Below, piece by piece: positions 1-36,190 of a stretch of 36,190 bases of DNA. The translations under genes and the position numbers were made by a program. The notes beneath the pieces were generated by a model. It did not search any database, had not been told where the DNA came from, and saw only the letters and a list, made by a program, of their open reading frames with translations. Within the stretch, counting starts at the first letter, position 1. The number at the start of each line of letters is the position of its first letter. Source of the stretch: a virus. Location of the stretch: positions 1 to 36,190 of IMG/VR virus record IMGVR_UViG_3300028025_000007. The stretch is one strand, 5' to 3'.

Positions 1-127
1 GTTGCTTGATTTTGACCCTGCGCTTAAGGATGCTTATGACCGTGTTATAACATTGGTTCATGCTGGTGAAGCGGAACTTGGTAAGATTGATGGTGAGATT
101 GCTGTTAATGCTTGGAATCTGTCCAAG
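1..127. repeat. Terminal direct repeat, copy 1 (circular overlap)
   Basis: These 127 bases are identical to 36064-36190. The repeat lies inside the reading frame of the giant virion protein, and joining the copies keeps that frame open. An odd length of exactly 127 is a common assembler k-mer size. The repeat is therefore best read as a circular-assembly overlap, from a circularly permuted or circular genome, and not as a biological terminal repeat. Confidence 0.95.
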
Positions 128-1525
128 GCTAGGTCTGCCGAAATGGGTAAGGCTCTTTTTGAGGATACAGAAAAAGGTTGGGAAGAACTTAAGGGTATGG
201 GTGTTCAGGTTCCTGATGTTGTCGCCGCTAAATGGCAACCTAACTTGGAGAAGTTGCGCCGTACAGAGGAAGCAGCAGCGTTCTTTAAGACTGTTAATGC
301 TTTGAACAACTATTGGAAGCGGTATGTTACCGCTTCCGTTGGGTTTTTTGTTCGTAACGGTTTATCTGGACAGTTCATGAACTATGCTGATGGTGTTCCG
401 TTAAAGGAAATGAACATAGGCTTTAGGTGGGCTGCTGCACAGTATGACTCTAAGGCTAGGACATTAGCAGGTAAGACTTATGCTGATTGGATGGAGCGTG
501 CAGGTATTGACTTAGCGGACGCTAATGCTGTGGCTGAGGCAGAGTTTGTTCAACAGGTTGTCGCTGCTACTGGGCGTGGACAAAGTGATGACTTTGCTAT
601 ACCTATGTTTGGTTTAGAGGGCAAGCAGGGAAATAAGATTAAGGCTGCCAGTAACGCTTATCTAGGTTTCTTTAGCCGTAAGAATGACTTTGTGGAAAAC
701 GCTTTGCGTATTCCGATGGCGTTGGATTCTTATCGTCAGGGCATGAACTTTGATGAGGCTGTGGCTCGTATTCGCCGTGTGCATTTTGATTACACAGATT
801 TGTCTGCGTTTGATGAGAAGATGAAGAAGGTCATTCCGTTTTGGATTTGGACTAGCCGTAACATTCCTTTGCAGGTTTCACAGATGGCTACTCGCCCTAA
901 GGCTTATGTTCAGTATGAGCGCATTAAGAAAGAGTTCCCTGTTAATGAGGATTTGATGTTGCCTAGTTGGATTCAAAGGTCTGGTCCTTTGGGTGCTGGT
1001 ATGGGGTCGGTGCTTACGCCCGACCTGCCAATGGTTCGTTTAGCACAGAACCTGAAAGATATTACTACACCTAGCGGTTTGGCTGGTCAGATGACTCCGT
1101 TGTTGCGTGTTCCGTTTGAACTATGGTACGGCAAACAGGTAGCGTTGGACATTCCGTTTGGTGATAAGCGCACAGCACAAGGTGTTGAGTCTGCTGTAGC
1201 GAAAGTTCTTTACAATCTTACTGGTACTGCTTACGCTGATTATGATGCTAATGGCAAGATGATGATTGACCCACGGGTTACTTATGTTATTGAGCAGGCG
1301 TTGCCAACATTGGCTCAAGCGTTTCGTTTAACTGGTGGTAAGTTGGGTGGCAAGGAGTCACTTGAGGAGCGTTGGATTGGTAATGTGTTGAACTGGTTCG
1401 GTGTTCCTTACCGTCAGATTGGTGAACAGCAACAGCGTAGCGAGGCTATTAACCGACAGTTCAAACTTAAGGACCTTGAGAAACAACTTGAAGGTATCAT
1501 AAAGTCTAACAAGGCTAAACCTTAA
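1..1525 (+). CDS. Giant internal virion-type protein, C-terminal part (residues about 1226-1733)
   Basis: This is the C-terminal 507 residues of the protein that starts at 32387. It enters the window in mid-codon and there is no start here. Around 780-875 it encodes the block HFDYTDL ... PFWIWTSRNIPLQ. I recognise this block from very large podovirus structural proteins, often annotated as internal virion or polyvalent proteins. A preceding segment with VGFFVRNGLSG may be membrane-active. The C-terminus is charged and helical (DLEKQLEGI). The likely role is a virion-internal protein ejected with the DNA; this is inferred from size, position last in the structural operon and helix-rich composition. 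Its stop codon overlaps the stop codon of the convergent left-arm gene. Confidence 0.75.
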   Translation, partial: LLDFDPALKDAYDRVITLVHAGEAELGKIDGEIAVNAWNLSKARSAEMGKALFEDTEKGWEELKGMGVQVPDVVAAKWQPNLEKLRRTEEAAAFFKTVNALNNYWKRYVTASVGFFVRNGLSGQFMNYADGVPLKEMNIGFRWAAAQYDSKARTLAGKTYADWMERAGIDLADANAVAEAEFVQQVVAATGRGQSDDFAIPMFGLEGKQGNKIKAASNAYLGFFSRKNDFVENALRIPMALDSYRQGMNFDEAVARIRRVHFDYTDLSAFDEKMKKVIPFWIWTSRNIPLQVSQMATRPKAYVQYERIKKEFPVNEDLMLPSWIQRSGPLGAGMGSVLTPDLPMVRLAQNLKDITTPSGLAGQMTPLLRVPFELWYGKQVALDIPFGDKRTAQGVESAVAKVLYNLTGTAYADYDANGKMMIDPRVTYVIEQALPTLAQAFRLTGGKLGGKESLEERWIGNVLNWFGVPYRQIGEQQQRSEAINRQFKLKDLEKQLEGIIKSNKAKP

Positions 1526-1764
1526 TACTCTTCGTTTAACGCTTTTTTCACTTGGTTAATTATTTTGGTGTACTCAGCCCATGATGCTACTTGTGCTGAT
1601 TTAATTCCTAAGGATGCTTGTTTCCATAAGTCAACTAGTTCTTTGGCAGCGAGTCGGCTTATGCCGAACTCCATAATAAAACCGTCTTCGTTATCTGCTA
1701 TCATTTCAGCGAAGATTCCTGATAGTTCTGTCATGTCATCAGGGTCAAAGTCTGCGTCACTCAT
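1522..1764 (-). CDS. Hypothetical acidic protein, 80 aa
   Basis: This is the last gene of the left arm. It is acidic at the N-terminus (MSDADFDPDDMTEL) and helical after that. I do not recognise a family. The start follows an AGGA Shine-Dalgarno and overlaps the end of the upstream gene by 8 nt, which suggests coupled translation. Its stop shares bases 1523-1524 with the stop of the convergent giant virion gene. A small DNA-mimic or regulatory protein would fit the acidity, but nothing in the sequence shows this. Confidence 0.7.
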   Translation of the reverse strand: MSDADFDPDDMTELSGIFAEMIADNEDGFIMEFGISRLAAKELVDLWKQASLGIKSAQVASWAEYTKIINQVKKALNEEY

Positions 1765-1909
1765 TGTCCTGTAACCATTTCACCGAAACAGCGACATCTT
1801 CAACACGCCTGATAGCGGTCTTTGGGGCACCAGCCTGTTTAAGTTCATGGTGCAGGAGTGTCAGTTGTTCGTTCAGTATCACTAGGTTCAACTTCTTTGA
1901 TTTGCTCAT
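1757..1909 (-). CDS. Small hypothetical helical protein, 50 aa
   Basis: The frame opens further upstream, but the ATG at 1909 is preceded by AGAAGG and gives a protein starting MSKSKKLNLVILNEQ. It is basic at the N-terminus and probably helical (LNEQLTLLHHELKQAG). It overlaps the upstream gene by about 65 nt in another frame and the downstream gene by 8 nt. The overlap with the upstream gene is unusually long, so one of the two starts could be wrong. Function unknown. Confidence 0.5.
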   Translation of the reverse strand: MSKSKKLNLVILNEQLTLLHHELKQAGAPKTAIRRVEDVAVSVKWLQDNE

Positions 1910-2075
1910 AAATGCCTTCTGCAAGTTTTTCAATAGCGGTGTCAATGGATGGGTAATCGGGGTTTGTTTCTCGGATTGCTACAATAATAGCCATTAGGGT
2001 TGACAAAACGAACTTGTCGTCAACGCTAAACTCGGTGCCATCAATGTTGTATGGTTTTCCATTTTTGCCGTACAT
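1845..2075 (-). CDS. Hypothetical protein, 76 aa
   Basis: The start at 2075 is chosen because AGGAG precedes it at good spacing; the frame also opens further upstream. The protein begins MYGKNGKPYNIDGTEFSVDD. It has a hydrophobic stretch around residues 25-36 (FVLSTLMAIIVAI) and an acidic, threonine- and proline-rich tail. A small membrane-associated or helical protein is possible. I recognise no family. It lies directly after the Nmad1-like gene. Confidence 0.6.
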   Translation of the reverse strand: MYGKNGKPYNIDGTEFSVDDKFVLSTLMAIIVAIRETNPDYPSIDTAIEKLAEGIYEQIKEVEPSDTERTTDTPAP

Positions 2076-2076
2076 G

Positions 2077-2589
2077 TTAAACTCCTTTGAGTTGTAGTTG
2101 AAATGATTCTTCATCCAACATGATTGCGATAATAGCGTAACCCACAATGTCAATATAGGAGTCCACTAATGATTCGTTTTTTGGGGTGCCACGCTTCTCT
2201 AGGTTTTTTATGCGAGCAATCTTGTCGCATAAACGGATACCGATTCCGATTACACCAAAGTTGTTGATATTATCATGACCGTAGTCGTGTTGTTTGCCAC
2301 ATACAATGTCCACGATGTTCGGCATGTCCGTGCCAAGATTAGTGCTCAACCAGTACAGGGCTTCTACTCCTGCTCGTTTGGCAACCATAGTTGCCAACTC
2401 TAGGTCGCTTTCATCATAGTCACCTTCTTGTAGTCCTTTAATCCATCGGGACATAAAGGTTTCAATAGGGTCAAACTTGTTGCGGTCCGACAAGGTATTC
2501 TTTGCGTCAGACATAATAGAATCATATGCGGCTTGTGCCGCTTGATTAAAGTTCTTATGATTGTGTTTGCGCCTAGTCTCTGATTTCAT
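2077..2589 (-). CDS. Nmad1/DUF1599-like protein (nucleotide-modification-associated)
   Basis: A 170-aa protein whose C-terminal half (residues about 97-162) carries the typical DUF1599/Nmad1 pattern: KQHDYG, a Gly-rich strand, RLCDKIARIKNL, then an acidic VDSYIDIVGYAI helix. Members of this family occur in phages and are associated with nucleotide metabolism or modified bases; the biochemical role is generally not established. A GGAG Shine-Dalgarno precedes the start, which overlaps the sigma-like gene by 17 nt. The assignment rests on pattern memory. Confidence 0.65.
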   Translation of the reverse strand: MKSETRRKHNHKNFNQAAQAAYDSIMSDAKNTLSDRNKFDPIETFMSRWIKGLQEGDYDESDLELATMVAKRAGVEALYWLSTNLGTDMPNIVDIVCGKQHDYGHDNINNFGVIGIGIRLCDKIARIKNLEKRGTPKNESLVDSYIDIVGYAIIAIMLDEESFQLQLKGV

Positions 2590-2947
2590 ATTTCATCTCC
2601 AATATTTCCATGAGTTGCGCATTACTGCGTAATGCGTACTCTAGTTTTTCCATTGCTGCTTTTGTTTTACGCCAAGCATGTGACTTGGCTTTTATTCCTA
2701 TGAGTCGTGCTGCTTCTTGAAATGTTTTTCTTTCGTAGTAAATTAATTGTATCATCTGCTGGTCAATGCCGTCTAGCGTGGACAGAATCTCACGAACCAA
2801 TGCAACCATCTCATCGTTGTCCACGATTGGGATGCTTGTTTGGTTTGGCATCATTAACCATTCGGTGCTGTTTGGGTCGTATTCCCTTATGTCGGGAATG
2901 TCCTTGCCATCACCTAGTGGGTTGTTATAACTTGGGTACTGTGTCAT
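2573..2947 (-). CDS. Sigma-factor region 4-like helix-turn-helix protein
   Basis: A 124-aa protein. Residues about 48-108 resemble sigma-70 region 4: a helix ending ILSTLDGIDQQMIQLIYYER, then TFQEAARLIGIKAKSHAWR, then KTKAAMEKLEYALRS. This matches the usual order of helix, turn, recognition helix and a final RLxxAL-type helix. Region 2, which binds the -10 element and core polymerase, is not visible, so it is not a complete sigma factor. It could be a transcription activator, an anti-sigma or an appropriator-like protein. It overlaps both neighbours (23 nt and 17 nt). It is the best local candidate for a regulator of the repeated right-arm motif, but this is only inference. Confidence 0.55.
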   Translation of the reverse strand: MTQYPSYNNPLGDGKDIPDIREYDPNSTEWLMMPNQTSIPIVDNDEMVALVREILSTLDGIDQQMIQLIYYERKTFQEAARLIGIKAKSHAWRKTKAAMEKLEYALRSNAQLMEILEMKYEIRD

Positions 2948-3440
2948 AAGCGGGGTTAATCATCAGGTCCATTACATCTTCGGGCTGGAGCAGGTATCCT
3001 CGTGAGGGGTTACTGCTTCGCTGTGCGAAGTTGTGATAGGATTTTGGGTTGAATCTATTTTTGTTTGCTTTAAGATATCGTTTAATGCGTTGAACATCAA
3101 CGATAATGAACGACCCGTCAAGCGTGTAAACATAAACCCACCAGCGTGCTTTAGTGACTGCAAGCCCTGACGGTTTCCATTTAGGTTTACCTTCTTCATC
3201 AGTTTCTCTGCGTGGGTTGTGTTCCATTTCCAAGACCATACGCCCGTTTCGGTAGCGGTCTGTTTTAACTTCAAACGCCCCACCACTAAGGGTCTGTAGA
3301 AACTCTTCAACAAGTTTTTCTCCTTGCTTACCATACCGTAGGTCGGTGTGGAAGTCGTATTGTTTTGGTGCAATGTCATAGTCTGATTGCTTTACTCTTT
3401 TGTCGCTATCAACATTTTTACTTGCTTGTCGTCCTGCCAT
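2925..3440 (-). CDS. Possible PD-(D/E)XK-like nuclease
   Basis: A 171-aa protein. Residues about 35-70 read YGKQGEKLVEEFL, then FEVKTDRYRNGRMVLEMEH. This is the arrangement expected of a PD-(D/E)XK core: a glutamate helix, an acidic residue, a strand with E-V-K, and a later acid. The motif is weak and degenerate, so the nuclease call is tentative. GGAG precedes the start. It sits beside RusA and upstream of the sigma-like gene, so a role in DNA repair, recombination or host DNA degradation would fit. Confidence 0.45.
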   Translation of the reverse strand: MAGRQASKNVDSDKRVKQSDYDIAPKQYDFHTDLRYGKQGEKLVEEFLQTLSGGAFEVKTDRYRNGRMVLEMEHNPRRETDEEGKPKWKPSGLAVTKARWWVYVYTLDGSFIIVDVQRIKRYLKANKNRFNPKSYHNFAQRSSNPSRGYLLQPEDVMDLMINPAYDTVPKL

Positions 3441-3733
3441 GCTACTCCGTTCAGTCCGTCCATTAACAACTTGACATAGTTATCTAGGTCACCCCGTAAT
3501 GTGGATTTTGGTAATGTTCCTTCTGATATTTCGCTGACAGTTATTCTGATTCCTTCTTTAGTGAACTGACACACTAAACTTACATCCCCATCATAACATG
3601 GTCCTGTCCATGCTTCACGAACAATCGTTTCAGCATCTATGGTTGTTTGTGGTGTGAAGACACGCCCTCGGCGTGTCATTCGTGGGCGACCCTTTGGTAC
3701 AGGTTTCATCGCTATGTTAATACTGTGCGACAT
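3392..3733 (-). CDS. rusA: RusA-like Holliday junction resolvase
   Basis: A 113-aa protein with the RusA signature: PVPKGRPRMTRRGRVFTP near residues 11-28, then RGDLDNYVKLLMDGLNGVAWQDDKQV at about 80-105. RusA enzymes cut four-way junctions, and Asp82, Asp84 and an Asp at 101-102 match the metal-binding acids of the family. The length is normal for the family. Its ATG overlaps the TAA of the upstream hydrolase gene (TAATG), indicating coupled translation. In this genome it would resolve recombination or replication intermediates before packaging. Confidence 0.9.
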   Translation of the reverse strand: MSHSINIAMKPVPKGRPRMTRRGRVFTPQTTIDAETIVREAWTGPCYDGDVSLVCQFTKEGIRITVSEISEGTLPKSTLRGDLDNYVKLLMDGLNGVAWQDDKQVKMLIATKE

Positions 3734-4314
3734 TATTGTGCCTGCTGAATAAACATGTGAAACGGGGCACCAGTACCTGAGTCAAACTTTGCTGATATGT
3801 TTAATGCCTTGAGCATTAACGGACGCACAGTTGCAACGGTAATCTTTTTCTTTTCCGTAACAGCCTGCAATGCACCCAAACCATAATGTGCACCAGAACC
3901 AATAGCATACAGATTACATGTATCTACCTCGGTGCCATAATCGTTGTCTATTTGGAACACAACACCATTAGCAACAACCAGTATTTCGTTAGCGGATTGT
4001 GCTGGCTGGTCATCATATTGTGGTCTGCCTGCACCATGCTGTTCCAAACATTCCTTATAGGCTGGAACGAATTGCGACACAATGAACTTCGCTAGTTTAG
4101 CACCATTAACTTTAGGTGGTAATGCTGGTGGTGTGAACGCATGTTGGATAACATTTGCACCACGGGTATCACCTGCTACACCAATAAGGTATTTGCCTGC
4201 GGTAATAACTTTGGATTGGTTCATTCTGCCAACACGATTATAGTCGTCCGTCCATTGTGTGTCCGCACCAATGCACGCCCAGTTGTCACCTTGTATTGCT
4301 AGGATTGTTGTCAC
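3733..4314 (-). CDS. HslV/proteasome beta-like N-terminal-nucleophile hydrolase
   Basis: The GTG at 4314 overlaps the upstream TGA (GTGA) and gives a 193-aa protein starting M-T-T-I-L-A-I-Q. Removing fMet would expose a threonine, which is the catalytic nucleophile of HslV and proteasome beta subunits. Other family features follow: GADTQWTDD, SKVITAGKYLIGVAGD around residues 34-49, and YAIGSGAHYGLGALQA around 137-152. A longer reading would add a basic leader with no matching ribosome site. Length and motifs are closest to HslV-type peptidases. No partner unfoldase is adjacent. It may process virion proteins or act on host proteins; this is untested. Confidence 0.8.
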   Translation of the reverse strand: MTTILAIQGDNWACIGADTQWTDDYNRVGRMNQSKVITAGKYLIGVAGDTRGANVIQHAFTPPALPPKVNGAKLAKFIVSQFVPAYKECLEQHGAGRPQYDDQPAQSANEILVVANGVVFQIDNDYGTEVDTCNLYAIGSGAHYGLGALQAVTEKKKITVATVRPLMLKALNISAKFDSGTGAPFHMFIQQAQ

Positions 4315-5228
4315 GAATGTACCCTTACTACTAGTTTGTCTATTTCTAATTCGCCGTTGGGGCGAAGATGATACTTGCCCCAACGCTTATCGGCGGTGCG
4401 CACAATGGTCTTAGTCTGGGAGGGATTAAGACCTGAGCGCACACACTCATGTCCAAGTTTCGCTAGAGTTGTTGAACGGTCTTTACCTGCAAGCGGACCG
4501 TCACGCCAAATAACCTTACCCAATGGTGATAACGATTCCATAGCGTCAGGCAATGTGGCATCATAATCGTTGTAATCCGTAGCAACAATAGGTGTATGGG
4601 ATGGTTCAACATACATGCTAGCAATCTGCTGGATGCGTTCTGCTGGCACACGATTATCCATAGCGTTACGCACAAAGTCCAGCAGTTGCATTGGCACATG
4701 CTTGTCCTTGATTGTTGCCCTAAGGATTATGCGCTGCTTATCCGTATGCAGGTCATCTATGTGGGCGTATGGCAACCGAACATAGTTGCCATACTGCCCA
4801 TGCTTCAATGCTTTCTGCTTAGGATTAACCTCTGTTGCTGGAACCTCTGCAACCTGCGATGCCATAAGCAACATGTAACGCATGTCTATAGCACGGACAG
4901 GAACATCAGAGAACACCCAAACATGATAGCCCTTAGAGCGTGACTTCTCTATCCAAGATACGATACCAGCCTCAAGTAATGCGTCATGTAGTTTAACAGC
5001 ATTGTCTAAAGCATCTGTTGTGTCAAAGTCTGAGCAACCCCAAGCAACATAAAAGTCGCCACCATTAGGAACCATAGGGTACACGCCGATTGGTGCATCC
5101 ATGAAATGGTTTTGAAATACATCTAGGGTTAATGGGGCTTTGACACAACGACCCTCGTCATGTCCGTAAACATCTCCACGACCCCGAAACAAGGTAATGA
5201 AGTCTTTAAGCAAATACTCTGGTATCAT
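4311..5228 (-). CDS. Archaeo-eukaryotic primase (AEP/Prim-Pol) superfamily protein
   Basis: A 305-aa protein. WGCSDFDTTD at residues about 63-72 supplies the paired acidic metal ligands (Asp67, Asp69). SRSKGYHVWVF at about 96-106 is the sGrGyHlWvF-type motif with the conserved histidine, and KHGQYGNYVRLPYAH near 163-177 is the next conserved block. These features mark the AEP catalytic core. The C-terminal third (SLSPLGKVIWRDGPLAGKDRSTTLAK) resembles a PriCT-like helical region. It starts 4 nt after the helicase gene and presumably primes replication with it. No DnaG-type primase is seen. Confidence 0.75.
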   Translation of the reverse strand: MIPEYLLKDFITLFRGRGDVYGHDEGRCVKAPLTLDVFQNHFMDAPIGVYPMVPNGGDFYVAWGCSDFDTTDALDNAVKLHDALLEAGIVSWIEKSRSKGYHVWVFSDVPVRAIDMRYMLLMASQVAEVPATEVNPKQKALKHGQYGNYVRLPYAHIDDLHTDKQRIILRATIKDKHVPMQLLDFVRNAMDNRVPAERIQQIASMYVEPSHTPIVATDYNDYDATLPDAMESLSPLGKVIWRDGPLAGKDRSTTLAKLGHECVRSGLNPSQTKTIVRTADKRWGKYHLRPNGELEIDKLVVRVHS

Positions 5229-5232
5229 AAGG

Positions 5233-6318
5233 TCACCAATCTGCTAGTGCATCCACAAGGGTTGGTTGCTCACCAACCATGTCGGCTATAGTAGGGGGAC
5301 TGGGGCGTTCATCCTTATAAGGTAGCACACCATCTTCCAACCTATGCAAGCGTCCTGTCCCTGCTTCAATAGTGAAGTGCATATCATCCAACAGTTGTGA
5401 TGCTGGACGCTTACACTTAACCAAGTTCACAGTAACAGTATCTTGGTGGATGCGTAACTCGTATTGTAATGATTCTATTTTCTCTATGATTCGTTCAGCG
5501 TTAGCGGCTCGGTCCAGTTTCTCTTGTAGTTCACGGATGTAACCTTCAATTTCAAAACGCTTACGGCGTACACCAATGATATGTGTTGCTTGTTGTTCAC
5601 CACCAAACGCACCTGAACTAATGGTCATCTTCTTGCCGTCAGCACCTGCTGTACGACTAGACTGATGCAACACCAACATAGGAACATTATGGCGTTTACC
5701 GAACGCTTTAATGCTATTGGCTTTGGATGGTATGTCCTCGCCACCACCAGTAATCAAGTCTAGGTAATCCACAACGATTAGTTGTGGTTCACCAACAGCA
5801 TCAGAATACTCCGACAATGCCCTCTCCATGTCAATCAGCGACACGGTTTGGTCAAACACAGCAAGGTTCGGAAAGAACTCTTGCGCTGTTTCCCTAAGGA
5901 GTGAGATAGATTTTTGGTCACCCAAGGTAATGTTGGCTTCCAACACATTAGCATCAATGCCATGTGTAACACAAGCCAACTTGATTAGCGTTAAGGTTCG
6001 TGGTTCATCGGGACAGAAATAGATTACACGCTTGTCACGATTCGCTGCAAGGATTTGCAACAACACTAAGGTCTTACCGCTATGTGAATACCCGTTAATC
6101 AAACACATTTCCGATGGCGCAATGCCACGCATTTGTGAGTCAATCTCAGGGAACCCTAGATAGATTCGTTCGTGTGGTGTTTGTGCCCAATGCACATAAT
6201 CATCGGCTGCTTTAACGAGTGGTACATAATAGTTGTATGAAGCCTTAGACGCAAGAGGCGGGGAGATAAGTTCTCCCCGCCCTGCTTTCGCCCAACGCTC
6301 CGTGTAATCAGGAGCCAT
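5233..6318 (-). CDS. DnaB/RecA-type replicative helicase
   Basis: The start at 6318 is chosen because an AGGA lies about 7 nt upstream; the frame also opens further upstream inside the previous gene. The 361-aa protein has Walker A GYSHSGKT (residues 76-83), Walker B LIVVDYLDL (about 180-188) and the H3-like VLHQSSR (about 216-222). These are arranged as in the RecA-fold domain of DnaB-family helicases. A charged coiled segment lies around 255-300. There is no recognisable DnaB N-terminal domain. It is probably the replicative helicase, working with the AEP primase encoded next. Confidence 0.85.
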   Translation of the reverse strand: MAPDYTERWAKAGRGELISPPLASKASYNYYVPLVKAADDYVHWAQTPHERIYLGFPEIDSQMRGIAPSEMCLINGYSHSGKTLVLLQILAANRDKRVIYFCPDEPRTLTLIKLACVTHGIDANVLEANITLGDQKSISLLRETAQEFFPNLAVFDQTVSLIDMERALSEYSDAVGEPQLIVVDYLDLITGGGEDIPSKANSIKAFGKRHNVPMLVLHQSSRTAGADGKKMTISSGAFGGEQQATHIIGVRRKRFEIEGYIRELQEKLDRAANAERIIEKIESLQYELRIHQDTVTVNLVKCKRPASQLLDDMHFTIEAGTGRLHRLEDGVLPYKDERPSPPTIADMVGEQPTLVDALADW

Positions 6319-6331
6319 TGTCATCCTATCG

Positions 6332-6778
6332 TTACTTGCGTGGTGCCCAGAAGGCTTTGTCACCTTGCACTGCCTTGAACCAAGGACGCTTAGGGTTAGC
6401 AGACAAACCATCACGGTTGTCCCACACTTCGGTTACCCCAACCTTAGCACACTCACTGTGTAGCCATTCAGGGATTGGTCCGTGTTGCTGACCCTTGATA
6501 CGCACTTGGAAGCCACCGCTAGTCGGTGCTTGTACTGGTGCTGGTGTGGACTGCACTGGAACGCTAACAGCGTTAAAGGCATCCATTACCATCTGTTCAG
6601 GATTACTTGAGTTGATAGTCATACCCATTGTGGTGAGCAGAGCGTCTGAAATTGCATCAAAGGCAATAGACCAATCCGTAATGGTTTGGTTAATGTCCTC
6701 ATGCTTATTAGTCAAGTCGGCAGCAATCTTACCTGCGACCTGCAAAATAATGCTTTGGTCTTTTGATACGGCACTCAT
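6332..6778 (-). CDS. Hypothetical protein, possible replication accessory, 148 aa
   Basis: A perfect AGGAGG precedes the ATG, so expression may be strong. The N-terminal 60 residues look helical. A proline/glutamine linker follows (about 75-90), then a compact C-terminal domain rich in aromatic and basic residues (IPEWLHSECAKVGVTEVWDN ... RPWFKAV ... FWAPRK). The ordered aromatic and basic tail and its place directly upstream of the helicase gene would suit a single-stranded DNA-binding or loader role. I do not recognise a family. Confidence 0.7.
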   Translation of the reverse strand: MSAVSKDQSIILQVAGKIAADLTNKHEDINQTITDWSIAFDAISDALLTTMGMTINSSNPEQMVMDAFNAVSVPVQSTPAPVQAPTSGGFQVRIKGQQHGPIPEWLHSECAKVGVTEVWDNRDGLSANPKRPWFKAVQGDKAFWAPRK

Positions 6779-6805
6779 ATCTTTCCTCCTGTTTGTTGTT
6801 GTTTG

Positions 6806-6834
6806 TATTACTAGATTAACATGTTACTGTCAAT
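6806..6834 (-). promoter_or_regulatory. Candidate promoter upstream of the 6332-6778 gene
   Basis: On the minus strand a consensus TTGACA ends the preceding gene. It is followed after 17 nt by TAATAC, or after 9 nt by TAATCT. The 17-nt spacing suits a sigma-70-type -35/-10 pair, although the -10 is poor. It would drive the replication genes from the AGGAGG gene onward. Confidence 0.35.
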
Positions 6835-7636
6835 CATTCGTATTGAACGCACCTTTACAGATGCTCCAATACGAACACCATGATGACGAGCATAGCGTAC
6901 TGCTGTCATTCATAAACCACTCGCTGTCGGTACCCACTTTAAGGCAAGAGCCAACAGCCCCACGAACAAAATACTTAAGCCAATCATAATGCCCTTGTGT
7001 TCGGGTGATACTGGCAACCTGAGACTTACTAGGACTAGAGCGAACCATAACCCCATAATTAAAGTTTGTAACAGGTCCACTGCTTAGCCCTTCGTATTGC
7101 GCCGCATAACCATAGACCGTAGGTTGGATAGCGGATTTCTGTTTGTCCTTGATGTAATAAGCACGGGATGATGTTTTCCAGTCCCATATAAGACCGCTGG
7201 GTGCGATGTAGTCCATCGTTCCCTCAAGCCACACAGAATAGTCCTGAACAGTAATACCCAAAGGAACCTTGAAATAATGTTCAACTTTACCTCCTAATTC
7301 TACTTGCGGTAGAATCTCGTCATAGAAAGCCGTAGCCATAGACTCCAAATATTCAGGAATCTTAGCCTCGTCAATGTTAGTTTTCTTATAGTTTGTTTGC
7401 TTCAGAATATCATAATGGTCACCAACAGCGTTAAGCATCTGACCTAAGTCAGATGACTTACCCTCTAACACTGATTCAATACCAGTATGAATAGCAGTAC
7501 CAATAATAGTAGCGTCACTACCAGTACGAAACTCTGGTCTAACGATACCCAGTCTGGCTCTTTCTGGACAGATAGCCATGTCATTCAACCATGACTGTCT
7601 AACATATACTATCTTATTTACATTATCTATTTTCAT
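6830..7636 (-). CDS. Cas4/RecB-like PD-(D/E)XK nuclease with Fe-S cysteines
   Basis: A 268-aa protein with the order expected of RecB/Cas4-type nucleases: an early cysteine in AICPERARLG (Cys23), GTAIHTGIE, LEGTMDYI, IWDWKTS, and the QxxxY-type IQPTVYGYA. Three closing cysteines (249, 254, 260) probably complete a 4Fe-4S cluster with Cys23. Such enzymes degrade DNA 5' to 3' or process ends, and phage versions are often coupled to recombination. It probably supports recombination together with RusA. It has a weak purine-rich Shine-Dalgarno and its own structured upstream region. Confidence 0.85.
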   Translation of the reverse strand: MKIDNVNKIVYVRQSWLNDMAICPERARLGIVRPEFRTGSDATIIGTAIHTGIESVLEGKSSDLGQMLNAVGDHYDILKQTNYKKTNIDEAKIPEYLESMATAFYDEILPQVELGGKVEHYFKVPLGITVQDYSVWLEGTMDYIAPSGLIWDWKTSSRAYYIKDKQKSAIQPTVYGYAAQYEGLSSGPVTNFNYGVMVRSSPSKSQVASITRTQGHYDWLKYFVRGAVGSCLKVGTDSEWFMNDSSTLCSSSWCSYWSICKGAFNTND

Positions 7637-7681
7637 TTATTCTCTTTTCTAATAGAACTAGATAGCATGGACAGTGGTTGA

Positions 7682-7734
7682 GGTACTCTAGTACCGAAAC
7701 CTTGATAGGTTTATTATACTTTATCACTGTCAAT
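7682..7734 (-). promoter_or_regulatory. Candidate promoter and two dyads upstream of the RecB-like gene
   Basis: On the minus strand TTGACA (7734-7729) and a perfect TATAAT (7718-7713) occur with only 9 nt between them. Two dyads follow at once: AAACC/GGTTT (7697-7701 and 7708-7712) and GGTAC/GTACC (7682-7686 and 7691-7695). The TATAAT is a plausible -10. The dyads may be operator half-sites or small RNA hairpins in the leader. The 9-nt spacing is too short for a normal -35/-10 pair. Confidence 0.4.
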
Positions 7735-8265
7735 CATTTCTGTCCTTGCTACTTTTATTGCTCTAAATAGTTTCTTGAAATAAACCATAGTGTTTACACC
7801 AGTACCATAGTCTCTACCAATCTTGGCAAAGTTGGGTTTATCTTCTAGGCAAGCATAACAGAATGAACGGAACTGCGTTTCGTTCATGGAGTTTTGCTTC
7901 TTGTTCACAGTAACAGCAGTATAGAACTCGTCTAAGGATATGTCCAGTTTGTTTAGTATGTCCATAATTTCTGCGTCTGGAAACTGTTTGCCATAATCTA
8001 ATACAGAGTTTCTTATGTGCTGCCATTTCTGTAAGGATGTTAAGCCCGATAGTTCTAGTGGCGGAATCGTGTCAAACGATTGCGACATGAAACCATTAGT
8101 GGAACGGAACAGGTCATAGCATTGTACTAGTTTGTCAAAGTAATTGAGCATTGTGTCGGTTGTCCACACATGACCCATGTCTTGTGTGTAACCCATGATT
8201 TCACATATGCGTTCACCTTGCCACATACCGTACACTGCATCAACCTTAATGAATGTGTCAGTCAT
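7714..8265 (-). CDS. Hypothetical protein, 183 aa
   Basis: I do not recognise a family. The C-terminal third (MNETQFRSFCYACLEDKPNFAKIGRDYGTG followed by VYFKKLFRAIK) could form a helix-turn-helix, because a short helix, a turn at KIGRDYGTG and a second helix are plausible. The first two thirds look mostly helical. It overlaps the upstream small gene by 8 nt. A DNA-binding role is possible but not shown. Confidence 0.65.
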   Translation of the reverse strand: MTDTFIKVDAVYGMWQGERICEIMGYTQDMGHVWTTDTMLNYFDKLVQCYDLFRSTNGFMSQSFDTIPPLELSGLTSLQKWQHIRNSVLDYGKQFPDAEIMDILNKLDISLDEFYTAVTVNKKQNSMNETQFRSFCYACLEDKPNFAKIGRDYGTGVNTMVYFKKLFRAIKVARTEMIDSDKV

Positions 8266-8440
8266 GGGGGCTTACCTCCTCAACATCTTGTTCGTGTAAA
8301 ACATAATCTTCAGACCACATCTCTTGGTTATGGATTGCTTCGTCTAATCGTTCGTAAAGTTTATCTATTGCTTCCTCCTCATCATATGCCGTGACGGTTA
8401 GGTTTACGCTGAATGTTCCCTTGAATACTTTCCGTTTCAT
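8258..8440 (-). CDS. Small hypothetical protein, 60 aa
   Basis: A short protein starting MKRKVFKGTFSVNLTVTAYD. An N-terminal beta strand pair is followed by an acidic helix (EEEAIDKLYERLDEAI). The alternation is reminiscent of small beta-beta-alpha folds. Its ATG overlaps the TAA of the upstream gene (TAATG). Function unknown. Confidence 0.65.
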   Translation of the reverse strand: MKRKVFKGTFSVNLTVTAYDEEEAIDKLYERLDEAIHNQEMWSEDYVLHEQDVEEVSPHD

Positions 8441-8646
8441 TACGCTTCCTCCTCAATGAATAAAGAATCCCAACACTTAGGATGGAACCCTGTTTTTAGT
8501 AACTCTCGTTCACCCAACGACATGTCGGGAAACGCTTGCTGGATAAGGATTTCCCGATTCTGCCATCTTTCATATGCGATTTCATCCACATACATAAGAC
8601 TACTGGAACCACATACAGTACACATAGGTGTTTCAATGAACTGCAT
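8440..8646 (-). CDS. Small zinc-binding protein of actinophage type, 68 aa
   Basis: The start overlaps the upstream stop (TGATG). The protein has CTVCG near the N-terminus and a later HPKCWDSLF, giving a C-x2-C ... H-x2-C zinc site. The pattern of an ERW segment, an FPDMS segment, then EREL..TG.HP.CW resembles short conserved proteins I associate with actinobacteriophages, which supports the host guess. The role is unknown. Confidence 0.7.
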   Translation of the reverse strand: MQFIETPMCTVCGSSSLMYVDEIAYERWQNREILIQQAFPDMSLGERELLKTGFHPKCWDSLFIEEEA

Positions 8647-9248
8647 CACTCTACCTCCTTGTCTAAGAACTCGTAGATTTCATCAACAAGTTTCGTGGTT
8701 GTTTTTTCTGCCATCCTCTCATCAAAGGACACAAGAACATCCTTGAGTTGCTTGGCGACAACTTTCATTGTCTCAATGTCACCCTTAGAAACAGACTCAA
8801 GCATACTCATCAGCGCATCCACTTCCTCATCGGTTGCAACACCCTCGTTCACAGCCATCTCTAACATGGCAACAACTATAGTGGACTCGTTGTATGTTTC
8901 AGCAACTTTCTGCAAGAAAAATGTTTGCATGTATTCAATAAACGCATCAGGCAAATCATGGTTATCACCATCATATTCGTAAGCCTTATTGAATCCATTG
9001 ACCAACACAACAGGTCCTCGTATTTCTCGCATAAACAATGCACTAGCAATCCAGTTCATCTCCAAGTCCAACAATAGACCCTCGTCATGAACATAACCAA
9101 CAGCGCAAATATCCTTGGATACCTGTTGTGTGACCGCATCAATCACACCACCCACATAACCTTGAATGGTTTCTAGTTTGTCAATAATCACTGGCTCAAC
9201 GGTAGCCCCGACACCAGCACCCAATAGCAACCCTGTAACAGCACCCAT
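8646..9248 (-). CDS. Hypothetical protein with glycine-rich hydrophobic N-terminus, 200 aa
   Basis: The first 20 residues (TGLLLGAGVGATVEPVIID) are hydrophobic and glycine-rich and could insert into a membrane. The rest is acidic and helical, with many Glu/Asp residues in the last 80. No family is recognised. The start lies 2 nt after the previous stop. It shares an operon with the AAA ATPase and its VWA-like neighbour. Confidence 0.65.
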   Translation of the reverse strand: MGAVTGLLLGAGVGATVEPVIIDKLETIQGYVGGVIDAVTQQVSKDICAVGYVHDEGLLLDLEMNWIASALFMREIRGPVVLVNGFNKAYEYDGDNHDLPDAFIEYMQTFFLQKVAETYNESTIVVAMLEMAVNEGVATDEEVDALMSMLESVSKGDIETMKVVAKQLKDVLVSFDERMAEKTTTKLVDEIYEFLDKEVE

Positions 9249-9250
9249 AA

Positions 9251-9409
9251 CTAAGCCTCCACGCTCATAAACTCAGGATGAAACTCACCACTAGCATCAA
9301 CGATAGACATGAAATCCACCTTGATACCAGCATCTTCTAACGCTTGAATAATATCTTCATCAATCTCACCACCATTATAGGTGACGACCATACGCACTTC
9401 GTATTCCAT
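9251..9409 (-). CDS. Small hypothetical acidic protein, 52 aa
   Basis: A short reading frame with a good GGGAGA Shine-Dalgarno, starting MEYEVRMVVTYNGGEIDEDI. It has a predicted strand, helix and strand (ALEDAGIKVDFMSIV) and ends FMSVEA. It stops 2 nt before the next gene. The tight packing and clear ribosome site support it. Function unknown. Confidence 0.6.
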   Translation of the reverse strand: MEYEVRMVVTYNGGEIDEDIIQALEDAGIKVDFMSIVDASGEFHPEFMSVEA

Positions 9410-9444
9410 AATATCTCCCATGTTTGTTGTTATTGTTTTCCTTA

Positions 9445-9477
9445 GCGGAGGCTGGAGTTTTATTGTCCAGCCCCCGC
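9445..9477. other. Strong 12-bp stem-loop between genes
   Basis: GCGGAGGCTGGA (9445-9456) pairs with TCCAGCCCCCGC (9466-9477), with a single G-T pair and a 9-nt loop. It follows the VWA-like gene on the minus strand. Neither strand has a T-run after it, so it is not a classical terminator. It may protect RNA ends or attenuate transcription. Confidence 0.6.
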
Positions 9478-9511
9478 CCCACTATATGACGGCGTAGGCA
9501 CCGCTTGTGCA

Positions 9512-10342
9512 TTATAGCAGGTCCAAACCCTTTACGGTGGACATGATATAAGCAACACCATCAGCAACAGGGTCACCTGTTGCGTTCTGAATCCTATCTA
9601 TTGAAACATCAGCCTCAATGCGCTTCGCTTGTGTAAGGTTATGTGGACGACCATACCCTGCACCAATCTGTGCACATTTCTTGGCAGGTGCCCAATCAGT
9701 CTGCTCAAGAATACTGAACCCAACCCGTCTTAGCATGGACGGATGAGCCATAGCAAACATAAGGTTGTTCACATCAAGGCGTTCCTCAGATGAGTGCAAC
9801 TTGATTAGTTGCGAATGATACTTGTTATCATATTCGGTGGCAGATTCTAGCCACACCTCAACACCCACACCCAACTTGTTGAGCACATCCACCAACGCAA
9901 CCGCAAGAGCACCACGCTGTTGAATAGCCTCGGCACTAACACTACATGACGCAGCACCATTGACAAGCACCTTGACAACACGACCCATCCTGCCTGCTGG
10001 AACCACATCATACTCTAACATACATTCAGGGTCACCCATAAGGAATCGGTCAATGTCCACGCTATCGCCACCATAATCATAGCGCATCTCAAACACATCA
10101 CCAATCGCCATGTTTATCTGCTCCTCCATCTTACTGAATAGGGCTTCAACCTTGGGGCGAATGTCATGCCATCCATCCAAACCCATTTGCACTGCCGTAT
10201 CCAAATCAGGCGAACCATACCAATCCTTTTCGGAACGGGTATCGGACGAACGCCTATCGGTATTTGCTTGTGCATATCGGAGAGCCTCGCCTAACGAGGC
10301 GAACTCATCAATCCACACATTATCTACAACTTGCGCTTTCAT
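9512..10342 (-). CDS. Possible VWA-like partner of the AAA ATPase
   Basis: The start at 10342 follows GGAGGA; a nearby earlier ATG is less well placed. The 276-aa protein has a core at residues about 121-168 that looks like the first strand, the metal-site loop and the helix of a von Willebrand A domain: VVKVLVNGAASCSVS, a long helix, then VGVEVWLE. The DxSxS metal motif is not intact. Phages sometimes carry such a gene beside a MoxR/CobS-like ATPase, as here. The fold is an inference from context and pattern. Function unknown. Confidence 0.5.
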   Translation of the reverse strand: MKAQVVDNVWIDEFASLGEALRYAQANTDRRSSDTRSEKDWYGSPDLDTAVQMGLDGWHDIRPKVEALFSKMEEQINMAIGDVFEMRYDYGGDSVDIDRFLMGDPECMLEYDVVPAGRMGRVVKVLVNGAASCSVSAEAIQQRGALAVALVDVLNKLGVGVEVWLESATEYDNKYHSQLIKLHSSEERLDVNNLMFAMAHPSMLRRVGFSILEQTDWAPAKKCAQIGAGYGRPHNLTQAKRIEADVSIDRIQNATGDPVADGVAYIMSTVKGLDLL

Positions 10343-10372
10343 AACATCCTCCAATGTTTTTCGTTGAATCTA

Positions 10373-10401
10373 TCTCTTTGACAAGCGTGCCCACCCACGC
10401 T
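10373..10401 (-). repeat. CTTTGAC repeat element with hairpin, dispersed copy 1
   Basis: CTTTGAC is followed by AGCGTG-CCCACC-CACGCT, a 6-bp stem with a 6-nt loop. It lies between the AAA and VWA-like genes. The same layout recurs at 11813 and three times in 13441-13615. On the transcribed strand the hairpin precedes GTCAAAG. Confidence 0.55.
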
Positions 10402-10429
10402 GGGAGAATGAGTGGGCACACACAAGCCA

Positions 10430-11749
10430 TTACAGTGTAGCACCACCCGATGGGACAGTAACACCCTCCATAACCTTAGCGTATTGCTCAGGCTTCAGCC
10501 CACTGGCAAAGGTCATCGGCACACACTCATTGAATGTGAACCCAGAGTTCAACAATCGTGCACCATGATACGAGTCCCGTGGAGACACAATAACCTTGAG
10601 CCCATGGTGAGCAACATTGCTTCGTGCCTTACGAACAATGTTCAACCATGACCTACCAGCATCATCGTCCACACTAAGGTCACCAACAATACCAGCCTCC
10701 ATAACCTCATCAATCGGCATATCCATTTTGACGAACCTATTCAGCGTGGAACCATCAATCACTTGACGACCCACATACTCGGCGGTAGCACCATTCCCAT
10801 ATGTGTTAGCAGACGCAATCGCCACGAACTTCTCATGACGCTTGACCTTACCATCAGGGAACATCATCCAACCATTAGACAACGCACTGTTCAGCGTAAG
10901 CAGAATGTTCGGATTAGCGGCATCAATCTCGTCCAGCAGATACACACCGCCATGCTCAAAGCGTTGGCGGAACTCCACTGACTGATAAAGCCCGTGACCA
11001 TCCTTATAGCCCTTGATTTCCGACTTGGACGACTGTGAACAGAACGACTCAGGTGAATACTCCAACCCTAAAGCGTGTGCAATCTGCTCGGCAAGCATAG
11101 TCTTACCAACACCAGCCGTACCAGTAATCCAAGGCGACAACCCAGCGTTCACAACCTTGAGCACCTTCGGGAACAGGAAGTGTGTACGACCCTCAACCTT
11201 ACGGGTAACACCACCGCTAAGGTCAATCTGTATCACCTCAGGCTTAGACTCACGGATAACCCGTGTGAGATGGTCAATCTGTGCCTTGACAGCAATCGCA
11301 TGATTACTAATCGCCTCAGACACAATGCCATTGACCACTTCCTTGTCCACGCCACTCTCCGTATAGGACGACATAGCCTCGGTGATAACATTACGCAACG
11401 CATCCTCAATACCCGATGGTGTAACACGGACAGGCTCCGTAGTACGAAGAATCGGCTTAGGTTCAGTCACTGTAGGTGACGGAACCGCAGGCTTCGGTGA
11501 ACTAGCGAACACCGTATCAGTACGATTATCCATCAAGTTACGACACACACCAACCAAATCGCTAGCCGTATAGGACAACGGTGACTTGCCGATAAACTTG
11601 TGACCAAGCATACCTGCCACCTTGATTAGCGTGTTGCGGTCAATCGCACCCAACTGTCTAGGGTACGCTGGACCATCAGCACGATACTGGATTTGCACTA
11701 TCTTATCTTTACAGTCCACGCTGTAAACAATATGGGATTTCCCAGCCAT
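10430..11749 (-). CDS. MoxR/CobS-like AAA+ ATPase
   Basis: The start at 11749 has a perfect AGGAGG; the open frame extends further upstream without a ribosome site. The 439-aa protein has a variable N-terminal 190 residues. An AAA+ module follows: Walker A TGTAGVGKT (about 209-217), Walker B VYLLDEID (about 269-276) and sensor-1 FVAIASANT (about 308-316). The order and the LLDEIDAANP wording fit the AAA_5/MoxR/CobS group, which remodel other complexes and often work with VWA proteins. The next gene may be such a partner. The target in the host is unknown. Confidence 0.85.
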   Translation of the reverse strand: MAGKSHIVYSVDCKDKIVQIQYRADGPAYPRQLGAIDRNTLIKVAGMLGHKFIGKSPLSYTASDLVGVCRNLMDNRTDTVFASSPKPAVPSPTVTEPKPILRTTEPVRVTPSGIEDALRNVITEAMSSYTESGVDKEVVNGIVSEAISNHAIAVKAQIDHLTRVIRESKPEVIQIDLSGGVTRKVEGRTHFLFPKVLKVVNAGLSPWITGTAGVGKTMLAEQIAHALGLEYSPESFCSQSSKSEIKGYKDGHGLYQSVEFRQRFEHGGVYLLDEIDAANPNILLTLNSALSNGWMMFPDGKVKRHEKFVAIASANTYGNGATAEYVGRQVIDGSTLNRFVKMDMPIDEVMEAGIVGDLSVDDDAGRSWLNIVRKARSNVAHHGLKVIVSPRDSYHGARLLNSGFTFNECVPMTFASGLKPEQYAKVMEGVTVPSGGATL

Positions 11750-11812
11750 TACTATTTCCTCCTGCCTTTCGGCGTTATATCGGCATGGCGGAATTGCCAA
11801 GCCGAAACCTAA

Positions 11813-11842
11813 TCTTTGACGCACACACCCTCCCGTGTGTGC
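11813..11842 (-). repeat. CTTTGACG repeat element with hairpin, dispersed copy 2
   Basis: CTTTGACG is followed by an 8-bp perfect stem, GCACACAC (11821-11828) and GTGTGTGC (11835-11842). On the transcribed strand the loop reads GGGAGG, a Shine-Dalgarno-like sequence. The stem begins at the stop codon of the 30-aa gene and stands before the leader of the AAA ATPase. A further imperfect stem with CGGCATGGC follows in that leader (about 11767-11806). Confidence 0.6.
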
Positions 11843-11934
11843 TACTTGCTACCCCACTCAATTAGCCTGAGCAAACCAAACACCAACACAGCGAACACTA
11901 TGCCAGCGACCTCATACGCATCCAAAGTAATCAC
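11842..11934 (-). CDS. 30-aa single-pass membrane peptide
   Basis: The GTG at 11934 overlaps the TGA of the upstream gene (GTGA) and GGAGA precedes it. The peptide is mostly one hydrophobic helix (VAGIVFAVLVFGLLRLIEW) with a charged end. It ends at the hairpin 11821-11842. The 4-nt overlap supports translation despite its size. The function is unknown; a small membrane-acting or host-modulating peptide is possible. Confidence 0.5.
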   Translation of the reverse strand: MITLDAYEVAGIVFAVLVFGLLRLIEWGSK

Positions 11935-12122
11935 ACATTCTCCTTTACCATATAACAATCCGAACCACGAACCGCTAACAGAACGAACCCGCTAGCATCC
12001 TGCTCATACACTAGCATCATCGCATTATCAAACCTTTCGTCAGCGTCACGAACAATCCAATGACCCTTACGACCCTTTATGTACACGATGTCACCATAAC
12101 CAAACTTCGGTCTATCACTCAT
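11931..12122 (-). CDS. Small hypothetical protein, 63 aa
   Basis: Beta-rich (FGYGDIVYIKGRKGHWIVRD ... FVLLAVRGSDCYMV), perhaps an SH3-like barrel. Its start overlaps the upstream stop (ATGA) and its stop overlaps the next start. It resembles the 12304-12498 product in style (DKVRFTQGKRKGEVWIVRD), so the two may be distant relatives. Function unknown. Confidence 0.65.
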   Translation of the reverse strand: MSDRPKFGYGDIVYIKGRKGHWIVRDADERFDNAMMLVYEQDASGFVLLAVRGSDCYMVKENV

Positions 12123-12304
12123 TGCGCACCAACCTTTCCTAGTTCTGTTTCTATAATCCCGTTAGGAAAACGATTCCACACGGAAAACCCTAGCACGGAC
12201 GAACAGGTCACACAATAGCAACCAGCCCAACCACCAGCAATCCTATCGCCAGCATACACTGTCGCACGATTACCACACTTCTGCTCACACTGCACCAACT
12301 CCAT
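12119..12304 (-). CDS. Small zinc-ribbon-like protein, 61 aa
   Basis: Starts at the ATG overlapping the previous stop (TGATG). It has cysteines in CEQKCG and later CYCVTCSS, which suggests a four-cysteine zinc ribbon. It may bind nucleic acid or a host protein. It is part of a chain of seven overlapping tiny genes. Confidence 0.6.
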   Translation of the reverse strand: MELVQCEQKCGNRATVYAGDRIAGGWAGCYCVTCSSVLGFSVWNRFPNGIIETELGKVGAQ

Positions 12305-12498
12305 CACACCACCTCCAAATCCTCGTACCTAGCGTCCAACATAATCATCGCTTTCTCATTAGGCACAAGCCCGATGGTATGATTCTCGTGTTCACGACCC
12401 TCATCATCGCACCAATACCCTACGGCAAAGTCCCTAACAATCCACACCTCACCCTTACGCTTACCTTGCGTAAAGCGAACCTTATCTCCTGCTTTCAT
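12304..12498 (-). CDS. Small hypothetical beta-rich protein, 64 aa
   Basis: Starts MKAGDKVRFTQGKRKGEVWI, a pattern of short strands and turns typical of KOW/SH3-like folds, with an acidic tail (YEDLEVV). The start overlaps the upstream TAA (TAATG). Its similarity to the 11931-12122 product (G-D-x-V, GKRKG / KGRKG, WIVRD) suggests duplication. Function unknown. Confidence 0.65.
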   Translation of the reverse strand: MKAGDKVRFTQGKRKGEVWIVRDFAVGYWCDDEGREHENHTIGLVPNEKAMIMLDARYEDLEVV

Positions 12499-12698
12499 TA
12501 CTTACGCACCTTTCCGCAAGCGTTACGAAAACGCTGCAAATTGAACTTCGGATTATCTTCCTCAAATAGCAACTCCAACGAACGAATCATAACTTCGCCC
12601 GCTTCAGCATGAAGAATCTCACCAATACTAACACTCTCGGACACATCAGCGATAATCTCAGCAATCGCCTCATAATGCCTATGGGAAAACGCACTCAT
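12498..12698 (-). CDS. Small hypothetical protein of actinophage type, 66 aa
   Basis: Helical protein starting MSAFSHRHYEAIAEIIADVS and ending FEEDNPKFNLQRFRNACGKV. The last motif (F..DNP.F...RF..AC) is one I associate with short actinobacteriophage proteins, which supports the host guess. It is coupled to both neighbours by TAATG overlaps. Function unknown. Confidence 0.7.
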   Translation of the reverse strand: MSAFSHRHYEAIAEIIADVSESVSIGEILHAEAGEVMIRSLELLFEEDNPKFNLQRFRNACGKVRK

Positions 12699-12862
12699 TA
12701 GTAACCTGCCTTTCGCAATGCTTCCGCAATCGCTTGTCCATGAGACAGACCATTATACTGCCTCTCCATTACATACTCCACCGCAAACTCACGACTCCAC
12801 GAAAACTTGACCATCACATAAGCAATCAAGCCCTCACGGGTAAATGTATCCTCAACAACCAT
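12698..12862 (-). CDS. Small hypothetical protein, 54 aa
   Basis: The start at 12862 overlaps the upstream stop (TGATG) and gives MVVEDTFTREGLIAYVMVKF. The C-terminal part (YVMERQYNGLSHGQAIAEAL) could form a short helix-turn-helix. Function unknown. The open frame continues further upstream, but this start fits the spacing of the operon. Confidence 0.6.
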   Translation of the reverse strand: MVVEDTFTREGLIAYVMVKFSWSREFAVEYVMERQYNGLSHGQAIAEALRKAGY

Positions 12863-13014
12863 CACTTGCCCACCTTTCGCATAGTTACCCGTTGTGGCTT
12901 GCAACCACAAGCCACCTCTACCACTTTGACGAACACTTCCGTCCGCTTACTGCACGATGGGCACTCATAAGTGCCCTTCGGGCTAAGTTTACGCTCCATT
13001 ACTGCATTACTCAT
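12862..13014 (-). CDS. Small zinc-ribbon protein, 50 aa
   Basis: The start at 13014 follows GGGAGG; the frame extends upstream through a hairpin region with no ribosome site. CPSC at residues 18-21 and CGC at 36-38 suggest a four-ligand zinc ribbon with cysteines only, and the C-terminus is basic. It is the first gene of the seven-gene overlapping chain. Confidence 0.6.
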   Translation of the reverse strand: MSNAVMERKLSPKGTYECPSCSKRTEVFVKVVEVACGCKPQRVTMRKVGK

Positions 13015-13033
13015 ACACGCCTCCCAGCGATAT

Positions 13034-13092
13034 ACTATCTGCACACGGTGTGCAATCAGATGCACGGACAAAGGGGAATCTGTCCGTGCATC
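13034..13092 (-). promoter_or_regulatory. Two strong dyads in the leader of the tiny-gene chain
   Basis: A perfect 12-bp stem is formed by GATGCACGGACA (13059-13070) and TGTCCGTGCATC (13081-13092) with a 10-nt loop. A second dyad, TGCACACGGTGTGCA (13040-13054), follows on the transcribed strand, then TATAGTATATC and the GGGAGG of the next gene. No T-run follows either stem. The first may be an attenuator or RNA-stabilising stem, and the compact dyad may be an operator. Confidence 0.55.
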
Positions 13093-13106
13093 CTCAACCA
13101 ACCGTA

Positions 13107-13349
13107 TTACTTGGCGGACACCTTCGTGTAGGTGTAGAACAATGTTGGGTTCTGCTCATCCGACTCCACGATTGACGATGCAATCAACGCTTGGATGATG
13201 ACCTTCTGCTCGCTTCCGTCCACCTTACGGACATCCACAACCGTACCAGTCTCCAACACCTCGCTTGCGTTATCAAACGCAACCGTCCACCACTTGTCGC
13301 ACTTTGCGTAACGACCCATTACAACTACTGCTAATTTCTTGCGTGCCAT
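13107..13349 (-). CDS. Small hypothetical beta-rich protein, 80 aa
   Basis: Starts MARKKLAVVVMGRYAKCDKW after a clear GGGAGG. The pattern of strands (TVAFDNASEVLETGTVVDVR, VIIQALIASSIV) suggests a small barrel fold. I recognise no family. It is flanked on both sides by gene-free leaders with hairpins. Confidence 0.7.
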   Translation of the reverse strand: MARKKLAVVVMGRYAKCDKWWTVAFDNASEVLETGTVVDVRKVDGSEQKVIIQALIASSIVESDEQNPTLFYTYTKVSAK

Positions 13350-13384
13350 GATGTCCTCCCAGACTAATCGGCATAACTCGTGGC

Positions 13385-13400
13385 TGTCCGTTCACGGACA
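13385..13400 (-). other. TGTCCG/CGGACA hairpin upstream of the 80-aa gene
   Basis: TGTCCG-TTCA-CGGACA forms a 6-bp stem about 35 nt before the start of the gene at 13349. The arm sequence TGTCCG is shared with the longer stem at 13059-13092. Confidence 0.5.
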
Positions 13401-13440
13401 TCTAATGTCGCAACACCATGTCGCAACCACCACACTTTCC

Positions 13441-13615
13441 CTCTTTGACGCTCACACCCACCAACGCAGGTGTGAACATCGCATCGCTCGGCAACACCGA
13501 ACGACACAATCCATTCTTTGACGCTAACACCCACCCACACAAGCATGTGTGAATCACTGTGTAGCATCACCGAACAGTTGCCATTCCCTCTTTGACGCAC
13601 ACGCCCGCCCCCGTA
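13441..13615 (-). repeat. Three degenerate 74-bp tandem repeats with a CTTTGACGC core
   Basis: The core TTTGACGC occurs at 13444, 13517 and 13591, spaced 73 and 74 nt. Each is followed by a CAC-CCC-rich tract. The first two are then followed by GTGTGAA and a CACCGAAC-type segment. The first copy can fold via TCACACC/GGTGTGA and the second via CACACA/TGTGTG. Related single copies lie at 10373 and 11813. No coding potential is seen. Confidence 0.6.
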
Positions 13616-13918
13616 TATAGAATCACACCAAAACAGTCTGCTCCGTAAGGACCCGCCCGCACGCATATAAGGCATCAAACTGGAAAAAGTTGGGGCAATA
13701 CGGATGGGCGGACCCGTGTACATAAGGGTTTCGGTTGGCTAATGCGGACGGAGGGGGGCGCATAGGGGGGGTACGCCGTCACTCGTCTCTGGTACTCTAT
13801 GACCTTAGGGACAGAGGGGTATTGCTACTACCTATTTATACGGCTTGTCCATGCTATGACCTTGGTCACATGGGGGTGGGGTCTAAATGTTTGGGACCCT
13901 TATTTCATATAGTGTTGT

Positions 13919-13951
13919 ATATAACAAAACCACCCCCGTTAGGGGGTGGTT
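13919..13951 (-). terminator. Rho-independent terminator for the first left-arm operon
   Basis: A perfect 10-bp stem, AACCACCCCC (13928-13937) and GGGGGTGGTT (13942-13951), has a 4-nt loop and is followed on the minus strand by TTTTGTTAT. It lies 32 nt after the stop of the basic-protein gene. This is the clearest terminator in the window. Confidence 0.85.
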
Positions 13952-13982
13952 GAACATAACATAGGTTATAAGTTATGGGGGA

Positions 13983-14300
13983 TTAAGAGCCTTTAACCCA
14001 TTTCTGGTTGCGTGGTTGAGCAGTTTTTGATGGTGACCATTTCACTTTATCTGCCCAATAGGCAGCGGACAATGGTCCACGAGCAATATTGGATGAATGA
14101 CGGGACTTGAACGCTTTGCGTTGTCCAGCGGTCTGATTGGTTTTAACACCTTGCTGACCGAACCTGATGGTTTTGACTTGTCCACCGCTACGGGCTACCA
14201 CAATATGTGACTTAGTTGGATGTGACGGGGTTCTCTTGGGTTTGTTGTATCCTGAGACACCTGCTCGTGCTAGTCGTGGGTCACGCTTGGATGTTGCCAT
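13983..14300 (-). CDS. Basic hypothetical phage protein, 105 aa
   Basis: Very basic, starting MATSKRDPRLARAGVSGYNK. It has a hallmark central part with FGQQGVKTNQTAGQRKAFKSRH and ends NQKWVKGS. I recognise similar proteins from aquatic phages but know no function. The wording RHSSNIARGPLSAAYWADKVKW would suit a small nucleic-acid-binding protein. Its ATG overlaps the end of the DUF5872-like gene. A terminator follows. Confidence 0.7.
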   Translation of the reverse strand: MATSKRDPRLARAGVSGYNKPKRTPSHPTKSHIVVARSGGQVKTIRFGQQGVKTNQTAGQRKAFKSRHSSNIARGPLSAAYWADKVKWSPSKTAQPRNQKWVKGS

Positions 14301-14695
14301 TATGCTGTCCTTGCTTTCTTTCCAGCCTGTCGTGCTGCTGGTGTGTTCGCCACAAACTGTTTACCTTTTTTAGACGCTTGTAGTTTCTTGCTATTTGTTG
14401 CCTGCTTCTGTTTCGGCGTAAGTTTATCCCATGCCTTTTCAGGTAGGTATCGTGTCGTACCGCTCTTTCTAATAGCAGGTTTTCCATCTGATGTAGTCCA
14501 TTTCTCTTTGGTCCATTTACTCAGATTGGACTGAGCCTTGGTTTTTGTGCCAGTGTAACCTCCACCAGCCTTTTCGTAGCGTTGCGCTACGATTTGGGCT
14601 TTACGGGCTGACCACTGTCCAGCCTTGCCACCAGCGGTACCAGCCTTAACGGCTGACACGATTCGTTTCCGTAAATCTGGTTTAGTGTAACCCAT
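14300..14695 (-). CDS. DUF5872-like basic protein, 131 aa
   Basis: Starts MGYTKPDLRKRIVSAVKAG. It has the run GKAGQWSARKAQIVAQRYE, KTKAQSNLSKWTKEKWTTSD, PAIRKSGTTRYLPEKAWDKL and a lysine-rich tail. This is the pattern I associate with DUF5872 proteins of aquatic phages and large viruses. It is very basic and probably binds nucleic acid. The start overlaps the TAA of an upstream micro-gene (TAATG). The biochemical role is unknown. Confidence 0.75.
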   Translation of the reverse strand: MGYTKPDLRKRIVSAVKAGTAGGKAGQWSARKAQIVAQRYEKAGGGYTGTKTKAQSNLSKWTKEKWTTSDGKPAIRKSGTTRYLPEKAWDKLTPKQKQATNSKKLQASKKGKQFVANTPAARQAGKKARTA

Positions 14696-14766
14696 TACTT
14701 TTTGGGTTTTGGTTTACGCAACAAACGCAACAAAACACGGTCCTGCTCACTAAGGCTTAGGTTCAT
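14695..14766 (-). CDS. 23-aa basic micro-protein (tentative)
   Basis: A short frame, MNLSLSEQDRVLLRLLRKPK, ending in lysines. It starts inside the preceding 43-aa gene and its TAA overlaps the ATG of the DUF5872-like gene. It has no strong ribosome site. It may be a real coupled micro-gene or only a translation-relay leader. Confidence 0.35.
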   Translation of the reverse strand: MNLSLSEQDRVLLRLLRKPKPKK

Positions 14767-14881
14767 ATTCTTCCCAATCATAATCAATGCTATCCAAAGC
14801 AGCAAACACTGCTCTAAGAAACAGGGCTATTCCACCGAAGGTTAAAACCGCTGTCCCTACAATAATACCGAATGTTCTCAT
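14750..14881 (-). CDS. 43-aa small membrane protein
   Basis: First gene of the left arm. AGGGG precedes the ATG at 14881. One hydrophobic segment (FGIIVGTAVLTFGGIALFLRAVF) is followed by an acidic tail (SIDYDWEEYE). As the first gene after the divergent control region it is probably made early. The function is unknown; a membrane-acting early protein is possible. Confidence 0.55.
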   Translation of the reverse strand: MRTFGIIVGTAVLTFGGIALFLRAVFAALDSIDYDWEEYEPKP

Positions 14882-14921
14882 TACCCCTCATTTCTGTCCA
14901 CGCTAAACATGGTTACTTGTG

Positions 14922-14938
14922 TATTCTATTTTAGAATA
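14922..14938. promoter_or_regulatory. Operator-like dyad TATTCTA-TTT-TAGAATA
   Basis: Perfect 7-nt arms around TTT, 41 nt upstream of the first left-arm gene. The ATTCTA/TAGAAT half-site recurs at 15089, 15134 and 15159. On the minus strand CTGACA precedes it, which could place the dyad within a leftward promoter. It looks like a repressor or activator site. Confidence 0.55.
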
Positions 14939-15029
14939 GTATTGTCAGTTAACGCCCCACTACACTGGCGTTCGTGGGACGCAACCACTAGGTTGTGTCC
15001 CCCCTACCCCCCTATACTAAAAACATGCT

Positions 15030-15037
15030 GTTCCCTA
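15030..15037 (-). promoter_or_regulatory. TAGGGAAC motif, inverted copy
   Basis: The only minus-strand copy found of the right-arm boundary motif. TAGTAT follows after 10 nt on that strand. It is oriented toward the left arm, about 150 nt before its first gene. Confidence 0.5.
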
Positions 15038-15056
15038 TACAAGTTGAATACAAGTT
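15038..15056. repeat. Two TACAAGTT direct repeats 11 nt apart
   Basis: TACAAGTT occurs at 15038-15045 and 15049-15056, an 11-nt offset that places both on the same DNA face. They are adjacent to the inverted TAGGGAAC. Confidence 0.6.
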
Positions 15057-15094
15057 TTCAGGAAACCCAATACCAGCATGAATCTACCTAGAAT

Positions 15095-15134
15095 TGTAAC
15101 ATAACTGTAACAAAGATTTAACACAACTGTAACA
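15095..15134. repeat. Four TGTAACA-type repeats at exact 11-nt spacing
   Basis: TGTAACA starts at 15095, 15106 and 15128, and TTTAACA at 15117. All four are spaced by exactly 11 nt, close to one helical turn. The array lies just upstream of the TAGGGAAC and the small terminase gene. It resembles an iteron or activator array and could also be a terminase recognition site. Confidence 0.65.
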
Positions 15135-15166
15135 TTCTAGGGAACAAGTCGCTTATCTTAGAATGT
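15132..15166. promoter_or_regulatory. 8-bp inverted repeat across the small terminase start
   Basis: ACATTCTA (15132-15139) and TAGAATGT (15159-15166) are perfect inverted arms 19 nt apart. The second arm contains the ATG at 15163 and the first contains the start of a TAGGGAAC. In RNA it could hide the start codon; in DNA it offers two ATTCTA half-sites. Confidence 0.6.
15138..15159 (+). promoter_or_regulatory. TAGGGAAC-N8-TATCTT boundary motif 1
   Basis: TAGGGAAC (15138-15145), 8 nt, then TATCTT, 3 nt before the small terminase start. The gene has no usual Shine-Dalgarno. Confidence 0.6.
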
Positions 15167-15612
15167 CGGAAAACTCCTTAGACCCTAGGCAAGAAAAGTT
15201 TCTAAACTGGCTGTGCACACCTGCTAATGGCAGGGTGCCATCCAGCCAAAACCAATATGCCATAGCAGAAGGCGTGGACGAAACCACACTGAGACGATGG
15301 AAAAAGAAACCCATCTTCAAACAGGAGTGGGAACGAAGAATTAATGAACAACAACAATCACCCGAAAGAACACAACAGTTGCTGGACAATCTATTCCAGC
15401 GTGCTCTTGAGGGGGATAACAATTCGGCTAAACTGTATTTGCAGGCTACTGGTCGTTTGGCTCCCGTTCAACTTCAGGTTGAGCATAGTGGCAAAGCGAG
15501 TGAGTTGTCTGATATAGAGTTGGCTGAGTTGATTGCCGCTAATGCGGCATCAGAACAGCGTTTCCGTTTGGAAACCAGAACAGTGAAGGCTAGCGATGAC
15601 AACAACGAATGA
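15163..15612 (+). CDS. Small terminase subunit (phBC6A51-like), probable
   Basis: A 149-aa protein. The N-terminal part (DPRQEKFLNWLCTP ... VDETTLRRWKKKPIFKQEWE) matches the helix-turn-helix pattern of phBC6A51-type small terminases and related HTH proteins. TLRRWKK is the recognition helix and a helical oligomerisation segment follows (TQQLLDNLFQRALEGDNNSA). It would bind the packaging site and load the large subunit encoded 4 kb downstream. It is the first gene of the right arm. It lacks a clear ribosome site and its ATG lies in an inverted-repeat arm. A transcription-factor role cannot be excluded. Confidence 0.7.
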   Translation: MSENSLDPRQEKFLNWLCTPANGRVPSSQNQYAIAEGVDETTLRRWKKKPIFKQEWERRINEQQQSPERTQQLLDNLFQRALEGDNNSAKLYLQATGRLAPVQLQVEHSGKASELSDIELAELIAANAASEQRFRLETRTVKASDDNNE

Positions 15613-15892
15613 TGCTATGTATGTCGCTTTAAAGGCTATGTATCCTACGGCTGGTGATACTTTGGGTGACTTGTTGTATGCTCATTGGTCTAATGTGGGT
15701 TTAGGGTTTCGTGGTGCTTTGCAGTTTGACTATTATGTTTCTCAGGGTGCTGTTGGTACTACTTTGGGTGATTTGGCAAACAATTTTTGGTCTGACCCAG
15801 ATTTCGTGGTTTCAAACCTAGAAGATGAGTCAGGGAACGATTTGCTATTAGAGGACGGGTCTTTTATGTTGTTGGAAGTAGGTAATGGATAA
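15596..15892 (+). CDS. Hypothetical virion-associated protein, 98 aa
   Basis: Starts inside the end of the small terminase gene. It has repeated short segments (GDTLGDLLYAHWSN, GTTLGDLANNFWSD), which hint at an internal duplication, and a C-terminal LEDESGNDLLLEDGSFMLLE that looks like short beta turns of phage tail proteins. It stands at the head of the fibre genes, so a structural role is likely. Not recognised as a named family. Confidence 0.65.
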   Translation: MTTTNDAMYVALKAMYPTAGDTLGDLLYAHWSNVGLGFRGALQFDYYVSQGAVGTTLGDLANNFWSDPDFVVSNLEDESGNDLLLEDGSFMLLEVGNG

Positions 15893-16149
15893 TGGCTGAC
15901 CTTAAGATTTCTCAGTTGACGGCATTGACCTCTATTGGTGCTGCCTCAACTGATGTTTTGCCTATTGTGGATACTAGTGCCACTACTACCAAAAAGATTT
16001 CTTTGGCTGATTTGATTGAGTTTGTGGTTGGTGGTTCTTCTATCAATGCTTTATCTGATGTGACTATTACTACTCCAGCCACTAATCAGGTTCTTCGTTA
16101 TAATGGTACGGCTTGGGTCAATAGCGCACCTACCGCTTACTGGGGCTAG
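15892..16149 (+). CDS. Tail-fibre-like short protein, 85 aa
   Basis: Starts MADLKISQLTALTSIGAAST and continues DVLPIVDTSATTTKKISLAD, a segment common at the start of tail-fibre or tail-spike proteins of aquatic phages. It then has NQVLRYNGTAWVNS, a typical fibre repeat. It is short enough to be a fibre adaptor or stub. Its stop codon TAG is the first three bases of a TAGGGAAC motif. Confidence 0.7.
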   Translation: MADLKISQLTALTSIGAASTDVLPIVDTSATTTKKISLADLIEFVVGGSSINALSDVTITTPATNQVLRYNGTAWVNSAPTAYWG

Positions 16150-16168
16150 GGAACAAAGGATATATAAT
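16147..16168 (+). promoter_or_regulatory. TAGGGAAC-N8-TATAAT boundary motif 2
   Basis: TAGGGAAC (16147-16154) overlaps the stop codon, with a perfect TATAAT after 8 nt (16163-16168), just ahead of the ATG at 16171. AAAGGA in the spacer may serve as the Shine-Dalgarno. Confidence 0.65.
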
Positions 16169-16170
16169 AT

Positions 16171-16614
16171 ATGCCACTAACTATTCCAAACACTTTTGTT
16201 AACGGCACACCTGCTGTTGCAACCGAGGTTAACTCTAACTTTTCTGCGGTAAAAACGCTACTTGATGCTGTTGAAACCAGTGACGCTGGAAAAGTATCTA
16301 AGGCTTTAACCCTTAACGCTCAAACTGGTGTATCTTACACTTTGTTGCTTGTTGATGATTCCAAGGTTATTACTTTGAGTAATGCCAGTGGGATTACTTT
16401 GACGGTTCCTCCTAATAGTTCTGTTGCTTTCCCTATTGGTTCACAGGTTAACTTAGTTCAAACTGGTGCTGGTCAGGTTACTGTTGCTGCTGGTGTTGGT
16501 GTGACTCTTCGTTCACAGGGTTCTAAGTTGAAGTTGAATGGTATTTACTCAGCAGCAACTTTGTTAAAAATTGGTACTGATGAATGGGTGCTTGTCGGCA
16601 ATACGGCGGCATAG
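16171..16614 (+). CDS. Tail-fibre-like protein, 147 aa
   Basis: The N-terminus TIPNTFVNGTPAVATEVNSN with NFSAVKTLLD is a familiar start of phage fibre proteins. The rest is beta-rich with repeating short strands (VITLSNASGITLTVPPNS, VNLVQTGAGQVTVAAGVGV) and ends LKIGTDEWVLVGN, as in phage fibre stalks. It probably forms trimeric receptor-binding or baseplate-proximal fibres together with its neighbours. Confidence 0.75.
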   Translation: MPLTIPNTFVNGTPAVATEVNSNFSAVKTLLDAVETSDAGKVSKALTLNAQTGVSYTLLLVDDSKVITLSNASGITLTVPPNSSVAFPIGSQVNLVQTGAGQVTVAAGVGVTLRSQGSKLKLNGIYSAATLLKIGTDEWVLVGNTAA

Positions 16615-16616
16615 TC

Positions 16617-17675
16617 ATGCAAATATTTGCAGTACCCAATTCATACGCTTCAGCACCTGTTACGGCTCCAACATCTTTAAGTAATGTTCCAAGCCAGACA
16701 AGTGTTTCTATTTCGTTTACGGCACCAACCAACGATGGTGGTTCTCCTATTACGAATTATGAATATTCATTTAATGGTTCATCTTGGACTGCTTTTAGTC
16801 CTGTAGATACAACAAGTCCCGTAGTTATTAGTGGTCTTACTGCAAATACTGCTTATAGCGTATTTTTGCGTGCTGTAAACATTATTGGTGCTGGTCCATC
16901 TTCTTCGGCAACATCATTTACTACTTTGCGTAATCCTATTTCTGCTACAATTCTTGTTGTTGCTGGTGGTGGAGGTGGAGCAGGGTCTTCATTCCCTAAC
17001 GCTGGAGGCGGTGGCGGTGGTGGCGGTGCTATAGAAACATCTTCAACATTTACCGCTGGAACATATGCAGTGGCAGTTGGTGGTCAAGGTGCTGGTGGTG
17101 CTGGAAGCAATGCTGCAAGTGGTGGAACTGGTGGAACTTCATCTATAAATGCTGTATCTCGTTCTGGTGGTGGTGGTGGTTCTGGTACACAAACTGGTGG
17201 AACATCTGGTAACGGATTTGCTGGAGGAACAGGAAGTTCTGCTGGTGCTGGTGGTGGTGGTGCATCTGCTGTTGGTGGAAATGGTGTGGGAGGAAACCCA
17301 TCAGCCCCAGGAAATGGTGGTGCTGGAATAAATACTAGTTTGCGAACTGGAAGCAACGAACAGTTTGCTGGCGGTGGCGGTGGCTCTGTGCAAAACCAAA
17401 CAAGCATTGTTGGTGGAACAGGACTTGGTGTTTTTGGTGGCGGTAACGGATTGCAGTTCAATGTTGGCGGCGGTTCGGCGGCAAATAACTATGGCGGTGG
17501 TGGCGGTGGTGGTAACGGAACTGGAACTGGTGGTGCTGGGTTTCAAGGAATTGTTGTTGTTAGGTATCCTACAGCGTCTGCTGCTGGATACACAATTTCT
17601 GGAGGCACTGTAACAACTGTTGGTGCTGATACTGTAAGAACATTTACGGCGGGTGGAAACTTGGTGATTTCGTAA
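16617..17675 (+). CDS. FN3 plus glycine-rich adhesin, 352 aa
   Basis: The start at 16617 is preferred because it lies after the previous stop; an upstream in-frame ATG overlaps that gene. Residues about 15-105 form a fibronectin type III domain (APTSLSNVPSQTSVSISF ... NYEYSFNGSSWTAF ... GLTANTAYSVFLRAVN). A glycine-rich domain follows with runs such as GGGGGGGG and many short G-S/A-G repeats, ending GIVVVRYPTA and a small beta segment. This architecture is typical of receptor-binding adhesins with polyglycine-type folds. The repeats make it prone to variation. Confidence 0.8.
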   Translation: MQIFAVPNSYASAPVTAPTSLSNVPSQTSVSISFTAPTNDGGSPITNYEYSFNGSSWTAFSPVDTTSPVVISGLTANTAYSVFLRAVNIIGAGPSSSATSFTTLRNPISATILVVAGGGGGAGSSFPNAGGGGGGGGAIETSSTFTAGTYAVAVGGQGAGGAGSNAASGGTGGTSSINAVSRSGGGGGSGTQTGGTSGNGFAGGTGSSAGAGGGGASAVGGNGVGGNPSAPGNGGAGINTSLRTGSNEQFAGGGGGSVQNQTSIVGGTGLGVFGGGNGLQFNVGGGSAANNYGGGGGGGNGTGTGGAGFQGIVVVRYPTASAAGYTISGGTVTTVGADTVRTFTAGGNLVIS

Positions 17676-17998
17676 TGGGTTACTATGCAAAAATAGATGA
17701 ATTAAACAATGTTGTTGATGTTATAGTTATTGACGATGAACTTAATGTTGATTGGATTGTTGAAAACTTTGGTGGTAATTGGATTGAAACAAAACTTGAT
17801 GGTTCAATTCGTAAACAATATTGTGTGGTTGGCGGAACATATGATTCTGTAAAAGACCAATTTGTAGCAATACAACCATTTCCTTCATGGATGCTTGATG
17901 AAAATAATGATTGGCAACCTCCAGTTCCAAAACCAGAAGGCGATTTTTATTGGGATGAAGAATCACTGTCTTGGATTCCAATCCCACAAATAGACTAA
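17675..17998 (+). CDS. Probable tail-fibre-associated protein or chaperone, 107 aa
   Basis: Starts MGYYAKIDELNNVVDVIVID. It contains PFPSWMLDENNDWQPPVPKP and FYWDEESLSWIPI, a proline/tryptophan-rich tail seen in proteins of aquatic phages beside fibre genes. Its ATG overlaps the end of the adhesin gene. It may cap, fold or attach the adhesin. The exact function is unproven. Confidence 0.65.
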   Translation: MGYYAKIDELNNVVDVIVIDDELNVDWIVENFGGNWIETKLDGSIRKQYCVVGGTYDSVKDQFVAIQPFPSWMLDENNDWQPPVPKPEGDFYWDEESLSWIPIPQID

Positions 17999-18006
17999 TA
18001 TATCAC

Positions 18007-18028
18007 TAGGGAACAATAACCCTATAGT
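18007..18028 (+). promoter_or_regulatory. TAGGGAAC-N8-TATAGT boundary motif 3
   Basis: TAGGGAAC (18007-18014), 8 nt, then TATAGT (18023-18028) directly before the holin ATG. No Shine-Dalgarno is seen. Confidence 0.6.
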
Positions 18029-18259
18029 ATGGAAAAGATTAAAGCATTCGTTTATAACAACCCTGTCCGTGTGGCAGCGTTTGTTTCATCTGCTGTTGCG
18101 TTAGTCGCTTCTTTTCTGGTACCAGATGTACCAACTGAAACCGTTGTCGCTTTTGTGTTATCTGCGTTGGGGTTGGGCGAATACGCCCAACGAGCAGAGA
18201 ACCGTAAAACTGATGAAGCGTTGTTTAGCGAAATCCCTAGCGAGGACGACCTAGTTTGA
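18029..18259 (+). CDS. Holin-like membrane protein, 76 aa
   Basis: Two predicted membrane helices (about residues 12-32 and 36-53: VRVAAFVSSAVALVASFLV and TETVVAFVLSALGLG), then a charged C-terminus. The P-V-R-V-A-A-F-V-x-A-V-A-L-V pattern is typical of small holins of actinobacteriophages. It would form the membrane lesion that releases the M15 peptidase encoded next. Its TGA overlaps a TTG start of that gene. Confidence 0.75.
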   Translation: MEKIKAFVYNNPVRVAAFVSSAVALVASFLVPDVPTETVVAFVLSALGLGEYAQRAENRKTDEALFSEIPSEDDLV

Positions 18260-18711
18260 AATATACTGGTGTGTCGGACGGCATATCAAAAGGTAAACGC
18301 AAAGGCACAGAAGCCTTTGTGAAACATGTGGCACTACTATCTAAAGGCAACCTTTGGAATAATGGCACATGGGGTGTTCGTTCAATTAAAGGAAAACCCC
18401 AATACCTAAGTGTGCACTCAACGGGTCGGGCTATGGACTTAAGTTGGCGTGGCAAATCTCGTCAAGAAGCCAACAAGGTTATTGAAATGATTGTCGCCAA
18501 CGCTGACTCTCTAGGCGTAGAACTGGTGTTGGATTATTTCCCTAAGCCACATGGGCGAGGCTACAAGTGCACTCGCAAAGGTTGGAGCAAATACACCAAG
18601 GCAACCCTTGGTGGTGCTCCCAATGGTGACTGGTATCACCTAGAACTCAGTCCAGAGTTCGCAGATGACCCTAAGAAGGTCCACGAAGCATTTAAGGCTT
18701 TGTTCAAGTAA
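18256..18711 (+). CDS. M15-like D-Ala peptidase endolysin, 151 aa
   Basis: Begins with TTG overlapping the holin stop (TTGA). VHSTGRAMDL (His54, Asp61) and GDWYHLEL (His128) match the zinc-ligand pattern SxHxxGxAxD ... H of M15/VanY-type peptidases, which cut peptidoglycan cross-links. It has no signal peptide, so it fits the cytoplasmic endolysin released by the holin. The C-terminal tail (DDPKKVHEAFKALF) is short. No cell-wall-binding domain is visible. Confidence 0.8.
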   Translation: MKYTGVSDGISKGKRKGTEAFVKHVALLSKGNLWNNGTWGVRSIKGKPQYLSVHSTGRAMDLSWRGKSRQEANKVIEMIVANADSLGVELVLDYFPKPHGRGYKCTRKGWSKYTKATLGGAPNGDWYHLELSPEFADDPKKVHEAFKALFK

Positions 18712-18722
18712 TATCCCCGATT

Positions 18723-18738
18723 AATGACTACGGTCATT
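18723..18738 (+). other. UACG-tetraloop hairpin upstream of the lysozyme gene
   Basis: AATGAC-TACG-GTCATT forms a 6-bp stem closed by C(UACG)G, an unusually stable loop. It is 12 nt before the lysozyme start and just ahead of its AGGATGG ribosome site. Confidence 0.55.
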
Positions 18739-18750
18739 TAGGATGGTAAT

Positions 18751-19182
18751 ATGAAGAAAATAATTCTATTGGCTACTGCTTTATATTTGTTGGCTTCGCC
18801 CTCTTTTGTCCACGCTAAACAATATCCCACCATTAGGTGTTGGAACCATTATTCTATTATAGAGATGGTTTCTGATAGCAAGGACATGATGTATCAGGTG
18901 GATTATATTATGTGGCGTGAATCCCGATGCAACGCATCGGTGATTAATCGTGATGACCCTATGGGTGGTTCTATTGGGCTATTTCAAATTAACAAGTTTT
19001 GGTGCAAACCAAACAAATACACCAAAAAGGGTTTTCTTCAAGATGCTGGTGTATTAACAAAATGTAAAGACTTATATAATCCTGTTATTAGTGGTAGGGC
19101 TATGATGGCTATTTATGATTATGCTGATAACCGCTACGGTGATGGATGGGGTCCTTGGGGCGGAGAACCGAAATGGAATTAA
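18751..19182 (+). CDS. Secreted lysozyme-like SLT transglycosylase, 143 aa
   Basis: An N-terminal signal peptide (ILLATALYLLASPSFVHA, cut near residue 22) is followed by a lysozyme-fold domain: MWRESRCNASVINRDDP with catalytic Glu57, GSIGLFQINKFWC, and an ending GDGWGPWGGEPKWN. The cysteines may form disulphides outside the cell. This domain cuts glycan strands. The Sec signal suggests export independent of the holin. It overlaps the large terminase start by 10 nt. Confidence 0.8.
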   Translation: MKKIILLATALYLLASPSFVHAKQYPTIRCWNHYSIIEMVSDSKDMMYQVDYIMWRESRCNASVINRDDPMGGSIGLFQINKFWCKPNKYTKKGFLQDAGVLTKCKDLYNPVISGRAMMAIYDYADNRYGDGWGPWGGEPKWN

Positions 19183-20771
19183 GAGAACTATTAAACGAAC
19201 AAGAGTTCCGCAAATGTCGTGGACCTGAAGGTGCCACGACAGAAGAATTATTGGAAGCGTTTGCATATTTTTGTTCAAACTTTTGGTTCATTAAACATCC
19301 TGAGCGTGGACGAGTTAAGTTTGAGTTGCGTGAAGCACAGTTAGAAACTGTTTCCGTTTGGTTGGAAGAACGCTATAGTATTGTGTTGAAAGCCCGTCAG
19401 ATTGGCTTTAGTACTTTGGTTGCTGCTTATGCGTTTTGGTTAGCGTTTTTTTGGCAAGACCGTTTTATTGTTATGTTGTCACGCACGGAGCGTGAGTCTG
19501 TTAAGTTGTTGGCTAAGGCTAAGTACGGTTATCGTTTTATGCCGCAATGGATGAAAGAACGAGGACCATCACAAACAACTGAGCATCAACTTAAAATGGT
19601 TTTTAGTAACGAATCTAGTATTGAGTCATTGCCTTCTAGCAATGACCCTGCTCGTGGTGAATCGGTGTATTTGGTTATTGTGGACGAGTGGGCGTTTTTG
19701 CCTAATGCTGAGGAAGCGTGGGCATCTATTGAGCCTGTAGCCGATGTCGGCGGACGAGTGATTGGTTTGTCCACTGCTAATGGTTCTGGTAACTTTTATC
19801 ACCAGTTATGGGTTGGTTCCCAAACAGGAACCAACAAGTTCAAAGGAGTGTTCTTTCCTTGGTCTGCTGATGGTGAGCGTGGAGAAGAATGGTATGCCTC
19901 CAAGGCTGCAAACATGCACCCTTGGCAGTTACATCAAGAATACCCATCTTTCCCAGAAGAGGCTTTTATTAAGTCTGGTAATCCTGTGTTTGATATTCAA
20001 ATGTTGGATGACATGGTAACAGTTGATTCGGATAATGGCTATTATCATTTGTATTCTATGGGTAATGGTGAGTTCCATTATGCTGAGGATGGTGAGTTGG
20101 CTATTTGGGATTTCCCTAGGAGCGAGGGTGTTTATGTGATTGGGGCGGATGTCGCTGAAGGGCTTAGTTATGGTGACTATAGTTCTGCTCATATTATTGA
20201 TGCTACAACTGGTATTGTTTGTGCTCATTGGCATGGACGAATAGAGCCAGATTTGTTTGGTGAATTGATGGCTGAATTGGGTTGGTGGTACAACAATGCG
20301 TTGTTGGGTGTTGAAAACAACAACCATGGTTTAACAACCCTTAAGGCTGCACAGAAGTATGGTTACAAGAACTTGTATAGGCAGCGTAAGTTGGCTAGGG
20401 TTCGTCCTGAGGCTACGGATATTTTGGGTTGGCGTACTACGGCAACTTCAAAGCCGTTGATGATTGACGAGTTGAACGCTGCTTTGCGTGATGCTAGCGT
20501 TGAGGTGTATGACCGTTTGACTATTGCCGAGTTGCGGACCTTTGTCCGTAAGGAAAATGGTAAGATGGCTGGTAGCCCACATGATGACAGGGTGGTTTCT
20601 TTGGCTATTGCTGTACAAATGTTGAAATATGTGTGGTTGCCTGAGTATCGGCAGGACTTTGCACCCCCTACAAATAGCCTATTGTGGTGGGAGCAGCACA
20701 TGTTTGGTCCAAAAGGTCCAGAAAAAACCTTTATGGGTGCACATAATGTGCGTGAACGGACTCCTTTCTAA
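19173..20771 (+). CDS. terL: Large terminase subunit (packaging ATPase and nuclease), 532 aa
   Basis: The start at 19173 follows GGCGGAG; an upstream in-frame ATG lies inside the lysozyme gene. It has a Walker A-like KARQIGFST (about 73-81), Walker B YLVIVDEWAF (about 166-175) and coupling motif GLSTANGSGN (about 198-207). An RNase-H-fold nuclease with VIGADVAEGLSYGDYSSA, GVENNNHG and HDDRVVSLAIAV follows. Walker A lacks the canonical GxGKT, as in many phage terminases. The motor packages DNA into the prohead through the portal encoded nearby. Confidence 0.92.
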   Translation: MELRELLNEQEFRKCRGPEGATTEELLEAFAYFCSNFWFIKHPERGRVKFELREAQLETVSVWLEERYSIVLKARQIGFSTLVAAYAFWLAFFWQDRFIVMLSRTERESVKLLAKAKYGYRFMPQWMKERGPSQTTEHQLKMVFSNESSIESLPSSNDPARGESVYLVIVDEWAFLPNAEEAWASIEPVADVGGRVIGLSTANGSGNFYHQLWVGSQTGTNKFKGVFFPWSADGERGEEWYASKAANMHPWQLHQEYPSFPEEAFIKSGNPVFDIQMLDDMVTVDSDNGYYHLYSMGNGEFHYAEDGELAIWDFPRSEGVYVIGADVAEGLSYGDYSSAHIIDATTGIVCAHWHGRIEPDLFGELMAELGWWYNNALLGVENNNHGLTTLKAAQKYGYKNLYRQRKLARVRPEATDILGWRTTATSKPLMIDELNAALRDASVEVYDRLTIAELRTFVRKENGKMAGSPHDDRVVSLAIAVQMLKYVWLPEYRQDFAPPTNSLLWWEQHMFGPKGPEKTFMGAHNVRERTPF

Positions 20772-20775
20772 CTTT

Positions 20776-20797
20776 TAGGGAACGATTTCTGTATTTA
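20776..20797 (+). promoter_or_regulatory. TAGGGAAC-N8-TATTTA boundary motif 4
   Basis: TAGGGAAC (20776-20783), 4 nt after the terL stop, with TATTTA after 8 nt; its last base is the first base of the next ATG. The downstream gene has no Shine-Dalgarno. Confidence 0.6.
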
Positions 20798-21024
20798 TGA
20801 TGCTTCATTTTACTTGCACCCAGTGTCAGCGTGAGTTCTCGGCTGATGAGTTGCCACGCCGTGGCGAGATTTGTTTTGCCTGCCATGTTCGTACCGTCAG
20901 ATTGGGTTTTACCTATGGTCAAGAAGATTTTCATGGTCCTACTATTGCTGAGCGTCAGCGTCAAACTGTGGAACAGGCTAAAATTAACGGTTACAACGCA
21001 GAACCAGTTACGAACTGGATGTAA
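20797..21024 (+). CDS. Zinc-ribbon protein, 75 aa
   Basis: Begins MMLHFTCTQCQREFSADELP. C-x2-C at residues 7-10 and CFAC at about 26-29 form a treble-clef-like or zinc-ribbon site. A charged, helical C-terminal half (IAERQRQTVEQAKINGYN) follows. Placed between the large terminase and portal, it may be a packaging accessory protein. The start could instead be the second ATG. No family recognised. Confidence 0.65.
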   Translation: MMLHFTCTQCQREFSADELPRRGEICFACHVRTVRLGFTYGQEDFHGPTIAERQRQTVEQAKINGYNAEPVTNWM

Positions 21025-21030
21025 TGAGTC

Positions 21031-21237
21031 ATGCTTTCATCCGTATGGGTCCCAATAATTGTTGCAATCATTATGGGACCTGTTGTTGTGGTTCTACAAA
21101 AGTTGCGTAAAGAAAATACTGAGCAACACTCTGAGGGTAGAATCTTGTTGAAGATGATTGGCACTAAAGTTGATAGAATTGGCACAAAATTAGATGAGCA
21201 TATTGGTTGGCATGACGGACAGAAGGACGCAGAATAA
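21031..21237 (+). CDS. Small membrane-anchored helical protein, 68 aa
   Basis: One N-terminal membrane helix (VWVPIIVAIIMGPVVVVLQ) precedes a charged, probably coiled helix (ILLKMIGTKVDRIGTKLDEHI) with heptad-like I/V/L spacing. It could be a second holin or holin partner, or a membrane-associated virion assembly factor. Its TAA overlaps the portal start (TAATG). Confidence 0.6.
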   Translation: MLSSVWVPIIVAIIMGPVVVVLQKLRKENTEQHSEGRILLKMIGTKVDRIGTKLDEHIGWHDGQKDAE

Positions 21238-22982
21238 TGGCTAAGAAATCTAGTGCAGACTATTTGAAGCACGCTAAGATGCGTTTGGAAGCATCAAAGA
21301 AGTGGCGCAAACAAGACGGTTATGATGGTCTTTGGAAACGCATGAATGACCTGTATCGGGGTAAACATTTTGATGACTACAAGAATGAAGACCAGATGCT
21401 TGTTAATATTGCGTTTTCTACCGTTAATGTTATTTCCCCTAGTATTTCTGTTAACTACCCTAAGATTACGGTTAATGCGACTAGTGCAGAGTTTGCTCCT
21501 CAGGCTGTTATTGCTGAAGCAGTTGTGAACTATTGGTGGAGACATAAGGATATTCGTTCAGAGTTCCGCCGTGCTGTAAAGGACATGTTGGCTTTTGGTC
21601 ATGGTTGGATTAAAGTCGGTTATCGTTTTGTTGAAGAAGAGGTTGAGGGTGAGTCAGAGATTTCGGAAGCGAACCTTAATGGCATCGGACATCCGACTAC
21701 GATTGTTCGTGAGGACAGCCCTTTTGCTGAGCGTGTCTCTGTTAACGATGTTTTTGTGGACCCTGATGCAACATCAATGAAAGACATTAAGTGGATAGCG
21801 CAGCGTATCCGCCGCCCTATTGCTGATGTTCGTAACGATAAGCGTTACTCTAAGGCTGCACGACTTGATGTTACACCTATGGCTGTTAGTCGTTATGCGG
21901 ACGACCCTAGTCGCCGAAAGGTATATGATAAGAACGAAGGCTATGCAGAGATTTGGGAATACTATGATATTTCCAGCAATAGCATGAGTGTGTTTTGTGA
22001 AGGTTCGGACATGTTCTTGGTTAAGCCTATGAAGATGCCTTATGCTTTTGGTCAGCCGTTTGTTATGATTCGGAACTATGATGTTCCAGACCATTTCTAT
22101 CCTATTGGTGATTTGGAATCCATTGAACCATTGCAACTAGAATTGAACGAAACTCGTTCACAGATGATGAACCATCGCAAAAAGTTCAGTCGCAAATATC
22201 TATACAAGGAATCGGCGTTTGACCAGTTGGGTCGTTCAGCATTGGAGTCGGATGACGACAATGTGATGGTACCTGTTTCCAGCGATGAACCTATCGGTAA
22301 TGTTGTTACAGCCTTCCCTGCTGTTATTAACCCGCCAGAGTTCTATAACCAGTCCAACATGATTATTGGTGACATTGACCGTATTTCTGGTGTGTCAGAG
22401 TTCCAGCGTGGTGCGGTATCAGAGATTCGCCGTACCGCAACAGAATCATCGTTGATGCAAGATGCGGCTAATGCCCGAACCTCAGATAAATTGGCTGTCG
22501 TTGAACAAGCCATTGCCGAGGTTGGTCGCCGCATGCTACAACTAGCACAACAATTTATGCAAGGCGAACAAGTTGCCCGTGTTATGGGTCGTGACGGTGA
22601 ACCATTGTGGGTAAACTTTGACCGTGACTATCTGCAAGGTGACTTTGACTTTGAAGTAGCGGCAGGTTCAACCCAGCCACATAACGAGTCATTTAAGCGT
22701 CAGATGGCATTGCAACTTGTTGATGCTATGGCACCGTTCGCTGGTGCAGGTATTATAGATATGTCTAAGTTGGCTGCACATGTGTTGCAGTTTGGTTTTG
22801 GTGTTAAAAACCCTGACGAGTTTCTCGCACAGCCTCAGCAGCAAGCAGGTGCCACCCCTCCTGTCCCCGCTACTGCTGGGGCTGGTGCACCTATGGGTGC
22901 TCCAGCACCTGCTCCTGAAGGTCAGATGCCACCAGAATTGATGGCTATGTTGGAGCAAGGACAGCAACCTCCACAAGCCTAG
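21237..22982 (+). CDS. Portal protein, 581 aa
   Basis: Large helical protein with the gene order expected for a portal (after terL, before scaffold). It has a basic N-terminus (KSSADYLKHAKMRLEASKKW) and the central phrase PLQLELNETRSQMMNHRKKF. Residues such as YGQPF/YALE-like are not seen, but DPDATSMKDIKWIAQR and IDRISGVSEFQRG fit podovirus-type portals. The C-terminal 60 residues are Ala/Pro/Gln-rich. It would form the dodecameric DNA gate. Its stop TAG overlaps the next TAGGGAAC. Confidence 0.85.
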   Translation: MAKKSSADYLKHAKMRLEASKKWRKQDGYDGLWKRMNDLYRGKHFDDYKNEDQMLVNIAFSTVNVISPSISVNYPKITVNATSAEFAPQAVIAEAVVNYWWRHKDIRSEFRRAVKDMLAFGHGWIKVGYRFVEEEVEGESEISEANLNGIGHPTTIVREDSPFAERVSVNDVFVDPDATSMKDIKWIAQRIRRPIADVRNDKRYSKAARLDVTPMAVSRYADDPSRRKVYDKNEGYAEIWEYYDISSNSMSVFCEGSDMFLVKPMKMPYAFGQPFVMIRNYDVPDHFYPIGDLESIEPLQLELNETRSQMMNHRKKFSRKYLYKESAFDQLGRSALESDDDNVMVPVSSDEPIGNVVTAFPAVINPPEFYNQSNMIIGDIDRISGVSEFQRGAVSEIRRTATESSLMQDAANARTSDKLAVVEQAIAEVGRRMLQLAQQFMQGEQVARVMGRDGEPLWVNFDRDYLQGDFDFEVAAGSTQPHNESFKRQMALQLVDAMAPFAGAGIIDMSKLAAHVLQFGFGVKNPDEFLAQPQQQAGATPPVPATAGAGAPMGAPAPAPEGQMPPELMAMLEQGQQPPQA

Positions 22983-23003
22983 GGAACGCCTAGTGCTTAT
23001 ATA
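22980..23003 (+). promoter_or_regulatory. TAGGGAAC-N10-TATATA boundary motif 5
   Basis: TAGGGAAC (22980-22987) begins at the portal stop codon. A TATATA-like stretch follows after 10 nt. Unlike the other copies, the next start is 55 nt away and has its own AGGAGA site, so this copy leaves room for a true transcription start. Confidence 0.6.
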
Positions 23004-23042
23004 GAGCAACCATTTTAGGACTCTATTAGGAGAGATATTTTA

Positions 23043-23828
23043 ATGAGTGATGAACTCACAACACCAGCAGTGGAACCCGTTGATTCTGGGTCAACCGAAA
23101 CTAGTGTAAATACAGAAGCACCCGATACACCGACATTATCCGTTGAGGAATATTCTAACTATAGAGTTCCTATTAAGGTTGATGGCGAGGAATTGCAAGT
23201 TCCTTTATCAGAGGCTATCGCAGGTTATCAGCGTCAATCGGATTATACCAGAAAGACACAAGAGTTATCTCAGCAGCGGGAACAGTTCCAGTTTGCTAGT
23301 GCGCTTAGTGCGGCTTTGGAAAATGACCCGAAGGCTACGATTGACCTATTAAGTCAACATTATGGTATTAGCCGTGCACAGGCTCAACAAATGGTTCAGG
23401 ATGCTGAGCCAGAGTACTTGGACCCTGTAGAAGCGAAGTATCGTGAACTTGACCAGCGTATAGCATCTTTTGAGGATTACCAGAGTCAGCAGGCTATTGA
23501 GCGTGAGATTCAGGGTTTGCAATCCAAGTATTCTGATTTTGATGTTAAGGAAGTTGTGACCACCGCTTTGCGGATGGGCACAGATGACCTTGAGGGCGTT
23601 TACAAGCAAATTGCTTTTGATAAGATGGTTGCAAAAGCACGGACAGCGGAAGCGGCACAGGCACATCAACAACAAGTTGAGAACCAAGTGTTGGAAGCGA
23701 AGCGTGTTGCATCTGTTGTATCTGGTGGAGCCTCGGCTACAGCCAGTACAACGAATGAATCTTTTGTTCCTATCACATCGGTAGCGGAGGCTTGGGAAGC
23801 GGCTAAGCGTCAAATGGGTGCAAATTAA
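23043..23828 (+). CDS. Scaffolding protein, probable, 261 aa
   Basis: A Ser/Thr/Pro/Glu-rich N-terminus precedes SVEEYSNYRVPIKVDGEELQ and VPLSEAIAGYQRQSDYTRKT. A long charged helical middle and a basic, Ala-rich C-terminus ending EAWEAAKRQMGAN follow. These are standard features of phage scaffold proteins, which assemble the prohead and are then lost. It lies directly before the major capsid gene and has a good AGGAGAG site. Confidence 0.85.
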   Translation: MSDELTTPAVEPVDSGSTETSVNTEAPDTPTLSVEEYSNYRVPIKVDGEELQVPLSEAIAGYQRQSDYTRKTQELSQQREQFQFASALSAALENDPKATIDLLSQHYGISRAQAQQMVQDAEPEYLDPVEAKYRELDQRIASFEDYQSQQAIEREIQGLQSKYSDFDVKEVVTTALRMGTDDLEGVYKQIAFDKMVAKARTAEAAQAHQQQVENQVLEAKRVASVVSGGASATASTTNESFVPITSVAEAWEAAKRQMGAN

Positions 23829-23857
23829 TCAACTACTATTCTTAAAGAGAGATTATC

Positions 23858-24796
23858 ATGGCAAACCCAAACTTTGATGCGTTGCTCAGTACAACGCTCG
23901 CAAACTATCGTGACCAACTCACGGACAACATCTTCACGGCTCGCCCGTTGACCTACTTCCTTCAGGATAAGGGTCGCATCCGCATGCTCAACGGCGGTAC
24001 GAAGATTGTTGAACCGTTGATTTACGGTCAGAACTCAACCGTTGCATCGTACTCAGGCTACGACACCATTTCGCTTACAGCACAAAGTGGTATCACGGCT
24101 GCTGAATACGACTGGAAGCAGTACGCTGCATCCATCGCAATCAGCGGTATTGAAGAAGCCAAGAACAACGGTGAACAAGAAATCATCAACTTGTTGGAAG
24201 CAAAAATCATGCAGGCTGAAGAGTCAATGCGTGAAGGCTTCAACCAGATGTTCTTCGCAGACGGAACTGGCAACAGCGGAAAAGACTGGAACGGTCTTGG
24301 AAACATCGTTGAAGCATCAGGAACCGTTGGTGGAATCAACCGTGCAACTGCTGGTAACGAGTACTGGCGTTCATACGAGGAAAACACCGCAGGTGCTTTG
24401 ACCCTCGCACAACTGTCCACCGCTTACAACAGCGTATCTGTTGGTAACGACCACCCAGACATGGTTCTCACGACCCAGACTCTGTTTGAAAAGTATGAGG
24501 CTCTTCTGCAGCCACAACTTCGTTACACAGACACCAAGACGGCAGATGCTGGATTCCAGAACCTGTTGTTCAAGGCTGCTCCTGTTGTTTACGATGAGCA
24601 TTGCACCGCTGGTGTTGTGTACTTCTTGAACAGCAAGTACCTGACCCTCGTTGGTCACTCAGGCAAGTGGTTTGCACAGACCGATTTCGTTCGTCCAGAA
24701 AACTTGGATGCTCGTTATGCGCTTATCATGTGCTACGGTAACCTCACCTGCCGCAACGCTGCAAAGCAAGGCAAGTTGACCGCTAAGACTGCGTAA
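23858..24796 (+). CDS. Major capsid protein, 312 aa
   Basis: The sequence begins MANPNFDALLSTTLANYRDQ and continues TARPLTYFLQDKGRIRMLNG, GGTKIVEPLIYG and YDWKQYAASIAISG. These are features of HK97-fold capsid proteins of podoviruses. The position after the scaffold and the C-rich (GTT/CTC/AAC) codon choice also fit a highly expressed gene. SD AAAGAGAG precedes it. Its codon use is visibly different from the neighbours, with more C at third positions, consistent with strong expression. A terminator-like hairpin follows. Confidence 0.9.
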   Translation: MANPNFDALLSTTLANYRDQLTDNIFTARPLTYFLQDKGRIRMLNGGTKIVEPLIYGQNSTVASYSGYDTISLTAQSGITAAEYDWKQYAASIAISGIEEAKNNGEQEIINLLEAKIMQAEESMREGFNQMFFADGTGNSGKDWNGLGNIVEASGTVGGINRATAGNEYWRSYEENTAGALTLAQLSTAYNSVSVGNDHPDMVLTTQTLFEKYEALLQPQLRYTDTKTADAGFQNLLFKAAPVVYDEHCTAGVVYFLNSKYLTLVGHSGKWFAQTDFVRPENLDARYALIMCYGNLTCRNAAKQGKLTAKTA

Positions 24797-24803
24797 GTTT
24801 TAG

Positions 24804-24824
24804 TAGGGAACAATTTGATAATGG
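24804..24824 (+). promoter_or_regulatory. TAGGGAAC boundary motif 6 before a terminator hairpin
   Basis: TAGGGAAC (24804-24811) after the capsid stop, with TAATGG after 7 nt. The TATA-like part is weak and merges with the 24820-24849 hairpin. The next gene is about 60 nt on. Confidence 0.5.
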
Positions 24825-24849
24825 TGGGGGAAGCGATTCCCCCACCATT
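24820..24849 (+). terminator. Terminator-like 13-bp hairpin after the capsid gene
   Basis: AATGGTGGGGGAA (24820-24832) pairs with TTCCCCCACCATT (24837-24849) around GCGA, followed by TCTTATATC. The stem is very strong and the T-tract weak. It may set a drop in transcription after the capsid gene or protect its 3' end. Confidence 0.7.
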
Positions 24850-24869
24850 TCTTATATCTAGGAGTATTT

Positions 24870-24989
24870 ATGCCAGTGAAATACAAGATTTTGGCAAGTC
24901 ACGCTGACGCTAAACCTAAGGCGGGGACAAAGACCTCGGATTATCCTAAGGGTAAAAAGTCTAAGGTTGCAAAGAAGAAAGCATACTAA
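24870..24989 (+). CDS. Small lysine-rich protein, 39 aa
   Basis: ATG at 24870 after AGGAG. The peptide starts MPVKYKILASHADAKPKAGT and ends with VAKKKAY, and lysine is its commonest residue. The TAA overlaps the next ATG (TAATG). It is the first of six basic proteins in a row and may bind DNA or RNA. Function unknown. Confidence 0.6.
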   Translation: MPVKYKILASHADAKPKAGTKTSDYPKGKKSKVAKKKAY

Positions 24990-25516
24990 TGCCTAAGCCA
25001 CCTATTGACTCCGATGCCTTGATGCGGGCTATTACTGATGCAATGAAGAGTGCTGGTATTTCTGCATCTGAATCACAAATTAAATCTGCTTTAGGTAAAT
25101 CAACTAAGGCTGTTGGTCGCCGTGCACCACAAACTGGTGCTAAGGGTGCGACTGCTGCTAAGCCAGCCCGTACTGTACCAAAGATTACACCTCAGACCGC
25201 CGCTGGTGGTCGTGGTGGCAAGAAGCCACCTAAGCCACCTACGGCTGGTGCTGCTGCACCTAAACCTGCTAAGGGACCTAAGAAGCCTAGTGGTGGTGCT
25301 AAGAAGATGACTCGTGCTGAGAAGCGTGAGATTAATGTTGCTAAGCATTGGGCTGAGCGTTCTAAGTGGTTGTCTGAAACTGCTGAGAAGTCACGGATGG
25401 CTAAAGAGGAAACTCGTGCTGCTAACCGTGCTGCTTGGGCTAAGCGTCAGGAAGAGATGGAAGCGAAGCGTTTGGCTGGTCGTAAGAAGATGAAGAAAAA
25501 GAAGGATGGCGAATAA
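24989..25516 (+). CDS. Basic Ala/Lys/Pro-rich protein, 175 aa
   Basis: An N-terminal helical part (ALMRAITDAMKSAGISASES) is followed by a long low-complexity, histone H1-like Ala/Lys/Pro/Gly tract (residues about 40-105). A charged helix (AEKREINVAKHWAERSKWL ... RAANRAAWAKRQEEMEAKRL) and a KKMKKKKDGE tail complete it. The make-up resembles DNA-condensing proteins. It may neutralise packaged DNA inside the capsid. This is an inference from composition. Confidence 0.6.
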   Translation: MPKPPIDSDALMRAITDAMKSAGISASESQIKSALGKSTKAVGRRAPQTGAKGATAAKPARTVPKITPQTAAGGRGGKKPPKPPTAGAAAPKPAKGPKKPSGGAKKMTRAEKREINVAKHWAERSKWLSETAEKSRMAKEETRAANRAAWAKRQEEMEAKRLAGRKKMKKKKDGE

Positions 25517-25842
25517 TGGCTAAGTATATGAGTCAGATTCCACCAGAACCAAAACCTAAGGCTGGACCAAGAAAGTCAAAACCAAAACCCACTAAGGCTA
25601 AGAAGATTGATTTCACACCTTCTATTTCTACTCCAAAGCGTGCTTCAAAAGATGCACGAGAAAAAAGAGAAATGCCTAAGCGTCTTGGTTCTGACCCTTG
25701 GGGTGACAAAACTAGAAAAGATATGGAAATGCCTAGGGTTATGGGTAGCACCAAAGCACAACGGGCAGCATCTACTCTTGAGTTAATGAATGATATGCGT
25801 TCACGCAATATTTTGCGTGCAAGAAAGAAAAAAGGAAACTAA
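25516..25842 (+). CDS. Basic Lys/Pro/Arg-rich protein, 108 aa
   Basis: Starts MAKYMSQIPPEPKPKAGPRK and is very basic. It has a disordered first half, then a short helix (AQRAASTLELMNDMRSRNIL) and a RARKKKGN tail. The start overlaps the previous TAA. It is part of the six-gene basic cassette. Function unknown. Confidence 0.6.
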   Translation: MAKYMSQIPPEPKPKAGPRKSKPKPTKAKKIDFTPSISTPKRASKDAREKREMPKRLGSDPWGDKTRKDMEMPRVMGSTKAQRAASTLELMNDMRSRNILRARKKKGN

Positions 25843-26219
25843 TGGCTACTAAAAAGAAATCCGCTATTGAAGCCCGTCAGGGTCACCCTACTGGTATTCT
25901 TGATGATGCTGGCAAGGCTATTGGTAAGGCTGTAAAAAAGACACGCTCTGCTGGAGAGTTTGTATCAGATGTAGCAAGCGATAGAAAAGCACGATTGATT
26001 TATTCAACTGTTCCTAAAAAACTTGACGATATGGCATTGAATCGCCGTGTCAAGAGAATGTATCCTCGCAAAAAGGGAGTTGATAAAAGTACTCGCACTC
26101 TTCAGCGTGAGGTCAGCAAAGTACTTCTCAAGGAAAATACACGACCTTTTTCTGCAAGACTTGAAAAAAAATTAGATAAAAAATTAAACAAAAAGTATGG
26201 ACAAAAAGGCAATAAGTAA
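25842..26219 (+). CDS. Basic helical protein, 125 aa
   Basis: Starts MATKKKSAIEARQGHPTGIL. Basic and mostly helical, with repeated K/R and a KKLDKKLNKKYGQKGNK tail. Overlap with both neighbours via TAATG. Possibly a nucleic-acid-binding virion component. No family is recognised. Confidence 0.6.
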   Translation: MATKKKSAIEARQGHPTGILDDAGKAIGKAVKKTRSAGEFVSDVASDRKARLIYSTVPKKLDDMALNRRVKRMYPRKKGVDKSTRTLQREVSKVLLKENTRPFSARLEKKLDKKLNKKYGQKGNK

Positions 26220-27250
26220 TGGCTAAGGGTCCTTACGATGACATCGTTCGCAAAGTCCTAGAACGCCTTGGTGCTAACGCACCGAAGGCTACTACGACAA
26301 CGGCTAAAAAAGTTGGTCGTAAGGCTGCTTCTGTCCCCGCTAAACCATTAACGAAGGCTGAACGGTCTGCGGCTAACAAGGCTAAGTGGGCTGAAGAGAA
26401 GGCTAAGCGTGATGCTAAACTTGCTGCTGAGCGTCCAGCGAAGAAAGCAGCGAGGACAGAAGAGGCAAAACGATTGGGTCGTGCACGAGGTAACCGTAAG
26501 GCTGAAGAGGCTTATGGTTATGGTGCTAACCAGTTAAAGACTGATAAGGCTAAAGCGTTTTTTGAGCGTGAAGTTGATAAGGCTCAACGCATTATTGATG
26601 CGACCAACCGTATGGGTGTTAAAGGTTCACAGGGTCGCCGTGATATGCTGACTAAGCAGATTAACAAGATGAAGGAATATGCCACTAAGGAAGGTTATGA
26701 ACTTAAACTTGGTGATGTTCGTGCTATCGTAAAGGATGCTTTGTCTGATTCTGCTAAGGCTAATGCTTTTGCTAAGCAGCGTTTGGCTAACATTGTTGGT
26801 GAAACCAAGGGTAAGACGGCTAAGGAAGTTGTTGAAATGGGTTCTCGCCGTGCCCGTGCACAAGAGATTAAGACTGGTAAGATTCTTACTGGTAGTAAGC
26901 CTGCTCGTATAACTGCAAAGATGTCTGAAACACAAAAGCGTTTGTCTGCTTTGGAAGAAAAACGCAAGTTTGATGCTGTTATCAAAAAGGCTGATTCCAA
27001 GATGGGTACTGCTAGGGGTCCACAAGGTCCACGCAAACCTAAAAAGGTTGTTGAACAAGAATCTTCTAAGCGGTTGCGTTCACAGCAGGATGCTAACGCT
27101 GAGGCTATGCGTAAGTCTTTGGGTCGCAAAAAGTTGAGTGACAAACAAATTGATTTGCGTTTGGCTAAAATGAAAAAAGATAATGCTGTTCCTAAAAAGA
27201 ATAAGCCTGTTCAAAAATATGGTAATCCTCCAGAACCTAAAAAGAAGTAG
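26219..27250 (+). CDS. Large basic helical protein, 343 aa
   Basis: Starts MAKGPYDDIVRKVLERLGAN and continues with a long alternation of Lys/Arg, Ala and Glu that is typical of coiled or H1-like basic proteins. Wording at the N-terminus (KKVGRKAAS ... SAANKAKWAEEKAKRDAKLA) resembles the 24989-25516 product (KAVGRRAPQ ... RAANRAAWAKRQEEMEAKRL), which suggests the two are related by duplication. It ends PPEPKKK. Probably a DNA-binding or capsid-interior protein; unproven. Confidence 0.6.
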   Translation: MAKGPYDDIVRKVLERLGANAPKATTTTAKKVGRKAASVPAKPLTKAERSAANKAKWAEEKAKRDAKLAAERPAKKAARTEEAKRLGRARGNRKAEEAYGYGANQLKTDKAKAFFEREVDKAQRIIDATNRMGVKGSQGRRDMLTKQINKMKEYATKEGYELKLGDVRAIVKDALSDSAKANAFAKQRLANIVGETKGKTAKEVVEMGSRRARAQEIKTGKILTGSKPARITAKMSETQKRLSALEEKRKFDAVIKKADSKMGTARGPQGPRKPKKVVEQESSKRLRSQQDANAEAMRKSLGRKKLSDKQIDLRLAKMKKDNAVPKKNKPVQKYGNPPEPKKK

Positions 27251-27252
27251 TT

Positions 27253-27867
27253 ATGGCTGCACGGTTCAAAAAGGTTAATAAACAGCAGGTTGAAGCGAAA
27301 GAACGCAAAACCCCAAAGGATGTTGACCCTTGGAGTATTCAGCAGGTTATCCCTAGTGGTCTTGCAGAGTATGATGGTTCTACTGGTATGAAGGCTTTGC
27401 AGCGTTATGCTGGTGACTTAACTACTGACCAACGCAATGCTGCTGCCTCTAAAGCGGCTGCACCTAGGGAACCTAAGATGGGTGCATTGGATAAAGGTAG
27501 TGCTGCTATTTGGGCTGTGTTGTCCGCTATTGGCGGTCAACTTAAGGATGAAGTTGGTCAACTAAAGAAGGACCCTATGGGTAGTCTTAAGGCTACTGTT
27601 GATGCTTATACTGTTGGTCCTGAGGCACGCCAGCGTTTTAAGCAGGGTGATATTGCTGGGGCTATTAATCAGTCTGGTGTGGGACAGTTTGCTGCCCTTC
27701 CAGAGTTGGACCGTATCCTACAGGGTAAAGGTTCTAAGTCGGACCTTGCTTGGTTGGCTTTGACTTATGGTACTGGTGGGGCTGGCAAGGTTATCAAGCC
27801 TGTTAAGGGTGCTATCAAAAAGAGTGGCACTAAGGCGATGGTTGACATTCTTGGTCGCATAAAGTAA
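27253..27867 (+). CDS. Basic virion-type protein, 204 aa
   Basis: N-terminus MAARFKKVNKQQVEAKERKT, a middle part AAIWAVLSAIGGQLKDEVGQ and a C-terminus VIKPVKGAIKKSGTKAMVDI. It has one hydrophobic segment and basic flanks, so it might interact with membranes or the capsid wall. Followed by TAGGGAAC. Its coding sequence also contains one TAGGGAAC by chance (27465-27472). No family is recognised. Confidence 0.6.
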   Translation: MAARFKKVNKQQVEAKERKTPKDVDPWSIQQVIPSGLAEYDGSTGMKALQRYAGDLTTDQRNAAASKAAAPREPKMGALDKGSAAIWAVLSAIGGQLKDEVGQLKKDPMGSLKATVDAYTVGPEARQRFKQGDIAGAINQSGVGQFAALPELDRILQGKGSKSDLAWLALTYGTGGAGKVIKPVKGAIKKSGTKAMVDILGRIK

Positions 27868-27869
27868 TT

Positions 27870-27892
27870 TAGGGAACATTCGGGGTTATATG
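27870..27892 (+). promoter_or_regulatory. TAGGGAAC-N9-TATATG boundary motif 7
   Basis: TAGGGAAC (27870-27877) 2 nt after the stop codon, then TATATG after 9 nt, whose last three bases are the ATG of the next gene. The next gene lacks a strong ribosome site. Confidence 0.6.
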
Positions 27893-28141
27893 ATGGCTAA
27901 TTCTAGTGTTCCTGCTCACGCCTATTATGGCACTCCTCAGACTGGATACCGCCTAGCGGCTGTATCCGAGTCCCGTATCGCTGCTCCTAGTGGACCTTAT
28001 ATTGGTCGTGGGGATAAGTGTGCTGGAAATGATGATACCTGTGGGGCTAACAAGGTGCGTGGACAGCAGTTCTGTGCAGGGCATTTGAAGCAGGCTAAAG
28101 CGTTGGCTGAGGTTGCAGAGAAGATTGATGAGGGTGCATAA
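27890..28141 (+). CDS. Small zinc-binding protein, 83 aa
   Basis: Contains CAGNDDTCGANKVRGQQFCAGH, a C-x6-C-x10-C-x2-H site. Similar C...C...C..H proteins occur beside head-tail genes of aquatic phages and actinophages, but I know of no function. The start may be the second ATG. The stop overlaps the adaptor gene. Confidence 0.65.
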   Translation: MMANSSVPAHAYYGTPQTGYRLAAVSESRIAAPSGPYIGRGDKCAGNDDTCGANKVRGQQFCAGHLKQAKALAEVAEKIDEGA

Positions 28142-28851
28142 TGGCTTATGTGCAGATGAGTGCCGCAAACTTGCGGAACACAGTTCGTGACATTACTGAC
28201 CTTGATACCGAGGATTTGCCAGATTCGCTGTTAAACCTGTATCTGCGTGACGGGTATTATCGTATTTTGGATTTGGAAAAGCGTTGGACTTTTCTGGAAA
28301 AAACTTTCACTTTTAACACCGTTGCCGAGCAGCGTGAATATCCTATAGCAAACTTTACCGCTGACCCTATTAGTCAGGTTGTGTCTATTGTGGATAACAC
28401 TAATATTGGTTTGCGTTTAGATATGGTCGGTCATGATATGGCTGAGCAAACATATGTTGGTTCGTATGACACTAGTGGTGACCCGCTTTTTTATAGCATT
28501 TGGGAAGGTAAGGTTCATTTGTTTCCTAAGCCTAATAATGTTCGTACTCTGACTGTCCGTGCTTATCGTGAACCTATTGACTGGATTAACGCTGAGGGTA
28601 ATGTGGATGCAAGTGCTAACTTGCATTTTGCTTTAGTGTATTATGCTTGTAGTCGTATATATCAGCGGCTTGAGGATACTTTGATGGCTAATGAGTATAA
28701 GCGTTCTTTTGATGAGGCTGTTACTTTGGCTGCGGCTAATATTAGTAAGCCTGCTAGTCATGCTAATTTGCGTTTGAACGCTGGTCAAACATCTGGTCGT
28801 CCTACCTTTAATGGTTGGATGCAGATGATGGGTAAGAATCTGGGTCAGTAA
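28141..28851 (+). CDS. Head-tail adaptor protein, 236 aa
   Basis: Begins MAYVQMSAANLRNTVRDITD, with LPDSLLNLYLRDGYYRILDL and RWTFLEKTFTF next. This follows the helical head-tail adaptor pattern (SU10/T7 gp11-like). A beta domain is in the middle (HLFPKPNNVRTLTVRAY) and a helical end follows. It would bind beneath the portal and begin the short tail. Translationally coupled to the next gene (TAATG). Confidence 0.75.
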   Translation: MAYVQMSAANLRNTVRDITDLDTEDLPDSLLNLYLRDGYYRILDLEKRWTFLEKTFTFNTVAEQREYPIANFTADPISQVVSIVDNTNIGLRLDMVGHDMAEQTYVGSYDTSGDPLFYSIWEGKVHLFPKPNNVRTLTVRAYREPIDWINAEGNVDASANLHFALVYYACSRIYQRLEDTLMANEYKRSFDEAVTLAAANISKPASHANLRLNAGQTSGRPTFNGWMQMMGKNLGQ

Positions 28852-30461
28852 TGAGCCAGATTCAAATTAGTGAGGTTTCCGATTTTACTGGTGGGTTAAA
28901 CTTCCGTGCTGACCAGTTTCAGTTGGCTAGTTATGAGTCACCTGATATGTTGAATGTTGAAATTGACCCTCGTGGTGGTGTCTTTAGCCGTGGTGGTCAA
29001 CATAGGTTGAACACCACAGCAGTTGCTGGTACTTGGACTCCACACAAATTGTATCCTTTTAGCGGTGACACGCAAACAATTATGTTAACAAATGGAACGA
29101 AAGTGTTTCGTTCTACTGGCGGAAACTTTACTTCTCTTCAGGTTAGTGCTGGTGTTGATTTAACTTCCCCTAGTCCTCATGGTGCTTGCATGGCTCAATG
29201 GGGTAACAGCATGTATATCGCTTGTGGTTCTGCTGGTAATGGTGGTTATGTTTGGAAAACTACTGACACTTACCCGTTTGCGTTGACAGCATCTGGAACT
29301 GCTCCTCATGCTTGGCAAACAACACCAACTAGTGCTGAACGCAAAATGCCAACAGCAGAGCATCTCATTGTCCATGCTAGCAAGATGTGGGCTGCTAACA
29401 CCACCGAGGCTAGCGTTTATTATCCTAACAGGATTCGTTGGTCTTTGGAGAACTCTCCTGAGAACTGGGGTGAAAACGATTATATTGAAATTGCTGCTGG
29501 CGGTAATGGTATTACTGGTATGGCTGTTGTTAACGGTCAGTTGGTTGTTTTCAAACCTAATGCTGTTTACGCTATTTTGGGTTATGATTCATCAACCTTT
29601 CAGGTTGTTGAATTGTCTAACCGTATTGGTTGCCTGAGCCATCATGCTATAGCACAATCAGAGGATGGCGTATATTTCTTTAGCCATAACCAAGGACTGT
29701 TTTACTATAACGGCTCCAGCATCCAAGATATGTTCAGCAACTTGCGTACAGCGATTGACCTGAATTATATTAATCCTGCCGAAAATGAATCCATTAGTGT
29801 GTCTTGGGTTGGTAGGCGTGTTTGGGTTTCAGTGCCATATTCTGTTCAATCAACTGTCGCATATCCTAGTGTGAACTTTGTTTTGGACCCATCTATTCGT
29901 AACGGTGTTTTTACACAGTTTCAAACATCTGATGGTTATGGTTTGATTGCTGGTTGTGACTGGACCGATGGAAACAATTTGGATTATCGTTTGATGATTC
30001 ACCCTACACAACCTTATGTTATGAAGGTTGATTTGTATTCCGAAGAATCAGATGATATTACTGGAACGCTGTCGGCGTTCACATCATATTATAAGACTCG
30101 TTGGTTTGATGGTGGGTCTTATATGCAGAAGAAAATGTTCCGCAGACCAGACTTTGTTGTTAAAGAATCCGATTTGGCTCAAAACATTGGTGTTAAAGTT
30201 TACCATGACTTCACCGAAGGAACTGGTAACGAAAGAAAAACATTCAACATTAGCCAAGCACCACCAACAACATCCCTTTTATGGGGTACAGGCTTGTGGG
30301 GTGAGGACTGGTCAAGTGGTGCTATCAGTTCCAAGTTGGTCACAGGAAGAAACCTTGGTTTGGCTAGGTCAATACAATTAGAGTTCATTGGTCCAGCCAG
30401 CCAAAAATGGGGTGTCAACAGCATCGGATACAAATATAACGCTAGACGGGTTAAGGGCTAA
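28851..30461 (+). CDS. Tail tube/hub (stabilisation) protein, 536 aa
   Basis: The start has SEVSDFTGGLNFRADQFQLA and SPDMLNVEIDPRGGVFSRGG, the standard beginning of podovirus stabilisation or tail-hub beta-propeller proteins. Further repeats with W-x-x-G-N-S-M-Y and SEDGVYFFSHNQGLFYYNG are propeller blades. The C-terminal part (WGTGLWGEDWSSGAISSKLV) is a beta domain. It extends the tail from the adaptor and contacts the fibres. Confidence 0.8.
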   Translation: MSQIQISEVSDFTGGLNFRADQFQLASYESPDMLNVEIDPRGGVFSRGGQHRLNTTAVAGTWTPHKLYPFSGDTQTIMLTNGTKVFRSTGGNFTSLQVSAGVDLTSPSPHGACMAQWGNSMYIACGSAGNGGYVWKTTDTYPFALTASGTAPHAWQTTPTSAERKMPTAEHLIVHASKMWAANTTEASVYYPNRIRWSLENSPENWGENDYIEIAAGGNGITGMAVVNGQLVVFKPNAVYAILGYDSSTFQVVELSNRIGCLSHHAIAQSEDGVYFFSHNQGLFYYNGSSIQDMFSNLRTAIDLNYINPAENESISVSWVGRRVWVSVPYSVQSTVAYPSVNFVLDPSIRNGVFTQFQTSDGYGLIAGCDWTDGNNLDYRLMIHPTQPYVMKVDLYSEESDDITGTLSAFTSYYKTRWFDGGSYMQKKMFRRPDFVVKESDLAQNIGVKVYHDFTEGTGNERKTFNISQAPPTTSLLWGTGLWGEDWSSGAISSKLVTGRNLGLARSIQLEFIGPASQKWGVNSIGYKYNARRVKG

Positions 30462-30463
30462 TT

Positions 30464-30610
30464 ATGTGGCAACCTCCCTTTTTGTCCGTGCTAAACAGTA
30501 GCGACAAGGATGCTTTACAAAGCATCTTCAGGTCATTGCAATCAGAGTTGGCTAAAATGGCTAAGGAAATTGAGGACCTTAAATCTATGGTCAAGGAACG
30601 AAACAGGTAA
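30464..30610 (+). CDS. 48-aa coiled-coil micro-protein
   Basis: Begins MWQPPFLSVLNSSDKDALQS. The C-terminal half is a likely coiled coil (LQSELAKMAKEIEDLKSMVK). It starts 2 nt after the tail gene, whose final codons supply an AAGGG-like site. Possibly a small virion or assembly component. Function unknown. Confidence 0.55.
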   Translation: MWQPPFLSVLNSSDKDALQSIFRSLQSELAKMAKEIEDLKSMVKERNR

Positions 30611-30615
30611 TAGTG

Positions 30616-31053
30616 ATGAGCATGTTAGACGCATATTATGGTGATTATGGTATGTCTGAGGCTACGGCACGCAAAAGGCGTGCCCGTAGTTCCATTGCCA
30701 ATCTTCAGGCTTCCCGTCTAGGTCAGCAGCGTGGACAAAGGTCCCTGTCTAAATTGACTCAACAGTTGACTGAGGGTTTTCAACCTAAGATGGCTGAGTA
30801 TGGTCAGCGTGGTTTGGCTGGTCCTAATGTTAGTTCTGGTATTCAGCGTAAAGGGTTGGAGCGTTATGCTGCGACTATGCAGGAGCAGTTGGGTGATGTT
30901 ACTCAGCAACTTCAGGATGAGGCTAATATGGCTGCTATGCAGGAGGCTAATGCTCAAGCCGATTTGGATGATTACTTGGCACAACTAGAGTTACAGAAGA
31001 AACAGAATGTTATTAATGCGGCTACTGCTTTGAAGCAGTATTCCGCCTACTAG
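30616..31053 (+). CDS. Helical virion-associated protein, 145 aa
   Basis: Starts MSMLDAYYGDYGMSEATARK; a GTG three bases earlier is an alternative start. Glutamine-rich helical repeats (TMQEQLGDVTQQLQDEAN) dominate, and it ends LKQYSAY. Such short Gln/Ala-rich helical proteins precede internal virion proteins in podovirus genomes. It probably belongs to the ejected internal core; inferred from position. Confidence 0.6.
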   Translation: MSMLDAYYGDYGMSEATARKRRARSSIANLQASRLGQQRGQRSLSKLTQQLTEGFQPKMAEYGQRGLAGPNVSSGIQRKGLERYAATMQEQLGDVTQQLQDEANMAAMQEANAQADLDDYLAQLELQKKQNVINAATALKQYSAY

Positions 31054-31061
31054 GAGTTATT

Positions 31062-32387
31062 ATGGCGTTTAGAATGAATCCTGTTACGAACAAGTGGGAA
31101 CAGGTACCTGCTCAGGGTAAGGGTCAACCTAGTCCTGCTACCGCTAAAACTCCTACGGTTAATATTGGTCAGGCTAGGGCAACTACGGCTAATTTGCCTC
31201 AGGCTACACGGGTTGCTGCACAGACACGACCTCAGCGTATTGCGCCTAGTGTGACACCACGACCTACAACTAGCACTACACCTAAACCTCCTGTCAATAC
31301 TAATGTTGGTCCGCAACTAAATGAAACTAATTCTGTTGTTCCACCTGAGATGGATGGTCAGACTGTTATTAATGCTATGTGGCAGGCTTTGTATGATGAG
31401 GCTGATGCTTATAAGGCTGGTAACTTTGGTGAGGACCCTCCTGCTGGTTGGTGGGCTGCACGAAGCGCACCTATTGAGGCAGCACAAAAGCGTCTTGATG
31501 CTAGCATAAAATCTAAGGGTGATGGTGGTGCTTCCGATAGGGCTAAGGCTGCTAAGGAAGAAGCGGAGCGTATCCGTAACATTAAGGGTGGTCGTGAGGG
31601 TGAAGCGTTTTTGCGTGAGCAAGCAGCAACCCGCAAGGAAGAAATGCTTAAAAGGGTTGCGGAGTTGTATGACCCGTTGAAAACTAAGTCTGCTGAGGAT
31701 TTGGAAACTGTTTTGAACTCTGCTTCTGAGGCTTTTGATTTGGCTGAAGAGCAGGTTGCTGGTGCTCAAACAAACTTTGAGCAACAGTTCCGTCCATCTA
31801 CCGCTTATGAAGGTGTTCCTATTAGCACTTTGAATGTTGCAGATAATCCGTTGCTGGCAGCGTTGCAGTCTCAGGGTGCTGGTACTGGTGAGGTTCAGGC
31901 GGCTACAGATTATGCACGCCAAATGGGTCAGTCCACTAGTGATTTAGAGAAGTGGGCTTTAAGTCAGTTGAATGTTGGTCAACAGAATTATGGTTCTGCT
32001 GTGCAGAACGCTGCACAAATGGGCACTATGGCTGCTTTACAGCAGTTGGGAGGTCGCCGTGCTGATGTTAAAACTGGTATTGAACAACAGTTTGCTGATG
32101 CTTTGGCTGAGTTGGGTAAAGCAGAAGTTGGTGCCAAGGGTGGCGTGGACGAAGCGATTGCCGATATCATCACCAAGGCTGATGAGATGCGTGCTAAAAC
32201 TACCGCAGATTATGGTATGCTTCCTAGTGAAGTTAAAAAGCCTGAGGAAAAGAAACCTGCTGCTCCTAAGAAACCTGTAGTACCTAAGGCTGGTGCACCA
32301 GCACCTAAGAAGCCTGTTGTTAATAAAACTCCACAGCAGGTTGAAGCGGAACGCTTGGCTGCAATGGCGAAACAGTATAGGAAATAA
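31062..32387 (+). CDS. Helical internal virion-type protein, 441 aa
   Basis: AGGAG precedes the ATG. Residues about 15-85 are Pro/Thr/Lys-rich and disordered. A long helical part follows (AEDLETVLNSASEAFDLAEE, then DYARQMGQSTSDLEKWALSQ), then a Pro/Ala/Lys-rich tail ending AKQYRK. Helices of this kind fit a second protein of the internal core or a scaffold for the giant protein. Its TAA overlaps the next ATG (TAATG). Confidence 0.65.
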   Translation: MAFRMNPVTNKWEQVPAQGKGQPSPATAKTPTVNIGQARATTANLPQATRVAAQTRPQRIAPSVTPRPTTSTTPKPPVNTNVGPQLNETNSVVPPEMDGQTVINAMWQALYDEADAYKAGNFGEDPPAGWWAARSAPIEAAQKRLDASIKSKGDGGASDRAKAAKEEAERIRNIKGGREGEAFLREQAATRKEEMLKRVAELYDPLKTKSAEDLETVLNSASEAFDLAEEQVAGAQTNFEQQFRPSTAYEGVPISTLNVADNPLLAALQSQGAGTGEVQAATDYARQMGQSTSDLEKWALSQLNVGQQNYGSAVQNAAQMGTMAALQQLGGRRADVKTGIEQQFADALAELGKAEVGAKGGVDEAIADIITKADEMRAKTTADYGMLPSEVKKPEEKKPAAPKKPVVPKAGAPAPKKPVVNKTPQQVEAERLAAMAKQYRK

Positions 32388-35300
32388 TGAGCGTTAATCG
32401 TTCCCCGTTATCTAAGTCACCTACACTCAAAGCCCAAGGATATGGCTTTGATGCTGATGGCAACCCTGTTTATGTCAGGTCTGATGGTACAGTTAGACAA
32501 CTGTCCGCTAGTGGTAAGAAGGGTGAGAAGCCTAAGAGTAGTTTTTCTGAAGAGAAAAATGCTTTGGATTTGCAAACTAGGAAACTGGTTGGAACTGTTG
32601 TTAATGACCCTAATCTTAGTTTTGTTCAGTCTGCCCAAGCACGCACAGCGGCTTTGGCGTTAGCGGCAGGGCAACGAGGTTCTGTAAACACTAAGGGTCC
32701 TTTGGGTGAACTGTGGCGTGGTATTACTGCTGTGCCTGCTGCTCTTGGTAAGGGTGCCCTTAAGGCTTATGATACTGTTGTTTCTCCTATTCAGTCAACT
32801 GGTCAAAGTCTTGTTAAAGAACTTGTTGATATTATTGAAGGCAGGGGTGCTAACCTTGATGACTTCATAAAGCAAGCAAAGACAAAAGATTTCAGTGCAG
32901 CCGAGGCTGCTGGTGTTCAGAACAAATGGGTTAAAGGTTTTGCTAACTTTGCGTTGGATACACTTTTTGACCCAACAACATATTTGACATTGGGTGCTGG
33001 TGCCGCCTCTAAGGCGACACGCTTTGCATTGGCAAACAAGGTTGCATTGGAGTTGGTGCCTAAGTATCCTGAGTTGAAACCTATTTTGTCCAACATTGCT
33101 CGTTATGGTGCAATGGAGATTCCTAAAGAGATTCGTGTAGCAGAAGGCATTGCTTCTGGTGTTAAGTATATGGGCAAGGAAGTGCCTTATACTAGTGGTT
33201 TGGCTAAAGCGTGGCGACATACTGTTTCTCCTGTCCGTGCTACTATTGGTGATGTTGTTGCATCTACTCCTACTGGTAGGTTGTTGTTGCAGAAAACTAC
33301 AGCGGAGTCAATGAAGGATTTGACCTTGGCAGGTTTTGGTCGCAAGGCGACACAAAACATGTATAAGCCAGAGTTCCAACAGGGTTTGATGGAAATGAGT
33401 GCTAGTGCTGTGGCAAAGGGCATTGAGACAACTGTTCTTCGTAAGGCTCAAGGTGAAATCTCCGAGGTTATGGAGAAGGCTAAACTTGTTGCACCTGAAG
33501 ACCCAACTATCAACAATGTTTACAGGGCTATAGAAGCAGGCTCGGACGATGGGCTTAGCGATGTTGCTAAAGAAGTTTATGTTACGGTAAAAGAATGGCG
33601 TGACAAGTTGCGCAATGAAGTGATTGAAGCGCAATATAAACTTGGTGACGCTTACGGTTTAGAAGTATCTAAGATGGGTTATTTGGAGAATCACCTGTAT
33701 CACAAGATTACTCCTGAGGCTAAGGCTTGGACTCTTGGTAGAACGAATGTTAGCACTAGTGGTTATCGTTCAACAGATTTGACCGCTAAGGATTTGTTGG
33801 AAACTAACGGAACTATGTTGTTCCGTAAGTTGCGTCCACCTGTTTTGGATGAAACGGGTAAGGTTGTTAGGCAGTCAGAGTTTTTGGGTGTGCCTTTGAC
33901 CACACCAGAAATGGCAACCATTGATGGTCTAAACAAGATTTCAATGGATGAACTTGGTTTCAAATGGTTCTCTGATGATTTGGGTGACATCCTACAGGGC
34001 TACGCTGAAAGCGTTGCCAAAACTCGTAGCCGTATTGCTTATGTTAACCGTGCTATGGGTTATGGTGCTGATGCCATTAAGCCTATGGTCATTAAGGAAA
34101 TTGTTCCTGATGAAGAGTTAGTTGCCGATTTGGTTCGTATTAGCAAGATTCTTGCAAAAGAGCAGAAGAGATTACGAACTAAGGTTCGTAATGCGCCTAA
34201 GTTAGCGGGGACAAGAGAGGGTGTTGCTAGAGCCGCTGATGATTTTGGTAAGGTTTTGCAAGATGTTCTTGATGGTCGTTATATGGAACGGTCTTTGGTT
34301 GATTCCGAAATTGATGAAATCCGTGAGGGATTGAATGAGGTTTGGGAAGTTATTGATAGGGCAAGGACGAGAAGTTTGTCTCTTAGCGAGGATGCTAAGG
34401 GCGAGTTTGAGGACTTGTGGGGTGGCTATTTGCGTCAGGCTGAGGAGTTGCGTGACGCTATTAGCAATAATACTTATGAGCGTTATGCTTTGAGTTTTGA
34501 TTTGCGTAACGAGTATGCTAGATTAACTGGTATGGATGCTGGTGCTGAGGCACTTGAGGATAAGCCTATTGAGTGGTTTGCTGAACGCATTAGCCGTATC
34601 CGTAATGGTGGTAAGTCTGCACCTAGGGAGCAGGCTGCTTTGTTGAAACGGCGTGACAAGTTGCGTGAGCATTTGGATTCGTTGGATGGTGACGAGGTTA
34701 ACGATGCTACTCGTAATCGTTTGCTGGATGAACTTGAAGCAGTTGATGTTGAACTTGAGGGTGTTCGGGTTCTGAGTGATGTCCGTGCTAATGCCAGTTA
34801 TGCTAATGATGGTGTTATTTGGGGTTCTGTTCCTGATGCCACAGATGTTGAGGCACCGTTCCAAGTGTGGACTACCAAACCCGTTGATGACGAGTTTGGT
34901 ACTTTTGGTCGTATGGAAGATAGTTTGATGGGTCATGCTATTCCTGAAGAGGATTTGGTTGACTTCCGTAACCCTATGATGATGCAACAGGTTATTAGTC
35001 CTGAAACTGTTTCTGATACCATTGGTCGTGTGTGGCGTGAAGCAGGCATTGAAGACCCAACTTGGACTAGCGTAGTTGATGAGGCTTTTGCTACGGGTCA
35101 AGTTGATGAAACTTTGCGTATCGTTAGCCCTGCTAAAGCAGAAATGTTAGAAGAAATAATCAACTTTAGCCGTATGGTTGATGATGCTGTTGATAACGGT
35201 GTTGATTTAACAGAGTTTGAAATTGAAAGTTTCTTTGGCTTTATGCGCCAAAACTTTCAGGCTGTTGCACGAGAGTTTTCCGTTGACAACAGCGATGCTG

Positions 35301-36190
35301 TTGCTAACGGAATGTTAAACGACTTTATTCGTGGATTAACAGATGACGCTGTTGATAGTGGATTCCGAGGAACTTTGGTTCCGATGCGAACAATCTTTAA
35401 CGATGTTGATGACATCGCTAGTGAATGGGCTGTTATTCTGCCCAGTGACACGCCTACACCTGTTGTTGGTGATAGTGTGACCGATGAATGGCAGACTGTC
35501 GTAAATAATCCTTTGGCGGAAAGTTTGTTGCGTGGCTCTAAGGAGTCATATGAACTTGACCTTATGAGCAAGGGTGACAAGTTACGCACAGAAGGTTTGG
35601 ACCTTCAGGCGTTGCGTGAAGCGAGAGAAGCATTGGCTAAGGAACTGGATGATGTTTCCAACCCTGATGTTCTTATGGCTGAGCGTATGCGTGCCAATGA
35701 AACTGTTCGTTTTAATGGCAAGGACATGCCAGCGAAGCAGGCTAAAAAGATGCTTGCCGACATGGATGAGGCTCTTGCTAGGGAGTCAAGGAATGTTGAC
35801 CGTCAAGTTGACAATCTTATGTCCGAAAGTCGTGTCATTGAGGAAGGTGCCGATAGGATTCGTTTGGAACTTGAGGACCGTTTACCTATTTTGTTTAACA
35901 ATGCTCGTGCTATAGCAACTTGGGATGCGACTATGGGCAATGCCCTTAGGTCGCATGTTGATGGCATTATTACTTTGTTGACTAGAAAGCCTGCTAAGGG
36001 TTCTACTGGTGCTTCTAATGCGGCTTGGGTTCGTGATGTTCAACGACATATGGCTGATAGTGCGTTGCTTGATTTTGACCCTGCGCTTAAGGATGCTTAT
36101 GACCGTGTTATAACATTGGTTCATGCTGGTGAAGCGGAACTTGGTAAGATTGATGGTGAGATTGCTGTTAATGCTTGGAATCTGTCCAAG
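32387..36190 (+). CDS. Giant internal virion-type protein, N-terminal part
   Basis: Starts with ATG overlapping the previous TAA and stays open to the window end; the frame continues at 2-1525 to give 1,733 aa in the circle. The N-terminal 70 residues are disordered. They are followed by hydrophobic helical stretches (LGELWRGITAVPAALGKG, FALDTLFDPTTYLTLGAGAA), which may help membrane insertion. A long acidic/helical central part follows, with no enzyme motif I can see. The total length and last place in the tail operon fit a DNA-ejection core protein. It occupies about one seventh of the genome. Confidence 0.7.
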   Translation, partial: MSVNRSPLSKSPTLKAQGYGFDADGNPVYVRSDGTVRQLSASGKKGEKPKSSFSEEKNALDLQTRKLVGTVVNDPNLSFVQSAQARTAALALAAGQRGSVNTKGPLGELWRGITAVPAALGKGALKAYDTVVSPIQSTGQSLVKELVDIIEGRGANLDDFIKQAKTKDFSAAEAAGVQNKWVKGFANFALDTLFDPTTYLTLGAGAASKATRFALANKVALELVPKYPELKPILSNIARYGAMEIPKEIRVAEGIASGVKYMGKEVPYTSGLAKAWRHTVSPVRATIGDVVASTPTGRLLLQKTTAESMKDLTLAGFGRKATQNMYKPEFQQGLMEMSASAVAKGIETTVLRKAQGEISEVMEKAKLVAPEDPTINNVYRAIEAGSDDGLSDVAKEVYVTVKEWRDKLRNEVIEAQYKLGDAYGLEVSKMGYLENHLYHKITPEAKAWTLGRTNVSTSGYRSTDLTAKDLLETNGTMLFRKLRPPVLDETGKVVRQSEFLGVPLTTPEMATIDGLNKISMDELGFKWFSDDLGDILQGYAESVAKTRSRIAYVNRAMGYGADAIKPMVIKEIVPDEELVADLVRISKILAKEQKRLRTKVRNAPKLAGTREGVARAADDFGKVLQDVLDGRYMERSLVDSEIDEIREGLNEVWEVIDRARTRSLSLSEDAKGEFEDLWGGYLRQAEELRDAISNNTYERYALSFDLRNEYARLTGMDAGAEALEDKPIEWFAERISRIRNGGKSAPREQAALLKRRDKLREHLDSLDGDEVNDATRNRLLDELEAVDVELEGVRVLSDVRANASYANDGVIWGSVPDATDVEAPFQVWTTKPVDDEFGTFGRMEDSLMGHAIPEEDLVDFRNPMMMQQVISPETVSDTIGRVWREAGIEDPTWTSVVDEAFATGQVDETLRIVSPAKAEMLEEIINFSRMVDDAVDNGVDLTEFEIESFFGFMRQNFQAVAREFSVDNSDAVANGMLNDFIRGLTDDAVDSGFRGTLVPMRTIFNDVDDIASEWAVILPSDTPTPVVGDSVTDEWQTVVNNPLAESLLRGSKESYELDLMSKGDKLRTEGLDLQALREAREALAKELDDVSNPDVLMAERMRANETVRFNGKDMPAKQAKKMLADMDEALARESRNVDRQVDNLMSESRVIEEGADRIRLELEDRLPILFNNARAIATWDATMGNALRSHVDGIITLLTRKPAKGSTGASNAAWVRDVQRHMADSALLDFDPALKDAYDRVITLVHAGEAELGKIDGEIAVNAWNLSK
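36064..36190. repeat. Terminal direct repeat, copy 2 (circular overlap)
   Basis: Identical to positions 1-127. It shows that the two ends of this sequence overlap, so the unique length is 36,063 bp. No boundary signal such as a nick site or cohesive end is seen around it. Confidence 0.95.

Follow-up and report, generated by a model that had tools for sequence, protein, structure and literature searches.

The small terminase gene (terS) of the phage studied here is preceded by a phased array of four TGTAACA-type units, which we read, with a probability of roughly 55%, as a multi-unit operator for a host-supplied, OmpR/PhoB-type response regulator with a winged helix that would control the start of the late arm. 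That a host protein acts here, which one it is and whether it activates or represses are our inference; the protein would probably be PhoB-like. The window, meaning the whole stretch of DNA that was analysed (36,190 nt, IMG/VR record IMGVR_UViG_3300028025_000007), is a circular assembly with a 127-b end overlap. Its array occupies the divergent gap between a 43-codon ORF, where the leftward arm begins, and terS. The right arm carries the genes for TerL, the portal, the scaffold and the major head protein, and the left arm those for a primase, a helicase, an exonuclease, RusA and a CobS-like ATPase.

A sequence-only reading of this DNA had described four units at 11-nt phasing. Both the units and their spacing are exact on re-reading, which confirms that the phased array is real (Table 1). 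Single TGTAACA words are not enriched (10 in the window, with 8.8 expected), and the signal is the phased array, not the heptamer by itself. The four units contain 1 mismatch to TGTNACA in 24 positions, while the best of the simulated arrays, drawn from 60 Markov-1 genomes at seven periods, had 5. An assumption-free search for any 7-mer repeated four times returned one match in the window and none in 40 shuffles.

Table 1. Positions of the array units and of neighbouring features in the window.
Feature	Position	Strand	Basis or remark
43-codon ORF, opens the leftward arm	14750..14881	-	sequence read directly
Possible leftward promoter (TTGTAT-N17-TAGTAT) that shares bases with the TAGGGAACA motif	15014..15042	-	weak match to the consensus; similar layout in relatives
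Left-facing TAGGGAACA motif, inverted relative to its copy at 15138	15029..15037	-	
Two ATACAAGTT direct repeats	15037..15056	.	kept in the array-less clade; Fur-box-like palindrome instead in the sister group
Array unit 1, TGTAACA	15095..15101	+	sequence; in-register conservation in relatives
Array unit 2, TGTAACA	15106..15112	+	sequence; in-register conservation in relatives
Array unit 3, TTTAACA	15117..15123	+	TTTAACA/ATTAACA in nearly all relatives, usually as penultimate unit
Array unit 4, TGTAACA	15128..15134	+	sequence; in-register conservation in relatives
TAGGGAACA motif between the array and terS	15138..15146	+	at many intergenic gene starts in this phage family
terS, small terminase subunit gene, opens the rightward late arm	15163..15612	+	homologue comparison

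The small terminase assigned beside the array by the same reading is a genuine homologue and shares 30% identity with the TerS encoded ahead of terL in MW202803. No DNA similarity to named phages was found, TerS had no match in the named-phage collection, and the best match of TerL was an uncultured podovirus (51%). These comparisons did not point to a host, and a search for tRNAs as a clue to it found none. The window phage has a gene for a peptidase of the proteasome/HslV family (3733-4383, minus strand). An actinobacterial host, at first suspected from this gene, was given up because no evidence supported it.

A search found 80 related loci. The array upstream of terS is retained in about 39 relatives. 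Group 1 has four units, and the sister group (group 2) usually has six, with TGTTACA and TGTCACA variants. Across relatives the units follow the profile (G/T)TNACA; the fourth position is unconstrained, and the 4-nt spacers are rich in A. The penultimate place is nearly always filled by TTTAACA or ATTAACA, so unit 3 is not a decayed copy, and this conserved unit makes the array directional. In 19 related genomes, three-unit arrays number 37 at period 11, mostly adjoining terS; the other periods between 8 and 15 yield 0-3 apiece. The array is degenerate in G006 (locus L029) and at locus L021. It is absent from group 3, a clade with TerS 68-77% identical, which retains the ATACAAGTT pair. A second array is present in three genomes (G001, G018 and G006). 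It lies roughly 1.15 kb inside the left arm, past the second large gene of that arm, and stops directly before a terminator-like hairpin.

Around the array of the window, several repeats had escaped the sequence-only reading. An 8-bp inverted repeat (CCTAGAAT/ATTCTAGG) lies on both flanks, a 9-bp inverted repeat (TGTTCCCTA/TAGGGAACA) encloses the array, and the direct repeat ATACAAGTT stands to its left, starting at 15037 and 15048 with 11-nt spacing. In group-2 relatives, including G005, G007 and G009, the left promoter bears the palindrome TGAGAATNATTCTCA, which resembles a Fur box, in place of the ATACAAGTT pair; this palindrome adjoins the leftward TAGGGAACA. The motif TAGGGAAC occurs in the window at 15138, 16147, 18007, 20776, 22980, 24804 and 27870 on the plus strand and at 15037 on the minus strand. 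It has 76 intergenic sites in 19 genomes, in which intergenic DNA makes up 6.5% of the sequence. These sites lie at gene starts, often with an AT-rich stretch and a start codon 20-25 nt downstream, and TAGGGAAC is possibly a phage promoter, a transcript start or a leader element. A candidate for its reader is a 124-aa sigma-factor-like protein (2573-2947, minus strand), whose region-4 similarity lies below the Pfam cut-off.

The layout of the array is that of an OmpR/PhoB box, with head-to-tail direct repeats at an 11-nt period. Units 1, 2 and 4 agree exactly with the published consensus of the family, and unit 3 differs by one mismatch. No OmpR-type DNA-binding domain (Trans_reg_C) was found in 10 phage genomes, with positive controls. 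Since the phage encodes no such protein, the regulator would have to be supplied by the host, and a host regulator is the simplest reader of the array.

Similar arrays are present in bacteria. A scan of bacterial genomes with the three-unit pattern gave at least 119 loci, and among the matches listed 102 of 119 were intergenic; at period 12, 108 of 120 among the matches listed were coding. The raw three-unit counts at periods 11 and 12 are both lower bounds and were dropped as evidence. For this reason complete four-unit scans of IMG/VR were used, which gave 92 loci at period 11 versus 11 at period 10. Thirty genes adjoining bacterial arrays, chosen by size and position and thus not a random sample, were typed by Pfam. 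Many serve phosphate uptake: four PBP_like_2 proteins (PstS belongs to this family), three ABC permeases, two PHO4 transporters and one Porin_O_P. The others included one sensor kinase, one ammonium transporter, three cell-wall hydrolases and two integrases. This mix is what boxes of several OmpR/PhoB-family regulators, together with integrase arm sites, would give.

Other, unrelated phages have the array upstream of TTTACA-N17-TATAAT sigma-70 promoters in many of the four-unit loci. The distances from array to minus-35 element (14-15, 24-26 and 36 nt) follow helical-turn steps with a Rayleigh R of 0.82; the associated p of about 1e-7 ignores phage relatedness and is indicative. In the phage of L353, a distant relative, a second array (L646) stands 8 nt before TTGACA-N17-TACAAT. 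TGTNACA arrays whose distances to strong sigma-70 promoters follow helical turns also occur in T4-like phages that have cobS (phrog_249) and a gene for a peptidase (phrog_459). Such arrays are found at L269 (4683 and 7105), at L255 (3091) and at other viral loci. Judging from these matches, the TGTNACA array near sigma-70 promoters is a widespread phage upstream element. The sequence-only reading had left open whether the repeats form an activator array, a packaging site or an iteron origin. Of the three, the activator array is the best supported, given the 7+4 layout, the phosphate-uptake genes in bacteria and the helical-turn distances to phage promoters.

In the mechanism that we propose, regulator monomers would bind the 7-bp units head to tail, one per helical turn, and would load cooperatively onto one face of the DNA, oriented toward terS and adjoining the late promoter. 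Once bound, the protein would act on the start of the rightward late arm, which comprises terS and the structural genes, and would most likely activate it. Activation is likelier than repression because other phages have the array upstream of promoters. In the window phage, repression is possible, as a weak pair of promoter-like elements, GTAACA-N17-TAACAT, shares bases with units 2 and 4 and would put the predicted transcription start near GGGAAC. Late expression would then be shaped by a host signal, namely phosphate starvation if the reader is PhoB or PhoP, and envelope or nitrogen state if it is of the WalR, MtrA or GlnR type.

Several observations count against a host regulator. No canonical sigma-70 promoter was found downstream of the array in the window, and the gap between array and GGGAAC varies among relatives (3-18 nt). 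The second arrays of G001, G018 and G006 precede a hairpin and have no obvious promoter, and a related clade lives without the array altogether. Integrases use such arrays too, and the typed bacterial neighbours were a selected set.

A transcription regulator encoded by the phage itself, such as the 183-aa protein (7714-8265) or some small protein that has escaped recognition, appears to us a rather unlikely reader. The 183-aa protein is predicted to be helical with a C-terminal three-helix, HTH-like unit, and it is less conserved in the clade without the array (27-35% identity) than in array-bearing phages (42-91%). However, general divergence splits the same way, and the protein gave no match to a DNA-binding family or PDB entry and no usable fold match. 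A further protein of 80 aa (13107-13349) turned up in genomes with the array and in no others, but it is predicted to be all-beta and found no convincing fold match. Moreover, identical arrays stand beside bacterial genes and in phages that are unrelated, which speaks against a reader particular to this phage. Arm-type sites for an integrase, either relics of an integration module or still serving one, are a further reading. In some other phages and Bacteroidota elements the same arrays lie 5-21 nt from a tyrosine integrase gene or overlap its start. At six loci, 11-nt TGTNACA arrays stand at this distance from such genes, where they are probably arm-type sites. For the window phage this explanation is largely refuted, as no Phage_integrase domain was found in it or in nine others of its kind, with positive controls.

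Both a packaging site and an iteron origin are less likely than an array for a host regulator. That the array forms part of a pac or cosB-like site bound by the adjoining TerS is improbable. Its place directly upstream of terS would suit such a role, lambda cosB being located upstream of Nu1, and distant TerS relatives have arrays in the same place (L353, TerS 41%; L306, L342 and L309, TerS 34%). Against this, the TerS recognition-helix region (VDETTLRRWKKKP) is identical in phages with and without the array, which makes a TerS site unlikely: the DNA-binding residues and the site do not vary together. The reading is weakened further by second arrays 1.15-2 kb away in the left arm of some phages and by the same arrays far from any terminase. 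The record ends share no common terminus. As to a physical genome end at the array, the assemblies of the window and of six relatives are circular and overlap at their ends, and overlaps in several circular assemblies span 73-127 bp. An iteron-type replication origin we consider more improbable still. The phased direct repeats do lie in the gap between the divergent arms, where the cumulative GC skew reaches its minimum, but this minimum coincides with the gene strand switch, and GC skew was rejected as origin evidence since it follows gene orientation. No cognate initiator gene was found, the recognised genes comprising only a primase, a helicase and an exonuclease, with small unassigned ORFs remaining; the primase and helicase genes are distant, and a whole related clade lacks the array. 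The proposed origin is thus left with no positive evidence.

Control of phage genes by host PhoB has been described mainly for auxiliary genes of cyanophages and a few replication genes. If the host-regulator reading is true, the nutrient or envelope state of the host can influence virion building through a late-operon array that is kept across divergent phages, and host stress may help to switch the late genes for packaging and structure. Given how widespread the arrays before sigma-70 promoters are among other phages, phage transcription would in general take input from host response regulators. More tentatively, a family of aquatic podovirus-like phages might have the operon for packaging and structure gated by nutrient sensors of the host, with a Pho-type array on the terS side and the Fur-box-like palindrome of the sister group on the opposite side. 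In the open-access literature we found no report of an array of this type at a terminase operon.

Among known systems, iteron origins and lambda cosB resemble the array in their phased repeats and in the place beside a terminase gene. They differ in that the window phage is without an initiator, its TerS helix does not track the array, and the arrays recur elsewhere. Boxes of the actinobacterial regulator MtrA overlap those of the GlnR type. The GTAAC-n6-GTAAC of the array fits the GlnR consensus, GTnAC-n6-GTnAC (PMC10704036), literally, although such boxes are actinobacterial and nothing points to an actinobacterial host for the window phage. The array also shares 7+4 direct repeats and the 11-nt period with the boxes of WalR/VicR (YycF), whose consensus, TGTWAHA-N4-TGTWAHA (PMC4168254), is matched exactly by units 1, 2 and 4. 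However, WalR is a Firmicute regulator, and its boxes usually have two units, whereas phage arrays have four to six, some of them TGTCACA or TTTAACA. In cyanophage S-PM2d, gel shifts showed that host PhoB binds phage promoters, including that of the DNA polymerase gene, and the authors considered Pho-box prediction in phages unreliable (PMC10976474). The likeness to our proposal lies in a host response regulator acting on phage promoters, a core gene included; the cyanobacterial Pho box has another sequence, no terminase or late operon is involved, and binding was tested there by gel shift. Although the phage array precedes a packaging and late operon with no phosphate gene, and a classical minus-10 element is absent at the expected place, it shares multiple 11-nt direct repeats with the Pho boxes of PhoB/PhoP, as seen in the PHO boxes of Streptomyces (PMC7866108), and its bacterial examples lie similarly far ahead of the start codons of genes for phosphate uptake.
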